Part shown: positions 1 through 64,000 of the stretch, in pieces
How the letters are laid out: each line of letters starts with the position of its first letter
How positions within the stretch are numbered: position 1 is the first letter of the stretch
Notes under the pieces: generated by a model
Seen by the model: only the letters and a program-made list of their open reading frames with translations
Told to the model about the DNA's origin: nothing
Databases searched by the model: none
Translations under genes and position numbers: made by a program
Assembly: GCF_000018605.1 (NCBI RefSeq)
Contig: NC_010003.1
Location: 2,084,501 to 2,148,500 of the forward strand
Origin: Petrotoga mobilis SJ95
Lineage (GTDB): Bacteria; Thermotogota; Thermotogae; Petrotogales; Petrotogaceae
Length of the DNA stretch: 64,000 nt
Direction of reading: 5' to 3'

Positions 1-840
1 TAGATTTTTGTGTTGATATTTGTGTAGATATTTACTTTTTATCCTACCTATGAGGAATGGAAACTTATATCATCCTGTCTTCCTTCGTCTGTGATTTTCT
101 CCCTTTTTATCCTACCTATGAGGAATGGAAACTTCTTATTTCTTTAACTATTTCTGGTTCTAATTGTTCACTTTTTATCCTACCTATGAGGAATGGAAAC
201 CAAGAAATATCTCTTAGTTTTTTTTTTGAACCATATAGTAGCTTTTTATCCTACCTATGAGGAATGGAAACAAGTAAAAAAAAGAGATGATTTCTCACCT
301 CTTTTTTCCTTTTTATCCTACCTATGAGGAATGGAAACGGTTCATTTAAACTAACAATCTTTGTATCTTCTTTTTCTTTTTATCCTACCTATGAGGAATG
401 GAAACATATGAAAAGTAAAGTGAATACTGCTAAAACGCCCCCTTTTTATCCTACCTATGAGGAATGGAAACTCTAAATCTGTGAATACTTTTACTTTTCC
501 TTGAAGCTTTTTATCCTACCTATAAGGAATGGAAACAGCCCCTGAGCTGAAGCTAACATACCCTCGGTGTACCCTTTTTATCCTACCTATAAGGAATGGA
601 AACTTTCCTTCACATATTGGTCTACTTCACCATGTATCCCTTTTTATCCTACCTATAAGGAATGGAAACGCACTCTCCTCTAAAGCTCCTCTTTGAGCAG
701 CTAATCTTTTTATCCTACCTATAAGGAATGGAAACGTATATACAGCATAACGCATTGCATCCATTGCATGGCTTTTTATCCTACCTATGAGGAATGGAGG
801 GGGGTGGAGAGGAATGGAGGGTGAGGGAAAAAATGGAAAC
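1..840 (+). CRISPR. CRISPR array, trailing part (11 full repeats plus a disrupted 12th)
   Basis: Eleven 30-nt repeats start at 35, 103, 171, 242, 309, 376, 442, 507, 574, 640 and 706. They begin CTTTTTATCC and end GAATGGAAAC, and are separated by unrelated spacers of 35-41 nt. Bases 1-34 are the end of another spacer, so the array continues to the left of the window. Repeats 1-7 read TATGAGG in the middle and repeats 8-11 read TATAAGG. A 12th repeat begins at 772 but loses its 3' end at 798, where a G/A-rich block intervenes before a second ATGGAAAC at 833-840. The GAAAC 3' end is the usual crRNA orientation of type I-B-like repeats, so transcription is probably left to right, with the leader outside the window on the left and the oldest spacers here. 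No cas gene is present in the window. Confidence 0.97.
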
Positions 841-1620
841 AATACAATCTTCAACTTCCGGGAATTTCAAGTAGTTCGCTTCCACTTTTTAACCAAGCTT
901 TGATGAATGGAAGGAAGGGAAGTAAGGCTAGCGAACTTAAGCATTTTTTCTACTTCTTTTTGATCTAAAGGATAGAAAATAGGGTAAGAATTTGGACCTC
1001 ATTTTAGATCATTCTTAAGCTTCTACGAAGTATCCCCTAAATTTTTAATCACACTTTAATTAATCGAAAATAGGAATGAAGTGGAGATTGATATCTCCCC
1101 TTTTGCTCTAAATAATGTAAGATGTAGATAAAACAGAAACTACATTATTTCTTAACTTGCTAGGTTCTATACTGTGCAGTCCAACCTTTTAGACAAGCTT
1201 TGATGAAGGTAAAGTAGAAACGAAAATAATGCCTGCAAACATGAGTTTTTTTCTCTTTTCTTTACTTTGAAAAAGATTACAAATAGAGGGGAATAAGGGA
1301 AGCGATATTATCTCTCAGCTTCCAAGTAATGCTTCCTTCCTTCTAACCTTATTTTAATGAACTGAAAGTAGGAAAGAAAAGATAACCTGTAAATGTGAGA
1401 CTTTTTTTCTTCTCTTTTGTTCAAAAAGAAATGAAAAGGAGAAAGGAATGGAAGGTGGGAGTGAGGAATGGAAACCTGTGTAACCGTCTGACTTTTTTTA
1501 ACATTCTAGATTTTTTATCCTATCTTTTCTTTGATGAATGAAAATATTCTCAAATCATCTCCATCTTTCTTAACTTCATAGATTTTTATTCTAACAATAA
1601 GAAATTAAAATAGTTTTTAA
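841..1620 (+). repeat. Degenerate CRISPR-like repeats at a period of about 150 nt; no gene
   Basis: This 0.8-kb stretch after the array has no convincing ORF. Diverged 30-mers resembling the CRISPR repeat occur at 885-914 (23/30 matches), 1041-1070, 1185-1214 (24/30 to the 885 copy) and 1339-1368, with partial copies near 1462-1475 (TGAGGAATGGAAAC), 1511-1545 and 1578-1610. The spacing of the first four is 156, 144 and 154 nt, not the 66-71 nt of the intact array. The sequence after each copy is also similar between units, with a purine tract, a T/C-rich tract and then an A-rich tract; compare 1215-1290 with 1369-1440. This is therefore a tandem long repeat that contains a CRISPR-like segment. 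Its origin is unknown. Confidence 0.6.
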
Positions 1621-1657
1621 CGCATCTTTCTTGTTTCTTCGCTTTTTTCTTCTTATC

Positions 1658-1750
1658 CTAAGAGCAAATCCACAATCAGATAAAGAAAAATATTCTAAGT
1701 ATTACATTAGAAGAGCTAAAGTAGTTATTAATTTAGCTATCGAAGGTTAA
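1658..1750 (+). pseudogene. Possible 3' remnant of an unrecognised gene
   Basis: One frame reads for about 30 codons with ordinary host-like codons to a TAA at 1748-1750. It encodes a charged, helix-like stretch ending YYIRRAKVVINLAIEG. There is no start codon or ribosome site, and the frame upstream soon becomes low-complexity Leu/Phe from the degenerate repeat region. It could be the tail of a deleted gene next to the decayed CRISPR end, or chance. I do not recognise a family. Confidence 0.2.
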
Positions 1751-1782
1751 TGCAAATTAATGAATTTTTTTAGATTTTTAGA

Positions 1783-1791
1783 TGATATAAT
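1783..1791 (+). promoter_or_regulatory. Extended -10 promoter for the DUF364-cobO pair
   Basis: TGATATAAT matches the TGNTATAAT extended -10 seen repeatedly in this window. The -35 region is weak. It lies about 100 nt ahead of the ATG at 1893, leaving a short untranslated leader in which I see no cobalamin riboswitch. Confidence 0.55.
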
Positions 1792-1892
1792 GGGGTTGAA
1801 AACAAATTATCAAAATCATGGGTAATAGGAAGAAGGTTAGGAACATTTTTAATATTTCAATAGTTAAATAACTCACTAAGAAGGAGATCAGG

Positions 1893-2660
1893 ATGATAGT
1901 TGAAAGAGTTATAGAAGAAGCACAGCCTTATTTAGAGGGAATAAAGATCAAAGATGCGGTTATAGGGATTTCACTTATTGGTATGGAACTTAGTAATAAT
2001 CATGTGGGCGTAAGCTACGTTCTACGTGAGGATTTAAAGTCAGGTTGCTCTATTTTCCCGTATGCTCAAGACATTATTGGTAAAGATAGTTTAGAAATTG
2101 CCGAATGGGCTCTCACAGGTCAAGATGATCTGCAAAGATCTATCGGCGTTGCCGTGTTGACAGCTGCTTCACGTTCCCTTCCTTTAGTTGATGTTGATAC
2201 TTCTATTCATCCTTTTTCTATTGAAATCACACCTGAGGATAATGTTTGCTTGATAGGCTATATTCCTCAAGTTGCTAATATGTTCAATGGAATGGTCAAA
2301 AATGTGTTTATTTTTGATCGCGGAATCTCAAAAAAAGGTGGTATTTTTGGGAAAGTACTCCCTGAGGAAGAACAAAAAGGCATACTTCCAAAATGTGAAA
2401 TAGTATTTCTAAGTGGGACTACTGTTATAAACCACAGCCTAGAGTATCTTTTAAGTTTATGCAAAAATGCCCGAGAGATAGTTTTAATTGGGGCATCGAC
2501 CCCGATGTTTCCCAATGCGTTTGTTGGAACGAGGGTAAGTATTTTAGCAGGTTCTTGGTGGGATGAAAGGGAAAAAGACAAAATCTTTCGAATTATTTCA
2601 CTCGCAGGGGGTATAAGCCACATTTCCAAATTTGCAATTAAAAAAAATGTAAGGGTATAA
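1893..2660 (+). CDS. DUF364-family (putative heavy-metal chelation) protein
   Basis: A 255-residue cytoplasmic protein without membrane segments. The N-terminal part (about 1-100) resembles the DUF4213 region, with ISLIGMELSNNHVGVSYVLRE, and the C-terminal half resembles DUF364, with VCLIGYIPQ, the FIFDRG region, FLSGTTVINHSLEYLL and VLIGASTPMFP. Members of this family have been proposed to bind metals, but the function is not established. The ATG follows a good AAGGAG site. A corrinoid adenosyltransferase gene follows after about 50 nt on the same strand, so a link to cobalt, corrinoid or metal handling is plausible, but this is inference from the neighbour only. Confidence 0.8.
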   Translation: MIVERVIEEAQPYLEGIKIKDAVIGISLIGMELSNNHVGVSYVLREDLKSGCSIFPYAQDIIGKDSLEIAEWALTGQDDLQRSIGVAVLTAASRSLPLVDVDTSIHPFSIEITPEDNVCLIGYIPQVANMFNGMVKNVFIFDRGISKKGGIFGKVLPEEEQKGILPKCEIVFLSGTTVINHSLEYLLSLCKNAREIVLIGASTPMFPNAFVGTRVSILAGSWWDEREKDKIFRIISLAGGISHISKFAIKKNVRV

Positions 2661-2708
2661 AAAAGCTTGTAAGAAAATAAATTTTTAGCACAGGATGGGG
2701 TGGCTGAG

Positions 2709-3224
2709 ATGGAACGATCTTTCGTTCATGTTTATACTGGTAACGGCAAAGGTAAAACAACAGCAGCTTTAGGGCTTTCTGTTAGAGCTGCACTTGCGGG
2801 CAAAAAAGTCTTTTTTGCACAGTTTATAAAAGGTATGGAGTATAGTGAATTGAAAGTGAGCCAATATATTAAAAACATCGATATTCAACAGTTTGGTAGG
2901 GAGTGTTTTATATACAAAAAACCTACAGAAGAGGACATAGAAGCAGCCAAAAGGGGAATGGATATTTGTGAGAAGATTTTAAAAGGCGTTGAATACGATT
3001 TGGTTGTGTTGGATGAGTTGAATATTGCTTTATACTACAAGTTGATTCCCCTGGATAGAGTTGTAAAAGCAATTAAAGAAAGAACTCCCTCGATAGAGGT
3101 TGTAATAACTGGGAGATATGCCCCAGAAGAAATTATAGAAATGGCGGATTTGGTTACCGAGATGAAAGAGATTAAACATTATTACAACCAAGGAGTTCAA
3201 GCAAGAAAAGGTATAGAGTTTTAA
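2709..3224 (+). CDS. cobO: Cob(I)yrinic acid a,c-diamide adenosyltransferase (CobA/CobO/BtuR type)
   Basis: This enzyme transfers the adenosyl group of ATP to cob(I)alamin or related corrinoids, completing the coenzyme B12 form in the cytoplasm. The product has 171 residues, close to the family norm. The N-terminal P-loop GNGKGKTT (residues 11-18) is the hallmark, followed by FFAQFIKG and the VVLDELNIALYYKL segment that forms the Walker B-like acidic site, then the VVITGR motif. I chose ATG 2709 because GGGGTGG lies 5 nt upstream; a GTG at 2700 would add three residues. It probably shares a transcript with the DUF364 gene. No other cobalamin biosynthesis genes are in the window, which suggests corrinoid salvage, but the rest of the genome is not visible. 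Confidence 0.93.
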   Translation: MERSFVHVYTGNGKGKTTAALGLSVRAALAGKKVFFAQFIKGMEYSELKVSQYIKNIDIQQFGRECFIYKKPTEEDIEAAKRGMDICEKILKGVEYDLVVLDELNIALYYKLIPLDRVVKAIKERTPSIEVVITGRYAPEEIIEMADLVTEMKEIKHYYNQGVQARKGIEF

Positions 3225-3331
3225 ATAACAGTAAAAATTTAAATAAGCAAAGTTTCTTCGAAGTCGATTATTTAGGTATTCGAAAAATAATTTTCTGTTT
3301 TATTTTATTAATATGTATAATAAAAAAATAA

Positions 3332-3340
3332 TGGTATAAT
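3332..3340 (+). promoter_or_regulatory. Extended -10 promoter for the acidic-protein gene
   Basis: TGGTATAAT is an extended -10 box placed about 64 nt before the proposed AUU start at 3404 and 50 nt before the strong ribosome site. Confidence 0.5.
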
Positions 3341-3403
3341 AATATTAACAATGATAAGTTTTAGAGTTTCTAATTTTGTTCAATAAAAAAGGAGGAGATT
3401 TTT

Positions 3404-3940
3404 ATTTCAAATTATCCAAATTTTCACACAGTGGCTATCGAGTATATGAATGATTCAAATTTAGTACATGAGGACCATCTTCACCCTGAAGTTATTTTAT
3501 GGGTGAACTTTAGTGAGGAATCTAAGAAAGAATTTTTGGACAAGATAAAAAAACAAGATGAAGATTTAGCTCAGGATATCAGCGAGCACCTATCACAATT
3601 CAAAATTGAAGAAGAAGTGGTTCCCGTTAACTTACCACTAGATGTCGATACCGAAGAAGAATTCGACAAATTTATGTATTTCTTAGGTGAATTGGCAGAG
3701 ATCGTTGATTTAAAAGCGTATTCAGTGATTACTGAGGTGTCGCTAGCCGATGAAGAGAGCGAGAAAGAAGATTTTGAAGATCTATACAATTTCCCCGCAA
3801 TATTCAGCGAGGAAAAGGAAGGAAGTTGCTATTTAACGGTATTCGATTGGGATTTAAAAGAAATGGAAGAGTATTCTGGTAAGTTTGAGAAAAACGAAAA
3901 AGATATTGAAGGTCTGAGATTTCCTTTCTTTCAAAGCTAA
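3404..3940 (+). CDS. Unknown acidic protein with probable ATT (AUU) start codon
   Basis: The protein is about 178 residues and very rich in Glu and Asp, with no signal peptide or membrane segment and no family I recognise. An AAAGGAGGAG ribosome site ends at 3397. The frame is open through it, and the only codon at a normal distance is ATT at 3404 (spacing 6), giving the N-terminus ISNYPNFHTVAIEYMNDSN. The first conventional start, GTG at 3431, is more than 30 nt from the ribosome site, and the next ATG comes later still. AUU starts are rare and best known from infC, where they allow autoregulation. The gene has its own promoter at 3332 and a terminator at 3950, so it is monocistronic. Confidence 0.72.
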   Translation: MSNYPNFHTVAIEYMNDSNLVHEDHLHPEVILWVNFSEESKKEFLDKIKKQDEDLAQDISEHLSQFKIEEEVVPVNLPLDVDTEEEFDKFMYFLGELAEIVDLKAYSVITEVSLADEESEKEDFEDLYNFPAIFSEEKEGSCYLTVFDWDLKEMEEYSGKFEKNEKDIEGLRFPFFQS

Positions 3941-3949
3941 AACTTTAAA

Positions 3950-3980
3950 AAAACCCTCTGGAATCAAATAGAGGGTTTTA
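3950..3980 (+). terminator. Intrinsic terminator
   Basis: The stem AAACCCTC / GAGGGTTT is followed by a short T-rich end, just after the stop of the acidic-protein gene and before the ABC exporter genes. Confidence 0.75.
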
Positions 3981-4020
3981 AACTTATTAAAGTTAGAATG
4001 AGGTAGAGGGGGGTATAAAA

Positions 4021-4770
4021 TTGATAAAAGCGATAAATTTAACAAAAAAATTTAAAGATTTCACCGCTGTTGATGGAATCAACTTAAACGTAAGTGCGGG
4101 GGAAATTTATGGTTTTCTTGGTCCGAACGGTGCAGGGAAAACTACAACTATAAAAATGCTCACAGGAACACTAAAACCAACCTCTGGTCAAATTTTCATC
4201 ATGGATAAAGATTACAATAATTACGAATTGGAGATAAAAAGAGAAATTGGCGTTGTGCCTGATGAACCAAAAATGTATGAGAACCTCAAAGGCAGTGAGT
4301 ATATAGAATTTGTAATGAACGTATACAAATTAAATTCAAACGAAATTCATTCTCGATTCAACGAAATATGTGATGCCTTTGGGATAGATTACCTCAATGA
4401 TTACATAGGTGATTATTCTCATGGTATGAAACAAAAATTAATGGTTGCCTCAGTTTTGATGAGAAAACCAAAGGTAATTTTTTTGGATGAGCCAACCGTA
4501 GGTTTGGATGCCCGAGCAGCGAGGATACTCAAAGAACTTTTACAAAAATACAAGAGCGAAGGCTCCGCGATATTCTTTACGACACATATCCTTGAAATAG
4601 CAGAAAAGATGTGTGACAGAATAGGGATCATCGATCACGGTAGGATCCTTGCAGAAGGTAATTTGGAAGAATTGAGATCTCTCTCTAAACTAGGAAATAG
4701 GAGTTTAGAGGACATTTTCTTGGAATTAACAGGGGGTAGTGAAGTAAAAGAAATAATCGACGAACTTTAG
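4021..4770 (+). CDS. ABC exporter ATP-binding protein
   Basis: A 249-residue cytoplasmic ATPase of the ABC-2 / DrrA-NatA type that would power the permease encoded next. Walker A GPNGAGKT is at residues 34-41, the signature YSHGMKQKL near 132-140, Walker B KVIFLDEP near 151-158 and the H-loop THILE near 190. The start is TTG, with an AGAGGGGGG site just upstream. The C-terminal tail after residue 220 (LEDIFLELTGG) is typical of this subfamily. The permease starts 21 nt after the stop, so the two form an operon. The substrate cannot be inferred. Confidence 0.92.
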   Translation: MIKAINLTKKFKDFTAVDGINLNVSAGEIYGFLGPNGAGKTTTIKMLTGTLKPTSGQIFIMDKDYNNYELEIKREIGVVPDEPKMYENLKGSEYIEFVMNVYKLNSNEIHSRFNEICDAFGIDYLNDYIGDYSHGMKQKLMVASVLMRKPKVIFLDEPTVGLDARAARILKELLQKYKSEGSAIFFTTHILEIAEKMCDRIGIIDHGRILAEGNLEELRSLSKLGNRSLEDIFLELTGGSEVKEIIDEL

Positions 4771-4791
4771 AGGGGAGGTTCTGAGACAATA

Positions 4792-6387
4792 ATGAATGAA
4801 TTAAAATTGTTGTTAAAATACTCCTATAAAAACAAATCTCGACCAACAAAAAATAAAAAAGGGATAGAAAGAGGTTCAGGTATGCTCTCCAGTGTAATGA
4901 GCTATCTGATAGTCCCAATAATTTTTTTAGCTGTTATCATTCCTACGATGCTTGCAGCTGCAGGTTCATTTAATTTAAACATTCCGTTGAATCAAATAGG
5001 TTTGGATTCTAATTATACTTTGTTAGAGCTAATGTTTGCACCTTCCTTTTTATTTGTAAGTGCGATTTTTGTTTTACAATTTTCCCCATTAATTGTAACT
5101 ACGCTTTTTGATAACGATATGATGGACATCCTTTTGACCATGCCCATTAAAAGGTCAACACTCTTTTTTTCCTCTACTATAGATAGTTTAATCATGTCTG
5201 GAATAGGGAGTGGAGCCTTCTTATCAATAGTTGTCTCGTATATGATTTTGAAAGGTTCAAATATTATTCTATCTATCTTGGGTATTATAGGTTTTTTTCT
5301 TTTTTTGATCTCTATATCGATTGTAATAGGATTAATTATGTCTTTCTTTGTTGGTAAAACATCTGCAAAAAGAATTGCCCAATTAACTTATTTCATAGGC
5401 CTTATCTTTATGGTCTTAATACCCCAATTTCTCCCCCGTATGATGACTAGTGATCCACAAAACCTTGTGGAAGGCATGGGGAACTCTCTTAAAGTATTTA
5501 TGAACCCTCTTTGGCCACATGCTCAGTTCATCAACGCTATAAACGGCAGTATCTTTTCTCTTGTATTCATCTATGCTGTTTCGATATTGTTCTTTTACTT
5601 GGTATATAGATACTCGAACAATCTTGATTTCTCAACCTCTAGGAAAAAGTCAAAGGTTAAAAAAATTGAAAAATTTAAAACCAAACGTCTGCCTCTTTTT
5701 GAAAAAGATAGAAAACTTCTTTTCAGGAATTCCCAATTGATCTTTATGATGATTTATCCGGTGGTATTGCCGTTCATATTCTTTTTCACAGGTATGCAAG
5801 ATTTATCTTACATAACTATCTTTTTTGTGTTGATAGCTGCAGACTACTCTGCCATGATTTCTGCATATATGTTGACTGAAGAAATAAAAATCTGGCCCGT
5901 TCCAAAGTTATTTCCTTTCAAAACAAGAACTATGGTGAACTCAAAAATAATGATTTCTACAGGGCTTTATACAATTGAGTTCATCGCTCTTATAATAGTT
6001 TTCTCCATTGTGCTAAAATTTAAATTATTTGATTTGATACTTATAATTCCTACTGTCATATTGTTGTACTATTCATCGCTATTAGGGACAAGAATCTTTC
6101 TCAGCGATCCAAAAAGAGATGTATCCCAAATGAACAAGGTTTTCAAAGGGAAAGAAGTATTGGTTATAGAATTGATAACAATGGGGTACGCTGCGGCTAT
6201 TTTTGGCTTGCTATTTTTTTATGACCTAATGCTTGCCCAAGGTCCGCTTTGGATCTTTAAAAATATCAGCATGCAGCTTACTTCTCTAATAATACTTGGA
6301 ACAGTAGCTGTGCTATTGCTTGTAATTATAAGATCTATTGGAAAAGAACAAAGAAAGATAAACCAGTACATAGAAGCAATGGAATAA
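4792..6387 (+). CDS. ABC-2-like exporter permease (multi-spanning membrane protein)
   Basis: A 531-residue integral membrane protein with about ten to twelve hydrophobic segments. The first starts near residue 33 (MLSSVMSYLIVPIIFLAVIIP) and a last pair lies near 475-515. A positively charged loop around residues 285-305 (SRKKSKVKKIEKFKTKR) separates two halves of the transporter. Motifs are weak, as is usual for these permeases; the assignment rests on topology and on the ATPase gene 21 nt upstream. ATG with GGGGAGG upstream. A terminator at 6439-6470 ends the operon. Confidence 0.8.
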   Translation: MNELKLLLKYSYKNKSRPTKNKKGIERGSGMLSSVMSYLIVPIIFLAVIIPTMLAAAGSFNLNIPLNQIGLDSNYTLLELMFAPSFLFVSAIFVLQFSPLIVTTLFDNDMMDILLTMPIKRSTLFFSSTIDSLIMSGIGSGAFLSIVVSYMILKGSNIILSILGIIGFFLFLISISIVIGLIMSFFVGKTSAKRIAQLTYFIGLIFMVLIPQFLPRMMTSDPQNLVEGMGNSLKVFMNPLWPHAQFINAINGSIFSLVFIYAVSILFFYLVYRYSNNLDFSTSRKKSKVKKIEKFKTKRLPLFEKDRKLLFRNSQLIFMMIYPVVLPFIFFFTGMQDLSYITIFFVLIAADYSAMISAYMLTEEIKIWPVPKLFPFKTRTMVNSKIMISTGLYTIEFIALIIVFSIVLKFKLFDLILIIPTVILLYYSSLLGTRIFLSDPKRDVSQMNKVFKGKEVLVIELITMGYAAAIFGLLFFYDLMLAQGPLWIFKNISMQLTSLIILGTVAVLLLVIIRSIGKEQRKINQYIEAME

Positions 6388-6438
6388 CATTCCGTTGGTG
6401 AATCTAAAAATTGGATTGAATTTCAGTAGTACTTTAAT

Positions 6439-6470
6439 AAACCCTCTATAGAAATTGTAAGAGGGTTTTT
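6439..6470 (+). terminator. Intrinsic terminator after the ABC exporter operon
   Basis: The stem AAACCCTC / GAGGGTTT has a 14-nt loop and is followed by a T-run. The stem matches the terminator at 3950, so the two look like copies of one terminator type. Confidence 0.8.
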
Positions 6471-6487
6471 CTTATTTATTAGAATGT

Positions 6488-6497
6488 GTGCTATCAT
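6488..6497 (+). promoter_or_regulatory. Possible extended -10 box ahead of the repeat array
   Basis: TGCTATCAT differs from TGNTATAAT by one base. It lies about 24 nt before the tandem element array, which would place the array in the 5' leader of the MBL-hydrolase transcript. Confidence 0.3.
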
Positions 6498-6520
6498 ATA
6501 TTTTAGAAGGGTTTTCTTTA

Positions 6521-6757
6521 TAGGTGGTTACGAAACAATGGAAGTATTTCTTCATTCTTATAGGCGGATTGCGGAACGATGGGAGTAATTCTTCCTTCTA
6601 ATGGGGTGGGCTGTGGAATGATGGAAGTATTTCTTCATTCTTATGGTCGGACTGCGGAACGATGGGAGTAATTCTTCCTTCTAATGAACGGGATGCAGGA
6701 TGAAAGGGTAAAAGATTCTTTTCCTTATGGGTGGGCAGCGGGGCGAAGGGGCGCTAA
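6521..6757 (+). repeat. GC-rich leader element array: five tandem 40-44 nt units plus conserved terminal unit
   Basis: This fills most of the 424-nt gap between 6388 and 6811. Units are at 6521-6560, 6561-6600, 6601-6643, 6644-6683 and 6684-6727, with a terminal unit at 6728-6757. Units 2 and 4 are nearly identical over their last 39 nt, and units 1 and 3 share their last 20 nt, giving a higher-order period of 83 nt. The terminal unit has G-tracts in a G3-N1-G3-N4-G4-N4-G4 pattern and ends GGCGCTAA. The 35 nt at 6723-6757 recur letter for letter at 11866-11900 and 22975-23009. The array ends 54 nt before the ATG at 6812. Confidence 0.85.
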
Positions 6758-6811
6758 ATATAATGTTTTAGAGCTTTTTAAAATAGTGATTGTATAAAAG
6801 GGGGAACCACA

Positions 6812-7468
6812 ATGGTAGAAAATAAACGATTGAAAGTTACTATTTTATACGATAACACAGTGTATGACAAAGATCTCCAAGCTAATTGGGGATTTTCTGC
6901 TTTGATTGAAGTAGGAAAAGCACCTAAGATACTTTTTGATACCGGTGGAAGTGGAGATATTCTGTTAAATAACATGAAAAAGCTAGGAGTTGATCCATCT
7001 ACAATAGATGAGGTTTTTATATCTCACAACCACTATGATCATGTGGGCGGTTTGTCGGGTTTTCTCTCAAAAAACCCCGATGTAACGGTTTACGTTCCTC
7101 CATCTTTCAGGGGAGTGAAAAATGCGAAAGAAGTTATTACCATAAAAGGTCCTATTGAAATACATGAAGGCATTTATTCCACAGGAGAATTAGAAGGGAT
7201 AGAACAATCTCTTTGTGTAAAAACTGAAAAAGGAATAGTAATCATAGTTGGATGTTCACATCCAAAGATGGAAAATATATTAAAAACCGCTTCAACATTT
7301 GGAGAAGTATACGGAATAATTGGAGGGTTACATGGAACACCTGCAGAATCTTTGAAGGGTTTAAAACTAATTTGTGCAACACATTGTACCCAACACAAAG
7401 AAGATATAAAAAAACTTTTTCCAGAAGCCTATATAGAAGGTGGCGCTGGAAAGGTTGTTGAAATTTAA
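6812..7468 (+). CDS. Metallo-beta-lactamase-fold hydrolase (COG1237-like)
   Basis: A 218-residue cytoplasmic MBL-fold protein. The metal site HNHYDHVGG has its ligands at residues 72, 74, 76 and 77; a GCSHP motif and a GGLHG motif supply further ligands, and an ATHCT motif lies near the C-terminus. This arrangement resembles the group annotated as dihydropterin/ribofuranosyl-aminobenzene phosphate synthase, whose real substrates are mostly unknown. It is shorter than many members (around 250-290 residues). ATG follows AGGGGGAAC. It stands behind a leader-element array and ends 52 nt before a membrane carrier gene. Confidence 0.88.
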   Translation: MVENKRLKVTILYDNTVYDKDLQANWGFSALIEVGKAPKILFDTGGSGDILLNNMKKLGVDPSTIDEVFISHNHYDHVGGLSGFLSKNPDVTVYVPPSFRGVKNAKEVITIKGPIEIHEGIYSTGELEGIEQSLCVKTEKGIVIIVGCSHPKMENILKTASTFGEVYGIIGGLHGTPAESLKGLKLICATHCTQHKEDIKKLFPEAYIEGGAGKVVEI

Positions 7469-7520
7469 AAATACTAAAGACAATAAAATATCAAAACATA
7501 TTATACAAGGGGGATGAGGT

Positions 7521-8915
7521 ATGGAAAAGTCTGTAAAAATAAGCAGAAATATGTTTATAACCTCAGCACTAGTTATTTTTTCTATCATGATGATCTCAGG
7601 GGTATTAACAATTTTATTGCCTGCGGGGGAGTATCAAAGAGAGTTTATAGATGGAAGAACAGTCATCGTAGAAGATTCTTACCAGACAATAGAAAAACCA
7701 AATTATCCCTTTTGGCGATGGTTTACCGCTCCAATCGAAGTATTATGGAGCTCTGATGCACCCCTTATAATCACTATTATTGTGTTTATATTGGTAGTTT
7801 CCGGTTCGATCTATATTTTGAACAAAAACCATGTCATCGAATACATCATTAATAAAATTGTTAAAAGGTACAGCAAGCAAAAAAACGTTTTATTAGGTTT
7901 GATGATTCTAGTTTTTATGCTTTTAGGTGCATTGATGGGGATTTTTGAAGAAATTGTCCCTTTAATACCGATTGTAATAATGTTTTCAGTTTCCTTGGGT
8001 TGGGATGACCTAACAGGTTTGGGGATGAGTTTACTCGCAGCAGGATTTGGTTTTTCTGCAGCAATAGCGAATCCGTTCAGTTTAGGGGTGGCACAAAGAA
8101 TAGCTGAAATCCCACTTTTTTCGGGAATAGGTCTCAGAATAATTATTTTTATCACTACTTACCTACTTTTATTCTTTTTTTTGAGGAATTATGCTAAGAA
8201 GCACCAAAAAGAGGTTGTTGATCAGCAAATAGAAACCATCGATTATGATGTAAATACTTCAAAAGCTTCTAAAATTTTAATAACAATAATTTCAATTTTG
8301 TTTATACTGATTTTAATTTCTGGTTTTACTGGATTTATGAGTGGTCTTATGTTGCCCGTTGTTGGTGTGTTATTCATGGTAGGAGGTTTTTTATCGGGTT
8401 TGGTTGTTGAAAAAAGTATTTCTAAAGTATTCAAAGATTTTTTAATAGGGATGAGCAATCTGTTGCCTGGAGTCATATTGATTCTCATGGCTATGTCGGT
8501 AAAACTGATAATTACCAATGGAAAAATCTTAGATACGATATTGTACAATGCATCTATTGTTATATCTGAATCTGGAACTGTCGCTGCAACTTTTTTGATT
8601 TATTTGCTTTTTTTTATTATGAATTTATTTATAGGTTCAGCTTCAGCAAAAGCATTTTTGACTATGCCAATTGTAGTTCCTTTGGCAGATTTGGTTGGAA
8701 TCACTAGACAAACCGCTGTACAAGCTTTCGTTTTTGGAGATGGGTTTAGTAATTTGTTGTATCCAACTAATGCAGTGTTGTTAATTTCGTTGGGAATTGC
8801 TGGAGTTAGTTATTTAAAATGGTTTAAATTCATTTGGAAGATTCAGCTTGCTGTGTTTATTCTTTCTTTGCTATATTTGTATATTGCAGTAAAAATAGGA
8901 TACGGTCCTATATAA
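7521..8915 (+). CDS. YfcC/ArcD-like carrier (C4-dicarboxylate/basic amino acid permease superfamily)
   Basis: A 464-residue inner-membrane protein with about twelve membrane segments, matching the YfcC family (C4dic_anaerob domain). An N-terminal segment is followed by the LLPAGEYQRE loop typical of the family, then an acidic GIFEEIVPLIPI segment, AANPFSLGVAQ, and a C-terminal region with SASAKAFLTMPIVVPL and QAFVFGDGFSNLLYPTNA. YfcC-like proteins move amino acids, peptides or organic acids; the substrate here is not known. The next gene is a carboxypeptidase-like hydrolase, which hints at uptake of amino acids or small peptides. ATG with AAGGGGGATG upstream. Confidence 0.88.
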   Translation: MEKSVKISRNMFITSALVIFSIMMISGVLTILLPAGEYQREFIDGRTVIVEDSYQTIEKPNYPFWRWFTAPIEVLWSSDAPLIITIIVFILVVSGSIYILNKNHVIEYIINKIVKRYSKQKNVLLGLMILVFMLLGALMGIFEEIVPLIPIVIMFSVSLGWDDLTGLGMSLLAAGFGFSAAIANPFSLGVAQRIAEIPLFSGIGLRIIIFITTYLLLFFFLRNYAKKHQKEVVDQQIETIDYDVNTSKASKILITIISILFILILISGFTGFMSGLMLPVVGVLFMVGGFLSGLVVEKSISKVFKDFLIGMSNLLPGVILILMAMSVKLIITNGKILDTILYNASIVISESGTVAATFLIYLLFFIMNLFIGSASAKAFLTMPIVVPLADLVGITRQTAVQAFVFGDGFSNLLYPTNAVLLISLGIAGVSYLKWFKFIWKIQLAVFILSLLYLYIAVKIGYGPI

Positions 8916-8929
8916 TAGGAGATAGAGAG

Positions 8930-10024
8930 ATGTATGATTATTCCTATGATTATGATGAGTGTAGAAAAAACTTTTACACCTTTGAAAATGAGCTAAAGAA
9001 ATATTATTCTACAGTTTCTAATGATTCCTATTCAATTGAAGAGGACAGTTATATTGATAGTTTTTTATGTCAGAACGAAGGTAACAGAAAGTTATTTCTT
9101 ATTACAACAGGCGAGCATGGAATAGAAGGATTCGCGGGTAATGTGTTCATGCAAATATTCGTTAAAGAGTTTTTACACCGAATAAAAAATCAAGAAATTT
9201 CGTTGTTTCTCATTCATTCCTTGAACCCTTGGGGGATGAGGCATAAAAGAAGAGTAAATGAAAACAACGTTGATTTAAATAGAAATTTTCTTTATCAAAA
9301 CGAGGATCTAAACAACGAGTCATATGAAAAAATGCAAAGGTATTTCACTAAAAAGGGGTCGGTTGGTGTTTTAGATTCAAGTTTAATATTAGGATTTTTT
9401 GAATTGCTACCTTATTTATTAAAATTAGGCACAAAAGGGGTAAAAGAGGCTCTAACCAAAGGGCAATATGATGATAATAAATCTGTTTATTATGGCGGAA
9501 AAAAAGAAGAGAAATCAACTAAGTATATAAAAGGAATCTATGAAAGAGTTTTTAATAGCTATGAATTTATCCTCCATTTAGACATCCATACTGGGGCAGG
9601 TTCAAAAGATAAATTGTTGATTGTTAATTCTGCCTTTGACAAAGAAGATTGTAATATCAGAGAAAAGCAATTTAATTATTCTCCTATTACCCAAGCGAAA
9701 AAAGAAACTTTTTACAGTATAAATGGAGATATGATAGATTATATATACAAAAAGTATCACAGTACTTCGAATTTCTATTCTACGTGCTTGGAATACGGTA
9801 CATATGGTGAAGGATTAATAGGTCAACTGAAAAGTATAAAAAGTTTGGTTTTAGAAAATCAAGCTTGGTGGTATGGTACAAAAAATTCTCAAGTAAGATC
9901 GAAAGTTGATAAATTATTCAGAGAAATGTTTTTTCCGGAGCGTAACGAGTGGCGAAATTCTTTTGAAGAAGATACTAAAAAGGCATTGAATGGAATATTG
10001 AAATATTTTGAATTTTTAAAGTAG
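8930..10024 (+). CDS. M14-like zinc carboxypeptidase (DUF2817-type)
   Basis: A 364-residue protein with the zinc-peptidase pattern: TTGEHGIEGFAG (H63 and E66 as metal ligands), LNPWGMRHKRRVNENNVDLNRNF (substrate-binding Arg/Asn), LHLDIHTGAGSKD (third zinc-ligand His) and a late TCLEYGTYG segment that probably holds the catalytic Glu. There is no signal peptide, so it acts in the cytoplasm. The frame is open upstream, but ATG 8930 has an AGGAGATAGAG site and starts 15 nt after the carrier gene. Together they suggest uptake and cleavage of peptides or acylated amino acids. Confidence 0.85.
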   Translation: MYDYSYDYDECRKNFYTFENELKKYYSTVSNDSYSIEEDSYIDSFLCQNEGNRKLFLITTGEHGIEGFAGNVFMQIFVKEFLHRIKNQEISLFLIHSLNPWGMRHKRRVNENNVDLNRNFLYQNEDLNNESYEKMQRYFTKKGSVGVLDSSLILGFFELLPYLLKLGTKGVKEALTKGQYDDNKSVYYGGKKEEKSTKYIKGIYERVFNSYEFILHLDIHTGAGSKDKLLIVNSAFDKEDCNIREKQFNYSPITQAKKETFYSINGDMIDYIYKKYHSTSNFYSTCLEYGTYGEGLIGQLKSIKSLVLENQAWWYGTKNSQVRSKVDKLFREMFFPERNEWRNSFEEDTKKALNGILKYFEFLK

Positions 10025-10098
10025 AGAACAAAAGCATACTATAACTTTGAGATATGTTTTTAATAGATGCAAACTTAAAAAATTGGAGGGATATAATT

Positions 10099-11022
10099 TT
10101 GAAAATTAGCATAATAGGAACGGGAAGAGTGGGTTCAAGTACTGCTTTTGCTTTAATAAACGCAGCAGTTGCTGACGAGATCGTTCTTTACGATCTCAAC
10201 AAAGAAATGGCTGAAGGTGAAGCATTGGACTTATTGCATGCAACAACCTTTCACAAAAGAATGATTATAAGGGCAGGGGAATATAGTGATATAGAAGGAA
10301 GCGATATAGTATTAATTACAGCAGGAGCTGCTCAAAAGCCTGGTGAAACAAGGTTAGATTTGACAATAAAGAATGCTAAAATAATAAAAGGCATTTCAGA
10401 AAATATAAAAAAATATGCTCCAAATACGTTGATAATAAACATTACTAACCCTGTTGATGTTATGAGCTATGTTGTGTGGAAAGTAACTGGTTTTGAATCT
10501 AATAGGGTAATTGGGACTGGAACAATATTGGACACCGCAAGATTAAGAGCCTTAATAGGGAAAAATTGTGGAGTTTCCCCAATGAGTGTTCACGCCTATA
10601 TAATAGGTGAACATGGTGACTCAGAGTTGGCAGCGTGGAGTTCGGCAATGATTGGAGGTGTTCCAATTAAAGGTTTTTGCCGTAATTGCCCGTACAAAGA
10701 TAATTGTAATAAAGATCTGAGTAAGATTTTTGATGATGTAAAAAATTCTGCTTACACTATAATAAGCAAAAAAGGTGCAACTAATTATGGAATAGCTTCA
10801 GCAACTACTGCACTGGTAGAATCGATAATTAAGAATGAAGGAAGAGTATATACCCCTTCCGTGTTGTTGGATGATGTGTACATAGGATATCCTGCGGTTA
10901 TAAACAAAGACGGGGTGGAACGAACTATCGATATAACTTTGAATGATGAAGAAACAGAAAAGTTTGAAAGTTCAAAAAGCATAATAAAAGAATATCTCGA
11001 ATCAATCAAAAACTTACTTTAA
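10099..11022 (+). CDS. ldh: L-lactate dehydrogenase
   Basis: Reduces pyruvate to lactate with NADH in the cytoplasm during sugar fermentation. The product has 307 residues from TTG 10099, which has GGAGGG about 8 nt upstream; starting further upstream would add an unrelated tail. GTGRVG (7-12) binds NAD, Q79 in AAQKPGETR marks LDH rather than malate dehydrogenase, R85 and the catalytic His172 in GEHGDSE are present. A cysteine-rich insert [10 protein letters not shown] (C194, C197, C203) follows the catalytic region; Thermotoga maritima LDH has a similar insert. It lies downstream of the carrier and peptidase genes with no visible terminator between. Confidence 0.95.
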
Positions 11023-11036
11023 GGGGGAGAGCAACT

Positions 11037-11720
11037 ATGAAAAAATTTTTAAGTATATTTTTATTGCTTATACTGTTTTCTATAACCCTCTATTCAATCG
11101 AATACATAACCCTATCGTCAGATCTATCAGAAAACTTAGGTGGAAGAGTAAGTATTCCATTTTTTTACGGTACAAAGGATGCACCAAGTGCCTTTCTTTT
11201 AAACAGTTACTTAGTAAAAGATGTTGAAGATTTCTTAAGTGAATATCTCGATCAGCTTTATGGTCTTAGAAATAGTATAGACGAATCTGAGGAACCATAC
11301 GTTCAAGTAGTTATAGAATCAGAAATAGGATTTGTTTCAGACAGTTTTGTGAGCTTTTACACTGATTATTTTTCTTATGTTTATCACCAGGCTCATCCAA
11401 TGACTACAAGAAAAACTTACAATTACGATCTAACTCTCAGTAAATTCCTCAATCTATACGATTTCTTAGCTTTATACAGTGAAGACACAGGCGAATCTTT
11501 TCGAATAATCAAAGAAAGCATAATCGAAGAAATAAATGCAGACCCTAAAATTTATTTTAATGTTGATGAAACTTTAGACACGATAGGGTATGATAGAGAT
11601 TATTATATTACAAATGAAGATTTTGTTGTAATCTATCAACTTTACGAAATTGCTCCATATTCATCCGGTATAAGAGAGTTCAAAATACCTCTTAAAGAAT
11701 TGGGCATAGAAATTCAATAA
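11037..11720 (+). CDS. Secreted DUF3298/DUF4163-like protein
   Basis: A 227-residue exported protein. A signal peptide (MKKFLSIFLLLILFSITLYS) is followed by a globular domain with YHQAHPMTTRKTYNYDLTL and a C-terminal FVVIYQLYEIAPYSSG motif, the pattern of DUF3298 domains found in RsiV-like and PdaC-like envelope proteins. No peptidoglycan-hydrolase domain is attached and there is no lipobox. It starts 14 nt after ldh with a GGGGGAG site. The role is unknown; these domains often sense or bind cell-wall fragments. Confidence 0.75.
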   Translation: MKKFLSIFLLLILFSITLYSIEYITLSSDLSENLGGRVSIPFFYGTKDAPSAFLLNSYLVKDVEDFLSEYLDQLYGLRNSIDESEEPYVQVVIESEIGFVSDSFVSFYTDYFSYVYHQAHPMTTRKTYNYDLTLSKFLNLYDFLALYSEDTGESFRIIKESIIEEINADPKIYFNVDETLDTIGYDRDYYITNEDFVVIYQLYEIAPYSSGIREFKIPLKELGIEIQ

Positions 11721-11737
11721 GAAATGTCAGCAAACTG

Positions 11738-11900
11738 TGGGTGGGCTGCGGAATAAAAGGGCAATGCCTTAGCTCTTCCTTATGGGTGGGCATCGGGCTA
11801 AAGGGATTAAAATACCCCTTTCTTTATGGGGGGCTGTAGGGATAAAGAGATTAAAAAAACCTTTTCCTTATGGGTGGGCAGCGGGGCGAAGGGGCGCTAA
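11738..11900 (+). repeat. GC-rich leader element array (three tandem units plus terminal unit)
   Basis: Units at 11738-11782, 11783-11826 and 11827-11870 are followed by the terminal unit at 11871-11900, which is identical to the terminal units at 6728 and 22980. Each internal unit starts with a TGGGTGGGC-like G block and then carries a different hairpin, for example AAAGGG 11800-11805 with CCCTTT 11816-11821, before ending CTTA. The array ends 68 nt before the nitroreductase ATG. Confidence 0.85.
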
Positions 11901-11968
11901 TAAAGACTAAGCACAGCGTAGAAAAAAGTTCATCTTTCAAAAATAATTAATGGAGGGAAAACAACAAC

Positions 11969-12544
11969 ATGGATGTAATAGAAATAATCAAACAAAGAAG
12001 ATGCATAAGAAAGTTCAAGCAAGACCCCATCGATGATGAAATATTGAAAGAGTTAGTAGATTGTGCAAGGTTAGCACCTTGTGCTTCAAATAAACAACCA
12101 TTAGAGTTTATAATTGTAAAAGATAAAGAAACTTGCGAGAAAGTCTTTGAAAATTTAGGGTGGGCTAGCTACATATCCCCAAAAGGGACTCCTAAAGAAG
12201 GAGAAAAGCCAACTGCATATATTTTTATTTTAGTCAACAAACAAAGAGCCACAAAGTGGATTGGTCACGATATAGGAGCTGCCTTTGAAAATATCTTGTT
12301 AGCTGCATGGTCAAAAGGTATAGGTGGATGCCCAATTGTAACTATCAACAGGAAAAATGTAAGAGAAATCCTAAACGTCCCTGATGACTACGAGATCGAT
12401 ACAGTAATTCCTTTAGGTTATAAAGGGCATGACTCTTTTGCAGAAAACAACGACGAGAAGGTTGAATATTATATGGACGAGAACGGCAATTTCCACGTTC
12501 CAAAAAGGCCTCTTGAAAAGGTTATTCATTTTGATAAATTTTGA
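11969..12544 (+). CDS. Nitroreductase-family flavoprotein
   Basis: A 191-residue FMN-dependent oxidoreductase. The N-terminal IIKQRRCIRKFKQDPI and ARLAPCASNKQP motifs bind FMN phosphate and the ring, and the GIGGCPIVTINRKNVREILNVP and VIPLGYK motifs are standard for the family. Ordinary length and start (GGAGGG then ATG). The physiological substrate is unknown; members reduce quinones, nitro compounds or flavins. It sits between a leader-element array and the restriction-modification genes. Confidence 0.92.
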   Translation: MDVIEIIKQRRCIRKFKQDPIDDEILKELVDCARLAPCASNKQPLEFIIVKDKETCEKVFENLGWASYISPKGTPKEGEKPTAYIFILVNKQRATKWIGHDIGAAFENILLAAWSKGIGGCPIVTINRKNVREILNVPDDYEIDTVIPLGYKGHDSFAENNDEKVEYYMDENGNFHVPKRPLEKVIHFDKF

Positions 12545-12581
12545 TTATAATTATTGATTTGGAACACAGGGAGGACGACAA

Positions 12582-14117
12582 ATGGCTCAAAATAATCTTG
12601 ATACCAAAACTTTAGAAAACTGGCTTTGGGAAGCTGCTTGTAAAATAAGAGGACCTATAGATGCCCCCAAATACAAGGATTATATCTTACCTTTGATATT
12701 TTTAAAAAGACTCTCTGACGTATTCGAAGACGAATTGAACGAGTTATCAGAAAAGTTTGGTTCACTTGAGACAGCAGAAGAATTTAGCAGGATTGATCCA
12801 GGGTTAGTTCGTTTTTATTTGCCACCAGAAGCGAGATGGTCTGAAGTTGCTAAAAAAACTACAAATGTCGGAGAATATTTAACCGACGCCGTAAGAACAA
12901 TTGCAAGATACAATCCCAAACTTCAAGGTGTAATAGATATTGTAGATTTCAACGCAACTGCAGGTGGTCAAAGAATTATAAGTGACGATGTGTTGGTAGC
13001 ATTAATTGATGTTTTAGGAAGACATCGTCTTGGCTTGAAAGATGTTGATCCGGATATTTTAGGTCGTGCATACGAATATTTGTTGAGAAAATTTGCCGAA
13101 GGTTCTGGGCAAAGTGCTGGTGAGTTTTACACTCCTGGTGAGGTAGCGATTTTGATGTCAAAAATCTTAGACCCAAAACCAGGTAATGAAGTCTATGATC
13201 CTTGTTGTGGATCTGGGGGCTTGCTGATTAAAGCTCATCTGAGATTTAAAGAAAAATACTCAGAAGACAGAACTAAAGAACCTCTTAAATTCTATGGGCA
13301 AGAAATCTTGCATTCAACGTATGCAATGGCAAAAATGAATATCTTTATACACGACATGGAAGCACAAATTGCCCTTGGAGATACGATGAATAGACCTGCG
13401 TTTACAACTTCTGAAGGACCGCTCAAGAAATTCGATTTAGTAACTGCAAATCCAATGTGGAATCAAACATTCTCACAATCTGTTTATGAAAACGATCCTT
13501 ACAATAGATTCGTTTTTGGATACCCTCCATCAAACAGCGCAGACTGGGGATGGATCCAGCATATGTTTGCTTCATTGAAAAATGATGGTAAGATGGCTTT
13601 AGTAATTGATACAGGTGCTGTATCAAGGGGTAGTGGAAATGTTGGAAAAAATAGAGAAAGAGATATAAGAAAAGAATTTGTTGAAAAAGATCTTGTAGAA
13701 TCGGTTTTATTACTTCCTGAAAATTTATTCTACAATACTTCAGCACCAGGGGTTATCATAGTGATTAATAAGTTAAAACCAGCACAAAGGCAAGACCAGA
13801 TACTTCTCATAAACGCATCAAAGCTCTATGAAAAAGGAAGACCTAAGAACTTCTTGCCTGATGAGAGTGTTGAAAGGATAGCAGAGATCTATCTCAACTG
13901 GAAAGAAGAAGAGGGAATAAGTAAAATTATTTCTAAAGAAGAAGCCGCGAAAAATGATTATAACTTAAGCCCCTCCCGTTATGTTGCTCAAAATGGTGAA
14001 GACGAAACACTGCCTTTGGAGGATGCTGTTGTGCAGTTAAAAGAGGCAGAAGAAGAAAGAAAAGAAGCCGATGAAAAATTAGAGATTATTTTAAAAGAGA
14101 TGGGATTATGGAATTAG
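12582..14117 (+). CDS. hsdM: Type I restriction-modification methyltransferase subunit HsdM
   Basis: N6-adenine DNA methyltransferase subunit that works with HsdS to protect host DNA. The product has 511 residues: an N-terminal HsdM helical domain (about 10-150, LENWLWEAACKIRGP, YILPLIFLKRLSDVF), then the methylase fold. SAM motif I DPCCGSGG is at residues 206-213 and the catalytic motif IV reads NPMW at 290-293. Most N6-methylases have NPPY/F here; NPMW occurs in a type I subgroup. EFYTPGEVAILM near 181-192 is a family marker. The C-terminal 40 residues are a charged helix. The stop overlaps hsdS by 10 nt. Confidence 0.96.
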   Translation: MAQNNLDTKTLENWLWEAACKIRGPIDAPKYKDYILPLIFLKRLSDVFEDELNELSEKFGSLETAEEFSRIDPGLVRFYLPPEARWSEVAKKTTNVGEYLTDAVRTIARYNPKLQGVIDIVDFNATAGGQRIISDDVLVALIDVLGRHRLGLKDVDPDILGRAYEYLLRKFAEGSGQSAGEFYTPGEVAILMSKILDPKPGNEVYDPCCGSGGLLIKAHLRFKEKYSEDRTKEPLKFYGQEILHSTYAMAKMNIFIHDMEAQIALGDTMNRPAFTTSEGPLKKFDLVTANPMWNQTFSQSVYENDPYNRFVFGYPPSNSADWGWIQHMFASLKNDGKMALVIDTGAVSRGSGNVGKNRERDIRKEFVEKDLVESVLLLPENLFYNTSAPGVIIVINKLKPAQRQDQILLINASKLYEKGRPKNFLPDESVERIAEIYLNWKEEEGISKIISKEEAAKNDYNLSPSRYVAQNGEDETLPLEDAVVQLKEAEEERKEADEKLEIILKEMGLWN

Positions 14118-15409
14118 ATCTTTACCAGAAAGAAGAATACAAAGAGACAGAACTCGGCTTGCTACCGAAAGATTGGGAAGTTGTGAGGTTGGGGGAGGTT
14201 TCTGAACTTCAACAAGGTAAGACTCCTAAAAGAGATGATTATGAAGATTATAAAGGTTATAGAATTATAAAGGTAAAGGATTATGAAAATGAAAATAAAA
14301 TATCAAATATAATAAAGGGGGATAGAAGTTTTGTAAAAACAGATTTTGGGGAAAGATGCAGAATTAAAGAAGGGGATAGTCTTATACTTTCTGCCGCGCA
14401 TTCTTCTAATATCGTAGGTCAAAAAATAGGATATGTCAAAGAAATACCAAGTCAAAAAACTTTTTTTGTAGCTGAATTGATAAGAGTAAGACCTAAAAAA
14501 AACATCATTCCTTATTTCTGCTTTTTATCTCTTATTTTGATGAGTTCCAGAAACCAGATTAGGGAAGAAGTTAAAGGAGGTCATCTATATCCTAAAAATT
14601 TAGGAAAAATAAGAATTCCCCTCCCTCCGCTCTCTGAACAAAAAAAGATTGCCTATGTCCTCTCTTCAGTACAAGAGGCAAAGGAGAAGACTGAGGATGT
14701 TATAAAAGCAACAAAAGAACTCAAAAAGTCTATGATGAATCACCTGTTTACTTATGGGCCTGTAAGTTTGGAAGAAGTTGAAAAAGTACCACTTAAAGAA
14801 ACGGAGATCGGATTGGTGCCTGAAGAGTGGGAAGTTAAAAACTTTGGGGAAATAGTTGAAATTAGAAAAGAAATTATCGACCCTTCAAACGGGAATTATA
14901 TTTATGTTGGATTAGAGCACATTGAATCGGGAAATATAAAGCTTCGAAAAACTGGTCTAAGTAAGGGAGTAAAAAGCGCAAAGTATAAAATCTATCCAAA
15001 TGATATCCTTTATGCAAAATTGAGGCCTTATTTAGACAAAGGTATTCTGGTGGAACAAGAGGGTATTTGCTCAACAGATCTTCTTGTATTTAAAGCAAAA
15101 GAAAATGTATATGCAAGTTTCATAGCGTATTTAGAACATACAAATTATTTTAGAGAATATGCAATTAAAACAATGACCGGAGTGAATCACCCAAGAACTT
15201 CTTGGCGTGCGCTTAGTCAACTTACCATTCCACTCCCTCCCCTCTCTGAACAAAAAAAGATCGCTTCAATTCTCTCAGCGATCGATCAAAAAATTGAGGC
15301 GGAAGAGAGCAAGAAAAAAGCCCTTGAAGATCTCTTTAAATCGCTTTTACATAATCTTATGACCGCAAAAATAAGGGTAAATCATTTGGAGAATGTTTTC
15401 GATGAATAA
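14108..15409 (+). CDS. hsdS: Type I restriction-modification specificity subunit HsdS
   Basis: A 433-residue DNA-recognition subunit with the classic two-fold layout. Target recognition domain 1 spans about 15-190, followed by a conserved helix; domain 2 spans about 235-385, followed by a second helix. Each half ends in PLPPLSEQKKIA and a coiled helix, and each begins with an E-x-GL-P-x-x-W-E-V phrase. The DNA at 14617-14650 and 15227-15262 is nearly identical, which could support domain exchange by recombination. ATG within the end of hsdM. The recognised sequence cannot be predicted by reading. Confidence 0.95.
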   Translation: MELDLYQKEEYKETELGLLPKDWEVVRLGEVSELQQGKTPKRDDYEDYKGYRIIKVKDYENENKISNIIKGDRSFVKTDFGERCRIKEGDSLILSAAHSSNIVGQKIGYVKEIPSQKTFFVAELIRVRPKKNIIPYFCFLSLILMSSRNQIREEVKGGHLYPKNLGKIRIPLPPLSEQKKIAYVLSSVQEAKEKTEDVIKATKELKKSMMNHLFTYGPVSLEEVEKVPLKETEIGLVPEEWEVKNFGEIVEIRKEIIDPSNGNYIYVGLEHIESGNIKLRKTGLSKGVKSAKYKIYPNDILYAKLRPYLDKGILVEQEGICSTDLLVFKAKENVYASFIAYLEHTNYFREYAIKTMTGVNHPRTSWRALSQLTIPLPPLSEQKKIASILSAIDQKIEAEESKKKALEDLFKSLLHNLMTAKIRVNHLENVFDE

Positions 15410-15497
15410 AAAATAATTTTTTCTTACTTTTGCCAAAAGCAAAGAGAAAATATTATTAATTTAGTGGAGAAAAAAGTGAGAAAGTGGTGGTGTAGCT

Positions 15498-18443
15498 ATG
15501 GGCTTGGGAGATGAAAAATATTCTGCTCAGGATCCAATTATAAAATACGTACAAGAAGAATCTGCTGAATATGGATCATCAGAAGGAAGCAAGGTTTTTC
15601 TGAACCTTGGTTGGGAATACGTCAAACCTGATGAAGCCTTGAGGCTAAAAGGTGGAGAAAAAGGCTTAATATTCAAAGATGTATTTATAAAGCAACTTCA
15701 AAAACTCAATCCTGGGTTTATGGACCATCTTTCAGCAGAAAAAATATTAAAAGATCTTGAAAGGATTCCACCCAATATACAAGGTAATTTGATAATCTGG
15801 GAATTTTTAAAAGGACTTAAAACTATATTTGTACCCAATGAAAAAAGAGAAAGAAACGTAACTTTTTTAGATACCTACGAAATAGATAGAAACATATTCC
15901 AAGTTACCGATGAATTTACATTTACAAATGGGAGCGAAACAATAAGGGCAGATGTGGTGTTTCTTATTAATGGAGTCCCGTTTATACTCATAGAAACGAA
16001 AGCACCTCATAGAACGGATCCGCTTAATGAAGCCTATAAGCAAGTAAAAAGGTATCATCAGGAAGCGCCAGAACTTTTGGCTATTTTACAAATCTTTGGT
16101 TTGATAGATGTGATTCGCTTTTATTACGGTGCAACTTGGAATCTTTCAGGAGGGTCTCTCTTCGAATGGAAGGATGAATTAGATCAAGGTTATGAAACTT
16201 TAATTAAAACTTTTTTTGATAGAAAAAGAGTAATAAAGATACTTACTGATTTTATTCTTTTTACAAAGCAAGATGAAGAGCTTAAAAAAGTTGTTTTAAG
16301 GCCTCATCAAATGAAAGCCGTTGATAAGATAATTGAAAGGGCTAAAGATCCTTCAAAGCAACGTGGGTTAATTTGGCATACTCAAGGTTCTGGTAAAACT
16401 TACACTATGATTGTAACGGCGAAAAAAATAATAGAAGATCCCTTTTTTGAAAATCCGACAGTAATTATGCTTGTTGATAGAAACGAACTTGAATCACAGT
16501 TGTTCAGCAATCTGAAATCTGTTGGTATTGAAAATGTAGAGGTTGTAGAAAGTAAAAAACATCTAAGGCAGCTTCTTAAAACCGATAAAAGAGGTTTAAT
16601 TGTTAGTATGATTCATAAGTTTGATAATATTCCTGCTGATTTAAATCTACGGAAAAATATTTTTGTTTTAGTAGATGAAGCCCATAGGAGTACGGGTGGG
16701 AAGCTTGGTACATTTTTAGAAGGAGCTTTACCAAATGCAACTTATATAGGCTTTACTGGTACTCCCATAGATAAGACAAATTATGGGAAAGGAACGTTTG
16801 TTACATTTGGTAAAGATGATCCCCCTAAAGGATACCTTGATAAATACAGCATATCAGAATCGATTAAAGATGGCACTACCGTTCCCTTGTATTATACGTT
16901 TGCGCCAAATAAAATGATGATTGAAAAAGATGTTCTTGAGAAAGAATTTCTGACACTGGCAGAGACACAAGGGGTTAGCGATGTAGAAGAGCTTAACAAG
17001 GTTTTAGAAAAAGCCGTAAAACTTAAAAATATGCTAAAAAACAATGATAGAGTTCAGTTGATATCAAAATTTGTAGCAAAGCATTTTAAAGAGTTTATTG
17101 AACCAATGGGTTTCAAAGCATTTCTTGTCGCTGTTGATAGAGAAGCATGTGCATTGTACAAGGAAGAATTAGATAAACATCTACCTCCTGAATACTCTAA
17201 AGTTGTATATAGTCAGAGTCAAAACGATCCTCCGCAAATGACGAAATATTATTTATCTGAAATGGAAGAGAAAAAAGTTAGAGAGAACTTTAAAAAGCCT
17301 GGGGAGCTACCGAAAATTTTAATCGTAACCGAAAAATTATTAACTGGGTTTGATGCGCCGATTCTTTATTGTATGTATTTAGATAAACCGATGAGAGATC
17401 ACGTTCTTTTACAGGCTATAGCCAGAATCAATAGACCTTACAAGAAGGAAGAAAAAGATAAAAAGAACGGACTTGTTGTCGATTTTGTTGGAATTTTTAA
17501 TAATTTAGAAAAGGCACTTGCTTTTGATTCTGAGGATATAGAAGGGGTAATCGAAGATATTGAACTTTTAAAGGAAGAATTTGCTCAACAAATGGAAATC
17601 GGCAAAGAGAAATATCTTTCTATCGTTGCCAAAAAAGATAGAGATAAATCTGTAGATGCTATCTTAGAATATTTTATGGATGAAGAAAAACGTAATGAGT
17701 TTTTTGTGTATTATAAGAAGCTGTCTGGTTTGTATGAAATATTATCTCCCGACAAATTTTTAAAGAAATATCTACAAGATTATGATACCCTTTCAAGGAT
17801 GTATAAGATTTTGAAAAATGCTTATGAAAAAGGTGTATCTGTAGATGAGGAATTCACAGAGAAAACAAAGAAATTAATTCAAAAGTATACAAAAAATAGT
17901 AAAATTAAAGATACATTGGAAGTTTTTGTGATAGATGAATATACTTTAAAGAGGATTGAAGAAAGTAATGCTTCAGACGTTGAAAAGGTTTTTAATTTAT
18001 ACAAGAGTATTGAAAAGACTGTTGAAGAAGAAAGCGTAGAATATCCAATTCTCATTACAATAGGAGAAAAAGCGGAGAATTTACTTTTCTTGTACAAAAA
18101 CAGACAGAAGAGTACAGAAGAAACTTTAAATGGCTTAAAGAACTTGGTACAAGAAACAAATGACAAGAAGAAGGCTCAAAAAGAAAGTGGAAAATCAGCA
18201 GCATTTTTTACCCTCAAAGAATTGTTGAAAGATGAATCGATCGATGATGCCGAGGATATTGCTGAAGAGTTCGAAAAAAAGAAGGAAACTTATCCTCTTT
18301 GGGATAAAGACGAAGTTCAAAAAAGAAAAATGAGACAGGAATTTTACAAGTTATTAGGGCCGAAAGGGCTCAAAGGCGAAAAAATAAAACAGTTATTCGA
18401 AAAATATCTCTACATTCTAAAAGGTAGGGATGTAAATGATTGA
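15498..18443 (+). CDS. hsdR: Type I restriction endonuclease subunit HsdR
   Basis: A 981-residue translocating nuclease that cuts unmodified foreign DNA. The N-terminal PD-(D/E)xK nuclease has D152 and E166-T-K168 in ADVVFLIN...FILIETKAP. The superfamily 2 motor follows with GSGKT at 297-301, DEAH at 393-396, GFTGTPID near 415, and QAIARINRP near 640. The C-terminal 300 residues are helical and bind the methylase core. All key residues are present, so the system looks active. It is separated from hsdS by 88 nt and starts at ATG after GTGGTGG. Confidence 0.96.
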   Translation: MGLGDEKYSAQDPIIKYVQEESAEYGSSEGSKVFLNLGWEYVKPDEALRLKGGEKGLIFKDVFIKQLQKLNPGFMDHLSAEKILKDLERIPPNIQGNLIIWEFLKGLKTIFVPNEKRERNVTFLDTYEIDRNIFQVTDEFTFTNGSETIRADVVFLINGVPFILIETKAPHRTDPLNEAYKQVKRYHQEAPELLAILQIFGLIDVIRFYYGATWNLSGGSLFEWKDELDQGYETLIKTFFDRKRVIKILTDFILFTKQDEELKKVVLRPHQMKAVDKIIERAKDPSKQRGLIWHTQGSGKTYTMIVTAKKIIEDPFFENPTVIMLVDRNELESQLFSNLKSVGIENVEVVESKKHLRQLLKTDKRGLIVSMIHKFDNIPADLNLRKNIFVLVDEAHRSTGGKLGTFLEGALPNATYIGFTGTPIDKTNYGKGTFVTFGKDDPPKGYLDKYSISESIKDGTTVPLYYTFAPNKMMIEKDVLEKEFLTLAETQGVSDVEELNKVLEKAVKLKNMLKNNDRVQLISKFVAKHFKEFIEPMGFKAFLVAVDREACALYKEELDKHLPPEYSKVVYSQSQNDPPQMTKYYLSEMEEKKVRENFKKPGELPKILIVTEKLLTGFDAPILYCMYLDKPMRDHVLLQAIARINRPYKKEEKDKKNGLVVDFVGIFNNLEKALAFDSEDIEGVIEDIELLKEEFAQQMEIGKEKYLSIVAKKDRDKSVDAILEYFMDEEKRNEFFVYYKKLSGLYEILSPDKFLKKYLQDYDTLSRMYKILKNAYEKGVSVDEEFTEKTKKLIQKYTKNSKIKDTLEVFVIDEYTLKRIEESNASDVEKVFNLYKSIEKTVEEESVEYPILITIGEKAENLLFLYKNRQKSTEETLNGLKNLVQETNDKKKAQKESGKSAAFFTLKELLKDESIDDAEDIAEEFEKKKETYPLWDKDEVQKRKMRQEFYKLLGPKGLKGEKIKQLFEKYLYILKGRDVND

Positions 18444-18714
18444 CCCAGTTGATTTTAAAGCCGAAGTTTGGAATTTAGCTAGAGATATTAGGGTCCAGCC
18501 AAAAGAAATTCATATTCGTGAAATGAGTAAAAAATGGGGAAGTTGCTCTTCAAGAGGTAGGTTAACCTTTGATAAAAAACTTTTAAATGAGCCAAAAAGT
18601 TTTAGATTTGAGGTAATTATTCATGAATTATTACACTTGAGATACCCTAAACATGGAAAAATGTTCGATGCTTTAGTGCAAGAATATCTCAATAGAAACA
18701 TTGAAAAAAACTAA
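18436..18714 (+). CDS. Short YgjP-like zinc metallopeptidase domain protein
   Basis: A 92-residue protein matching only the C-terminal part of YgjP/DUF45 metallopeptidases, which are usually around 230 residues. It keeps KKWGSCSSRGRLTF (WGSC at 34-37), the zinc site HELLH at 63-67 and the third-ligand His in PKHGKMF. The ATG overlaps the end of hsdR by 8 nt, so it is co-translated with the restriction operon. YgjP-type genes are often found next to type I systems, but their role there is not known. It may be a naturally short form or a truncated gene that kept its catalytic core. Confidence 0.85.
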   Translation: MIDPVDFKAEVWNLARDIRVQPKEIHIREMSKKWGSCSSRGRLTFDKKLLNEPKSFRFEVIIHELLHLRYPKHGKMFDALVQEYLNRNIEKN

Positions 18715-18729
18715 AAAGGGGTGGAAGTT

Positions 18730-20973
18730 TTGTTCGAAATATCCGAGAAAAAGAAGTTAGCTCAAGATGTATACAGTGTTTGGGTTGAAGCACCAAAGAT
18801 AGCAGCACATGCACAACCTGGTCAGTTCGTTATAGTTATATCAGAGGAAGATGGAGAGAGAATTCCTCTAACTATAGTTGATAAAACTGAGGATAAGATA
18901 AGACTCATATTTCAAGTGGTTGGTAAAAGCACGACGAAAATGTCAACTTTTGAAAATGGTGATTCCTTTGCCCACGTTGTTGGACCTTTGGGCAATCCCT
19001 CAGAAATCGATTATTATGGGACGGTATTATTGATTGGTGGAGGCATCGGTGTTGCCCCGATTTTACCTATTTTAAAGGCGTTGAAAGAAAAAGGCAACAG
19101 GGTAATATCGATTATGGGAGCAAGAACCGCTGATCTTTTAATTTTAGAAGATGAGTTTTCACAACTTTCTGATAAGTTGATAGTAACAACAGATGATGGA
19201 TCAAAAGGTATGAAAGGTTTGGTTACCGATGGTATGAAAAAAGTAGTTTCAGATGGTGAAAAAATAGATAAGGCTTGGGCTATCGGACCAGTTATAATGA
19301 TGAAGTTTGCCACAAAGACAGCTCAAGAACTTGGGTTTCCAATAATAGTGTCTTTGAACCCAATTATGGTAGATGGAACAGGAATGTGTGGTGGGTGTAG
19401 GGTAACAGTTGGAGATAGCGTTAAATTTGCCTGTGTGGATGGCCCTGAATTTGAAGGTGAGCTCGTTGAATGGGATGAATTGTTAAAGAGACTGGGGCAG
19501 TACAAAGTCGAGGAGAAGGAATCTTTAGAAGAAAAAAAGAAAAAACGTCCAAAAAAGATTTTGAGGAATAAAGTTCCTGTGAAAAAACAACCTCCCGAAG
19601 AGAGAAAGCATAACTTTCAAGAGGTTGCATATGGTTATTGCTTGGAAGAGGCTATGATGGAAGCCGATAGATGCTTACAATGTCCTGATAGCGCATATAA
19701 TTGTATAAACGGATGTCCCGTTGGTGTAGATATACGAGGTTTTATAAGAGAGTTGAGAGAAGGTAATCTTACCAAATCTGCAGAAATACTGAAGAGTTAC
19801 AACAATTTACCGTCTATTTGTGGAAGAGTTTGTCCGCAGGAGAATCAGTGTGAAGGTGCATGTACCCTAGGTAAATCAGGTGCTTTTGAACCAGTTGCCA
19901 TAGGTAGATTAGAAAGGTTTGTGGCGGATTGGGAAAGAGTACAAAGAAAAAATGAAAAGAATAATATCCAAGTGTCTAAAGACAATGTCAAAGGAAAGGT
20001 TGCTGTTGTAGGTGCAGGGCCTTCAGGACTAACGGTGGCAGCAGATTTGGCAAAGATGGGATATTACGTAAAAATTTTTGAAGCCCTACACAAACCCGGA
20101 GGGGTCTTGACCTACGGTATCCCTGAGTTCAGACTTCCAAAAGAGATAGTATTTGAAGAAGTCGAGTATGTTAAATCATTGGGAGTGGAAATTGAGACGG
20201 ATGTAGTGGTAGGAAAGACAATTACAATAGATGAAATGAGAGAAGAGTTCGACGCTATATTTATAGGTACAGGTGCGGGGACCCCCAGATTCTTGAATAT
20301 CCCAGGGGAAAATTTGAACGGGGTTTACTCTTCAAGTGAATTCTTAACAAGGGTTAATTTGATGAAAGCATATGAGTTTCCTTTGGTTGATACTCCGGTT
20401 AAGGTAGGCAAACATGTGGTAGTTGTTGGAGCAGGCAACGTCGCGATGGATGCTTCAAGATCGGCGTTAAGGCTTGGTGCCGAAACCGTAACAGTGGTGT
20501 ACAGAAGATCGGAGGAAGAAATGCCAGCAAGAAAAGAAGAATATGAAAACGCCGTTGAAGAGGGAATCAATTTTATGTGGCTGACTAATCCAATAGAGTG
20601 TAAAGGAAACGAAAAGGGAGAATTGACAAGTGTTGTCTGTCAAAAGATGAAATTGGGAGAACCTGATTCTTCTGGTAGAAGAAGACCTATCCCTATTGAA
20701 AATAGTTACGTTGAAATACCCGCAGATCTTTTTATCGTTGCTATAGGTCAAGAGTCAAACAAGGTATTACTCAATGCATTTCCTGAATTGAAACTGAATA
20801 AATGGGGTTATATAGAGGCAGATCCCGTTACCGGGGTTACTTCTGTTGAAGGAGTTTGGGCAGGAGGAGACATAGTTACAGGTGCAGCAACCGTTATCGA
20901 GGCAATGGGTGCAGGTAAAAGAGCTGCTAAGGCAATAGATGAATATATTTCTTCTAAGGTAGGAAAATTTTGA
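18730..20973 (+). CDS. Fused NfnA-NfnB type oxidoreductase (NADH-dependent ferredoxin:NADP+ oxidoreductase)
   Basis: About 747 residues combining two proteins that are usually separate. Residues 1-255 are the NfnA/PyrK-like FAD-NAD reductase (PGQFVIVI, LLIGGGIGVAP, then the 2Fe-2S cysteines in MCGGCRVTVG and FACVDGPEF). A Lys/Glu-rich linker (about 260-295) leads into an NfnB/GltA-like domain with two Fe-S motifs (CLQCPDSAYNC, CGRVCPQENQCEGAC), an FAD-binding VAVVGAGPSGL and an NADPH-binding VVVVGAGNVAMD. The enzyme would couple NADH, ferredoxin and NADPH by flavin bifurcation. TTG 18730 has GGGGTGG upstream and gives MFEISEKKKLA, the usual NfnA start. An annotation as glutamate synthase small subunit is a common alternative. 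Confidence 0.88.
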   Translation: MFEISEKKKLAQDVYSVWVEAPKIAAHAQPGQFVIVISEEDGERIPLTIVDKTEDKIRLIFQVVGKSTTKMSTFENGDSFAHVVGPLGNPSEIDYYGTVLLIGGGIGVAPILPILKALKEKGNRVISIMGARTADLLILEDEFSQLSDKLIVTTDDGSKGMKGLVTDGMKKVVSDGEKIDKAWAIGPVIMMKFATKTAQELGFPIIVSLNPIMVDGTGMCGGCRVTVGDSVKFACVDGPEFEGELVEWDELLKRLGQYKVEEKESLEEKKKKRPKKILRNKVPVKKQPPEERKHNFQEVAYGYCLEEAMMEADRCLQCPDSAYNCINGCPVGVDIRGFIRELREGNLTKSAEILKSYNNLPSICGRVCPQENQCEGACTLGKSGAFEPVAIGRLERFVADWERVQRKNEKNNIQVSKDNVKGKVAVVGAGPSGLTVAADLAKMGYYVKIFEALHKPGGVLTYGIPEFRLPKEIVFEEVEYVKSLGVEIETDVVVGKTITIDEMREEFDAIFIGTGAGTPRFLNIPGENLNGVYSSSEFLTRVNLMKAYEFPLVDTPVKVGKHVVVVGAGNVAMDASRSALRLGAETVTVVYRRSEEEMPARKEEYENAVEEGINFMWLTNPIECKGNEKGELTSVVCQKMKLGEPDSSGRRRPIPIENSYVEIPADLFIVAIGQESNKVLLNAFPELKLNKWGYIEADPVTGVTSVEGVWAGGDIVTGAATVIEAMGAGKRAAKAIDEYISSKVGKF

Positions 20974-21614
20974 TGGATTTTGAGAAAGAAAGTAGAATGA
21001 TGGTTGAGTATCAGCTAAAAAGAAGAGGTATAAGCGATGAAAAGGTTCTAAATGCTTTTTTGAAGGTTAAAAGACATTTGTTTGTACCAAAAGATCTTGA
21101 GAGGTATGCATATGATGATTGCCCTTTGCCTATTGGCGAAGGGCAAACTATTTCTCAGCCTTATATAATCGGCTTAATGCTTCAATTATTAGAGTTAAGA
21201 GAAAACGACGTAGTTTTAGAGATAGGAACGGGATCTGGTTATCAAACTGCTTTACTTGCAGAGATAGTGCGTCTTGTTTATACGATAGAACGAAATGAAA
21301 CGTTAGCCCAAAGAGCAAAGAATAAATTTGAGGAATTAGGTTATAAAAATATTGTTTTAGAGGTTGGAGATGGAACAAAAGGGTGGACAAAAGAAGAGAT
21401 TGAGTTTGACGGAATCATAGTTTCAGCGGCAGCTCCAAAGGTTCCTGAACCTTTGTTTTCTCAACTTAAAATTGGTGGTAGAATGGTAATTCCAATTGGT
21501 TCTAGAACCTTTCAACGTTTACATAAAATAACTAAGTTAGAGGATGGAAATATGAAGGTTGAATACTCTGATGGATGCATGTTTGTTCCTTTAATAGGTG
21601 AATATGGTTGGTGA
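20973..21614 (+). CDS. pcm: Protein-L-isoaspartate O-methyltransferase
   Basis: Repairs isoaspartyl damage in proteins by SAM-dependent methylation, a useful activity at high temperature. The product is about 213 residues. The N-terminal VPKDLERYAYDDCPLPIGEG and GQTISQPYIIGLMLQLL are the substrate-site signatures, and the SAM motif is LEIGTGSGYQTALLAEI. The ATG overlaps the TGA of the preceding gene by one base (TGATG), so it is translationally coupled; a TTG three bases earlier is possible. Confidence 0.95.
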   Translation: MDFEKESRMMVEYQLKRRGISDEKVLNAFLKVKRHLFVPKDLERYAYDDCPLPIGEGQTISQPYIIGLMLQLLELRENDVVLEIGTGSGYQTALLAEIVRLVYTIERNETLAQRAKNKFEELGYKNIVLEVGDGTKGWTKEEIEFDGIIVSAAAPKVPEPLFSQLKIGGRMVIPIGSRTFQRLHKITKLEDGNMKVEYSDGCMFVPLIGEYGW

Positions 21615-21634
21615 GAGTGTTTAGTTAAAATATA

Positions 21635-21662
21635 AAATATCCCGCAAAAAGCGGGATATTTT
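21635..21662. terminator. Bidirectional intrinsic terminator
   Basis: A perfect 11-bp stem AAATATCCCGC / GCGGGATATTT with an AAAAA loop and T-runs on both strands serves pcm (+) and the convergent binding-protein gene (-). Confidence 0.9.
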
Positions 21663-21667
21663 AATTA

Positions 21668-22768
21668 TTAATATGGAAAAGTTATCTCAGGAACTTCAAA
21701 TGATCCAATTTGGGAAGGATCTGATGGTATTATTAATTTGTCTTCTTTTATCAATTTTTTTAGATATTCGATTTCTACAAAGTATCTAATGGGCACCATG
21801 CTTCTTGTGTATTTCATTGGCGTTATACTTACTCCGTCTTCTTTCATACCTAATCTAAAAACACCAGATTCAAAGGTTCTTACGGACATGGCGGATTGAA
21901 TGCCTTCAAAAGCAGCTGTGTCCACCCTTTTCATCGCACTTGTTAATACGTAACCCGGAGCCATGTAATCTTGATCTACATCCACGCCTATTGCAAAATA
22001 ATTCTTTTCTAATTCATAGTATTTATCGATGATTTGCTCCAAAGATGCATTTTGGGGGAGATTGTACAGATTGCTTCCTCTTTCTTTAGCAGCATCAATT
22101 ACTCCGTTACCCGTAGGTCCAGCTGCATGAAAAACAATGTCTGCTCCGTTCTCCATCTGTGTTAAAGCTAAACTCTTTCCTAAAGCAGGGTCATTGAAGG
22201 TGTTTGCATAGCCTGATACGACTTGGACATCTTCGTTATGTAATTCATTGTATACTTTAACCCCTGCTGCGTAGCCAGCTTCGAATTTGGTAACGGCAGG
22301 AACTGGAACTCCTCCTATAAATCCAACTTTTCCTGTTTTACTCATCATTGCAGCCAAATAACCTGCTGGGAAGCTTGATTCATGTTCGTTGAAAACATAA
22401 CAAACTACGTTTGAAGGGACTACTTGTCCAGGAGATGGTTCGATATCTATCCCTACAAAATAAACATCAGGAAATTGGGGAGCTACGTTGAACAGAACAT
22501 CCGTCATCATAAAGCCCACTGCGATTACAACGTCTGAATCTCTTGCAGCGTTAGATAGATTTGGTAAATAATCTGTTTGTTCAGATGATTGGATTACTGC
22601 AATTTCTACCCCTAATTCGTCTCTTGCTCTTAAAACACCTTGCCACGTTCCGTCGTTGAATGATTTGTCTCCTAGCCCTCCTACGTCGGTGACCATGGTT
22701 ACTTTGAAAGCGAAAATAGTGGAAAATAAGAACAAAACAACAAAGAAAACACTTAGGTACTTTTTCAT
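21668..22768 (-). CDS. BMP-family ABC transporter substrate-binding protein (PnrA/Med type)
   Basis: A 366-residue exported binding protein. A signal peptide (about 1-20, ending TIFA) has no lipobox cysteine, unlike many family members, so it is probably periplasmic rather than lipidated. The mature part has VTDVGGLGDKSFNDGTWQG, VIAVGFMM, DVYFVGID, GFIGGVPVPAVTKFEAGYAAGV and FHAAGPTGNGVIDAAKE, the pattern of BMP proteins that bind nucleosides. No permease or ATPase gene is adjacent. AGGAGG precedes the ATG and a promoter lies just upstream. Confidence 0.93.
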   Translation of the reverse strand: MKKYLSVFFVVLFLFSTIFAFKVTMVTDVGGLGDKSFNDGTWQGVLRARDELGVEIAVIQSSEQTDYLPNLSNAARDSDVVIAVGFMMTDVLFNVAPQFPDVYFVGIDIEPSPGQVVPSNVVCYVFNEHESSFPAGYLAAMMSKTGKVGFIGGVPVPAVTKFEAGYAAGVKVYNELHNEDVQVVSGYANTFNDPALGKSLALTQMENGADIVFHAAGPTGNGVIDAAKERGSNLYNLPQNASLEQIIDKYYELEKNYFAIGVDVDQDYMAPGYVLTSAMKRVDTAAFEGIQSAMSVRTFESGVFRLGMKEDGVSITPMKYTRSMVPIRYFVEIEYLKKLIKEDKLIIPSDPSQIGSFEVPEITFPY

Positions 22769-22796
22769 AAAAATCGCCTCCTATGTGGTTTATAAT

Positions 22797-22805
22797 ATTA
22801 TAGCA
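22797..22805 (-). promoter_or_regulatory. Extended -10 promoter of the BMP binding-protein gene
   Basis: On the minus strand this reads TGCTATAAT, about 29 nt before the ATG. The -35 is weak, as in other promoters of this window. Confidence 0.6.
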
Positions 22806-22849
22806 TATTTATAATTTAAAGTTTTACGAAGAGTAATTTTATGATTTAA

Positions 22850-23009
22850 TGATATAATATAAAATATGGATCATGAAGTGGGCTACGTGGCTCTTCCCTT
22901 GCTGGGTTAAAGGCTTCAGATCCTTCCTTTTCCTTATGGGTGGGCTGCGGGGATGAAGGATAAAAACTTCTTTTCCTTATGGGTGGGCAGCGGGGCGAAG
23001 GGGCGCTAA
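22850..23009 (+). repeat. Promoter followed by GC-rich leader element array
   Basis: This is the 307-nt gap between divergent genes. TGATATAAT at 22850-22858 is an extended -10 facing right. An irregular unit (about 22874-22936), a standard unit (22937-22979, hairpin GAAG 22955-22958 with CTTC 22967-22970) and the terminal unit (22980-23009) follow, ending 66 nt before the ATG at 23076. With the promoter upstream, the elements would be transcribed as 5' leader RNA. Confidence 0.8.
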
Positions 23010-23075
23010 CAGATGTTTTAAAGCTCCTAAGGATAGTAAAAATATAATAATAAACAAAGTAATGAGGAGATACTT

Positions 23076-24431
23076 ATGAAGAAGGTTCTACTGATATTTT
23101 GCATATTACTTCTTCCTTTTTCCCTTTCTCTATCCTTTAATTCTCCAAGCTTTATTTGGAGTTACGTCACGAGCTACCAAACAGATGAACTAATGTATTG
23201 GAAAGTTAACTATATCCAAAAATTAATAGACCTGATTGAAGATTATTTGCCATTTTTAGAAAGATCAGGCATAACTCTTCCTATCACTTCGGATATTGAA
23301 GTTCATTTTATTGATGTTGGCCAAGGTGATTCAGTTTATATAAAATTACCGAATAATGTTGATATTTTAATTGACGGTGGTAATAATTGGTATGGTGACG
23401 ATGTAGTTACTTACCTCAAATCCCAAGATGTTGATGATATAGAGTATTTGATAGCTACTCATCCTGATGCAGACCATATAGGTGGGTTAGATGATGTTTT
23501 AAAAGCCTTTGAAGTTGAAAATGTCTATGCCCCGGATGTTTCCCACACCACGAAAACCTATAATGATTTTGTTTTAGAAGTGAGAAACGAAGGGACCTAC
23601 ATTAAAACAGCTAAGGCTGGGATTACTTTAATTAATCCTGCTTTAGCGGCTGTGATAGGTTGCCCTTCATTCAGCAATGTGTATTTTGTTGGACCGGTGA
23701 AAAATTATGGAACAGATCTTAATTCTTGGAGTGCTGTTATGAAGTTAGATTTTGGAAATTCTTCTTATCTTTTCACTGGAGATGCCGATAGAATTTCTGA
23801 AAAAGATATGATAGATAATAGTATGTTTTTAAAGGCAGATGTCCTTAAGGTTGGACATCATGGGTCCGATTCTTCGACCTCGCAAGAGTTTTTAAAGGAA
23901 GTTAATCCAAAATATGCGGTTATATCTGTGGGTAAAAATAATAATTACGGTCATCCAGCACAGGAAGTATTAGAAAGATTGGAAATGTGTAAGGTAGATC
24001 TTTTTCGTACAGATTTGCAGGGACATATTATAGCTATTAGTGATGGGAATAAAATAAATTTTAACGTTGAACCAATTAACATTGTTAATCTTATGGAAGA
24101 TGCCCAAGAATCAACACCACAAAAAACTTCTATATTGATTACGCATTTAGATGTTTCTGATGAAAAGGTTACTATCTGCAACAATACTGATATAGACGTT
24201 GATTTAACAGGATGGGTTTTGGTTAGCGAAGTTGGGAACCAAAAGTTTAATCTTCCAGATGGATATATACTTAAAGCTGGAAAATGTGTGAATATTTTGT
24301 CAGGCCGTAACGCAATAGATGAACCTCCAACTAATTTAAAATGGACGGGCGCTTATATATGGAATAACGATAGCGATATTGCAGCCCTCTACGACGCAGA
24401 AGGGGTACTAATAAGCAGGGTTGAATTCTAA
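23076..24431 (+). CDS. Secreted ComEC-like MBL hydrolase with C-terminal lamin-tail domain
   Basis: A 451-residue exported protein with an N-terminal signal peptide (about 1-20). The MBL domain (about 74-330) opens with VHFIDVGQGDSVYIKLP, carries the metal site HPDADHIGG (H129, D131, D133, H134), LFTGDADR and VGHHGSDSSTS, and resembles the DNA-degrading domain of ComEC and secreted relatives. After a linker, residues 350-451 form an LTD (lamin-tail) domain with VTICNNTDIDVDLTGWVL. LTD domains accompany secreted nucleases and phosphodiesterases. A role in extracellular DNA or nucleotide breakdown is inferred. Own promoter and leader elements upstream. Confidence 0.85.
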   Translation: MKKVLLIFCILLLPFSLSLSFNSPSFIWSYVTSYQTDELMYWKVNYIQKLIDLIEDYLPFLERSGITLPITSDIEVHFIDVGQGDSVYIKLPNNVDILIDGGNNWYGDDVVTYLKSQDVDDIEYLIATHPDADHIGGLDDVLKAFEVENVYAPDVSHTTKTYNDFVLEVRNEGTYIKTAKAGITLINPALAAVIGCPSFSNVYFVGPVKNYGTDLNSWSAVMKLDFGNSSYLFTGDADRISEKDMIDNSMFLKADVLKVGHHGSDSSTSQEFLKEVNPKYAVISVGKNNNYGHPAQEVLERLEMCKVDLFRTDLQGHIIAISDGNKINFNVEPINIVNLMEDAQESTPQKTSILITHLDVSDEKVTICNNTDIDVDLTGWVLVSEVGNQKFNLPDGYILKAGKCVNILSGRNAIDEPPTNLKWTGAYIWNNDSDIAALYDAEGVLISRVEF

Positions 24432-24494
24432 CGTTTTGTCAACTACAATAATAAAAATTAATTAGAAATTGTGATTTTATGTTAAAAAAAATGC

Positions 24495-24523
24495 TTGAAA
24501 AAAGAGATCAGTTGTGTTATAAT
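24495..24523 (+). promoter_or_regulatory. Promoter of the tRNA-Ala gene
   Basis: TTGAAA (24495-24500), 17 nt, then TATAAT (24518-24523) with TG just upstream: a near-ideal sigma-70 promoter ending about 32 nt before the tRNA. Confidence 0.85.
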
Positions 24524-24554
24524 TCTTATGCTTAAATGAAGTTTCTATATTTAC

Positions 24555-24630
24555 GGGGTCGTGGCGCAGCTGGGAGCGCGCTACCATGGCACGGTAGAGG
24601 TCGTGGGTTCAAGTCCCATCGACTCCACCA
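24555..24630 (+). tRNA. tRNA-Ala (anticodon GGC)
   Basis: A 76-nt gene including an encoded CCA. The acceptor stem GGGGTCG / CGACTCC contains the G3-U70 pair that identifies alanine tRNAs. The anticodon stem CTACC / GGTAG encloses loop ATGGCAC, giving anticodon GGC, and the T arm has GGGTTCAAGTCCC. It stands alone with its own promoter and terminator. Confidence 0.96.
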
Positions 24631-24633
24631 ATA

Positions 24634-24658
24634 TGAGGGAAATATTCCCTCATTTTTT
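24634..24658 (+). terminator. Intrinsic terminator of the tRNA gene
   Basis: A TGAGGGA / TCCCTCA stem with a five-base loop and a run of six T, directly after the CCA end. Confidence 0.88.
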
Positions 24659-24676
24659 ATATATTAAATCTTTTAT

Positions 24677-24786
24677 CATGGGTGGGCTGCGGGGCGAAGG
24701 GGCGCAAATCTAGATAGAATAAATATTTTAAAAATTAAATAATTTTAAATGGGTTACAGGGCAGGGCCCCGGCTAAGGGGCGCTAA
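24677..24786 (+). repeat. Two GC-rich leader elements ahead of guaB
   Basis: The first copy (24677-24708) matches the conserved terminal unit except for a T in place of A in the middle and CAAA in place of CTAA at its end. The second (24749-24786) is diverged, with a GGGCAGGGCCCCGG core, but ends in the same AAGGGGCGCTAA. It stops 46 nt before the guaB ATG. The rest of the 200-nt gap after the tRNA terminator shows nothing else. Confidence 0.7.
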
Positions 24787-24832
24787 AAACGTTTTTTTAC
24801 GATAATATTCACCACGGCAAGGAGGCAGAGAA

Positions 24833-26284
24833 ATGGAAGAGTATCTAACTTTTGATGATGTGTTACTACTACCGCAGTATAGCGAAGTTGTACCGAGCAG
24901 GGTTGATACTACATCTTGTTTAGTAAAAAATATCCATTTAAAGATCCCTTTTCTTTCTGCAGCTATGGATACTGTGACTGAATCCCAAATGGCAAAAGCT
25001 ATGGCAAGAGAAGGTGCCGTTGGTGTTATTCATAAAAATATGTCGATTGAACAGCAAGCCTATGAGGTTTCAAAGGTAAAAAAGACAGAGAACGGGATTA
25101 TATACGATCCCATAACAATTACGCCCGATACAACCGTTAAAGAAGCTGAAAAGATCATGAGAGAGTACAGAATTGGTGGATTACCAGTTGTGGATGATGA
25201 TAAAGTTCTTTTGGGTATATTGACCAACAGAGATATTAGGTTTGAACAAAATATGGAAAAGAAAGCTAAAGAATTGATGACTCCCTACCAAAATTTAGTT
25301 GTAGCTGGTTCACATATTTCTTTGGAAGAGGCAAAAGAGATACTTCATCAAAATAAAATAGAGAAATTGCCTATAGTAGATGATAAAAGACATATAAAGG
25401 GTTTGATAACGATAAAAGATATTACTTCCGTAATCGAAAACCCAAACGCAACACGAGATGATAAAGGGCGTTTAGTTGTTGGAGCTGCTGTTGGTGTTTC
25501 AGAGGGTTTACAAAGAACGCAAGAATTAGTTGATGCAGGAGTCGATTTTGTAGTTTTAGATTCAGCCCATGGACATTCCAAAAATATTATTGAGACATTA
25601 AAAAAGATAAAAGAAAGATTCCCGGAACTCCCTGTAATTGCTGGAAATATAGCTACTGCTGAAGCTGCCAAGATGTTAATAGAAAGCGGAGCAGATGCAG
25701 TAAAAGTTGGAATTGGGCCAGGTTCTATTTGTACCACCAGAGTTATTTCCGGTGTTGGGGTACCACAGTTAAGTGCAATTATGAAAGTTTCAGAAGAAGC
25801 GAATAAATACAATATCCCTGTTATTGCAGATGGTGGGATAAGATATTCTGGAGATATCGTCAAAGCTTTAGCTGCAGGAGCCTCTACCGTGATGATGGGA
25901 AGTATTTTTGCAGGTACTGAAGAGGCACCGGGTGAAACGATAATTTATCAAGGTAGGAAGTTTAAAACATACAGAGGCATGGGTTCGATAGCAGCTATGG
26001 AAAAAGGGAGCAAAGATAGATATTTCCAAGAAAGTACACCAAATGAGAAACTTGTGCCAGAGGGTGTTGAAGCTATGGTAGCATACAAAGGTGAGGTAAA
26101 AGATGTTATAATACAATTAGTTGGAGGAGTCAAAGCTGGAATGGGGTATGTTGGGGCAAAAGATATCAAGGAATTACAGCAAAAGGCTAAATTTATAAAA
26201 ATTACAACCGCAAGTATAACAGAAAGTCATCCACATGATGTAAAGATTACACGTGAAGCTCCGAATTATTTCTTTTCATCTTAG
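24833..26284 (+). CDS. guaB: Inosine-5'-monophosphate dehydrogenase
   Basis: Oxidises IMP to XMP with NAD+, the first committed step to GMP. The product has 483 residues, the standard length. The TIM-barrel N-terminus ([15 protein letters not shown]) is interrupted by two CBS domains (about 92-200; MTPYQNLVV between them). The catalytic loop GPGSICTTR has Cys300, and [17 protein letters not shown] and the flap region [10 protein letters not shown] follow. ATG after CAAGGAGG. Monocistronic, with leader elements upstream and another array downstream. Confidence 0.97.
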
Positions 26285-26300
26285 TTATTGATTTATGACG

Positions 26301-26520
26301 TATAATAGGCTGATCTTTCACCTACTTAAAGGGGTGGGCTGGCAGGGTCAAGGGATAAAAATTCTTTTATCCTTATGGGTGGGGAGCGGGGAGAAGGGTC
26401 GCTAAGACTAAGATTTAGAAGATATTCTTATAATTAAGCTTCAAAATTAAGGCTCTGATTTTAAAAGGGTCACAGGGCGGAGCCCTCCATCCCAGTTGGG
26501 TTAGGGACCGCAGGTCCCTC
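26301..26520 (+). repeat. -10 box, leader element pair, and a second diverged element
   Basis: TATAAT at 26301-26306 precedes a unit at 26331-26375 and a terminal unit at 26376-26405 that has three substitutions but keeps the G-tract spacing and the end CGCTAA. The first unit has a strong hairpin, AAGG(G)ATAAAA 26350-26360 with TTTTATCCTT 26365-26374. A further GC-rich piece at 26467-26520 contains nested hairpins (GGGCGGAGCCC; GGGACCGCAGGTCCC) and ends 55 nt before rlmN. Confidence 0.7.
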
Positions 26521-26575
26521 GTGGAGTATATGGAAGGGGAAACGATAGTATATATTTTAATGGAGAGGAAGTTAT

Positions 26576-27619
26576 ATGCAAACAAAAAACATTTTAGATT
26601 TTGAATATTCAGACTTGCAAAGTTATTTGCTCAATGAATTGGGACTTGAAAAGTTTAGAACTGATCAAATTTGTGATTGGATTTATAAGAAAAGAGTTTT
26701 TGATTTCGAATCGATGACTAATTTATCTAAAGACGATAGACAAAAACTCAGTGATAATTTTAAAATATCTATTCCTCATATTGTTAAAAAAGAGGTTTCA
26801 AAGATAGATGGAACCACCAAATATCTTTTGGAGTTAGAGGATAAGAACACTGTTGAAGCGGTAATTATTTACTACCCTTCAAGAACGATAGCTTGTATAT
26901 CAACACAAGTTGGTTGCCCACTGAAATGTTCTTTCTGCTCTACAGGACAAAGCGGTTACGTTAGAAATTTATCGACAGGTGAGATCATTGGTCAACTGTT
27001 AGCTATGGAAAAAGATAAAGAGATGGATGTAAAAAATGTTGTATACATGGGAATGGGTGAACCATTATTAAATTTTAACAACGTTGTTCAAACCATAGAG
27101 ATATTAAACCATCCAAAGATGAAAAAGTTAGGGGCAAGGCATATAACCATTTCAACCGCGGGAATTCCTCAGAAAATTGAGGAAGTAGGTGATTTGAACA
27201 AAGAGTTTCGACTTTCTGTTTCACTTCACGCACCAACGAATCTTCAAAGAGATCAAATAATGCCAATAAATCATAAATATCCGGTAGAGCAGGTTATTCA
27301 GTCATGCCGAATTTATCAGAAAAAAACAAAAAAGAGGGTTACTTTTGAGTATATTTTGATAAAAGGATTTAATGATTCAAAAGAGGACGCTTTGAAATTA
27401 GTTGAACTATTTGGTGATTTGAAAGTGATGGTTAATTTAATTCCTGTCAATGAAAATCCAGCGGGCTTTGAAAAGCCGTCAAAAAGGTTTATTCAAGCTT
27501 TTTTGGATACTCTCGTTAAGAACGGAATTGATGCTGTGGTGCGAGCTGAGAAAGGTAGTGATATATCAGCCGCATGTGGCCAATTAAGAACTAGAGAGTT
27601 AAAAGAAGCTAATAGGTGA
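26576..27619 (+). CDS. rlmN: Dual-specificity 23S rRNA/tRNA adenine-C2 methyltransferase
   Basis: Radical-SAM enzyme that methylates A2503 of 23S rRNA and A37 of some tRNAs. The product has 347 residues. The 4Fe-4S cluster motif GCPLKCSFCSTG gives Cys114, Cys118 and Cys121, followed by NVVYMGMGEPLLNF, RHITISTAGI and RLSVSLHAP; the catalytic cysteine is in SAACGQLR near residue 335. ATG after GAGAGGAAG. It heads a tight run rlmN-PASTA-rsgA-rpe-rdgB with overlaps or gaps of only a few bases. Confidence 0.97.
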   Translation: MQTKNILDFEYSDLQSYLLNELGLEKFRTDQICDWIYKKRVFDFESMTNLSKDDRQKLSDNFKISIPHIVKKEVSKIDGTTKYLLELEDKNTVEAVIIYYPSRTIACISTQVGCPLKCSFCSTGQSGYVRNLSTGEIIGQLLAMEKDKEMDVKNVVYMGMGEPLLNFNNVVQTIEILNHPKMKKLGARHITISTAGIPQKIEEVGDLNKEFRLSVSLHAPTNLQRDQIMPINHKYPVEQVIQSCRIYQKKTKKRVTFEYILIKGFNDSKEDALKLVELFGDLKVMVNLIPVNENPAGFEKPSKRFIQAFLDTLVKNGIDAVVRAEKGSDISAACGQLRTRELKEANR

Positions 27620-27624
27620 ACATA

Positions 27625-28128
27625 ATGATTAAAGTAAGAAAATTAATAAAAAATTTGATATTTTTTATTTTAGGGATAGTTGCCTCTGGAATATTTGCCT
27701 TTTTTTTTATGACAGTTTTTGCCAATAGTTCCAATATGGTTGAGATTCCATATTTGATCGGAGAAGATAAAAAGGTAGCAATCTCTTCTTTAGAGGAATT
27801 AAATCTAATTCCAAACGTAGTAGGTAATGGAGAAAAAGTTTTGTATACCGATCCTGAACCTGGTACAAAGGTAAAAGAAGGACATCACGTAATAGTCCAA
27901 CTTAGAGAGATGAATACTCTGAAGATTCCTGATCTGATAGGAATACCTTCCGGAGTAGCGCAACAGTTTTTAAATGAGTACAACATAGCCTTTGAAATTA
28001 GAAATCAATTAACTTATAAACCTGAAGAAAATGATGTGGTATTGAACATGTCTCCAACACCAGGAAATAATTATAGTGGAGAAAGGGTGATTCTCTATGT
28101 CGGTAAATATGAAGGGAGTAATCAATGA
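27625..28128 (+). CDS. Membrane-anchored PASTA-domain protein
   Basis: A 167-residue protein with one N-terminal membrane segment (about 10-33) and two extracytoplasmic PASTA domains (VEIPYLIGEDKKVAISSLEELNL and LKIPDLIGIPSGVAQQFL). PASTA domains usually belong to Ser/Thr kinases or penicillin-binding proteins and bind peptidoglycan; here no kinase or transpeptidase domain is attached. ATG 27625 follows AGGTG at the end of rlmN, and a GTG at 27616 would also fit. The stop overlaps rsgA by 4 nt. In many bacteria a PASTA kinase gene lies between rlmN and rsgA, so this looks like a kinase-less remnant or streamlined version of that gene. Confidence 0.85.
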   Translation: MIKVRKLIKNLIFFILGIVASGIFAFFFMTVFANSSNMVEIPYLIGEDKKVAISSLEELNLIPNVVGNGEKVLYTDPEPGTKVKEGHHVIVQLREMNTLKIPDLIGIPSGVAQQFLNEYNIAFEIRNQLTYKPEENDVVLNMSPTPGNNYSGERVILYVGKYEGSNQ

Positions 28129-29027
28129 GTTGGAGAAAGGGTATAGTTGTTAGATTTCATTCGGATATGGTAACCGTTCAAGATTTGGAAAGTAATCAAA
28201 AAATTAACTGCTTTCTCCCTGGTAGATTTAAATTACAGAAGATTAGGCCCATTGTTGGCGATTATGTAGAGTATTCTAAGGACCAACAAAATGCTTATGG
28301 AAGAATCGAAAACATTTTAGAGAGAAAAAATGAATTATACAGACCTAGAGTAGCTAACTTGGATCAACTAGTTTTAGTTACATCAATTAAAGAGCCTCGA
28401 GTAGATTTGATAGTAGTCGATAAAATTATAGTTCTCGCTGAAAAAGAGAAGCTTGATGTAGTCATAGTGTTAAACAAAACGGATTTGCTTGGTAGTGACG
28501 AAGAAAAAAGAGAAATGGAAAGATTTATAGAAATATATGGTAAAATTTATCCTGTGATTCCTACATCCAAAATAACGAAAAATAATTTAGATATATTAAA
28601 ATCATATTTAAAAAACAAAGTATCAACCTTTGCAGGTCCTTCTGGAGTTGGAAAGTCCAGTTTATTGAATGTTTTAGATCCAAAATTGAAACTTAGAGAA
28701 GGAGAAATCTCCAAAAAATTAGGTAGAGGTAAACACACAACAACTTATGCTGAACTGCTTTATTTTGATTTTGGAGGATATATAGTCGACACACCAGGTT
28801 TTTCGAGTTTAGAGCTAAGGGGAATAAAAAAAGATGAAGTAAGGCGTTATTTCAGAGAATTTTTGGAATTTGACGGTTTTTGCCAGTTTTCTAATTGTTC
28901 CCATACGGTTGAACCTGGATGTGCAATTAAAGAGGCTGTAGAGAACGGACAGATTTCATTGAGTAGGTATACCAATTATTGTCAAATATACGAAGAAATA
29001 GAAGATAGTTCACTAAAATTACAATAG
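28125..29027 (+). CDS. rsgA: Ribosome small-subunit biogenesis GTPase RsgA
   Basis: A circularly permuted GTPase that assists late 30S maturation. The product has 300 residues: an OB fold (about 1-70), then G4 NKTD (117-120), G1 GPSGVGKS (171-178), a G2 region at GRGKHTTT (200-207), G3 DTPG (222-225), and a C-terminal zinc site C253, C258, H260, C266 in CQFSNCSHTVEPGC. The ATGA overlap with the PASTA gene shows translational coupling. Confidence 0.96.
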   Translation: MSWRKGIVVRFHSDMVTVQDLESNQKINCFLPGRFKLQKIRPIVGDYVEYSKDQQNAYGRIENILERKNELYRPRVANLDQLVLVTSIKEPRVDLIVVDKIIVLAEKEKLDVVIVLNKTDLLGSDEEKREMERFIEIYGKIYPVIPTSKITKNNLDILKSYLKNKVSTFAGPSGVGKSSLLNVLDPKLKLREGEISKKLGRGKHTTTYAELLYFDFGGYIVDTPGFSSLELRGIKKDEVRRYFREFLEFDGFCQFSNCSHTVEPGCAIKEAVENGQISLSRYTNYCQIYEEIEDSSLKLQ

Positions 29028-29039
29028 GGGTGTTTCAGT

Positions 29040-29699
29040 TTGATAAAAATATATCCTTCCATTTTAGCTGCTGATTTTTTGAATTTAGCTCAAGAGGTAG
29101 AGAAAGTTTCTAAAGATGCTGATGGAATACATCTCGATATTATGGATGGAGTGTTTGTTCCAAACATTACTTTTGGTTTTCCAATAGTAGAATCGATTAG
29201 AAAAAAATTTAAAGATATATATTTGGATGCTCATTTGATGATAGTTGAACCAGATAAATATTTAGAAAACTTTTCTAAGTCTGTGAATAGCATAACAGTG
29301 CATTATGAAGCGGTCACACATCTACACAGAACTGTATTAAAAATCAAAGAGTTGGGGTGTGAAGCAGGTGTTACTTTAAATCCACATACTCCAGTATCAC
29401 TTTTAGAAGAAATTCTACCATATGTGGACAAGGTATTGATTATGTCGGTTAATCCAGGATTTACTGGACAACATTTTATAGAAACTACTTATGAAAAAGT
29501 GAGAAAATTAAGAAGACTCTCTGATGAGAAAGGACTGAATGTTGAAATAATGGTTGATGGAGGAGTGAATAAACAGAACATCGGATTACTTCACCAAAGT
29601 GGCGTTAACACTTTTATCATTGGTGCCAGTGTGTTTTATTCAGAAAATCCTTCACAAGAGATAATCGAACTAAAAAAGGTGGCAGAAGATTTTGAGTGA
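29040..29699 (+). CDS. rpe: Ribulose-phosphate 3-epimerase
   Basis: Interconverts ribulose 5-phosphate and xylulose 5-phosphate in the pentose phosphate pathway. A 219-residue TIM barrel with [41 protein letters not shown] and MVDGGVN, including the metal-binding His and Asp residues. TTG start with GGGGTG upstream, 12 nt after rsgA. Confidence 0.96.
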
Positions 29700-30315
29700 C
29701 GTCTATTTGGCTACATCAAACAGAAACAAGGTAAGAGAAATCAATGAAATCTTGCAAAATATTGATATAAATGGAAGTATCAATGTTAAATATATATTTG
29801 ATGAGATAAAAGAGGATAATTTTGAAGTAGAAGAGTACGGCGAAACTTATGTAGAAAATTCTGTTATTAAAGCTTGGGCTTATTCAAAATTAATAAAAAA
29901 ACCAGTTTTTTCAGATGATTCTGGTTTGTCTATAATCTCTCTCGGAGGATTTCCTGGCGTGAACTCTGCAAGGTTCATGGAAAATCATTCCTATGAGCAA
30001 AAGATGAAGGAATTATTATCAATGCTGGAAAATGAAAAAGATAGAACCGCTTATTTTGCCTGTGCGGCGACGTATTTTGACCCTCAAAAAAATATTTTAG
30101 TTACTTGTCAAGAAGAAGTTTATGGTAAAATAGCATTTGAGATAAGAGGAAAGAATGGTTTCGGTTACGATCCTATTTTTATTCCCGATGGATACGATTA
30201 TACATTTGGAGAACTGACCAAAGACGTAAAAAATAGCATAAGTCATAGGGCAAAGGCTATAAAAAAGTTGCTTCTTTTTTTAAAAAGTGCTAAAATATTA
30301 GAAAATAAAGAGTAA
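29692..30315 (+). CDS. rdgB: Non-canonical purine NTP pyrophosphatase (RdgB/HAM1)
   Basis: Hydrolyses XTP, ITP and dITP to monophosphates and so cleans the nucleotide pool. A 207-residue protein with [43 protein letters not shown] and [10 protein letters not shown]. It starts at TTG, overlapping the end of rpe by 8 nt, with a GGTGG site inside rpe. Last gene of the rlmN run. Confidence 0.95.
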
Positions 30316-30359
30316 TTTTTCATAATATTGATTCAAAAGTGGATATTTTTTTGGTTTTA

Positions 30360-30368
30360 TGGTATAAT
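30360..30368 (+). promoter_or_regulatory. Extended -10 promoter of the HU gene
   Basis: TGGTATAAT, with TGGATA 17 nt upstream of the TATAAT as a weak -35. It lies about 62 nt before the GTG start. Confidence 0.65.
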
Positions 30369-30430
30369 TTCGTTGAAGTTCCGTAGAATCAGGATTTAAG
30401 AATCTTTATCTGTTGAAAGGGGGAATGTTT

Positions 30431-30703
30431 GTGAATAAGAAAGATTTAGTTGATGCTTTTGCAAAGAAGGCTAACGTAACAAAGAAAGATGCAGAAAGTT
30501 TCGTTGATGCTTTTGTTGATGTAGTGTCTGAGGCTTTAAGTAAGGGTGAAGAGGTTAAGTTAGTTGGTTTTGGAACTTTCAAAGTTCAGAAAAGAGCAGC
30601 TAGAAAAGGTGTCAACCCACAAACTGGAAAAGCTATTAAGATTCCAGAAAAGATGGTTCCAAAATTCGTTCCTGGTAAAGAATTAAAAGATATGGTGAAG
30701 TAA
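30431..30703 (+). CDS. hup: HU-family DNA-binding protein
   Basis: A 90-residue nucleoid protein. NKKDLVDAFAKKANVTKKDAESF forms the helical dimer part, VKLVGFGTFKVQKRAARKGVNPQTGKAI the DNA-binding arm, and VPKFVPGKELKDMV the end. GTG 30431 is chosen because AAAGGGGG ends 7 nt upstream and gives the family's usual length. Own promoter and strong terminator, as expected for a highly expressed gene. Confidence 0.96.
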   Translation: MNKKDLVDAFAKKANVTKKDAESFVDAFVDVVSEALSKGEEVKLVGFGTFKVQKRAARKGVNPQTGKAIKIPEKMVPKFVPGKELKDMVK

Positions 30704-30708
30704 ATTCC

Positions 30709-30740
30709 AAAAAATGGGCAGGATTCCTGCCCATTTTTTT
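30709..30740 (+). terminator. Intrinsic terminator of hup
   Basis: An ATGGGCAGG / CCTGCCCAT stem with a three-base loop is flanked by A- and T-runs. Confidence 0.93.
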
Positions 30741-30774
30741 ATGATAAAGACTTGATCACATGGGAGGGTTTCAA

Positions 30775-31446
30775 GTGATCTGGGCGATTTCAGATATCCA
30801 CGGTATGTACGATACTTTAATTTCGCTTTTAAAACGGATACAGATCAAAGATTCTGACACAATGATTTTTCTTGGTGATTATGTGGACAGAGGACCTGAT
30901 TCAAAAAAGGTGCTGGATCTTTTGATTACTTTAAGCAAACAGAGGAATCGTATTTTTTTAAAGGGGAACCATGACGATATGATGGTCGACTATTGTCAAA
31001 AAACTCATGAGTATGGAGAAGGTGTCTGGTTTTACAACGGTGCATTGTCGACAATTAAAAGTTTCAATAACAATATTGGGGAAGAGTACATAAACTTTTT
31101 AAAAGATCTACCTCTGTATTATGAGTTGGAAGTAGAAAACGAGAAATATTTGTTTGTACATGCGGGAGTTAATCCAAAAAAGTCACTTTCAAAACAAGAT
31201 AAATGGGATTTGTTGTGGATAAGAGATGAATTTTTAAGTATGTCAGAAAGGTATTTTAATTATACCGTTATTCATGGACATACTCCAACATTGTACTTAA
31301 CAGGTGAAGATAAGATCTTTGTGAAACGTGATAATAATAAGAAAATAATAAGTGTAGATATAGATACGGGATGTGTGTACGGTGGGAAATTGACGGCCTT
31401 TGGAATCACTGAGGATAACAGACACGTAGTTTTACAAGCTGTTTGA
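30775..31446 (+). CDS. Calcineurin-like Ser/Thr protein phosphatase (PrpA/ApaH group)
   Basis: A 223-residue metallophosphoesterase with the full motif set: SDIHGMYD, GDYVDRGPDS, GNHDD, a LFVHAGVNP motif and VIHGHTP. It is closest in shape to bacterial PPP-type protein phosphatases and diadenosine tetraphosphatases. GTG 30775 has GGAGGG 7 nt upstream and yields MIWAISDIHG, the typical start. The substrate is not known. Confidence 0.9.
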   Translation: MIWAISDIHGMYDTLISLLKRIQIKDSDTMIFLGDYVDRGPDSKKVLDLLITLSKQRNRIFLKGNHDDMMVDYCQKTHEYGEGVWFYNGALSTIKSFNNNIGEEYINFLKDLPLYYELEVENEKYLFVHAGVNPKKSLSKQDKWDLLWIRDEFLSMSERYFNYTVIHGHTPTLYLTGEDKIFVKRDNNKKIISVDIDTGCVYGGKLTAFGITEDNRHVVLQAV

Positions 31447-31535
31447 AAAATCGATTTAAACTTCTTTAATCGTCTTTAATTGCTTTTAAACTCTTCTAAT
31501 TAAAAATACTTCGACTTTCTAACTTTTTCAAAGAG

Positions 31536-31544
31536 TGATATAAT
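31536..31544 (+). promoter_or_regulatory. Extended -10 promoter of the glycine cleavage genes
   Basis: TGATATAAT lies 40 nt before the first ATG of the gcv cluster. The short leader leaves no room for a tandem glycine riboswitch, and none is seen. Confidence 0.6.
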
Positions 31545-31584
31545 TAAGGTTGAATAGTATCTTCTCTCTGAGAGGTGTGAGACA

Positions 31585-32910
31585 ATGCTGAAAAAACTAA
31601 AAGATTACTGCAATTATTCACAGAGCCAGATTTTGAAACAAATTTTGGAAGAAAACGGTATACAAGTATTTTTAAAATCTCCCATTGGAATAGGTGGAGA
31701 ATATTTCGGTGAAGGAGCAATTTACGATTTATATGTTGAGGATAAAGATTTTGAAAGCGCGATAGTTATAATTGAAGAATTGGAGAAGGGAGGAATTACT
31801 TTGTCTGAACTAAAAAAGACTCCGCTTTATGAAAGACATATAGAACTTGGAGCGAAGTTGGGAGAATTTGCAGGTTGGGAGCTTCCGTTATGGTATTCTT
31901 CTATTATTGATGAGCATAACGCAGTAAGAAATTGTATTGGAGTTTTTGATGTATCTCATATGGGTGAATTATTTGTGCAAGGGAAAGATGCTCAGAAATT
32001 TGTAAATTACCTTATTACAAATAATGTGGAAAAGATACCCATTGGTAAAATAGTGTACTCTCCTATGTGTAACGAGGATGGTGGAATTTTAGATGATCTT
32101 CTCGCTTATAAATTAGACGAAGAAAAGATCTTGTTGGTAGTCAACGCATCTAATACTCAAAAAGATTTTGATTGGGTAAGAAAGCAATCTTCTTCTTTTA
32201 ATGTTGAGGTTATTAACAAGAGTGATGAATATTGCCAAATAGCTTTCCAAGGTCCTAAATCCCAGGATCAACTGCAAAAATATCTTAAAGATATTGATCT
32301 GGATAGTATAGAATATTATTCCTTCAAAATTCTAGGATTGGAAGGAGAAGAAGTAATATTATCAAGGACCGGATACACAGGTGAAGATGGTTTTGAGTTG
32401 TACCTGTCTCCAGCGATCGCTGTTAAAGTTTGGGATAGACTTATACAACTTGCTAAAGAGGTTGATGGGAAACCATGTGGTTTAGGAAGCAGGGATACTT
32501 TGAGATTCGAGCCTAAAATGCTCCTTTATGGCAACGATATGGATGAAAATACTACTCCTTTGGAGGCAGGTCTAAGTTGGACTGTTGATTTTAATAAAGA
32601 ATTTATTGGTAAGGAAGCTTTGCTGAAACAAAAAGAAGAAGGAATCAAAAGAAAATTAGTTGGTATGGAAGTACACGACAAGATGCCCGTGAGACATGGG
32701 TATGAAATTTTCAAAGATAATGAAAATATAGGGTTTGTGACAAGTGGTGTAAAGTCTCCTACTTTGGGGAAAAATTTAGCCTTAGGCTATGTAAGTAAAG
32801 AATTTTCAAAATTAGAAACCATTGTGAGTATAAAAGCAAGGGAAAAGTTATTAGAAGCTGAGGTCGTGAAAACTCCGTTTTATAAAGGAAGTGTAAAAAG
32901 CACAAAGTAA
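31585..32910 (+). CDS. gcvT: Aminomethyltransferase GcvT with N-terminal DUF2007-like domain
   Basis: A 441-residue frame. Residues 1-70 resemble a DUF2007 domain (SQSQILKQILEENGIQVFLKS, then DLYVEDKDFESAIVIIEELE). From residue 73 the rest is a normal GcvT (369 residues): KKTPLYERHIELGAKLGEFAGWELPLWY, GVFDVSHMGEL, SRTGYTGEDGFELY, GSRDTLRFE. GcvT releases ammonia and makes 5,10-methylene-THF from the aminomethyl group held on GcvH. An internal GGGAGG site lies 7 nt before TTG 31801, exactly where a stand-alone GcvT would start, so both a fusion and a short GcvT may be made. It leads gcvPA and gcvPB. Confidence 0.93.
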   Translation: MLKKLKDYCNYSQSQILKQILEENGIQVFLKSPIGIGGEYFGEGAIYDLYVEDKDFESAIVIIEELEKGGITLSELKKTPLYERHIELGAKLGEFAGWELPLWYSSIIDEHNAVRNCIGVFDVSHMGELFVQGKDAQKFVNYLITNNVEKIPIGKIVYSPMCNEDGGILDDLLAYKLDEEKILLVVNASNTQKDFDWVRKQSSSFNVEVINKSDEYCQIAFQGPKSQDQLQKYLKDIDLDSIEYYSFKILGLEGEEVILSRTGYTGEDGFELYLSPAIAVKVWDRLIQLAKEVDGKPCGLGSRDTLRFEPKMLLYGNDMDENTTPLEAGLSWTVDFNKEFIGKEALLKQKEEGIKRKLVGMEVHDKMPVRHGYEIFKDNENIGFVTSGVKSPTLGKNLALGYVSKEFSKLETIVSIKAREKLLEAEVVKTPFYKGSVKSTK

Positions 32911-32913
32911 AAA

Positions 32914-32931
32914 TACGGGCAAAGGGGCGCT
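32914..32931 (+). repeat. Short remnant of the GC-rich leader element
   Basis: CGGGC, AAAGGGGCGC and TA match the 3' part of the conserved terminal unit. It lies in the 65-nt gap between gcvT and gcvPA, 44 nt before the gcvPA start. Confidence 0.5.
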
Positions 32932-32975
32932 ATATCAACTTTTATAAGAATAATAAAAAGAGGTGAGATGTTATA

Positions 32976-34322
32976 ATGAATGATTTTCCATATTTACCCC
33001 ATACCCAAAAAGACATAGAAGAAATGTTCTCTTTTTTGGGAATAAAAGATATAGATGAACTTTATCGAGATATTCCAGCACTGTTCAAAGGTGAGTTGAA
33101 TATCCCATCGGGTTTGAGTGAATTAGAAGTTAAAGAAAGGCTAACCGATTTATCGCAAATGAATAAAAATATGGAAGAATACGGGATTTTTAGAGGTGCG
33201 GGAATTTACAATCATTATATTCCTTCTGTGATATATCCTTTAGCTTCAAATAGGAATTTTTTAACTGCATATACGCCTTACCAGGCTGAAGTTTCTCAGG
33301 GTACCCTCCAAATACTCTATGAGTATCAAACTCAAATTTGCAATCTTACGGGGATGGAAGTTTCTAATTCATCTATGTACGATGGTGCTTCAGCTTTAGC
33401 TGAGGCTATTTTAATGGCAAAAAGAATTAATGGTAAAAATCATGTTTTGATGTCTAAAACGGTTCATCCCGAGTATCAAGAAGTATCAAAAACCTATGTT
33501 GAAGTGCAAGGGATGAATATAGAGCAAATAGGCTATTTATCTGAAACGGGTCAATTAGATCTAGATGAATTAACTTCTAAAATCACCCAAGAAACATCTT
33601 GTGTTGTAGTTTCATATCCAAACTTTTTTGGTGTAATAGAAGATTTGAAAGCGATAAGAGAAAAGGTTCCTAGCGATGTTATTTTCATTGTAGTTACCTA
33701 TCCAATCTCTTTAGGGTTGTTAGAAACTCCTGGAAAATTTGGGGTGGATATAGTAGTAGGAGAAGGTCAATCTTTAGGAAATACACCTTCATTTGGGGGA
33801 CCGGGTTTGGGAATCTTCGCTTCCAAAAAAAAGTACATCCGAAAGATGCCTGGCAGAATTATCGGTGAAACCGTGGATCAAGATGGTAAAAGAGGATTTT
33901 GCATGATTTTGCAGACAAGGGAACAACATATAAGAAGAGAGAAGGCTACTTCTAATATATGTTCAAATCATGCATTCAATGCTCTTTTGGCTTCTTTGTA
34001 TATGAATGTGATGGGAAAGCAAGGGATAAGAGAAGTTTCTCTTCAGAATTATCATAAAGCCCATTATCTAGCAAAAAAATTGGTAGAGACTGAAAAGTTT
34101 AAACCTGTATTTGACGGACCATTTTTTAACGAGTTTGTATTAGAAAGCAAAATTGATCCTGATCTTCTCAACGAAAAACTGTTGGAGCAACATTATTTTG
34201 GACCTTTGATACTGAAGAATTTTTATGAAGAAATGGGGAATAAGGTACTGTTTTGTGCAACAGAACTGACTAAAAAAAGAGATATCGACTTTTTATGTTC
34301 TTTCTTGGAGGGATTATCATGA
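32976..34322 (+). CDS. gcvPA: Glycine dehydrogenase (decarboxylating) subunit 1
   Basis: Alpha half of the two-subunit P-protein, which decarboxylates glycine and loads the aminomethyl group on GcvH. The product has 448 residues, with [69 protein letters not shown] and the glycine-rich [10 protein letters not shown]. This subunit lacks the PLP lysine, as usual. The stop overlaps gcvPB (ATGA). Confidence 0.97.
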
Positions 34323-35755
34323 AATTGATATTTGAAAAATCAGTTAGCGGGAGAACATCATATTCGCTTCCTAAATTGGATGTCAAAGAATCTCAGATAG
34401 ATATACCAGAACATTTAGTTAGAAATGAAGCTCCGAATCTACCAGAACTTTACGAAGTTGATGTTGTTAGACATTACAATCAATTAGCCAGTCTAAACCA
34501 TTCGGTTGATAGAGGTTTTTATCCTTTGGGTTCTTGTACAATGAAATACAATCCTTTTCTGAATGAAGAGGCTGCATCTTTGAATGGATTCAAATTTATT
34601 CATCCCTATCAAGAGGAAAGTACAGTACAAGGTGCGTTGGAATTGATGTATGAATTACAAGAATTTCTCAAAGAGATAACAGGGATGGATTATGTTACCC
34701 TGCAGCCTGCTGCTGGTGCCCATGGGGAGCTTACAGGAATGCTTGTTATTAAGAAATATCTACAAGAAAATAATTTAGGTCATAAAAATGAAGTTATCAT
34801 ACCAGATTCCGCTCATGGTACGAATCCTGCATCTGCGGTAATGGCAGGGTTTGAAGTGGTTAAAGTTAATTCGAATAATGAGGGAAGAGTCGATTTAGAT
34901 CATTTGAAATCTTTAGTGAATGAAAATACTGCCGCTATTATGCTCACAAACCCAAATACTTTGGGATTGTTTGAAAAAGATATTCTGAAGATATCTGATT
35001 TGATGCATAAAAACAATGCCTTGTTGTACTACGATGGGGCGAATTTAAACGCAATAATGGGAAAAGTAAGACCTGGAGATAATGGTTTCGATGTTGTTCA
35101 TCTAAATCTACACAAAACATTTTCCACCCCTCATGGAATGGGGGGACCTGGGAGTGGTCCTATAGCGGTAAAGTCTTTTTTAAAAGAGTATTTGCCTAAA
35201 CCTATTGTGGGTATGAAAGAAAGTGGGGAATATTATTTTGATTATGATATCCCTAAAAGCATTGGTAAAGTACGTAGCTTTTATGGTAATTTTTTAGTAC
35301 TAATCAAAGCATACACTTACATATTATCAATGGGCAAAGAAGGTTTGAAGAAGGTAAGTGAACTTGCAACTTTAAATGCGAATTATTTGAAAGAGAAGTT
35401 GTCGAAATTTTTAGACGTTGCTTATCCAGATGTCTGTAAGCATGAGTTTGTAATAAAAGGGACTTCGTTGAAAGATTATGGTGTAAGCACACTGGATTTT
35501 GCAAAAAGGCTCTTAGATTATGGTATGCATCCTCCAACAGTTTATTTTCCTTTGATAGTGGATGAAGCAATGATGATCGAACCAACCGAAACTGAAAGCA
35601 AAGAAACCTTGGATGAAGTTGCTTCTATATATGAGAAAATCTTAGAAGAAGCCAGAAAAGAACCAGATAAGTTAAAAGAAGCTCCTTTGACTTTAACTAT
35701 TAAAAGATTGGACGAAATAAAAGCCAATAAGGATTTAAAGGTAAAATTTGAGTAG
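34319..35755 (+). CDS. gcvPB: Glycine dehydrogenase (decarboxylating) subunit 2
   Basis: PLP-carrying half of the P-protein, 478 residues from the ATG that overlaps the gcvPA stop. [11 protein letters not shown]-type motif ([15 protein letters not shown]), [21 protein letters not shown] and [21 protein letters not shown] with the PLP lysine at 266. All catalytic signatures are intact. Only 77 nt separate its stop from the end of the convergent Fur-type gene, with a shared terminator between. Confidence 0.97.
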
Positions 35756-35807
35756 GCGTTGATAAGTTGGGGATGAGAGTTGAAGGTATTTGTTATATTA
35801 AGTCAAA

Positions 35808-35849
35808 AAAACAGTGAGGCAAAAATATCGACTTACGCCTCACTGTTTT
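35808..35849. terminator. Bidirectional terminator between gcvPB and the Fur-type gene
   Basis: A 13-bp stem AAAACAGTGAGGC / GCCTCACTGTTTT has A/T flanks on both sides. The right arm overlaps the last codons of the minus-strand Fur-type gene, so the terminator is partly coding. Confidence 0.88.
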
Positions 35850-36306
35850 CTTGTTTTAAACATTCTCCACAGATTCCATAGAAAGTGATTTCAACAGAGT
35901 CGATTTTGTTATCTTTTAATTCTTCTTCAGTAAAAGTTTTAAAACTAATTAATTTCTTTTCATCTATGAAATTTAATTTATCTAACTCTATATCTTGCAC
36001 TTTTCCACAATTTTTGCAAATAAAATGCGCATGAGGGGTGATGTTAGAATCGTAATGAATTTTATTTTCAATTAAAATTTCTTTTACTAGTCCTGCATTT
36101 TCAAATAATTTTACAATGTTATACACTGAAGTGAAAGAAATCTGAGTTTCATTACTTTTTACTAACTTTTGATGCAATTGATCAATCGACGGATGTTCAT
36201 TAGAGTTAAAAAGCTCAAAGGCTACTTTGAATCTATTTGGAGTAACCTTAATCTTGTTATCTTTTAATATTTTGATTATACTATTTTTATCGTATTTAAT
36301 TTCCAA
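35833..36306 (-). CDS. Fur-family metalloregulator (PerR/Fur type)
   Basis: A 157-residue winged-helix repressor. The N-terminal helix-turn-helix region includes LKDNKIKVTPNRFKVAFELF and the recognition segment TQISFTSVYNIVKLFENAGLV. The dimerisation half has HAHFICKNCGKVQDIEL and CGECLKQ, a four-cysteine structural zinc site, plus His/Asp residues for a regulatory metal. Whether it responds to iron, peroxide or zinc cannot be told. TTG 36306 is preferred because AAGGTGG is 5 nt upstream; GTG 36315 would add three residues. It is divergent from pfkA. Confidence 0.92.
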   Translation of the reverse strand: MEIKYDKNSIIKILKDNKIKVTPNRFKVAFELFNSNEHPSIDQLHQKLVKSNETQISFTSVYNIVKLFENAGLVKEILIENKIHYDSNITPHAHFICKNCGKVQDIELDKLNFIDEKKLISFKTFTEEELKDNKIDSVEITFYGICGECLKQENSEA

Positions 36307-36409
36307 CTCTACCACCTTAGTTTAAATTATTTTACTGGTTAATTATAACACAAGATTTTAAAGAATTATTTGAATTATAGTGAAATTAACAATAGTGTCA
36401 AAAAACAAG

Positions 36410-36418
36410 TGATATAAT
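36410..36418 (+). promoter_or_regulatory. Extended -10 promoter of pfkA-pyk
   Basis: TGATATAAT lies about 142 nt before the pfkA start. The GC-rich element remnant at 36467-36500 lies between promoter and gene and so would be in the leader RNA. Confidence 0.65.
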
Positions 36419-36466
36419 AAAAAGGTAGCTTAAAGAGCAGAGAGCAAAGAATTGCGACCTTATATC

Positions 36467-36500
36467 TTAATGGGCAAGGATTGGGGCGACGGGGCGCTAA
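36467..36500 (+). repeat. Diverged GC-rich leader element ahead of pfkA
   Basis: It starts TTAATGGGCAAGG and ends in GGGGCGACGGGGCGCTAA, matching the end of the conserved terminal unit. It lies 59 nt before the pfkA GTG, within the distance range seen at the other loci. Confidence 0.65.
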
Positions 36501-36559
36501 ATGAATTTTGGGATTTCTAAATGAAGTATAAAATAATAAAGATTTTTAGGAGGGATACA

Positions 36560-37528
36560 GTGAGTGAGGTTAAAAAAATCGGTTTAATGACCAGTGGTGG
36601 AGATGCACCTGGAATGAACGCTGTTATTAGGGCTGTTACAAGAAGTGCAGTAGTGGAAAATATCGAAGTGTATGGGTTTTTGAGAGGATTTGCTGGTATT
36701 TTAGATAAAGAATATAAAAAACTAACATATTCAGATGTTGGTGGAATAATGGAAAGAGGGGGAACCATTTTAAGAACCTCTCGAGTACCAGAATTCAAAG
36801 TTCCTGAAGTTAGAAAAAAAGCTGCTGATATATTGAAGGATTTAGGTATAGATGTGTTAGTTATAATTGGGGGTAACGGGAGTCTTACTGGGGGAAAGTT
36901 GCTAGCAGAAGAACAAGGGATATCTGTAGTAGGCGTACCGGCTTCTATAGACAACGATATTGCATATACCGATATGAGCATAGGTGTTGATACCTGTCTT
37001 AACACAGTAGTTGATGCCATGCAAAAGTTAAAAGATACCGCTTCTTCCCACGAAAGGGCTTTTATCGTCGAAGTTATGGGAAGGACATCTGGATACATAG
37101 CGTTGATGTCAGGTCTTGCTATAGGTGCGGAAGCTATAATAATACCAGAAGTTCCCACCGATTACGATGCTTTAGCAGAAAAAATGTGGGATGAAAGAAA
37201 AAGGGGTAAGATTAATTCAATAGTCGTTGTTGCGGAGGGATCTGCCAGCGCCTATACAGTCGCCAGACATTTAGAAAATAGAATTGGTTTTGAAACGCGT
37301 ATAACAATTTTAGGCCATATTCAAAGAGGGGGTTCTCCTACTGCATTCGATAGAATTTTGGCTTCGAGAATGGGGAACGAAGTAGTAAAATCAATTAAAG
37401 ACGGAAATTTTAACGTGATGGTGGGCTTGAGTAAAAACGATTTAATAAGAACACCTCTTGAAAAAGTGCTTTCTGAAAATAATAAATTGGATATGGAGAT
37501 TGTAAAGCTGGCAGGGATTTTATCCTAG
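36560..37528 (+). CDS. pfkA: 6-phosphofructokinase
   Basis: Phosphorylates fructose 6-phosphate in glycolysis. The product has 322 residues from GTG 36560, with AGGAGGG upstream; this gives the usual bacterial PfkA length, while the frame upstream is unrelated. [19 protein letters not shown] is the nucleotide-binding start. The catalytic loop reads PASIDND instead of the commoner PGTIDND, and the GGDGS loop reads GGNGS (N106), an Asp-to-Asn change at a magnesium-binding position. [13 protein letters not shown] and [14 protein letters not shown] are normal. ATP is the likely donor. pyk follows, so these are two glycolytic kinases in one unit. Confidence 0.95.
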
Positions 37529-37537
37529 GGCGTTCAA

Positions 37538-37557
37538 GGGGTAAACCCCTTGAAAAT
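37538..37557 (+). other. Hairpin between pfkA and pyk
   Basis: CAAGGGG / CCCCTTG closes on a four-base loop (TAAA) in the 108-nt gap, with no T-run. It could stabilise or separate the two messages; the same gap then holds AGGAGG for pyk. Confidence 0.5.
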
Positions 37558-37636
37558 TCCCAAGGCATGGAATCTAAAAAAAAGATGTAATTTGGGAAGA
37601 AACACCCAAAAGTTACGCATCTTTAGGAGGATAGTT

Positions 37637-39073
37637 ATGAACGAAAAAATAGAAAATAAAAAGACGAGAATCGTTTGCACAATTGGTCCAGCTACACAAG
37701 ATGAAACGATGATAAAAAAATTGATAAATGCAGGAATGAATGTAGCAAGATTGAATACTTCTCACGATACCATTGCTGATCATGAGAAAAGAGTAAATTT
37801 AATAAAGAAGATACGAAAAGATTTGAACATACCTTTTGCCATTTTACTCGATTTAGAAGGTCCTAAGATTCGTACGGGCAAATTTGAGACGGATCAAGTA
37901 ATGTTGGAAGAGGGACAGAAATTTATTTTGACTATCGAGGAGATCGTTGGCAACAAAGAAAGGGTGAGTATAAATTATCGAGAATTACCTAAAGAAGTTA
38001 AAAAAGGAGATTTTATTCTTCTTGATGATGGAAAAATTCGACTTGTAGTCGTTAGCAGTAACGAAAAAGAAATTGTTACGAAGGTTGTAACCGGTGGCAG
38101 TATCACTCACAGAAGAGGGATAAACGTTCCTGGAATAGATATCAGTTTGCCACCTTTAACAGAAAAAGATATGGAGTATTTAAACAAGGCTGTAGAATGG
38201 AACGTAGATTATATAGCACAATCTTTTGTTAGAAAAGCTGAAGATATCACTAGAACGAGGAGAATTCTAACGGAATTGGGTATGCCCGATCTCCCCATTA
38301 TCGCTAAAATCGAAACATTACAAGCTCTAGACAACCTTGAATCGATCATTGAAGAAGCTGATGGGGTAATGGTCGCAAGAGGAGATTTGGGTGTTGAAGC
38401 ACCAGTTGAACAAATACCTTTACTTCAAAAGAGAATAATAGAGATTGCAAATACAATGGCAAAGCCTGCTATAACAGCTACCCAAATGCTTGAAAGTATG
38501 GTTAACAATCCTTTTCCTACAAGAGCAGAAGCTACTGATATAGCTAATGCTATATTAGATGGGACGGATGCAGTTATGTTGTCTGAAGAAACGTCGATTG
38601 GGAAATACCCTGAACAAGCTGTCAAAGTTATGGCTAATGTAGCTAAAGAAACCGAAAAAATACTAGAAGAGTACTACTACAAATTTGATTATTCAACATA
38701 CGGTGGTGGAGATCCCGCTACCAATTCGATAACGATGTCTGCAATAAAAATTGCCGAGCAATTAGGAATTGATGTTATAGTTGCCACCACTTATAGTGGT
38801 TATACGGCAAGAGCTTTGTCTAGGTTCAGAAGAAATATTAAAATAGTTGCTGCATCTCCAAGGATAACTACTTATCATCGATTGGCATTGATATGGGGAG
38901 TCACCCCCGTTATCATGCAAAAATTTACCGACACAGATAATATGTTGGAGAGCGTTAGCAATATCGTAAAATCTTTAGATTTTGGTGTATCAGGAGAAAA
39001 TATCATAGTGACGGCTGGGATTCCCTATGGTTTCTCCAGTAAAACCAATCTCTTAAAGGTTCATGAGATATGA
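37637..39073 (+). CDS. pyk: Pyruvate kinase
   Basis: Makes ATP and pyruvate from phosphoenolpyruvate. 478 residues from ATG 37637 (AGGAGG upstream). TRIVCTIGPATQDE, NVARLNTSHD (usually N-x-S-H; R and N for PEP/ATP are present), DLEGPKIRTG, IIAKIETLQALDN with the catalytic Lys, MVARGDLGVE, and TQMLESM are all there. The C-terminal allosteric domain is present and there is no extra PEP-utiliser domain. Its TGA stop is part of the -10 box of the next gene. Confidence 0.96.
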   Translation: MNEKIENKKTRIVCTIGPATQDETMIKKLINAGMNVARLNTSHDTIADHEKRVNLIKKIRKDLNIPFAILLDLEGPKIRTGKFETDQVMLEEGQKFILTIEEIVGNKERVSINYRELPKEVKKGDFILLDDGKIRLVVVSSNEKEIVTKVVTGGSITHRRGINVPGIDISLPPLTEKDMEYLNKAVEWNVDYIAQSFVRKAEDITRTRRILTELGMPDLPIIAKIETLQALDNLESIIEEADGVMVARGDLGVEAPVEQIPLLQKRIIEIANTMAKPAITATQMLESMVNNPFPTRAEATDIANAILDGTDAVMLSEETSIGKYPEQAVKVMANVAKETEKILEEYYYKFDYSTYGGGDPATNSITMSAIKIAEQLGIDVIVATTYSGYTARALSRFRRNIKIVAASPRITTYHRLALIWGVTPVIMQKFTDTDNMLESVSNIVKSLDFGVSGENIIVTAGIPYGFSSKTNLLKVHEI

Positions 39074-39079
39074 TATAAT
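39071..39079 (+). promoter_or_regulatory. Extended -10 promoter of hslU, overlapping the pyk stop codon
   Basis: TGATATAAT: its first three bases are the stop codon of pyk. The ATG of hslU is 39 nt downstream. Confidence 0.55.
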
Positions 39080-39117
39080 TAATACATTAGTAAAAATTTA
39101 TTTTTGAGGTGATTTTT

Positions 39118-40527
39118 ATGAATAAAATAGATGAATTAACTCCAAAAAAAGTTGTAGAAAAATTGGATAACTATATAATCGGTCAAAAGGAAGCAAAGAA
39201 ACAAGTTGCTATCGCTTTGAGAAATAGAATTAGACGGTTGTCTCTATCAGAAGATGTTAGAAAAGATGTTATACCAAAAAATATTCTGATGATAGGTTCT
39301 ACCGGTGTTGGAAAGACTGAGATTGCTAGAAGATTAGCAGAGGTTGCCAATGCACCATTTGTGAAGGTTGAAGCTACAAGGTTTACCGAAGTTGGATATG
39401 TTGGAAAGAATGTAGAAAGTATGGTCAGAGAATTGGTTGATTCTTCAGTCAATATGGTTAAAAAAGAAATGATGGAAGAAGTTAAAGATAAAGCTCAAAG
39501 GCTCGTAGAAGAAAGAATAGTAGAAGTACTCGTGCCTTCAAAGAAAAGAGCAAAAGCTCAGCCCTCATTTATGGATGTGATGCAACTTTTCAATCAAAAC
39601 GCTGAATATTCCCAAAATAAGGACTACGATGAAAATGAAGACGAAAATATAAGAAGAAGAAGAGAGGAATTATTGGAAAAATTAAGAAACGGCGAATTAG
39701 AGGATGTAGAAATAGAAGTAGAAGTCGAGGAACAATCTTCCCCAATGTTTGCTGGATTAGGACCTGAGTTAGAAGACATGGGTATTCAGTTTGGAGAAAT
39801 GTTTCAAAATCTTATGCCTAAGAAGAAAAAAAGAAGGCGAATGAAGATTTCTGAAGCGAGGAAGGTTTTGGAGCCTATTGAATCGGAAAAATTGATTGAT
39901 CAAGATAAATTAATTCAAGAAGGAGTAAGTAGAGCCGAAAATAGTGGCATAATTTTCATCGATGAGATCGATAAAATTACATCCAAAGGTGTTTCTTCAG
40001 GACCCGATGTATCCAGAGAAGGTGTTCAAAGAGATTTGTTGCCAATAGTTGAAGGGACAACCGTCATGACAAAGTATGGTTCTATTAGTACTGATTATAT
40101 ATTGTTTATAGCTGCTGGTGCATTCAGTGAGGCTAAACCTTCGGATCTGATTCCTGAGCTTCAAGGTAGATTCCCAATTAGAGCAGAATTATCAGATTTG
40201 ACTAAGGAAGACTTTATTAGAATACTAACCCAGCCAAAAAATGCAATACTAAAACAGTATCAGTACTTACTTCAAACCGATGGTGTGAAAATTGAGTTCA
40301 CTGAAGATGGTGTTGAAAGAATGGCAGATATCGCCTTTGAGCTGAACGAAAAAGTTGAAAATATTGGAGCGAGAAGACTTTACACTGTAGTCGAAAAAGT
40401 TCTTGAAGAGGTTTCTTTTGAAGCCCCCGCATCAGGAGAATGGGAATTGAAAATTGATAGCAATTATGTAGATCTAAGACTTGGTAAAGTATATGGTGAT
40501 GAAGATCTTAGAGAATATATCCTTTGA
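39118..40527 (+). CDS. hslU: HslU (ClpY) AAA+ unfoldase
   Basis: ATPase ring that feeds proteins into the HslV peptidase. 469 residues from ATG 39118 (TGAGGTG upstream). LTPKKVVEKLDNYIIGQKEAKK is the N-terminal marker, Walker A GSTGVGKT is at 60-67, the pore-type motif EVGYVGKNVES follows, Walker B is IIFIDEIDK, and sensor 2 GARRLYTV is near the end. The inserted I-domain (about 120-240) is rich in Glu and Arg. No hslV gene is next to it: upstream is pyk and downstream are potassium transporter genes. Confidence 0.96.
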   Translation: MNKIDELTPKKVVEKLDNYIIGQKEAKKQVAIALRNRIRRLSLSEDVRKDVIPKNILMIGSTGVGKTEIARRLAEVANAPFVKVEATRFTEVGYVGKNVESMVRELVDSSVNMVKKEMMEEVKDKAQRLVEERIVEVLVPSKKRAKAQPSFMDVMQLFNQNAEYSQNKDYDENEDENIRRRREELLEKLRNGELEDVEIEVEVEEQSSPMFAGLGPELEDMGIQFGEMFQNLMPKKKKRRRMKISEARKVLEPIESEKLIDQDKLIQEGVSRAENSGIIFIDEIDKITSKGVSSGPDVSREGVQRDLLPIVEGTTVMTKYGSISTDYILFIAAGAFSEAKPSDLIPELQGRFPIRAELSDLTKEDFIRILTQPKNAILKQYQYLLQTDGVKIEFTEDGVERMADIAFELNEKVENIGARRLYTVVEKVLEEVSFEAPASGEWELKIDSNYVDLRLGKVYGDEDLREYIL

Positions 40528-40587
40528 TGGACGGTAGTGAGCTAGTAAATTGTATATTTCAATAATATTTTTTGGAAGTGAGGACAT

Positions 40588-41022
40588 ATGCGATTAAATA
40601 ATTCCAAACTCATAATTATAATAGGTTGTGGAAGGTTGGGTTCTGAATTAGCTTTGAAATTAAGTAAAGCTTACAATGTTGTAGTTCTTGATAAAGAAGA
40701 ATCATCTTTTGAAAGGTTATCAAAAAGGAACTTTACCGGTTTCACAAGAGTTATTGACACAAGCGATATGGCTGCGTTAAAGGATGTGAATATTGAAAAA
40801 GCTCACATGGTTTATATTGTCACTCCCGATGACAATTTAAATTTTATGTTGGCTTATGGAATTAAAAAATTAAATTCGGGAGTAAGAATAGCCGCAAGGG
40901 TGAACGACCCTTTGAAGAAATCAATTTTTATAAAGGCAGGATTGAATTTATTTTGTCCCATTGAGGATTCAGTAATGGATTTAGTTGAGGAATTGGAGAA
41001 GGAAGTAGTTAAGTATGAGTAG
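40588..41022 (+). CDS. TrkA-N/RCK-domain potassium uptake regulator
   Basis: A 144-residue single RCK domain (KtrA/TrkA N-terminal type) with IIIIGCGRLGSELALKLS, the NAD(H)- or nucleotide-binding loop, and the acidic residue in VVVLDKEE. It lacks a TrkA-C domain. The next gene supplies a second RCK protein with a TrkA-C-like tail. It overlaps that gene by 8 nt. Confidence 0.9.
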   Translation: MRLNNSKLIIIIGCGRLGSELALKLSKAYNVVVLDKEESSFERLSKRNFTGFTRVIDTSDMAALKDVNIEKAHMVYIVTPDDNLNFMLAYGIKKLNSGVRIAARVNDPLKKSIFIKAGLNLFCPIEDSVMDLVEELEKEVVKYE

Positions 41023-41689
41023 AATTTTTTATATCATAGAGGGAAAGATATTAGCCTATTCTTTAGCTAAAAAATTACTCTTATTGGGTAATCAGGTTTA
41101 CTATGTGAGTCAAAATAAGGAAAATTTGGAGATTTTAGATGGATTAAAGGTAAATTTTCCGGCTCTTGAGCTCGTCAAGCAAGATCCCACCGATATCAAA
41201 TGGATAGAAAATTTGGATCTAAATAAAAAAGTAGAAGCCTTAATAATAATCTCTGAGGATGACGCATTGAATTTTGTTGTATCTTGGCTGTTGAGAGAAT
41301 ATTATGAAGATATAAAGATAATCTCTCTAGTCAATGCAACAGAAAACGAAACTATTTTCAAAGGTATTAATGTCGAAACTCTAGTTCCAATTTCTTGGAT
41401 GCAAAAAATAATAGAATCTTCTTTGATTCATGAAGATATTACCGATTTTTTCAATCCCTATGTGGAGAAGTTATCCATTTTGGAACTCACTATACTTGAA
41501 GATGATAAAGCGGTAAATAAAAAACTGAAGGAATTAAATATACCTCAGAATTCAATAATTGGAGTTTTGATAAGAGAAGACGGAGATATAATGGTTCCTC
41601 AAGGTGAAACAATTATTTATAAAGGAGATAGATTGATCGTTCTGGCTTTAAAAGAACAAGCTGACGATGTTATAGAAACGTTAAAATAG
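41015..41689 (+). CDS. Second TrkA-like protein (RCK_N plus TrkA-C)
   Basis: A 224-residue protein. The N-terminal Rossmann-like half (FYIIEGKILAYSLAKKLLLLGNQVYYVS) is diverged: the glycine-rich loop reads EGKILAYS instead of GxGxxG, so nucleotide binding is doubtful. The C-terminal 80 residues (LSILELTILEDDKAVNKKLKEL, GDIMVPQGETIIYKGDRLIVLAL) are a standard TrkA-C domain. With the preceding gene it may form a heteromeric gating ring on the TrkH-type pore encoded next, 10 nt downstream. Confidence 0.87.
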   Translation: MSRIFYIIEGKILAYSLAKKLLLLGNQVYYVSQNKENLEILDGLKVNFPALELVKQDPTDIKWIENLDLNKKVEALIIISEDDALNFVVSWLLREYYEDIKIISLVNATENETIFKGINVETLVPISWMQKIIESSLIHEDITDFFNPYVEKLSILELTILEDDKAVNKKLKELNIPQNSIIGVLIREDGDIMVPQGETIIYKGDRLIVLALKEQADDVIETLK

Positions 41690-41699
41690 AGGTGATCAA

Positions 41700-43244
41700 G
41701 TGCCTTCTTACACATATTTTTTAAAATTAAGGTATAAAGCTATTTTTAGAAATACAGGAAATATTATAATAGGTCTTTCAGTTTTGATACTTTTAGTGGG
41801 TTCTACGGCTTTTATTTATGATTCATTTAAAGATTTTCTACCATTTTTGATTACGGGGATATTGTCCTTTCTTAGCGGTGGGATGTTTCGCTTCATTGGA
41901 AGTGGAGAAAAAAGAAAAGAATTAAATACACAGGATGCTGTGGTCACAGTTTTTTTTGTTTGGACACTCGCTATATTCCTTTCTTCTCTGCCTTTTATTT
42001 TTTCTGGTGAATTGAATTTTTCACAAGCGGTTTTCGAATCCACAAGTGGCTGGACAACGACGGGGCTTTCGATGTTTTCTGATGTGGAAGTACTACCCCG
42101 GTCTATTTTAATATGGCGCTCGGTGATGCAATTTATTGGTGGAGCTGGTTTTGCTATAATTACTGTAATCATAGCTGGTACTATGGGGGTTGGCATATAT
42201 CAAGCAGAAGGAAGAAGTGATAATTTAGTTCCAAATTTGAGGGAATCAGCTAGGATTATTCTTAGAATCTATTTAAGTTGGGCGGTTATAGGTGTTCTGC
42301 TTTTGATGTTTGTAGGAAAACTCTCTTTTTTTGACGCCTTTAACCATACATTAACCGGCTTGGCTACAGGAGGATTTTCTACAAAAAATTTTAGTATAGG
42401 TTCTTTTGGTAGCTTGAAGGTAGAAATAATTATCATGTTGCTTATGATTATGGGCGGAACCGGGTTTGGAGTCCATTATGCTGGTTTATTAATGATTAGA
42501 AATTTTATTAGGAATCGCAGAGACTATCGGTCCAAAAAAATTTCTTTACTTGAATTAAGAGAAAAAATTAAATCTGAGCCTTTTTTAAAAAATCCCGAAA
42601 TTAAGACCATGTTCATAATTTTAGTTATTTCCTTTTTGCTGCTTTTTGCTTTTACAACAGTTGAAATTTACGGAGTTGGAAATGGTTTAGTTCATTCTGC
42701 GTTTCAGAGTATTTCAGCTTTAACAGGTACGGGTTTTTCAACCGTAGCTTTTTCAAACTGGAATTATTTCGGATTGTTAATTTTGACAATATTGATGATC
42801 TTAGGCGGAATGATGGATTCCACATCAGGCGGTTTAAAATTATTCAGGGTATATATCGCTTTCAAATTGATAATTAACCAGATCAAAGAATTTTTTAAAC
42901 CCTCTGGAACCACTTTTTACATAGAAGTATATAAAGGGGTATCAAGAAAGAAAATTGATCTTAACTCAATAAAAAATGTATTAGTAGTCTTTACAATGTA
43001 TTTTATCACTTATTTTATTGGCGTTTTTATATTGTTGGCTTATGGGTATCCGCTTCATAACGCGTTGTTTGAGTATGCTTCGACTTTATCTGCTGTTGGA
43101 CTTTCTACAGGTATTACTTCTAATCAAGCTCCCGTAGGAGTGATTTGGACTCAAACATTAGGAATGTATTTAGGGCGTCTGGAATTTTTCGTCATTATAA
43201 ATGCACTTATAAAATTGTTTAAAGATTTGAGAGATATTTTTTAA
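41700..43244 (+). CDS. TrkH/KtrB-family potassium uptake pore
   Basis: A 514-residue membrane protein with about ten segments and four selectivity-filter-like repeats: FESTSGWTTTGLSMF, LTGLATGGFSTKNFS, FQSISALTGTGFSTV and ASTLSAVGLSTGI. The filter glycines are present in all four. GTG start with GAGGTGA upstream. Last gene of the potassium uptake operon; it ends ahead of a bidirectional terminator. Confidence 0.94.
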   Translation: MPSYTYFLKLRYKAIFRNTGNIIIGLSVLILLVGSTAFIYDSFKDFLPFLITGILSFLSGGMFRFIGSGEKRKELNTQDAVVTVFFVWTLAIFLSSLPFIFSGELNFSQAVFESTSGWTTTGLSMFSDVEVLPRSILIWRSVMQFIGGAGFAIITVIIAGTMGVGIYQAEGRSDNLVPNLRESARIILRIYLSWAVIGVLLLMFVGKLSFFDAFNHTLTGLATGGFSTKNFSIGSFGSLKVEIIIMLLMIMGGTGFGVHYAGLLMIRNFIRNRRDYRSKKISLLELREKIKSEPFLKNPEIKTMFIILVISFLLLFAFTTVEIYGVGNGLVHSAFQSISALTGTGFSTVAFSNWNYFGLLILTILMILGGMMDSTSGGLKLFRVYIAFKLIINQIKEFFKPSGTTFYIEVYKGVSRKKIDLNSIKNVLVVFTMYFITYFIGVFILLAYGYPLHNALFEYASTLSAVGLSTGITSNQAPVGVIWTQTLGMYLGRLEFFVIINALIKLFKDLRDIF

Positions 43245-43257
43245 AAAATATGCTTTA

Positions 43258-43292
43258 ATACTTGAACGATCTTTTGTTTTTCATATTAAAAA
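43258..43292 (+). repeat. Left copy of a 35-bp imperfect direct repeat
   Basis: It starts AATACTTGAACGA and contains TTTTCATAT. It matches 47838-47872 at 29 of 35 positions. The two copies bracket the sugar ABC transporter/ROK module. Confidence 0.55.
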
Positions 43293-43314
43293 AAACAAAT
43301 TTAGGAAGATAAAA

Positions 43315-43345
43315 AATACCCGCCATCTATAATTAGGCGGGTTTA
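43315..43345. terminator. Bidirectional intrinsic terminator
   Basis: A CCCGCC / GGCGGG stem with A/T-rich flanks lies between the convergent trkH-like gene (+) and the ABC transporter operon (-). Confidence 0.82.
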
Positions 43346-43347
43346 TT

Positions 43348-44181
43348 TTATCCTTTGACTGAACCGGCGAGCAAGCCTCTTACAAAATACCTTCCCAATA
43401 TCATGTAAACGATGAGTGTAGGAAGGGCAGCTATTAAAGCTCCTGCCATTTGAACATTCCATTGAACGACCTGACTGCCAGCCAAATTGACTAACGCCAC
43501 CGTTATGGGCTGTTTCGTTGGGTCACTAGTTATCGTTACTGCAAATAAGAATTCATTCCATATGTTAGTGAACTGCCATATTATAACAACTACGAAACCA
43601 GGTATAGATATAGGTAAAAGAATCTTTGTATAGGATTGCCATATGTTTGCTCCATCCACAGATGATGCTTCTACTAATTCGTTTGGGATTTCCTCATAGT
43701 AATTTTTAAACATTAATGTTGTGATCGGTATTCCGTATATAACATGGGTTATTATTAATGCTGGTATTGTACCGTATAAGCCTATTAGTTGAAAAAATTG
43801 TATCAGTGGAAATAATACGCTCTGATAAGGTATGAACATGCCAAATAGTATGAGTGCAAAAATAATATTTGAATATTTGAATCTTAATTTTGAAAGGGCA
43901 AAGCCATTTATAGAACCAATCATTGCAGATATTAGTGTTGCTGGTATTGTAAGATAAAAACTGTTTTTTAGATTCGGCCCTAACTTTGCAAACGCCTCTT
44001 TGAAACCTTCAAAAGAAATCTTAGTTGGAAGTTTCCACATGTTTGATATAGAGACTTCTTCAAACGGTTTAAAAGAGGTGCTTAGAGTTACATAAAACGG
44101 CAGCACGTAAAATATTGTGAATAAAGCCAATATAATGTAATAGATTGTAAGCGAAGTTTTATTTGTTTTTTCTGCCATCAT
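43348..44181 (-). CDS. Sugar ABC transporter permease (MalG type)
   Basis: A 277-residue inner-membrane protein with six membrane segments. The EAA loop reads EEIPNELVEASSVDGANIWQSYTKILLPISIPG. It overlaps the MalF-type gene by 4 nt. CUT1-family transporters of this kind import oligosaccharides or monosaccharides; the sugar cannot be told from sequence reading. No ATPase gene is present, as is common when a shared MsiK-like ATPase is encoded elsewhere. Confidence 0.93.
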   Translation of the reverse strand: MMAEKTNKTSLTIYYIILALFTIFYVLPFYVTLSTSFKPFEEVSISNMWKLPTKISFEGFKEAFAKLGPNLKNSFYLTIPATLISAMIGSINGFALSKLRFKYSNIIFALILFGMFIPYQSVLFPLIQFFQLIGLYGTIPALIITHVIYGIPITTLMFKNYYEEIPNELVEASSVDGANIWQSYTKILLPISIPGFVVVIIWQFTNIWNEFLFAVTITSDPTKQPITVALVNLAGSQVVQWNVQMAGALIAALPTLIVYMILGRYFVRGLLAGSVKG

Positions 44182-45101
44182 CTCTCCCCCCTAAAAGAGC
44201 TATAAAGATATGGTACTATAACCGCTGCTACCATTACCAACATTATTATTGCAATAGCTGATGCTACTGCATATCTGTTTGATCTGAACATCTGTTCAAA
44301 CATGTAAACAGCAGGCATATCGGTAACGTTGTTAGGCCCACTTCCAGTCATAGCGTATATTAAATCAAATATCTTTAAGGACATGTGTCCTATTACTATC
44401 ATTGCACTAAGTGTAATTGGTCTAAGCATAGGCATCTTTATTCTCCAAAATAATTGAGTACCTGTTGCACCGTCTACTTGTGCTGCTTCTATCATCTCTT
44501 CAGGGATAGCTCTAAGCCCAGCTAAATACATTGCCATTACGTATCCTGACATCTGCCAGGTTGCTGCTATTACCACTGGTATCAACGCTAAATTGAATTT
44601 TCCTATTGATTGAGTACTCGTGTACCACATCCATTGTAAGTTTGACCATCCAAGGTTTTCAAGTAATAAGTTAATTCCCTGTGGGGAAGTTGGTATGTTC
44701 CCCGGAGCGAATATCCAACCCCAAACAGTTCCTGTTACGACAAATGAAATTGCCATTGGGAATAAAAAGAGGTTTTGAAAAAAACTTGATCCTTTCAATT
44801 TTTTGTCAATAATATTGGCTAAAAATATACCGAGTATAATACAACCAGCAAGAAAAAATAGGGTAAAGAATAATGTATTCCATAAATCTGTTTGAAATCT
44901 GGGATCCATGAATAACCTTTGATAATTTCTAAGCCCTACAAACTTGTATTCCCCACTTAATAATGAGGAGAAACTATTCCAGTTGGATGTTGATGTTCTT
45001 AGAGTTAAAAATATGAAATAATATACAAATATTCCTATGAATGCTAAAGAAGGGAGAATTATAAGGAATCCTGCTCTTGCTTTTTTCTTTTGAACGGACA
45101 T
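44178..45101 (-). CDS. Sugar ABC transporter permease (MalF type)
   Basis: A 307-residue inner-membrane protein. After an N-terminal segment (about 11-33) it has a periplasmic loop and five more membrane segments, with the EAA loop AIPEEMIEAAQVDGATGTQLFWRIKMPML. It is the partner of the MalG-type subunit and is transcribed from the binding-protein gene, 76 nt upstream, through an intercistronic hairpin. Confidence 0.93.
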   Translation of the reverse strand: MSVQKKKARAGFLIILPSLAFIGIFVYYFIFLTLRTSTSNWNSFSSLLSGEYKFVGLRNYQRLFMDPRFQTDLWNTLFFTLFFLAGCIILGIFLANIIDKKLKGSSFFQNLFLFPMAISFVVTGTVWGWIFAPGNIPTSPQGINLLLENLGWSNLQWMWYTSTQSIGKFNLALIPVVIAATWQMSGYVMAMYLAGLRAIPEEMIEAAQVDGATGTQLFWRIKMPMLRPITLSAMIVIGHMSLKIFDLIYAMTGSGPNNVTDMPAVYMFEQMFRSNRYAVASAIAIIMLVMVAAVIVPYLYSSFRGER

Positions 45102-45135
45102 ATCTATCTCTCCTTATCGATTGAGGTATATTGAA

Positions 45136-45163
45136 AATCTCGGCCCCATAAAGGGCCGAGATT
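45136..45163 (-). terminator. Intercistronic hairpin (leaky terminator or mRNA stabiliser)
   Basis: A perfect 11-bp stem AATCTCGGCCC / GGGCCGAGATT lies in the 76-nt gap between binding-protein and permease genes, with only a short T-rich stretch after it. Such hairpins usually keep binding-protein message more abundant than permease message. Confidence 0.75.
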
Positions 45164-45177
45164 AAGTTATCTTAATG

Positions 45178-46425
45178 TTAATCTGTGAGTAGATTTACGT
45201 CTTCAGCAGCCCATAATATCATTTGTTTTGCCTGGTTAACATTTTTAGTAGTTACTAAATTGTTGATGGCATCGTTAAATGATGTGACAAATGCTTCGGG
45301 CGCAGCGGATCCGTGAACGATGGATGGTGATATGATGAGAGTTCTGAAATCTTCAGCTGTTTCTATTAGATATGGATCATCTCCTGGATCTGCATCAATT
45401 CTTGCTGGGATAGAACCTTTGATTGGGTTAAACAATGATTGAGCCCTTGTGGAAGCCAAATATTCCAAAAAGATTAGTGCATTTTGTCTGTGTGGGGCAT
45501 TCTTTGGTAATCCGAAGGTATCAGATACTAGTACAAATACCGCTTGCGTACCAGGCAGTTCAAACCATCCAAAGTCTTCTCCTGGTGTCCAACCTAAGGT
45601 TTTGTAGTAACCTTCCGCCCAGTCACCCATTAAGTTGAAAACAGCTTTGTCTTCATACAATAGCCTTGCAGCATCTTGCCATTCCAAAGCTGCATGGTCT
45701 ACGTTCACGTAGTTCATAAGTTGCACCATTTTCTCTAATGCACTGTCAAGCCTTTTGTCGTTGAACGATAGTTCACCGTTGAATAATGCGTTGTAATTAA
45801 CGGCTCCAAATTCGGCTACCATGAGATTTTCCGCAATTTGACCGGCTTCCCACTTGTTTTTATCTCCCAAAGCAAGTGGGGTATAACCTGCAGCTTTTGC
45901 TTTTTCTAATGCGTCTATGAATTCCATCCAAGTTTCTGGCTCTTTTGTCAAACCTATTTCGTTGAATAATTTCTTGTTATAGAAGATTACGTTACTTCGA
46001 TGGATAGTCAGAGGAATGGAATATACTTCACCCTGATAACTTACAATGTCTATTAGACCTTTTGGAAATTTATCGTATACTCCCCAAGATTTGAGATAGT
46101 CTGTTAAAGGTTCCATGAGTCCAGGTATTACGTATGTATCTGTTAGCTCCCAACCAGCATGTACTTGGAATGTATCTGGTGGGTTACCACCAAGGGTTCT
46201 TGTTTTCAATACCGCTTTGGCGTTAGTCCCTGCACCACCGGCAACAGTTGCGTTAATTACTTCAATGTTTGGATATAGTTCATTGAAATCCTCAATAGTT
46301 GCTAAAAGAGCCTCTTCTTCTCCTCCACCTGTCCACCAACTGAATATCTCTACCTGCCCGCTTTGGGCAAAGATCATTGTGAAACTTAATACACTTAGAA
46401 GTACTAAACCTACTAATTTTCTCAT
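45178..46425 (-). CDS. Sugar ABC transporter substrate-binding protein
   Basis: A 415-residue family-1 (MalE-like) extracellular solute-binding protein. A signal peptide (MRKLVGLVLLSVLSFTMIFA) has no lipobox cysteine, so it is probably free in the periplasm under the toga. VEIFSWWTGGGEEEAL, NPPDTFQVHAGWEL and WMEFIDALEKAKAAGYTPLALGD are typical of glucose/xylose/trehalose-type binding proteins. AGGAGG precedes the ATG. Confidence 0.93.
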   Translation of the reverse strand: MRKLVGLVLLSVLSFTMIFAQSGQVEIFSWWTGGGEEEALLATIEDFNELYPNIEVINATVAGGAGTNAKAVLKTRTLGGNPPDTFQVHAGWELTDTYVIPGLMEPLTDYLKSWGVYDKFPKGLIDIVSYQGEVYSIPLTIHRSNVIFYNKKLFNEIGLTKEPETWMEFIDALEKAKAAGYTPLALGDKNKWEAGQIAENLMVAEFGAVNYNALFNGELSFNDKRLDSALEKMVQLMNYVNVDHAALEWQDAARLLYEDKAVFNLMGDWAEGYYKTLGWTPGEDFGWFELPGTQAVFVLVSDTFGLPKNAPHRQNALIFLEYLASTRAQSLFNPIKGSIPARIDADPGDDPYLIETAEDFRTLIISPSIVHGSAAPEAFVTSFNDAINNLVTTKNVNQAKQMILWAAEDVNLLTD

Positions 46426-46485
46426 CTTACGCTACCTCCTTTTTGAGAATTCACAATTTATTTGGAAGCTCTAAAACTTTCTTTT

Positions 46486-47652
46486 TTATTTGGGTTTGTT
46501 ATAAGATATGTTTTTGGCATTGTTTAGCAAAAATTCATATGGAGAAGATACGATGTGTTCGATCGCAATTGAGGCTGCACCTGACAAAATAGCATCTTCT
46601 TTCTTTGTTGCGACTAAAATTTCTGGTATTTCATTGGAAAAGGTGTATTGTTCAACTATTTTTTTTATTTCTCTGATTACAGAGTTGCCTACTTTTAAAA
46701 TTCTCCCTCCTAAAATTACTGCTTCGGGATCAATCGTATTTACCAGGTTCACTATTCCCAAAGCTAAAAATTTACTGATTTCATCAATTGCTTTTTTAAT
46801 TTCATCAGACTTTTTTGATTCATTTAAAATTATCTCTAATGGTAAGTTAAATTCATCTGCTAACCTTGATAAACCTCCGAAACTTTCCAAAGGAATTAAA
46901 TCTTTAGTTATGACTGTATGGCCTATTTCTCCAGCAGAATTAGAAGTTCCCGAATATAACTTTCCGTTTATTATAATTCCTGCGCCGATTCCGGAATCAC
47001 CTACAATAAAAACATAATTGTTAAATTTTTTTCCATGTCCAAACCACTTTTTACCTAAAACGGCACCATTTGCATCATTTTCTAACCAAATTGTTTTTTC
47101 ATAGTGTTCTTCTAGCTGCTCAACTAGCGGGTATTCTTTTAGTAATGGGAAAGGATGAACTGATCGTAAAATTCTTTTTTGACTGTCTATCAAACCCGGC
47201 ATAGCAATACCCATCCCTTTAATCTTGTAGAAATCGACTTTGGAGTTATTGATCAATTCATCAATTATTAAAATTAGGTTTTTTAAAACATCAGTCGGCC
47301 TTCCATATGAATTTATTTCTTTTTCAATACTATTAATTTTTTTACCCTTAATATTGAATATTCCTGCACGTACTATATTTACCCCGAATTCAATACCTAT
47401 AACATAAAAAGCGTCTTCTTTGATTTTTATAAGTTTTCTTTTTCTACCTAATTTGCCGTCTACAGTTCCAACTTCTTCTACTAAATCCTTGGAAATTAAT
47501 TCGTTGACTATATTTGTTATAGTTGCGTTTGTAAGCCCTGTTATGTCTGATATTTCTGATCTTGTGCTTGTCCCTTTAGAATTCAATAATTCTAGAACAA
47601 CAGTCCTGTTTCGCTCTTTAACTAATTCTATATTGTATGTTTTATTTGTCAT
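46486..47652 (-). CDS. ROK-family transcriptional regulator
   Basis: A 388-residue protein. Residues 1-70 are a winged helix (NRTVVLELLNSKGTSTRSEISDITGLTNATITNIVNELI), followed by a sugar-kinase-like ROK domain with GIEFGVNIVRAGI, MAIPGL-like GIAMPGLID, ENDANGAVLGKKWFG and GIGAGIIINGKLY. After GEIGHTVI the usual CxCGxxGC zinc motif is missing and replaced by LIPLESFGG, so the zinc structure of XylR/NagC-type regulators is absent. ATG 47652 follows AAAGGGG. It probably represses the adjacent sugar transporter operon and is released by sugar. Confidence 0.92.
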   Translation of the reverse strand: MTNKTYNIELVKERNRTVVLELLNSKGTSTRSEISDITGLTNATITNIVNELISKDLVEEVGTVDGKLGRKRKLIKIKEDAFYVIGIEFGVNIVRAGIFNIKGKKINSIEKEINSYGRPTDVLKNLILIIDELINNSKVDFYKIKGMGIAMPGLIDSQKRILRSVHPFPLLKEYPLVEQLEEHYEKTIWLENDANGAVLGKKWFGHGKKFNNYVFIVGDSGIGAGIIINGKLYSGTSNSAGEIGHTVITKDLIPLESFGGLSRLADEFNLPLEIILNESKKSDEIKKAIDEISKFLALGIVNLVNTIDPEAVILGGRILKVGNSVIREIKKIVEQYTFSNEIPEILVATKKEDAILSGAASIAIEHIVSSPYEFLLNNAKNISYNKPK

Positions 47653-47975
47653 CAGTAAACCCCTTTGCATTTTATTTCTGCTTCACTTTCAATTTAAATA
47701 CATTTTATTATAAATGTCAAGTTTGATTATGAGCGTTTATACCCAATTATTATCATTTAAAAGCGATTATTTAGGAATATCTTAAGAAATCATACTTTTT
47801 TTATTTAAAAAAATTTGGTCTATATATTTATAGTTCAATACTTGAACGAATATGTGGTTTTCATATGAAAACCTCATTAAATACTGCTCATTATGCAGTA
47901 ATACCTAATGAAAATTTTAAAAAATTTAGATAATAAATTTGTTGAGGCTGTTTGAGTGGGAATTAGAAGTTAAGC
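47653..47975. promoter_or_regulatory. Divergence-free gap with ROK promoter and right copy of the 35-bp repeat
   Basis: A 323-nt gap without a gene. On the minus strand TTGACA (47715-47720) is followed 17 nt later by TTAAAT (47692-47697), a good promoter for the ROK gene. The right copy of the 35-bp direct repeat is at 47838-47872 and contains an 18-nt palindrome GGTTTTCATATGAAAACC (47855-47872). The remaining bases are AT-rich with no further structure that I can see. Confidence 0.5.
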
Positions 47976-48947
47976 TTACTTGTAGAAAAAGACTTTAAAG
48001 GTTGTACCTACCATCCATTTTGATTCAAATTCTATTTTATAATTTGCTAGTTCACATAGATATTTAACCACCGCCAAACCCAACCCCGATCCTTTGGCGT
48101 GATTTTTTGCCTCGACCCCACGATAGAATCTTTCAAAAATTCTTTTTTGTTCTTCTTCTCTTATACCTATACCTTCATCTTTTATAATGAGTTGTTCATT
48201 TTGGAAATCAATGTATATATCAGAATTTTCGTAAGAATATTTAATCGCATTGGAAAGTAGATTTCTGAAGATTGTGTAGAGTACAAACTTGTCACCTTTT
48301 AAGGAGTGAATATGGCAGTTGAAGTGTAGCTTTACCGATTTTTCTTGTATTTTTTCGTAGAGATCAGTTACTACTTCATTGTATAGTGTACTTGGATTTA
48401 TTACTTCTTTTTTTAATTCGTATTCTCCAAATTCTGCTTTCGAAAGAAGAGTTAGTTGAGAAATTATATTTTCTATTCTGTCAAGAGATTCTTCGATTTT
48501 GGTAACTTGTTTTATAAATTGATTATCTTTCATGAAGTCTTTGAGAATTTGAGTATTTCCTTTTGCTATAGTGAGGGGAGTTCTGAGTTCGTGGGATACA
48601 GAAGTTATGAAATCCTCTTTCACTTTTTTTAGTAATTCAAATTCTGTTTTGTCCTGTAATATCAAAAGTTGATATTTTTGTTTGAATGTGAGTTTGCAAA
48701 ACTTGCTGTATCCTTCAAAGAAATATATATTTGTTTCTATTTCAAAGTCCTCATTATTCAATATATGCTTTGCAAGCTGATCGATTTCATTGAAACTTAT
48801 GGTGTTCAATAATTCTTTATTTGCTCCTAATCCCCAAGCTTTGGCCGTGGTATTTGCGTTAAGTATAGTTGTTTTGTTTTCTAACTGTAATACCGCGTCT
48901 TCTAAAGAGTCAAATATTTGAAAATCAAACGAACTGGTATTTTTCAT
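47976..48947 (-). CDS. Soluble sensor histidine kinase (PhoR-like)
   Basis: A 323-residue kinase at the end of the pst-pho operon. Residues 1-105 look like a PAS-type domain (FDFQIFDSLEDAVLQLENKTTILNAN). The H-box SVSHELRTPLT has His119. N-box (FRNLLSNAIKYSYENSD), G1 (DEGIGI) and G2 (GSGLGLAVVKYL) follow. There is no membrane segment, unlike typical PhoR, so it must receive the phosphate signal inside the cell, perhaps through PhoU. The ATG overlaps the end of the regulator gene by 4 nt. Confidence 0.93.
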   Translation of the reverse strand: MKNTSSFDFQIFDSLEDAVLQLENKTTILNANTTAKAWGLGANKELLNTISFNEIDQLAKHILNNEDFEIETNIYFFEGYSKFCKLTFKQKYQLLILQDKTEFELLKKVKEDFITSVSHELRTPLTIAKGNTQILKDFMKDNQFIKQVTKIEESLDRIENIISQLTLLSKAEFGEYELKKEVINPSTLYNEVVTDLYEKIQEKSVKLHFNCHIHSLKGDKFVLYTIFRNLLSNAIKYSYENSDIYIDFQNEQLIIKDEGIGIREEEQKRIFERFYRGVEAKNHAKGSGLGLAVVKYLCELANYKIEFESKWMVGTTFKVFFYK

Positions 48948-49642
48948 ATTTTATTTTCACCGTTGTTATCTACTGCATAAGCGTTTTTGTTGAACTTGTA
49001 TCCTACGTTTCTAATAGTTTTTATCCATTCTTTCCCTATCTTTGATCTGATCATGCTTATATGTACGTCGATGACCCGGTCTGTAATAAATTCATCTCCA
49101 AACCAAATCTTGTCGATAATTTCTTCTCTGGTGTAAACTTTTTCTGAATTCCTTGCTAATAGATCAAGTATTTCAAACTCTTTTGAGGTCAATTCAATAT
49201 TTTTACCTTTGTAAGTTACTAAATAATTGTTTGAGTATATTTCCATTGGTCCAAAAATCATTTTACTTTCGGATTTTTTTAGTCTTTTTAATAAAGCCCT
49301 CACCCTTGCTGTAACTTCTCTGGGATTGAAGGGTTTAGTGATATAGTCATCTGCTCCTGATTCAATTCCCAAGATTTTTTCTCCATCTGTATTTTTTGCA
49401 GAAATGATTATTATACCTATTTCTCTATTCAAAGCCCTAACTTTAGGTAACTCATCAACTGCGTTACCATCGGGTAGCATTAAATCTAGTAAGATTATAT
49501 CGATGTTTGATTCTTTGTTTAAAACATTTCTCATTTGTGATAACGTACCGGCTTCGAAGATTTGTAAATCTTCTAAACGAAGATAAGTTTTTAATATATC
49601 TCTTATGTCTTCATCGTCTTCAACAATTAATACTTTAGGCAT
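48944..49642 (-). CDS. OmpR/PhoB-family response regulator
   Basis: 232 residues from the ATG at 49642, which has GGAGG upstream; the longer frame has no support. The receiver domain has phospho-acceptor D53 in IILLDLMLPDG, acidic VEDDED at 7-12, Ser in ISAKN and Lys in ITKPF. The C-terminal winged helix (about 130-232) has KNIELTSKEFEILDLLARN and VIDVHISMIRSKIG. Operon context with pst and phoU indicates control of the phosphate regulon. Confidence 0.95.
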   Translation of the reverse strand: MPKVLIVEDDEDIRDILKTYLRLEDLQIFEAGTLSQMRNVLNKESNIDIILLDLMLPDGNAVDELPKVRALNREIGIIIISAKNTDGEKILGIESGADDYITKPFNPREVTARVRALLKRLKKSESKMIFGPMEIYSNNYLVTYKGKNIELTSKEFEILDLLARNSEKVYTREEIIDKIWFGDEFITDRVIDVHISMIRSKIGKEWIKTIRNVGYKFNKNAYAVDNNGENKI

Positions 49643-49656
49643 GAAAAAGCCTCCAT

Positions 49657-50319
49657 TTATAGATACTCTTCGATTTCCTTGCCTGTTTCTATGTAAACTA
49701 TTTCTTCGCAAAGGTTTGTTGCGTGATCAGCGATCCTCTCTATGTCTCTAGCCAACAATATATAAGGTATGATAAGTTCTTTGTTGAATGATTCATCCTC
49801 CAATTTTTGCACAGCTATTTTTCGAATTTGTCTTTCTAGGTCGTCTACTTCGTCGTCTCTTTTCCATATTTTAACTGCTTGTTGAATGTTTTTTTCTCCA
49901 AAGGCTTTATACGAGTCCTTTATCATTTCTAAAGATATACCGAACATCTTTTTTATTTCTTTATTATTTACAATGTCCTTTAAATCAACATGGGCATAGG
50001 TTTCAGTTTTTTCTGCAATATTGCATGAAAGGTCTCCTATCCTTTCAAGATTGTTTGCAAACTTTATCATTGTTACTGCGTATCTCAAATCCTTAGCTAA
50101 AGGTCGATACCTTGCTACAATTTGATATACTGATTCTTCAATTTGGCGGTTTAATTCATCTATTTGATCATCCGCTTTTAAGACTTTTTCGGCTAATTCA
50201 AGGTTTTTATCTTCTAGCGATTTAATAGAATTTTCAAAGGATCTTAAAACTACAGTTAAAAGCTTGGATATTTCGCTTGTTAATCGTGTCATTTCAGTTT
50301 CAAAATGTGTGTAATCCAT
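49657..50319 (-). CDS. phoU: Phosphate transport regulator PhoU
   Basis: A 220-residue all-helical protein with two PhoU repeats, each with the metal-binding E/D-x-x-x-D type motif (LKADDQIDELNRQIEE, IKFANNLERIGDLSCNIAE; WKRDDEVDDLERQIRK, ILLARDIERIADHATNLCEE). PhoU links PstB activity to the PhoR-type kinase and represses the regulon at high phosphate. 58 nt after pstB. Confidence 0.96.
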   Translation of the reverse strand: MDYTHFETEMTRLTSEISKLLTVVLRSFENSIKSLEDKNLELAEKVLKADDQIDELNRQIEESVYQIVARYRPLAKDLRYAVTMIKFANNLERIGDLSCNIAEKTETYAHVDLKDIVNNKEIKKMFGISLEMIKDSYKAFGEKNIQQAVKIWKRDDEVDDLERQIRKIAVQKLEDESFNKELIIPYILLARDIERIADHATNLCEEIVYIETGKEIEEYL

Positions 50320-50377
50320 TTATTCCACTCCCTATTTTCCTTATATACTTTCTTTTGTTTGCTTGTTTATTAAAGTT

Positions 50378-51145
50378 TTAGCTAATTCTACCATTTAAAT
50401 AATCTTCTGTCAATTGTTCTTTAGGGTTTTTTATAATGTCTTCTGTTTTTCCAGATTCGATAAGCTCTCCTTGAAACATAAAATACATATAATCTGATAT
50501 TCTAATGGCTTGAGCTAGGTTATGTGTAACAATGATTATAGTGTAATTTTCCGACAGGTGTTCAATTAAATTCTCAATTTTTTGCGTTGCTATAGGATCT
50601 AGGGCAGATGTAGGCTCGTCCAATAAGATTATTTCAGGATCAATGGCGATAGCCCTAGCAATACACAAACGTTGTTGTTGTCCACCAGAAAGTGAGCTCG
50701 CTGGTTTGTCGAGGTCGTCTTTTACTTCTTCCCATAAAGCTGCTCTTTTTAGTGCTGCTTCGATGATTTCATCCATTTTTCTACTATTTCTTGGTGTGTG
50801 TAATTTTATTCCAAAGGCAATGTTTTCATAAATAGACATCGGAAAAGGAACAGGTTTTTGAAAAACCATTCCAATTTTTTTTCGAAGCGTTGATAAATCA
50901 ATGTTATTTTCGTATACATTTTTCCCCTCAAATATTATTTCTCCGCTTGTTCTATAGCCTGGAATTTCATCGTTGATTCTATTAATACTTCTCAACAAAG
51001 TTGATTTTCCACAACCTGAAGGTCCTATTATTGCGCTGACTCTTTTCTTTTTGATTTCCATATTTATATCTTTTAAGGCTTGTTTTTGATCGTACCAACC
51101 ATTAAAATTTTTGATTTCTATCACAATTTCTTTTTCTGTATTCAA
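50378..51145 (-). CDS. pstB: Phosphate ABC transporter ATP-binding protein
   Basis: A 255-residue ATPase. Walker A GPSGCGKST is at 41-49, the Q-loop is in GMVFQKPVPFPMSIYENIAFG (a PstB hallmark), the signature is LSGGQQQRLCIARA, and Walker B ILLDEPTSALDP is followed by THNLAQA. It energises phosphate uptake through PstC and PstA. It overlaps pstA by 4 nt. Confidence 0.97.
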   Translation of the reverse strand: MNTEKEIVIEIKNFNGWYDQKQALKDINMEIKKKRVSAIIGPSGCGKSTLLRSINRINDEIPGYRTSGEIIFEGKNVYENNIDLSTLRKKIGMVFQKPVPFPMSIYENIAFGIKLHTPRNSRKMDEIIEAALKRAALWEEVKDDLDKPASSLSGGQQQRLCIARAIAIDPEIILLDEPTSALDPIATQKIENLIEHLSENYTIIIVTHNLAQAIRISDYMYFMFQGELIESGKTEDIIKNPKEQLTEDYLNGRIS

Positions 51146-51990
51146 CTTTTTTGTTTTCCTCCTCTTATTTTAAAGGCTATAGAGTATATTACTAAAATAA
51201 GTAATATTAAGAATGCGGAAGTTGCTTTTGCCATCCATTGAGCACTCTCACCATAAGCCATGGTTATAAAATATATATGAGTTGGGAGAGTCATAACGGG
51301 ATCGAGTAAAGAGTTTGGTAACTTAGTTGAATAGAAAACTGCACCGGTTAATAAGACAGGAGCGGTTTCTCCGATAACTCTTCCCGCACCAATTAATATT
51401 GCTGTTATTATTCTATTTTTTGCTGCAGGAAATAGTATTTTGTAAATAGTTTCAGTTTTTTTTGCTCCTAATGCATAGGCTGATTCCCTTAGTTCTCTAG
51501 GTAGAGAGGCAAGGGCTTCTTTTACTGATGATGATATTACTGGTAAAGTCATTATCGCCAAAGTTAAACTTCCACTAAGAAGCGACGTCCCAAATCCAAG
51601 AGTTATTGAAAAGAGTGCTAATCCAAACAATCCATAGACAACAGAAGGAACACCGGACAACGAGGTTACGGATACGTCAATTATTCTTCCTAATCTTGAT
51701 TTTTGGCCGTATTCAGATAGGAATGTACCAGTGAGAACTCCTATTGGTATTGAAAATAACAGGATAAAAAAAATCATCAATAGACTTCCCAATATAGCTG
51801 GTCCAATTCCTCCTGCAGTCATACCTTGGCTGGGGTACTCTACAAAAAAAGAAGGAGTAAAATATCTTGCACCATCTACTATTACTATTATGATTATTGA
51901 CAATATTATGCCAAAGGCGATATAACTTATAATTCTGAAAATGAGTGATATAATAGAATCTATTCCAGTTTGCTGTTTCAACTTTTCCAA
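51142..51990 (-). CDS. pstA: Phosphate ABC transporter permease PstA
   Basis: A 282-residue inner-membrane protein with six membrane segments and the family motifs YPSQGMTAGGIGPAILGS, VPSVVYGLFGLALF and LRESAYALGAKKTETIYKILFPAA. It overlaps pstC by 13 nt and pstB by 4 nt. Confidence 0.96.
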   Translation of the reverse strand: MEKLKQQTGIDSIISLIFRIISYIAFGIILSIIIIVIVDGARYFTPSFFVEYPSQGMTAGGIGPAILGSLLMIFFILLFSIPIGVLTGTFLSEYGQKSRLGRIIDVSVTSLSGVPSVVYGLFGLALFSITLGFGTSLLSGSLTLAIMTLPVISSSVKEALASLPRELRESAYALGAKKTETIYKILFPAAKNRIITAILIGAGRVIGETAPVLLTGAVFYSTKLPNSLLDPVMTLPTHIYFITMAYGESAQWMAKATSAFLILLILVIYSIAFKIRGGKQKS

Positions 51991-52844
51991 CTCCTCGTTA
52001 TTCTCCTAGATATCATCGTAAGAATAAAAGATATCGTTAACAAAATTAAACCCGCTGTAAACAACGCAGAGTAGTGAGTACTTCCTATCGGTACTTCCCC
52101 CATCTCGCTTGCAATAGTAGCGGTCAAAGGTCTAACCGGATCCCAAATTGATCTAGGAATTATGGCAGCTCCACCCGAAACCATCAATACAACAATAGTT
52201 TCTCCTATGATTCTATTTATAGTTAGAATTATTGAATTCAAAATTCCTGATAGGGCTGCTTTGCTTACTATTCTAAATCCGGCAGTGAACCTACTTGCTC
52301 CTAAGGCTAAGGCGCTTTCTTTTAAACTGATGTCAACAGATGATAATGCTTCCTGCATGAGAGATGCAGCGTATGGCAGAGATAAAATTGATAATCCAAT
52401 AGCTGCCAAAAGCAAATTACCTGCTGACCAAGCACCGAAATTCATCAGGATAGGTGAAATATAAATGAATAAGAATGAACCTATTATAACAGTTGGGATC
52501 CCGGATAACAAATCTATCGCTGATTTTATAATTCTTTGCTCCCTGTTCGTGGCGTAGTCATACAAGAAAAACGCAATTATATACCCTATGGGTATAACTA
52601 TAATAGAAGCAAATCCCGTTAGTATGAAAGAACCTACTATCATTGCTAACATGCCGTACTCTGGTGGATCATATGTTGGATACCAATATTTACTGGTAAA
52701 AATTTCAGCCCCAACTTCTGTCAGGGCTGGAAGTGATTCTCTTATGATAAAAATGAATAGACCAATTAATGCCAAAATTCCTACCATTGCAACAGCTGTG
52801 ATTATACTTTGATTTACGATATTTTTTAAATCTCGTCTATTCAC
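51978..52844 (-). CDS. pstC: Phosphate ABC transporter permease PstC
   Basis: A 288-residue inner-membrane protein with six membrane segments: SKYWYPTYDPPEYGMLAMIVGSF, DLLSGIPTVIIGSFLF, LPYAASLMQEALSSV and LKESALALGASRFTAGFRIV. The charged residues of the translocation path are kept in these loops. 32 nt after pstS. Confidence 0.96.
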   Translation of the reverse strand: MNRRDLKNIVNQSIITAVAMVGILALIGLFIFIIRESLPALTEVGAEIFTSKYWYPTYDPPEYGMLAMIVGSFILTGFASIIVIPIGYIIAFFLYDYATNREQRIIKSAIDLLSGIPTVIIGSFLFIYISPILMNFGAWSAGNLLLAAIGLSILSLPYAASLMQEALSSVDISLKESALALGASRFTAGFRIVSKAALSGILNSIILTINRIIGETIVVLMVSGGAAIIPRSIWDPVRPLTATIASEMGEVPIGSTHYSALFTAGLILLTISFILTMISRRITRSWKS

Positions 52845-52876
52845 GAATAAAGCACTCCTTCTAAAAGATAATCTTT

Positions 52877-53701
52877 TTAAAATCCGTATGCTGCAACGTA
52901 ACCAGCCTGTTCAACTAACTCTTGACCTCTTTTTGATAGTCCAAATGTCAAATATTGTTTAACTGGACCAGTTTCTGGGTAACCGTTTGTAGCATCAACA
53001 AACATATACAATGGTCTTGAGATTGGATATACAGAATTTAAAATATTCAGTTTTGTTGGTTGTACACCTTCAACCGATAAAACTTTTACATCGTCAGTTA
53101 CGTAACCTACACCTGTATAAGCTATGGCATACATGTTTTGTGCAACTGCTTGTATTTCCGCTTGGGTAGATTCTAACATCTGAACTGTTGGAGTCATCCT
53201 TTTACCCTCTAAAACTTTTTCTACAAATGTTTCATAGGTTCCTGAGGCTGTGTTCCTTGAATATACAACGATTCTTTGACCTGGTAAATTAGGGCTCAAT
53301 TGGTTCCATCTTGTGATTTCACCAGTGTAAATTTTTGCCAATTCTTCTATAGTGATATCATCAATTCCAAGATTCGGATTAACTATTACTGCTATTCCAT
53401 CGTATCCTAAAACAACGGGAATGAAGTACTTACCTTCTTCATGCATCTGCTCTAATTCAGAATCTTTAAGCCATCTACTTGAGTTTGCAATGTCTGTTGT
53501 TCCGTTGAATAAAGCAGCAATACCGGTTGAAGAGCCAGCACCTTCCAATGTGATTGTTAAATCGGGATACATATCTTTTAACTCTTCAATCCAAAGTTGA
53601 GCTACTGGAAAAATCGTGTTTGAACCTTTTAGAACAAGTGTTTCTGCAAAACTGAAAAGAGCTATACCAACTAAAACAAACGTTAATAATACTTTCTTCA
53701 C
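52877..53701 (-). CDS. pstS: Phosphate-binding protein PstS
   Basis: A 274-residue exported phosphate receptor. A signal peptide of about 19 residues has no lipobox. The mature chain has the phosphate-binding motifs LKGSNTIFPVAQ, EGAGSSTGIAALFNGTTDIANSSRW and RNTASGTYETF. The start is GTG with AAGGAGGG upstream. It is the first gene of the pst-pho operon and is probably induced by phosphate limitation through the promoter and repeat just upstream. Confidence 0.96.
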   Translation of the reverse strand: MKKVLLTFVLVGIALFSFAETLVLKGSNTIFPVAQLWIEELKDMYPDLTITLEGAGSSTGIAALFNGTTDIANSSRWLKDSELEQMHEEGKYFIPVVLGYDGIAVIVNPNLGIDDITIEELAKIYTGEITRWNQLSPNLPGQRIVVYSRNTASGTYETFVEKVLEGKRMTPTVQMLESTQAEIQAVAQNMYAIAYTGVGYVTDDVKVLSVEGVQPTKLNILNSVYPISRPLYMFVDATNGYPETGPVKQYLTFGLSKRGQELVEQAGYVAAYGF

Positions 53702-53735
53702 AATATTTCCCTCCTTAATTTATGTTTTCGATGTT

Positions 53736-53790
53736 ATTATAACAATCTTTTTTTTAGGTAAAATCAAGTGATATTAAGAAATATTAAGGA
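53736..53790 (-). promoter_or_regulatory. pstS promoter with candidate PHO box
   Basis: On the minus strand TGTTATAAT (53736-53744) is an extended -10. There is no -35 match, which is typical of activated promoters. Instead a direct repeat CTTAATATTT-CTTAATATCA lies at 53769-53788, about 30-50 nt upstream, where an OmpR-family activator would bind. The repeat period is 10 nt, so it is only similar in layout to known PHO boxes. Confidence 0.55.
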
Positions 53791-53899
53791 GGTACTTTCA
53801 TTGATATTTAACCATAATTGATGAACCTAAAAATAAAAATGCTATTACAATTTGATAAATTTTTTAAGCTTTTATTCTGTTTCAAATTTCTAGAATTTG

Positions 53900-53908
53900 T
53901 GCTATAAT
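53900..53908 (+). promoter_or_regulatory. Extended -10 promoter of the rel gene
   Basis: TGCTATAAT lies 66 nt before the ATG at 53974, with TTTCAA 17 nt upstream of TATAAT as a weak -35. Confidence 0.6.
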
Positions 53909-53973
53909 TTTATTGTACTGTTTTTAAATGAAATAAGTAATTATTTTTAAGAATCGTTAAGAGGTGTTTGATT

Positions 53974-56112
53974 ATGTTGATTGAATCGAAAAGTTATGAG
54001 AAAGAAGTAGAAAAGCTATTAAATGTGAAGCTTACTAAAAAAGAAAAAGAAAGAATAAAAATTGCCTATGAATTGGCTGAAACATCTCATAGTGGTCAAT
54101 TTAGGGATTCTGGTGAGGAATTTTTTGAGCATCCAAAAAGTGTTGGATTGATACTCGCAGGTTTAAAAATGGATGTGGATACTATTATAGCTGGTCTTTT
54201 GCACGATGTAGTTGAAGATTGTGGTGTTTCAATAGATAAAATAAAAGATCTTTTTGGGATCGATGTTGCTAATATAGTTTCAGGTGTCACTAAGATTAGC
54301 AATTTAAAGCTCAATGAGCGGCTAAACGAAAATGACATGAAATCTTTAGAAAAAGTAGAAACTATCAGAAAGATGCTTTTTGCTATGTCTGAGGATATAA
54401 GAGTCATAATCGTTAAATTGGCAGATAGATTACATAACATGAGAACTTTAGAATTCGTCGATAGAAAAAAGCAGATAGCCAAGGCCGACGAAACTTTAAA
54501 AATATACGCACCTATTGCCCATAGATTGGGTATCTATAAGATGAAGGAAGAGTTGGAAGATTTGTCTTTTCGGTATTTGTATCCTGAGACATATTTTGAT
54601 CTAAAGACGAAAATCGAGGAAAAAATTAGACTTGGGCAAAATCGATTGAACGAATACGCGCAGATTATTAAACAAGAGCTTGATAATCAGAAAATTAAAG
54701 CGACGGTTGAAGGTCGCTCTAAGCATTTATATAGTATATGGGATAAGATGATTCGAAAAGGAAAAACTTTAGATGAAATATATGACTACATAGCTCTTAG
54801 GATAATTACTGAAGATCAGAATAAATGCTATGCTGTGTTGGGAATAATTCATTCTATTTGGTCCCCTGTTCCAGGTAGAATAAAAGATTACATTGCAACC
54901 CCTAAATTCAATGGTTATAAATCCCTGCATACCACCGTTATAACCCATAAAGGAGATCCTTTGGAAATTCAAATTCGAGATTGGGAAATGCATGAAGAAG
55001 CTGAATACGGCTTAGCTGCCCATTGGGTCTATAAAGAGGGTGTTAGTCAGGAAAAATTGAAATTTTTAACTGATCTTATGGAATTACATAGGTATATTGC
55101 TCAAAATGCTTTTGAATTGAAAGATATCGAAACGAATCTTCTTTCAAAAGAAACTTTTGTATTTACACCAAAGGGAGAAATAATCCATTTACCAAGAGGA
55201 GCAACACCTATTGATTTTGCTTTTGCTATTCATACTGAGGTTGGCAATCATTTTTCTGGAGCGAAAGTCAACGGTAAATTAGTCCCTATTTCATACAAAT
55301 TACAGACTGGGGACATAGTAGAGATATTGATCAATAGGAATTTTCAAGGACCTAGTATTGATTGGTTAAAATATGCTCATTCTCCCAAGACTATATCAAA
55401 GATAAAAAAATATTACAGGCAAAAAAACGAAGTGGAGTTAATAGAAAGAGGCAAAGACAAGTTTAGAGAGCTGTCTAAAAAACTTAATTTTTCTATGGAT
55501 GAAATTCTCGAGAAATTGAAAGAAATAGGATTTTATATTAAATACAATATAAAAAGTGACGACGAATTTTTCATTAAGTTATCTTTAGAAGATATCAGTA
55601 TTAATACTATTAGAAATATTTTTACCCTCAATGAAAAAGAAGAGGAAACAATCACTACGGTCGAAAAAACTAATTCAAGTAGGAAAGGGATCTCCGTTCT
55701 TGTTGATGGTGAAGAAGGAGTCGAAAGTTATTTTGCTAAATGTTGTATGCCTGTTCCAGGTGATGAAATTATTGGTGTGATAACCCGTAGAGGCATCGGC
55801 ATACATAGAAAAGATTGTAATAATATTCAGGATATTGATGATAGTAAGAAGGTAAATGTTGAGTGGAACGAACTCAATCAAAACAAATTTTCTACGGTAT
55901 TAATGATTGATGTGGAAAGTAAAAATGTCTTAAATAACGTTAGAAATGTTATAAATAATGAAGGGGGACATATTGAAAAATTCGAAATGACAAATAATTC
56001 TAATTATCTTAATATTAGGATATATTTAGCTGTTCAGAATTTAAAGCATCTGAGTCTTTTGAGTAATAAATTGAAAAATTCTAAAGGTGTTTATTCTGTT
56101 AGGAGGGTATAA
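53974..56112 (+). CDS. rel: Bifunctional (p)ppGpp synthetase/hydrolase (Rel/SpoT)
   Basis: A 712-residue stringent-response enzyme. The HD hydrolase domain (about 20-190) has HSGQFRDSGEEFFEHPKSV, LLHDVVEDC and LADRLHNMRTL. The synthetase domain has GRSKHLYSIWDKM, YDYIALRII, RIKDYIATPKFNGYKSLHTTV and EIQIRD. A TGS domain (FVFTPKGEIIHLPRGATPIDFAF), a zinc-finger/CC region (KCCMPVPGDEIIG) and a C-terminal ACT domain follow. Both active sites look intact. ATG 53974 has AAGAGGTG upstream. dtd follows after 1 nt. Confidence 0.97.
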   Translation: MLIESKSYEKEVEKLLNVKLTKKEKERIKIAYELAETSHSGQFRDSGEEFFEHPKSVGLILAGLKMDVDTIIAGLLHDVVEDCGVSIDKIKDLFGIDVANIVSGVTKISNLKLNERLNENDMKSLEKVETIRKMLFAMSEDIRVIIVKLADRLHNMRTLEFVDRKKQIAKADETLKIYAPIAHRLGIYKMKEELEDLSFRYLYPETYFDLKTKIEEKIRLGQNRLNEYAQIIKQELDNQKIKATVEGRSKHLYSIWDKMIRKGKTLDEIYDYIALRIITEDQNKCYAVLGIIHSIWSPVPGRIKDYIATPKFNGYKSLHTTVITHKGDPLEIQIRDWEMHEEAEYGLAAHWVYKEGVSQEKLKFLTDLMELHRYIAQNAFELKDIETNLLSKETFVFTPKGEIIHLPRGATPIDFAFAIHTEVGNHFSGAKVNGKLVPISYKLQTGDIVEILINRNFQGPSIDWLKYAHSPKTISKIKKYYRQKNEVELIERGKDKFRELSKKLNFSMDEILEKLKEIGFYIKYNIKSDDEFFIKLSLEDISINTIRNIFTLNEKEEETITTVEKTNSSRKGISVLVDGEEGVESYFAKCCMPVPGDEIIGVITRRGIGIHRKDCNNIQDIDDSKKVNVEWNELNQNKFSTVLMIDVESKNVLNNVRNVINNEGGHIEKFEMTNNSNYLNIRIYLAVQNLKHLSLLSNKLKNSKGVYSVRRV

Positions 56113-56113
56113 T

Positions 56114-56566
56114 TTGAGGGCAGTGGTTCAAAGAGTATCACAAGCTTCCGTAACCATTTCTGATAACATTGTTGCTCAAATAGAAAAAGGTCTCCTGGTT
56201 TTCTTGGGCATTTCGAAAATTGATCAAGTATCAGATATTAGTTGGATGGCTGATAAGATTGTAAATCTTAGAATTTTTGAAGATGATCAAAATAAAATGA
56301 ATAGATCTTTATTAGATATTATGGGGGATATGATCGTTGTCTCTCAATTCACTTTATATGGTGATTGTAGAAAAGGAAGGAGACCATCCTTCACTGATTC
56401 GGCAACTCCTGAGAAAGCTAAAGTTCTTTACGATAATTTTCTTTCCTATCTTAAAGAAAAATACCCTATAAACGTTCAACAAGGTGAGTTTCAAGCTCAT
56501 ATGAAAGTAAATATTGTCAACGATGGTCCAGTGACTTTACTTTTAGATTCTCAAAAGTTGTTTTGA
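56114..56566 (+). CDS. dtd: D-aminoacyl-tRNA deacylase
   Basis: Removes D-amino acids from mischarged tRNAs. 150 residues: MRAVVQRVSQASVTI, VVSQFTLYGD with the active-site SQFT, and NDGPVTLLLDS with the GP motif. TTG start with TAGGAGGG at the end of rel. The rel-dtd order is widely conserved. Confidence 0.96.
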   Translation: MRAVVQRVSQASVTISDNIVAQIEKGLLVFLGISKIDQVSDISWMADKIVNLRIFEDDQNKMNRSLLDIMGDMIVVSQFTLYGDCRKGRRPSFTDSATPEKAKVLYDNFLSYLKEKYPINVQQGEFQAHMKVNIVNDGPVTLLLDSQKLF

Positions 56567-56598
56567 ATTTAACAAATATCTTTGATTGGAGGGATTTT

Positions 56599-56796
56599 AT
56601 GAAAGAGTTAGAAGTTACCGTTTTTGTCTACAACGAAGATCCTTTTGAAGCACACATTTCATCGGAAGGTGTAGAATCAGGAGTTAATCAATCTAATGTG
56701 CATAAAATATATTTAGGTTATGAAAAACCTCAAAAAGGAGTCGTTGTTAAATTCAAACTACCTAACGGCGAGAAAAAATACATTAGGGGTGAATAG
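56599..56796 (+). CDS. Small unknown protein (65 residues), intact copy
   Basis: ATG 56599 has GGAGGG upstream. The product begins MKELEVTVFVYNEDPFEAH and ends PNGEKKYIRGE, a predicted small beta-rich soluble protein that I do not recognise. The 3' three quarters of the gene lie in the 172-bp repeat found again at 63385-63556, so the gene marks the left edge of the island. It lies 32 nt after dtd. Confidence 0.8.
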   Translation: MKELEVTVFVYNEDPFEAHISSEGVESGVNQSNVHKIYLGYEKPQKGVVVKFKLPNGEKKYIRGE

Positions 56797-56812
56797 ATGA
56801 TTCTATTTCATT
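56641..56812 (+). repeat. Left 172-bp direct repeat bounding the STAND-TPR island
   Basis: Identical to 63385-63556 except for one base (T versus G in ATTTCATCGG / ATTTCAGCGG). It contains codons 15-65 of the 65-residue gene, its stop, and a copy of the last 9 codons and stop of the HD-domain gene that lies beyond the right copy. Confidence 0.95.
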
Positions 56813-57411
56813 TGGAAAGAGTTAGTGAGAATACTTTCTAATTCATTTAAGAAGGGAGAAATGTTTTAGGTTGTGAAATAATTGTAGTATGCAATACACA
56901 CTTGAGAATAATTAAAAAACGCGACGAACGAAAGAAAACACTTTAAGAGGGTTAAAGGAAAATAAGGAAAGAAAAAACTAAAATATTGGATAATTGCACA
57001 AAGGTAACTCAGAAAATAACCATTCAATTAGAGTACCTTTCTTGTAAGCTTCCTTGGAGTATGGAAGAAATTTTTTGATATATTTAAGAGCCTTAAAAAC
57101 AATAACTTAGTTCAAATAAAAAGAACTAAACTCCTTGTTCTAATCGATCATATCGATTAGAACAAGGAATATTTAAATTCAGAAGGTTCTTTCATATAAT
57201 CAGAGTAGACGAAATCGAAGTAGAGTAGATAAGAGTTACCGTATAATTACATTTGTACGATCTCCTTTTTCGGCGATTTTTTAAAATCGAAAGATGAGGG
57301 TTGGATAAGAAAAAACTTGATAGGCCTGGTTTATAACCGATCTCATCTAGCTTCATTTTCGTGTATTGAACGTTAAAAGACAGTTTGACTGGCGGTAGGG
57401 AGGAAGAAATT
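56813..57411. other. Island leader: non-coding stretch with a perfect 17-bp hairpin
   Basis: About 600 nt without a credible gene. The notable element is TCCTTGTTCTAATCGAT (57132-57148), a CAT loop, and its exact reverse complement at 57152-57168. No T-run follows, so it is not a classic terminator. An AGGGAGGAAG ribosome site at 57397-57406 belongs to the next gene. I see no integrase, no tRNA and no clear promoter. Confidence 0.7.
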
Positions 57412-60400
57412 ATGTTCAAGATTATTATAAAGCTTATTGGAATCAGATGGCCTATTTTTATTACACTAATTTTATCTATCCATAAAAGAAATAAAAGGCT
57501 CAAAGCATTGGATAAGCTTGTGTGGAAAAAATCATCTTTGCTTAAGCCGGAAGAAATGTTGAAAGAGCGTCCATTTGATCCATACTATTATCAAAGAGAA
57601 GAAGACAAAATGATTAGTGAAAGTTTGAATATTAAGGAAAATATACTCATAAAGGGACCTCCATTAAGTGGTAAAACTAGAGCAGCCTATCAAGCTCTGA
57701 TTAATTTAAAGGCTCCATATAGTGTAATAATCGCAGGATGCAATGGCATAGACAAGGAGATCTCACTCCCCCACTCTCTAGCGTTTTGGAGACCAAAAAT
57801 TCTGTTTATTGATGATTTGCATAGATTTGTAGATCAAGAAAATTTTGAGCATTTTTTTAGAATCTCAAAAAAGAACAATGTGTTTATTATTGCTACTTGT
57901 CGCTCAGGATTAGAAGAAAAAAAAGTAAAACAGAAGATGCTAAGTAAGAATATAAATTCAGAAACTATATTCGAGAGGGAGATAGAGCTTAACAAAATAC
58001 CAACGGCGGAAGGGAAAAAGATTGCCTCTGAAGTTAATAAAAAGTGGGAGGAAATTAAATTTGATGGAACTATAGGATCTATTTTCATGCCTTTGGATAA
58101 GTTGGAAAAAAGATTTGAAACTTTTGAATCAGTTGAGAAGAATATTTTAAAAGCGCTAAAAAAGCTATACATATGTGGATGTTATAAAGGAAACTTGCTC
58201 TTTCCTCTAGAATGGGTGAAAATCGTCTCTAAAAAAGATGGTTTAAAAATAAAAGATTTTGAATGGACTGATCATATCAAGACTCTAGAAGAGAAAGGAT
58301 TCGTTAAATTAATAAAAGATAATCAAATTTGGGTTGACGAGGCATATTTAGACTATGTAATTAAACTAGAAACAACAATAACAGAATTAAACGTATTTGA
58401 AATTATGGTCTCAGCTTTTTCAAAGGTTCCTGACGTATTATTTAAAATTAAAAACAGAGCACAGGAATTAGCTGATATTCAATTAGAAGAAGAAAAATCA
58501 AAGTATTTGAAAGTAGTAATCAAAACCTACAAAGAAACTCTTAAAGAATATACTCTTGAGCATTTTCCAGAAGAGTATGCAATGGTGCAGAAAAATCTTG
58601 GTGATACATACACCAAACTTGCTAAAATAGAAGCAACATCAGAGAATGGGGAGAATGCAATCAAAGCCTACGAAGAAACCCTTAAGGTGTATACTCTTGA
58701 GCGATTCCCAATAGATTATGCAATAGTACAAAAAAATCTTGGTGATGCATATACCAAGCTTGCCGGGCTTGAAAAGGCATCAGAGAATTGTAAGAATTCA
58801 ATCAAATCCTACAAAAAAACCCTTAAGGTGTATACTCTTGAGCGATTCCCAATAGATTATGCAATAGTACAAAAAAACCTTGGCGATGCATACACCAGAT
58901 TGGCAAAAACTGAAACGACATCAGAGAATTGCAAGAATGCAGTTAAAGCCTACGAAGAAGCACTTAAAGTGTATACTCTTGAGCGATTTCCAGAAGACTA
59001 TGAAATGATTCAAATAAATCTTGTAGATGCATACACTAAGCTTGCTGGGGTAGAGGCAACAAAAGGGGATTGGGAGAATGTAATAAAAGCTTACGAGGAA
59101 GCTCTTAAAGTTCGGATTCTTAAACGGTTTCCAGAAGATTATGCAATCACACAAAAAAATCTTGTGGATGCATACATTAAGCTTGCTAAAATAGAAACAA
59201 CATCAAGGAAATGGAAAAATGCAATCAAAACTTATGAAGGAGCCCTGAAAGTTGGGATTCTTGAGCAATTTCCTGAAAAGTATGCAATCACACAAAAAAA
59301 TCTTGTGAATGCATACACTAGACTGGCAAAAGCTGAAACGACTTCAGAGAATTGCAAGAATGCAGTCAAAGCCTGCGAAGAAGCACTGAAGGTTGAAATT
59401 TTAGAGCGATTCCCAGAAGAGTATGAAATGATTCAAATAAATCTTGTGGATTCATACACCAAGCTTGCTGAGGTAGAGGCGACAAAAGGGAATTGGGAGA
59501 ATGCAATAAAAGCCTACGAGGAAGCGCTAAAAGTTGGGATTCTTGAGCAATTTCCTGAAAAGTATGCAATCACACAAAAAAATCTTGTGGATGCATACAC
59601 TAGGCTGGCAAAAATTGAAGCGATATCAGGGAATTCCAAGAATGCAATAAAAGCCTACGAGGAAGCGCTAAAAGTTGGGGTTCTTGAGCAATTTCCTGAA
59701 GAGTATGCAATCACACAAAAAAATCTTGGGGATGCTTACGCCAGACTTGGATGGGTTGATGCGACATCAGAGAATTGCAAGAATGCTATCAAAGCCTATG
59801 AAGAAGCAATGAAGGTTGGGAGTCTTAAAGGAGACACGGGGGAGTATGCAATCACACAAAAAAATCTTGTGGATGCATACACCAGCCTTGCTAAAATTGA
59901 AAAGGCATCAGAGGATTGGAAGAAAGCAATCAAAGCTTATGAAGACGCACTGAAAGTTGGGATTCTTGAGCGATTCCCAGAAGAGTATGCAATGGTGCAA
60001 AAAAACCTTGGAGATGTGTACAACAACCTTGTTAAAATAGAAAAGACACCAGAGAATTGGGAAAGAGAAATCAAAGCCTATGAAGGAGCATTGAAAGTTG
60101 GGAGTCTTAAGCTATCTTCGCTAGAATATGCAATGATTCAAAAAAACCTAGGGGATGCATACTCCCAACTGGCTAAACTACGAACGACATCAAGGAATTG
60201 GGAGAATGCAATCAAAGCCTATGAAGAAGCTCTGAAAGTTGGGATTCTTGAGCGATTCCCAGAAGAGTATGCAATGGTGCAAAAAAACCTTGGAGATGTG
60301 TACAACAACCTTGTTAAAATAGAAAAGACACCAGAGAATTGGGAAAGAGAAATCAAAGCCTATGAAGGAGCATTGAAAGTTGGGATTCTTAAGCTATCTT

Positions 60401-63147
60401 CGCAAGAGTATGCAATGATTCAAAAAAACCTAGGGGATGCATACTCCCAACTGGCTAAACTACGAACGACATCAAGGAATTGGGAGAATGCAATCAAAGC
60501 CTATGAAGAAGCTCTGAAAGTTCGAATTCTTAAACGGTTTCCAGAAGATTATGCAATGGTTCAAAAAGGTCTTGTGGATGCATACATTAAGCTTGCTAAA
60601 ATAGAAACATCATCAAGGAATTGGAAAAATGCAATCAAAGATTATGAAGAAGCGCTGAAAGTTGGGATTCTTGAGCGATTCCCGGAGGAATATGCAATGG
60701 TTCAAAAAAACCTAGGGGAAGCATACAACAACCTTGTTAAAATAGAAAAGACACCAGAGAATTGGGAGAGAGAAATCAGAGCCTATGAAGAAGCATTGAA
60801 GGTTGGGATTCTTGAGCGATCTTCAGAAGAGTATGCAATGGTTCAAAAAAACCTAGGGGATGCATACATCAAGCTTGCTGGAGTAAAGGCAACAAAAGGG
60901 AATTGGGGGGCGGCAATAAAAGCCTATGAAGGAGCCTTGAGAGTTGGGATTCCTGAGCTATCGCCGGAAGAGTATGCAATCACACAAAAAAATCTTGGGG
61001 ATGTATACTTCCAACTGGCTAAACTACAAACGACATCAGAAAATTGGAAGAAAGCAATCAGAGTCTATGAAGGAGTTTTGAAAGATGGGATTCTTGAGCG
61101 ATTCCCGGAAGAATATGCAATCACACAAAAAAATCTTGTGGATGCATTCACCAGCCTTGCTAAAATTGAAAAGGCATCAGAGGATTGGAAGAATGCAATC
61201 AAAGCCTATGAAGACGCACTGAAAGTTGGGATTCTTGAACGATTCCCAGAAGAGTATGCAATGGTGCAAAAAAACCTTGGAGATGTGTACAACAACCTTG
61301 TTAAAATAGAAAAGACACCAGAGAATTGGGAAAGAGAAATCAAAGCCTATGAAGGAGCATTGAAAGTTGGGAGTCTTAAGCTATCTTCGCTAGAATATGC
61401 AATGATTCAAAAAAACCTAGGGGATGCATACTCCCAACTGGCTAAACTACGAACGACATCAAGGAATTGGGAGAATGCAATCAAAGCCTATGAAGAAGCT
61501 CTGAAAGTTGGGATTCTTGAGCGATTCCCAGAAGAGTATGCAATGGTGCAAAAAAACCTTGGAGATGTGTACAACAGCCTTGCTAAAATAGAAAAGACAT
61601 CAGAAAATTGGGAGAATGCAATCGAAGCCTATGAAGGAGCCTTGAAAGTTGAGAGTCTTAAGCGATCTTCGCGGTGGTATGCCAAAGCGCAAAAAAGTCT
61701 TGTAGATGCCTATATCAAACTAGCTGAGGTAGAGGTAACAAAAGGGAATTGGGGGAATGCAGTCAAAGCCTATGAAGGAACCTTGAGGGTTGAGATTCTT
61801 AAGCTATATTCGGAAGAATATACAATGGTTCAAAAAGGTCTTGTGGATGTCTATATCAAACTAGCTGAGGTAGAGGTAACAAAAGGGAATTGGGGGAATG
61901 CAGTCAAAGCCTATGAAGGAGCCTTGAAAGTTGGTATTCTTGAGGGATCGCCGGAAAAGTATGCAAAGGTTCAAAAAGGGCTTGTGGATGTCTATATCAA
62001 ACTAGCTGAGGTAGAGGTAACAAAAGGGAATTGGGGGAATGCAGTCAAAGCCTATGAAGGAGCCTTGAAAGTTGGTATTCTTGAGGGATCGCCGGAAGAG
62101 TATGCAAAGGTTCAAAAAGGTCTTGTGGATGTCTATATCAAACTAGCTGAGGTAGAGGTAACAAAAGGGAATTGGGGGAATGCAGTCAAAGCCTATGAAG
62201 GAGCCTTGAAAGTTGGTATTCTTGAGGGATCGCCGGAAGAGTATGCAATGGTTCAAAAAGGTCTTGTGGATGTCTATATCAAACTTGCTGAGGTAAAGGC
62301 AACAAAAGGGAATTGGAGGGCGGCAATAAAAGCCTATGAAGGAGCCTTGAAAGTTGGTATTCTTGAGCTATCGCCGGAAGAGTATGCAATCACAAAAAAA
62401 AATCTTGGGGATGCGTACATCAAACTTGTCGACGTTGAAACGACATCAGAGAATTGTGAGAAGGCAATTAAAGCCTATGAGGAAGCACTTAAGGTGTATA
62501 TTCCTCAACGGTACTCAAGTGATTACGCAATGGTTAAAAAAAACCTAGGGGATGCATACTCCCAACTGGCAAAACTACAAATGACATCAGGGAATTGGTG
62601 GAATGCAATCAAAGCTTATGAAGAAGCACTTAAGGTGTATATTCCTCAACGGGACTCAAGAGATTACGCAATGGTTAAAAAAAACCTAGGGGATGCATAC
62701 TCCCAACTGGCAAAACTACAAATGACATCAGGGAATTGGTGGAATGCAATCAAAGCTTATGAAGAAGCACTTAAGGTGTATATTCCTCAACGGGACTCAA
62801 GAGATTACGCAATAGTGCAAAAAAACCTGGGGGATGCGTACATCAAGCTTGCCGACGTTGAAACGACATCAGAGAATTTTGAGAATGCAATCAAAGCCTA
62901 TGAAGAAGCACTTAAGGTGTATACTCCTCAACAGTATCAAGGAGATTATGCAACGGTTAAAGAAAACCTTGGGGATGCATATTCCCAACTAGCTAAACTA
63001 GAAGCTGCATCGGAAAATTGGAAGAATGCACTCAAAGCATACAAGGAAGCACTTAAAATATTTAAAGAAGAAAAATTTCCTTGGGAAATAATTGATTTAA
63101 TAGAGTCGAAAATTTCCAAAGTGCAGGAAATTTTATATGAAAAATAG
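57412..63147 (+). CDS. Membrane-anchored STAND-like P-loop NTPase with 32 TPR-type repeats
   Basis: About 1911 residues from ATG 57412 (AGGGAGGAAG upstream; the frame opens 27 nt earlier without support). Residues 4-23 form one hydrophobic segment followed by basic HKRNKRLK, so the bulk should be cytoplasmic. The NTPase has Walker A GPPLSGKT (82-89), Walker B ILFIDDLH (130-137) and ATCRSG (161-166), a sensor as in STAND ATPases. A winged-helix-like region follows to about 350. Then come 32 repeats of exactly 47 residues with the core YAMVQKNLGDAY...AIKAYEEALKV, and a 27-residue end. STAND-TPR proteins often act as pathogen sensors or signalling hubs; no effector domain is recognisable here. 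Repeats of this type are common in methanogens, so transfer is possible. Confidence 0.9.
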   Translation: MFKIIIKLIGIRWPIFITLILSIHKRNKRLKALDKLVWKKSSLLKPEEMLKERPFDPYYYQREEDKMISESLNIKENILIKGPPLSGKTRAAYQALINLKAPYSVIIAGCNGIDKEISLPHSLAFWRPKILFIDDLHRFVDQENFEHFFRISKKNNVFIIATCRSGLEEKKVKQKMLSKNINSETIFEREIELNKIPTAEGKKIASEVNKKWEEIKFDGTIGSIFMPLDKLEKRFETFESVEKNILKALKKLYICGCYKGNLLFPLEWVKIVSKKDGLKIKDFEWTDHIKTLEEKGFVKLIKDNQIWVDEAYLDYVIKLETTITELNVFEIMVSAFSKVPDVLFKIKNRAQELADIQLEEEKSKYLKVVIKTYKETLKEYTLEHFPEEYAMVQKNLGDTYTKLAKIEATSENGENAIKAYEETLKVYTLERFPIDYAIVQKNLGDAYTKLAGLEKASENCKNSIKSYKKTLKVYTLERFPIDYAIVQKNLGDAYTRLAKTETTSENCKNAVKAYEEALKVYTLERFPEDYEMIQINLVDAYTKLAGVEATKGDWENVIKAYEEALKVRILKRFPEDYAITQKNLVDAYIKLAKIETTSRKWKNAIKTYEGALKVGILEQFPEKYAITQKNLVNAYTRLAKAETTSENCKNAVKACEEALKVEILERFPEEYEMIQINLVDSYTKLAEVEATKGNWENAIKAYEEALKVGILEQFPEKYAITQKNLVDAYTRLAKIEAISGNSKNAIKAYEEALKVGVLEQFPEEYAITQKNLGDAYARLGWVDATSENCKNAIKAYEEAMKVGSLKGDTGEYAITQKNLVDAYTSLAKIEKASEDWKKAIKAYEDALKVGILERFPEEYAMVQKNLGDVYNNLVKIEKTPENWEREIKAYEGALKVGSLKLSSLEYAMIQKNLGDAYSQLAKLRTTSRNWENAIKAYEEALKVGILERFPEEYAMVQKNLGDVYNNLVKIEKTPENWEREIKAYEGALKVGILKLSSQEYAMIQKNLGDAYSQLAKLRTTSRNWENAIKAYEEALKVRILKRFPEDYAMVQKGLVDAYIKLAKIETSSRNWKNAIKDYEEALKVGILERFPEEYAMVQKNLGEAYNNLVKIEKTPENWEREIRAYEEALKVGILERSSEEYAMVQKNLGDAYIKLAGVKATKGNWGAAIKAYEGALRVGIPELSPEEYAITQKNLGDVYFQLAKLQTTSENWKKAIRVYEGVLKDGILERFPEEYAITQKNLVDAFTSLAKIEKASEDWKNAIKAYEDALKVGILERFPEEYAMVQKNLGDVYNNLVKIEKTPENWEREIKAYEGALKVGSLKLSSLEYAMIQKNLGDAYSQLAKLRTTSRNWENAIKAYEEALKVGILERFPEEYAMVQKNLGDVYNSLAKIEKTSENWENAIEAYEGALKVESLKRSSRWYAKAQKSLVDAYIKLAEVEVTKGNWGNAVKAYEGTLRVEILKLYSEEYTMVQKGLVDVYIKLAEVEVTKGNWGNAVKAYEGALKVGILEGSPEKYAKVQKGLVDVYIKLAEVEVTKGNWGNAVKAYEGALKVGILEGSPEEYAKVQKGLVDVYIKLAEVEVTKGNWGNAVKAYEGALKVGILEGSPEEYAMVQKGLVDVYIKLAEVKATKGNWRAAIKAYEGALKVGILELSPEEYAITKKNLGDAYIKLVDVETTSENCEKAIKAYEEALKVYIPQRYSSDYAMVKKNLGDAYSQLAKLQMTSGNWWNAIKAYEEALKVYIPQRDSRDYAMVKKNLGDAYSQLAKLQMTSGNWWNAIKAYEEALKVYIPQRDSRDYAIVQKNLGDAYIKLADVETTSENFENAIKAYEEALKVYTPQQYQGDYATVKENLGDAYSQLAKLEAASENWKNALKAYKEALKIFKEEKFPWEIIDLIESKISKVQEILYEK
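58555..63066 (+). repeat. 32 tandem 141-bp units encoding TPR-type repeats
   Basis: The tract is exactly 32 x 141 = 4512 bp, with no indel in any unit. Unit blocks 11-13 and 20-22 are nearly identical, units 13-14 repeat 11-12, units 24-27 are near copies, and units 29-30 are identical at protein level. This pattern indicates recent block duplication by recombination. Confidence 0.95.
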
Positions 63148-63207
63148 TCTTAGTTTTAACTAAAATTCACATTTAGGGGCTGAAAACTAAAGAATACAAT
63201 TACAGTT

Positions 63208-63236
63208 TACAAGGAAGCACAAAATATATAAAGATA
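63208..63236 (+). repeat. Decayed fragment of a TPR unit after the stop codon
   Basis: TACAAGGAAGCAC followed by AAAATATATAAAGA resembles the last coded unit (TACAAGGAAGCAC, TTAAAATATTTAAAGA at about 63040-63068). It suggests that the repeat tract, or a second gene like it, once continued to the right. Confidence 0.55.
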
Positions 63237-63330
63237 AGCTTTTTTGGAGGTTAGAGCTATAGGACATGAGGAAAAAATTGTTGGAAAATAAAGGAAGTTG
63301 GAAGTACAACATAAGAGCTAAAAGAATTGT

Positions 63331-63540
63331 GTGTCTGTTAGAGAAAAACTCTTTGATGATTTATCGAAAAGCACTAGCATTCGTCCTTTTGAAGCACACA
63401 TTTCAGCGGAAGGTGTAGAATCAGGAGTTAATCAATCTAATGTGCATAAAATATATTTAGGTTATGAAAAACCTCAAAAAGGAGTCGTTGTTAAATTCAA
63501 ACTACCTAACGGCGAGAAAAAATACATTAGGGGTGAATAG
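63331..63540 (+). pseudogene. Truncated or chimeric second copy of the 65-residue gene
   Basis: The last 51 codons equal the 65-residue gene except for Ser-to-Ala at one codon, but the first 18 codons (GTG start, SVREKLFDDLSKSTSIR) are unrelated island DNA. There is no clear ribosome site. It is probably the 3' stump left at the island's right edge; expression as a chimera cannot be excluded. Confidence 0.6.
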
Positions 63541-63556
63541 ATGATTCTATTTCATT
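63385..63556 (+). repeat. Right 172-bp direct repeat bounding the STAND-TPR island
   Basis: Pairs with 56641-56812 (171/172 identical). Identity begins abruptly at CCTTTTGAAG and ends at TTCATT. The right end lies inside the minus-strand HD-domain gene, whose full coding frame continues to the right. Confidence 0.95.
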
Positions 63557-64000
63557 CATAATTTCACTAATATCTATTGGAGAGAAGTGTAATATCTCCT
63601 TTTTTATAGTTTTAAAGGTATCGATAAAATATTTATTTTGGTTTCCGGTACTTATTTCTAGTGAACATTCTATTAGTGCAGCCATTAGATCAGAAGTTTT
63701 CACGTATGCTCCATAATCATTTTCGAATGGAGCATATATGTATTTTTCGTATTTTTTAATTTTCTCTTTCAAAGCAATTTTATCATTGTACCAGTCTTTA
63801 ATGAAGTCTTTTTCTATTTCTCCAATTATTTCTTCTAAGCCTCGTACTTTTCTTTTAGTGGGGCTTATCACATCACCTGTAAATGCTTCAGGCAAATCAT
63901 GTAGTATTGAAGCAATCATAATATCGTAAATTTCTTTCATTTGTAAATTAGCTTTTAGAGCTAAAAGATAAGAAATTAAAAAAACGAAAAAAGTATGTGA
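63527..64000 (-). CDS. HD-domain phosphohydrolase (YfbR/COG1896-like), 5' end outside window
   Basis: 157 residues are visible. The frame continues without a stop past the first in-window ATG (63940) to the window edge and reads HTFFVFLISYLLALKANLQMKE before it, so the start lies outside. The metal site has a His in SHTFFV, HD in SILHDLPEAFTGDVISPTKRKVRGLEE, and a later Asp in KTSDLMAALIE. This matches YfbR-type 5'-deoxyribonucleotidases and relatives. The gene ends in the 172-bp repeat and overlaps the 3' end of the duplicated small gene by 14 nt. Confidence 0.88.
   Translation of the reverse strand, partial: SHTFFVFLISYLLALKANLQMKEIYDIMIASILHDLPEAFTGDVISPTKRKVRGLEEIIGEIEKDFIKDWYNDKIALKEKIKKYEKYIYAPFENDYGAYVKTSDLMAALIECSLEISTGNQNKYFIDTFKTIKKEILHFSPIDISEIMNEIESSIHP

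Follow-up and report, generated by a model that had tools for sequence, protein, structure and literature searches.

Petrotoga mobilis SJ95, which we take to be a thermophile, carries a short G-rich unit immediately upstream of a metallo-beta-lactamase-superfamily gene, in the window analysed here (64,000 nucleotides, positions 2084501–2148500 of a single-contig genome of 2,169,548 bases), raising the questions of whether this unit specifies a G-quadruplex (G4) in the mRNA leader and how it comes to lie there. The initial annotation had claimed that the unit fits the formula G3-N1-G3-N4-G4-N4-G4 on the mRNA-like strand, and it does so exactly: the sequence GGGTGGGCAGCGGGGCGAAGGGG at 6729–6751 (plus strand) reads GGG T GGG CAGC GGGG CGAA GGGG and is followed directly on its 3′ side by a CGCTAA tail. 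Defined as four runs of at least three Gs with loops of 1–7, a run-and-loop pattern to which this sequence conforms, canonical G4 motifs number seven in the window, all of them on the plus strand (6729, 11784, 11872, 22981, 24680, 26331, and 26377) and all seven belonging to one dispersed repeat (Table 1). The spacing said to be kept in the variant copies at 24679 and 26376 is indeed kept, at 24680–24702 and, with substitutions and a last run of three Gs, at 26377–26398, and the internal unit at 11783–11826 said to fit the formula does so at 11784–11805. Such runs had been called striking in A+T-rich DNA. The GC content of the window is 34.7%, and 968,514 bases of the genome (45% of it, picked around repeat matches) contain 115 canonical motifs, every one of the 115 in repeat context, compared with 0 or 1 by chance in each of five first-order Markov simulations. 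Across the whole genome, 113 sites lie within three mismatches of the core GCGGGGCGAAGGGGCGC, compared with three for the reversed pattern. The repeat had no match in Rfam 15 at the gathering score; in the window that search returned just a tRNA and CRISPR repeats (a CRISPR-DR2-type array of 11 repeats at 35–735, minus strand).

Table 1 Copies of the repeat in the window and the features associated with them.
Feature	Position	Strand	Evidence or context
Array of 41–44-nt internal units (G-rich stretch + hairpin-forming linker), upstream of terminal unit	6500..6727	+	Repeat families, 41–44-nt spacing
Terminal unit, canonical G4 (6729–6751) + CGCTAA tail	6728..6757	+	Consensus of 91 copies, ATGGGTGGGSWGCGGGGCGAAGGGGCGCTAA
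Right module GTTTTAGAGCTTTTTAAAATAGTG	6765..6788	+	Profile score 19.6
SD (AGGGGG) + ATG, metallo-beta-lactamase-superfamily gene	6799..6814	+	Pfam PF00753, E 3e-13
Second array, internal units; one canonical G4 (11784–11805)	11739..11870	+	Repeat search, G4 motif scan
Terminal unit, G4 11872–11894, then alternative right module AAAGACTAAGCACAGCG	11871..11900	+	
One internal + one terminal unit (G4 22981–23003)	22937..23009	+	Repeat search, G4 motif scan
Right module GTTTTAAAGCTCCTAAGGATAGTA, score 25.0	23015..23038	+	SD..ATG at 23065–23078
Terminal unit variant GGGTGGGCTGCGGGGCGAAGGGG	24679..24708	+	Upstream of guaB (IMP dehydrogenase, ATG 24833)
Second repeat module GTTACAGGGCAGGGCCCCGGCTAAGGGGCGCTAA, G4-less	24754..24786	+	Between terminal unit and guaB
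Internal unit (26331–26354) + terminal variant (G4 26377–26398), hairpin linker AAGGGATAAAAATTCTTTTATCCTT	26331..26405	+	
Associated second hairpin repeat module GGGTCACAGGGCGGAGCCCTCC ... AGGGACCGCAGGTCCCT (second part also GGGACCGCAGGTCCC)	26466..26525	+	Between G4 unit and rlmN-like gene
Decayed copy GGGCAAGGATTGGGGCGACGGGGCGC, no canonical G4	36472..36528	+	Right module 36505–36528 (score 15.1), SD 36548

The 30-nt unit does not stand by itself in the leader but forms the final portion of a longer element. This element consists, in order, of a short left end, none to several G-rich/hairpin units of 41–49 nt, the terminal G4 unit (consensus of 91 copies, ATGGGTGGGSWGCGGGGCGAAGGGGCGCTAA), and a right module, GTTTTAGARTTTCTAAAGACAGTA, that starts about 8 nt after the terminal unit and was found in 84 of the 205 terminal-like units scanned (~40%); a minority of copies have AAAGACTAAGCGCAGCTTAC in place of the right module. 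The internal units upstream are more variable, with a spacing of mostly 41–49 nt genome-wide. Complete short copies, which start with TAGACATTTTAGAAATAAAAT (L174 at 14758, L158 at 3363, and L186 at 3341, all on the minus strand, and L159 at 15115 on the plus strand), consist of left end, G-block, and right module, which puts the minimal element at about 80 bp; longer copies have additional units after the left end and before the terminal unit. Outer modules thus flank a variable number of tandem inner units, an organisation like that of BOX elements. In complete copies CTTTAGAAAT / ATTTCTAAAG are common to both ends. As candidate terminal inverted repeats, these copies have TAGACATTTTAGAAATAAAAT on the left against the right module; the ends are short, and the left one is often lost. 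A blind scan of the 500 nt upstream with the reverse complement of the right module gave no excess of left inverted repeats over Markov sequence; unlike that scan, the left-end consensus taken from complete copies did locate left ends. A search of the neighbourhood of transposase genes for right modules occurring alone turned up, among the non-core matches, mostly solo modules before SDs or chance matches in coding DNA. In one region (G000 ~1396000–1416000; L120 and L121) more than 12 core copies are packed into 16 kb, and GGGCGGAGCCC and GGGACCGCAGGTCCC modules are nested among them.

Comparison of the genome with two sister genomes, over 400 kb of each, indicated that the element is mobile. 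There were 36 gap cases, in which 40–600 nt containing the core in one genome face almost nothing at the orthologous place in the other, some of the 36 being the same site counted in overlapping stretches (about 25 were printed). These filled and empty orthologous sites are found between species that are ~90–95% identical, and the insertion point lies just 5′ of the SD. At L109, for example, the upstream stop codon nearly abuts the SD in the empty site (gttgaaTAAtagggagg), and in two sisters ~130 nt with the element fills the gap between stop and SD. At L128, L153, and L149 a TATAAT-like box lies 5′ of the insertion point, so that the promoter would be kept and the element would become leader. 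Likely target duplications are TTTATT(C/T)CATA at L099, a run of Ts closed by a G (TTTTTTG) at L174, and AAACTC at L161; together with a permutation test (P = 0.01, the set of ends being noisy), these are suggestive of target-site duplication in several copies. The repeat matches the description of a MITE in that it is short and non-coding and in that genomes differ in whether an orthologous site carries it. Two transposase families were searched for, PF00872 (IS256/Mutator type) and PF01797 (IS200/REP type), and both are absent from the genome. Since the G4 motif belongs to a mobile element, its recurrence is explained first by transposition, and since the copies descend from one repeat family, the spacing shared by variants is not by itself independent evidence for a quadruplex.

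The copies are placed with regard to the gene downstream. By simple ORF calls, 102 of 108 intergenic copies are in sense with the next gene and six are antisense; in a stricter set 83 of 86 are in sense and three are not. The distance from the end of the right module to the SD has a mode of 14 nt, with most values at 12–17 nt, and in the 51 copies that have both a right module and an intact G4 the median distance from the last G is 49 nt to the SD (10–90% range 45–54) and 64 nt to the start codon, which bears out the closeness to ribosome sites noted in the initial annotation. Some copies occupy short intercistronic gaps, and others follow a promoter. The downstream genes have no functional class in common; in the window they include, besides those in Table 1, a nitroreductase gene (PF00881, E 3e-26) whose start codon lies ~70 nt 3′ of the terminal unit at 11871–11900, and the rlmN-like gene (ATG 26576; PF21016/PF04055) downstream of the copy at 26331–26405. 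Leaders in Thermotoga maritima are just 11–17 or 26–32 nt long (PMC3636130), and the element would therefore multiply leader length.

Related genomes show that the G-block and the right module differ in age. With up to three mismatches allowed, the core occurs in five of six genomes of the genus Petrotoga and in none of 97 other genomes of the class; a congener at ~74% nucleotide identity (G005) has no core copies at that threshold. The exact core had no match in public genome, viral, and plasmid collections, from which the organism's own and near genomes were possibly left out. Several contigs of related assemblies open inside the repeat (G002:C56:1-58, G002:C65:1-50, G001:C13:1-48, and G004:C35:1-37), so the copy numbers in draft genomes are underestimates. 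The right module is found in other genera of the family: three genomes, from two genera, carry 91, 25, and 7 copies, with none of the reversed pattern. In the regions read from G023 (L275–L283 and L287–L304) and G025 (L284–L286 and L305–L306), about 91 right modules of another genus precede SDs and have a G4-free hairpin body, and tandem copies occur. The other-genera copies that we read, mostly from G023, lie mostly 10–16 nt before an SD, in sense, and have a different body, made up of GGGCGGAGCCC and TTCGGTACAAGTACCGAA hairpins with no G-block; GGGCGGAGCCC bodies similar to the module at 26466–26525 of the window precede the right module there. By this sequence comparison the right module is older than the G-block. 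Because other genera carry the right module at the same place without a G4, the G-block is a Petrotoga addition to, or replacement within, an older leader-inserting family, and a G4 is not essential to this type of element. In a single copy, L131 (near 2460 on the minus strand), the G-block in front of the right module is replaced, at the same place, by a perfect hairpin, GCGCCCC-GAA-GGGGCGC.

The linkers between units fold as AAGG...CCTT-type hairpins, better than dinucleotide shuffles do (mean z −0.84, s.e. 0.10, n = 80). A general hairpin in the 50 nt directly 5′ of the terminal unit has only weak average support (z −0.51), and the signal becomes clear when folding is restricted to true inter-unit linkers. 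The terminal G-block is predicted to fold into a G4 RNA: with the G4 option of ViennaRNA, the minimum-energy fold includes a G4 for 28 of 45 leaders at 37 °C and for 0 of 45 at 60 °C, a result given little weight, the temperature model for G4s being rough. The right module was considered as an RNA hairpin and rejected (mean z −0.10).

The best reading, in our view, and one for which our confidence is evenly balanced, is that the unit at 6728–6757 is the terminal unit, nearest the SD, of a small mobile element that is non-autonomous and whose hairpins and G4 act on ribosome loading. This reading starts from what the analysis shows: the repeat family, its modular anatomy, its presence and absence at orthologous sites, and the sense orientation, fixed spacing, G-run retention above chance (below), and hairpin linkers. 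The element would insert, in sense, into a 5′ leader or an intercistronic gap, leaving ~14 nt from the end of its right module to the SD, and would be transcribed within the mRNA. The terminal G-block would then form a three-tetrad RNA G4, making with the upstream hairpin units a bulky block ~49 nt before the SD, and the A/U-rich and probably little-structured stretch made up of the right module and the next 14 nt would leave the SD open. Such a block would be expected to favour forward ribosome loading, with translation of the downstream gene raised or stabilised, and the element may spread as selfish DNA whose copies are retained where they are harmless or helpful to that gene. Translation is enhanced, both in E. 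coli and in vitro, by an engineered RNA G4 located 46 bp upstream of the SD, and more so (up to 12-fold) when a hairpin precedes the G4; the explanation preferred in that study is a physical barrier steering the ribosome towards the start codon, with bulk mattering more than the kind of structure (PMC11087576). In those leaders, as in the element on this reading, a hairpin lies upstream, then comes the RNA G4, then ~46–49 nt to the SD. Given this likeness in order and spacing, the hairpin at L131, and the hairpin bodies of other genera, we think it most likely that the element has a leader barrier or translation-enhancing role, with selfish spread as its source. The E. coli leaders are constructs, whereas the putative case in Petrotoga, a presumed thermophile, is natural. 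Against this reading stand the weak average structure of the 50 nt 5′ of the terminal unit, the G4-free bodies that accompany the right module in related genera, and the ViennaRNA result at 60 °C.

The main rival is a purely selfish element that brings no benefit to the host, its G-block and hairpins being recognised by the mobilising enzyme and its antisense copies having been purged; antisense transcripts would be C-rich and unstructured, a good loading site for Rho, and hence be removed. The clear mobility of the element and the lack of a functional class among the downstream genes are as this explanation would have them, and so is the conservation of non-G core positions described below. 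By itself, however, it does not explain why the right module and the G4 stand at fixed distances of 14 nt and 49 nt from the SD, nor why loops drift with the G-runs kept and the G4 is lost in internal units, and we regard it as somewhat unlikely.

Whether substitutions avoid the G-runs was assessed against a null in which the observed number of changes is placed at random over the core. G-tract spacing that is not conserved across copies had been named in advance as the finding that would speak against a quadruplex; the formula is in fact kept in 57 of 102 unique variants, compared with 30.4 ± 3.9 expected, the variants being phylogenetically related rather than independent and some copies having been found by their G-runs. 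With rates matched to the G/C and A/T positions outside the runs, 47 of 82 keep it (28.1 ± 3.8 expected). Among orthologous copies, a G4 is kept by 92 of 110 (63.5 ± 3.9 expected) and by 40 of the 57 with at least two changes (17.2 ± 3.3 expected), and in 85 orthologous pairs changes fell on 56 of 1190 G-run sites (0.047) compared with 103 of 1105 other core positions (0.093; S and W omitted). A canonical G4 is present in 154 of 190 terminal units (81%) compared with 56 of 398 internal units (14%), the former figure being inflated because terminal units are defined partly by their fourth G-run. Retention beyond that predicted by random substitution is what a selected G4 would show, and these comparisons partly support it. 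Non-G positions are conserved too (AA in loop 3, GC in loop 2, and the CGC tail), and part of the conservation of the G-runs could therefore reflect recognition of the site by a protein or a transposase. What stands of the quadruplex reading is thus a pattern far above chance, on the sense strand, near the SD, with its G-runs retained; recurrence has transposition as its first explanation, and conservation extends to non-G positions.

An RNA- or DNA-binding protein might instead read GGGTGGGSWGCGGGGCGAAGGGGCGC in the leader by its sequence, with no quadruplex formed. Consistent with this possibility, A17, A18, G9, C10, and the CGC tail change in orthologues about as slowly as many G-run positions. 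Subfamilies in which several letters have changed nevertheless retain four G-runs (GGGGTGAAAGGG, GCTGGGCGAAGGGGAGC, and GGGGGAAGGG, the last with a two-base deletion), which argues against a site read letter by letter, and we consider one improbable. Even less probable is that the G-rich strand acts at transcription and not at translation, as an R-loop or DNA G4 behind RNA polymerase or by blocking Rho or nucleases: that strand is the non-template one in 102 of 108 copies, and copies lie both behind promoters and in short intercistronic gaps, but the spacing is fixed to the SD and not to the promoter.

In its organisation the element resembles the BOX elements of Streptococcus pneumoniae, boxA-(boxB)n-boxC, which can alter the expression of downstream genes (PMC3049150): both are small, modular, and mobile, have fixed outer modules with variable internal tandem units, and lie near genes. 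In the part of that source available to us, BOX, RUP, and SPRITE elements are enriched between convergent genes and no G4 is described for BOX, whereas the Petrotoga copies (102 in sense, six not) occur almost only before start codons, at a fixed distance from the SD. The element is like a MITE in being short, non-coding, and present in many copies, with insertion polymorphism, ends that share CTTTAGAAAT / ATTTCTAAAG, and apparent target duplications in several copies; it differs in its short ends, the left one often lost, in having no partner transposase by PF00872 or PF01797, and in its strongly sense, SD-proximal placement. With REP/BIME sequences it has in common that they are short, extragenic, G+C-rich, and clustered, but the Petrotoga units are single-sense and not alternating palindromes, and a Y1 (TnpA-REP type) transposase was not found by PF01797. 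The GGGNATC repeats of Xanthomonas and Nostoc are likewise genome-wide and intergenic, and are transcribed and G4-forming, as the Petrotoga repeat would be; they are simple heptamers lying antisense upstream of genes, whereas the Petrotoga unit is mobile, has a 41–49-nt period, and carries its G-runs in sense (PMC4692102). The Petrotoga repeat does not qualify as a tandem GGGNATC heptamer, its unit sequence and period being different.

Natural RNA G4s are scarce in bacterial leaders, and the E. coli study refers to a depletion of endogenous 5′UTR RNA G4s (PMC11087576). Here a single organism has apparently ~100 leader G4s of nearly one geometry. The larger finding is one of BOX/MITE-like mobile leader elements tied to ribosome-binding sites, with a Petrotoga branch that has a conserved G4, and it raises the new question of how a mobile element comes to share the orientation of the gene and to keep a fixed distance from ribosome-binding sites. 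A tentative extension, which we think possible though not probable, is that a Petrotogaceae family of mobile elements lands or is kept just upstream of the ribosome footprint and delivers an interchangeable structural block (hairpins elsewhere, a G-quadruplex in Petrotoga), and would so serve as a portable translation enhancer; if true, this would amount to a transposon-borne leader cassette common to ~100 unrelated genes. The matched filled and empty leaders in sisters of ~90–95% identity offer a natural test of whether translation is altered by a G4 upstream of the SD.

The DNA analysed also contains a 50-nt direct repeat, 84% identical between 14615–14664 and 15227–15276, that resembles the conserved PLPPLSEQKKIA segment found in specificity subunits of type I restriction systems. 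In addition, the motif ATTATA-N18-GTCAA, published for P. mobilis, is enriched (25 occurrences compared with seven for neighbouring spacings) and corresponds, on the other strand, to a sigma-70 promoter.
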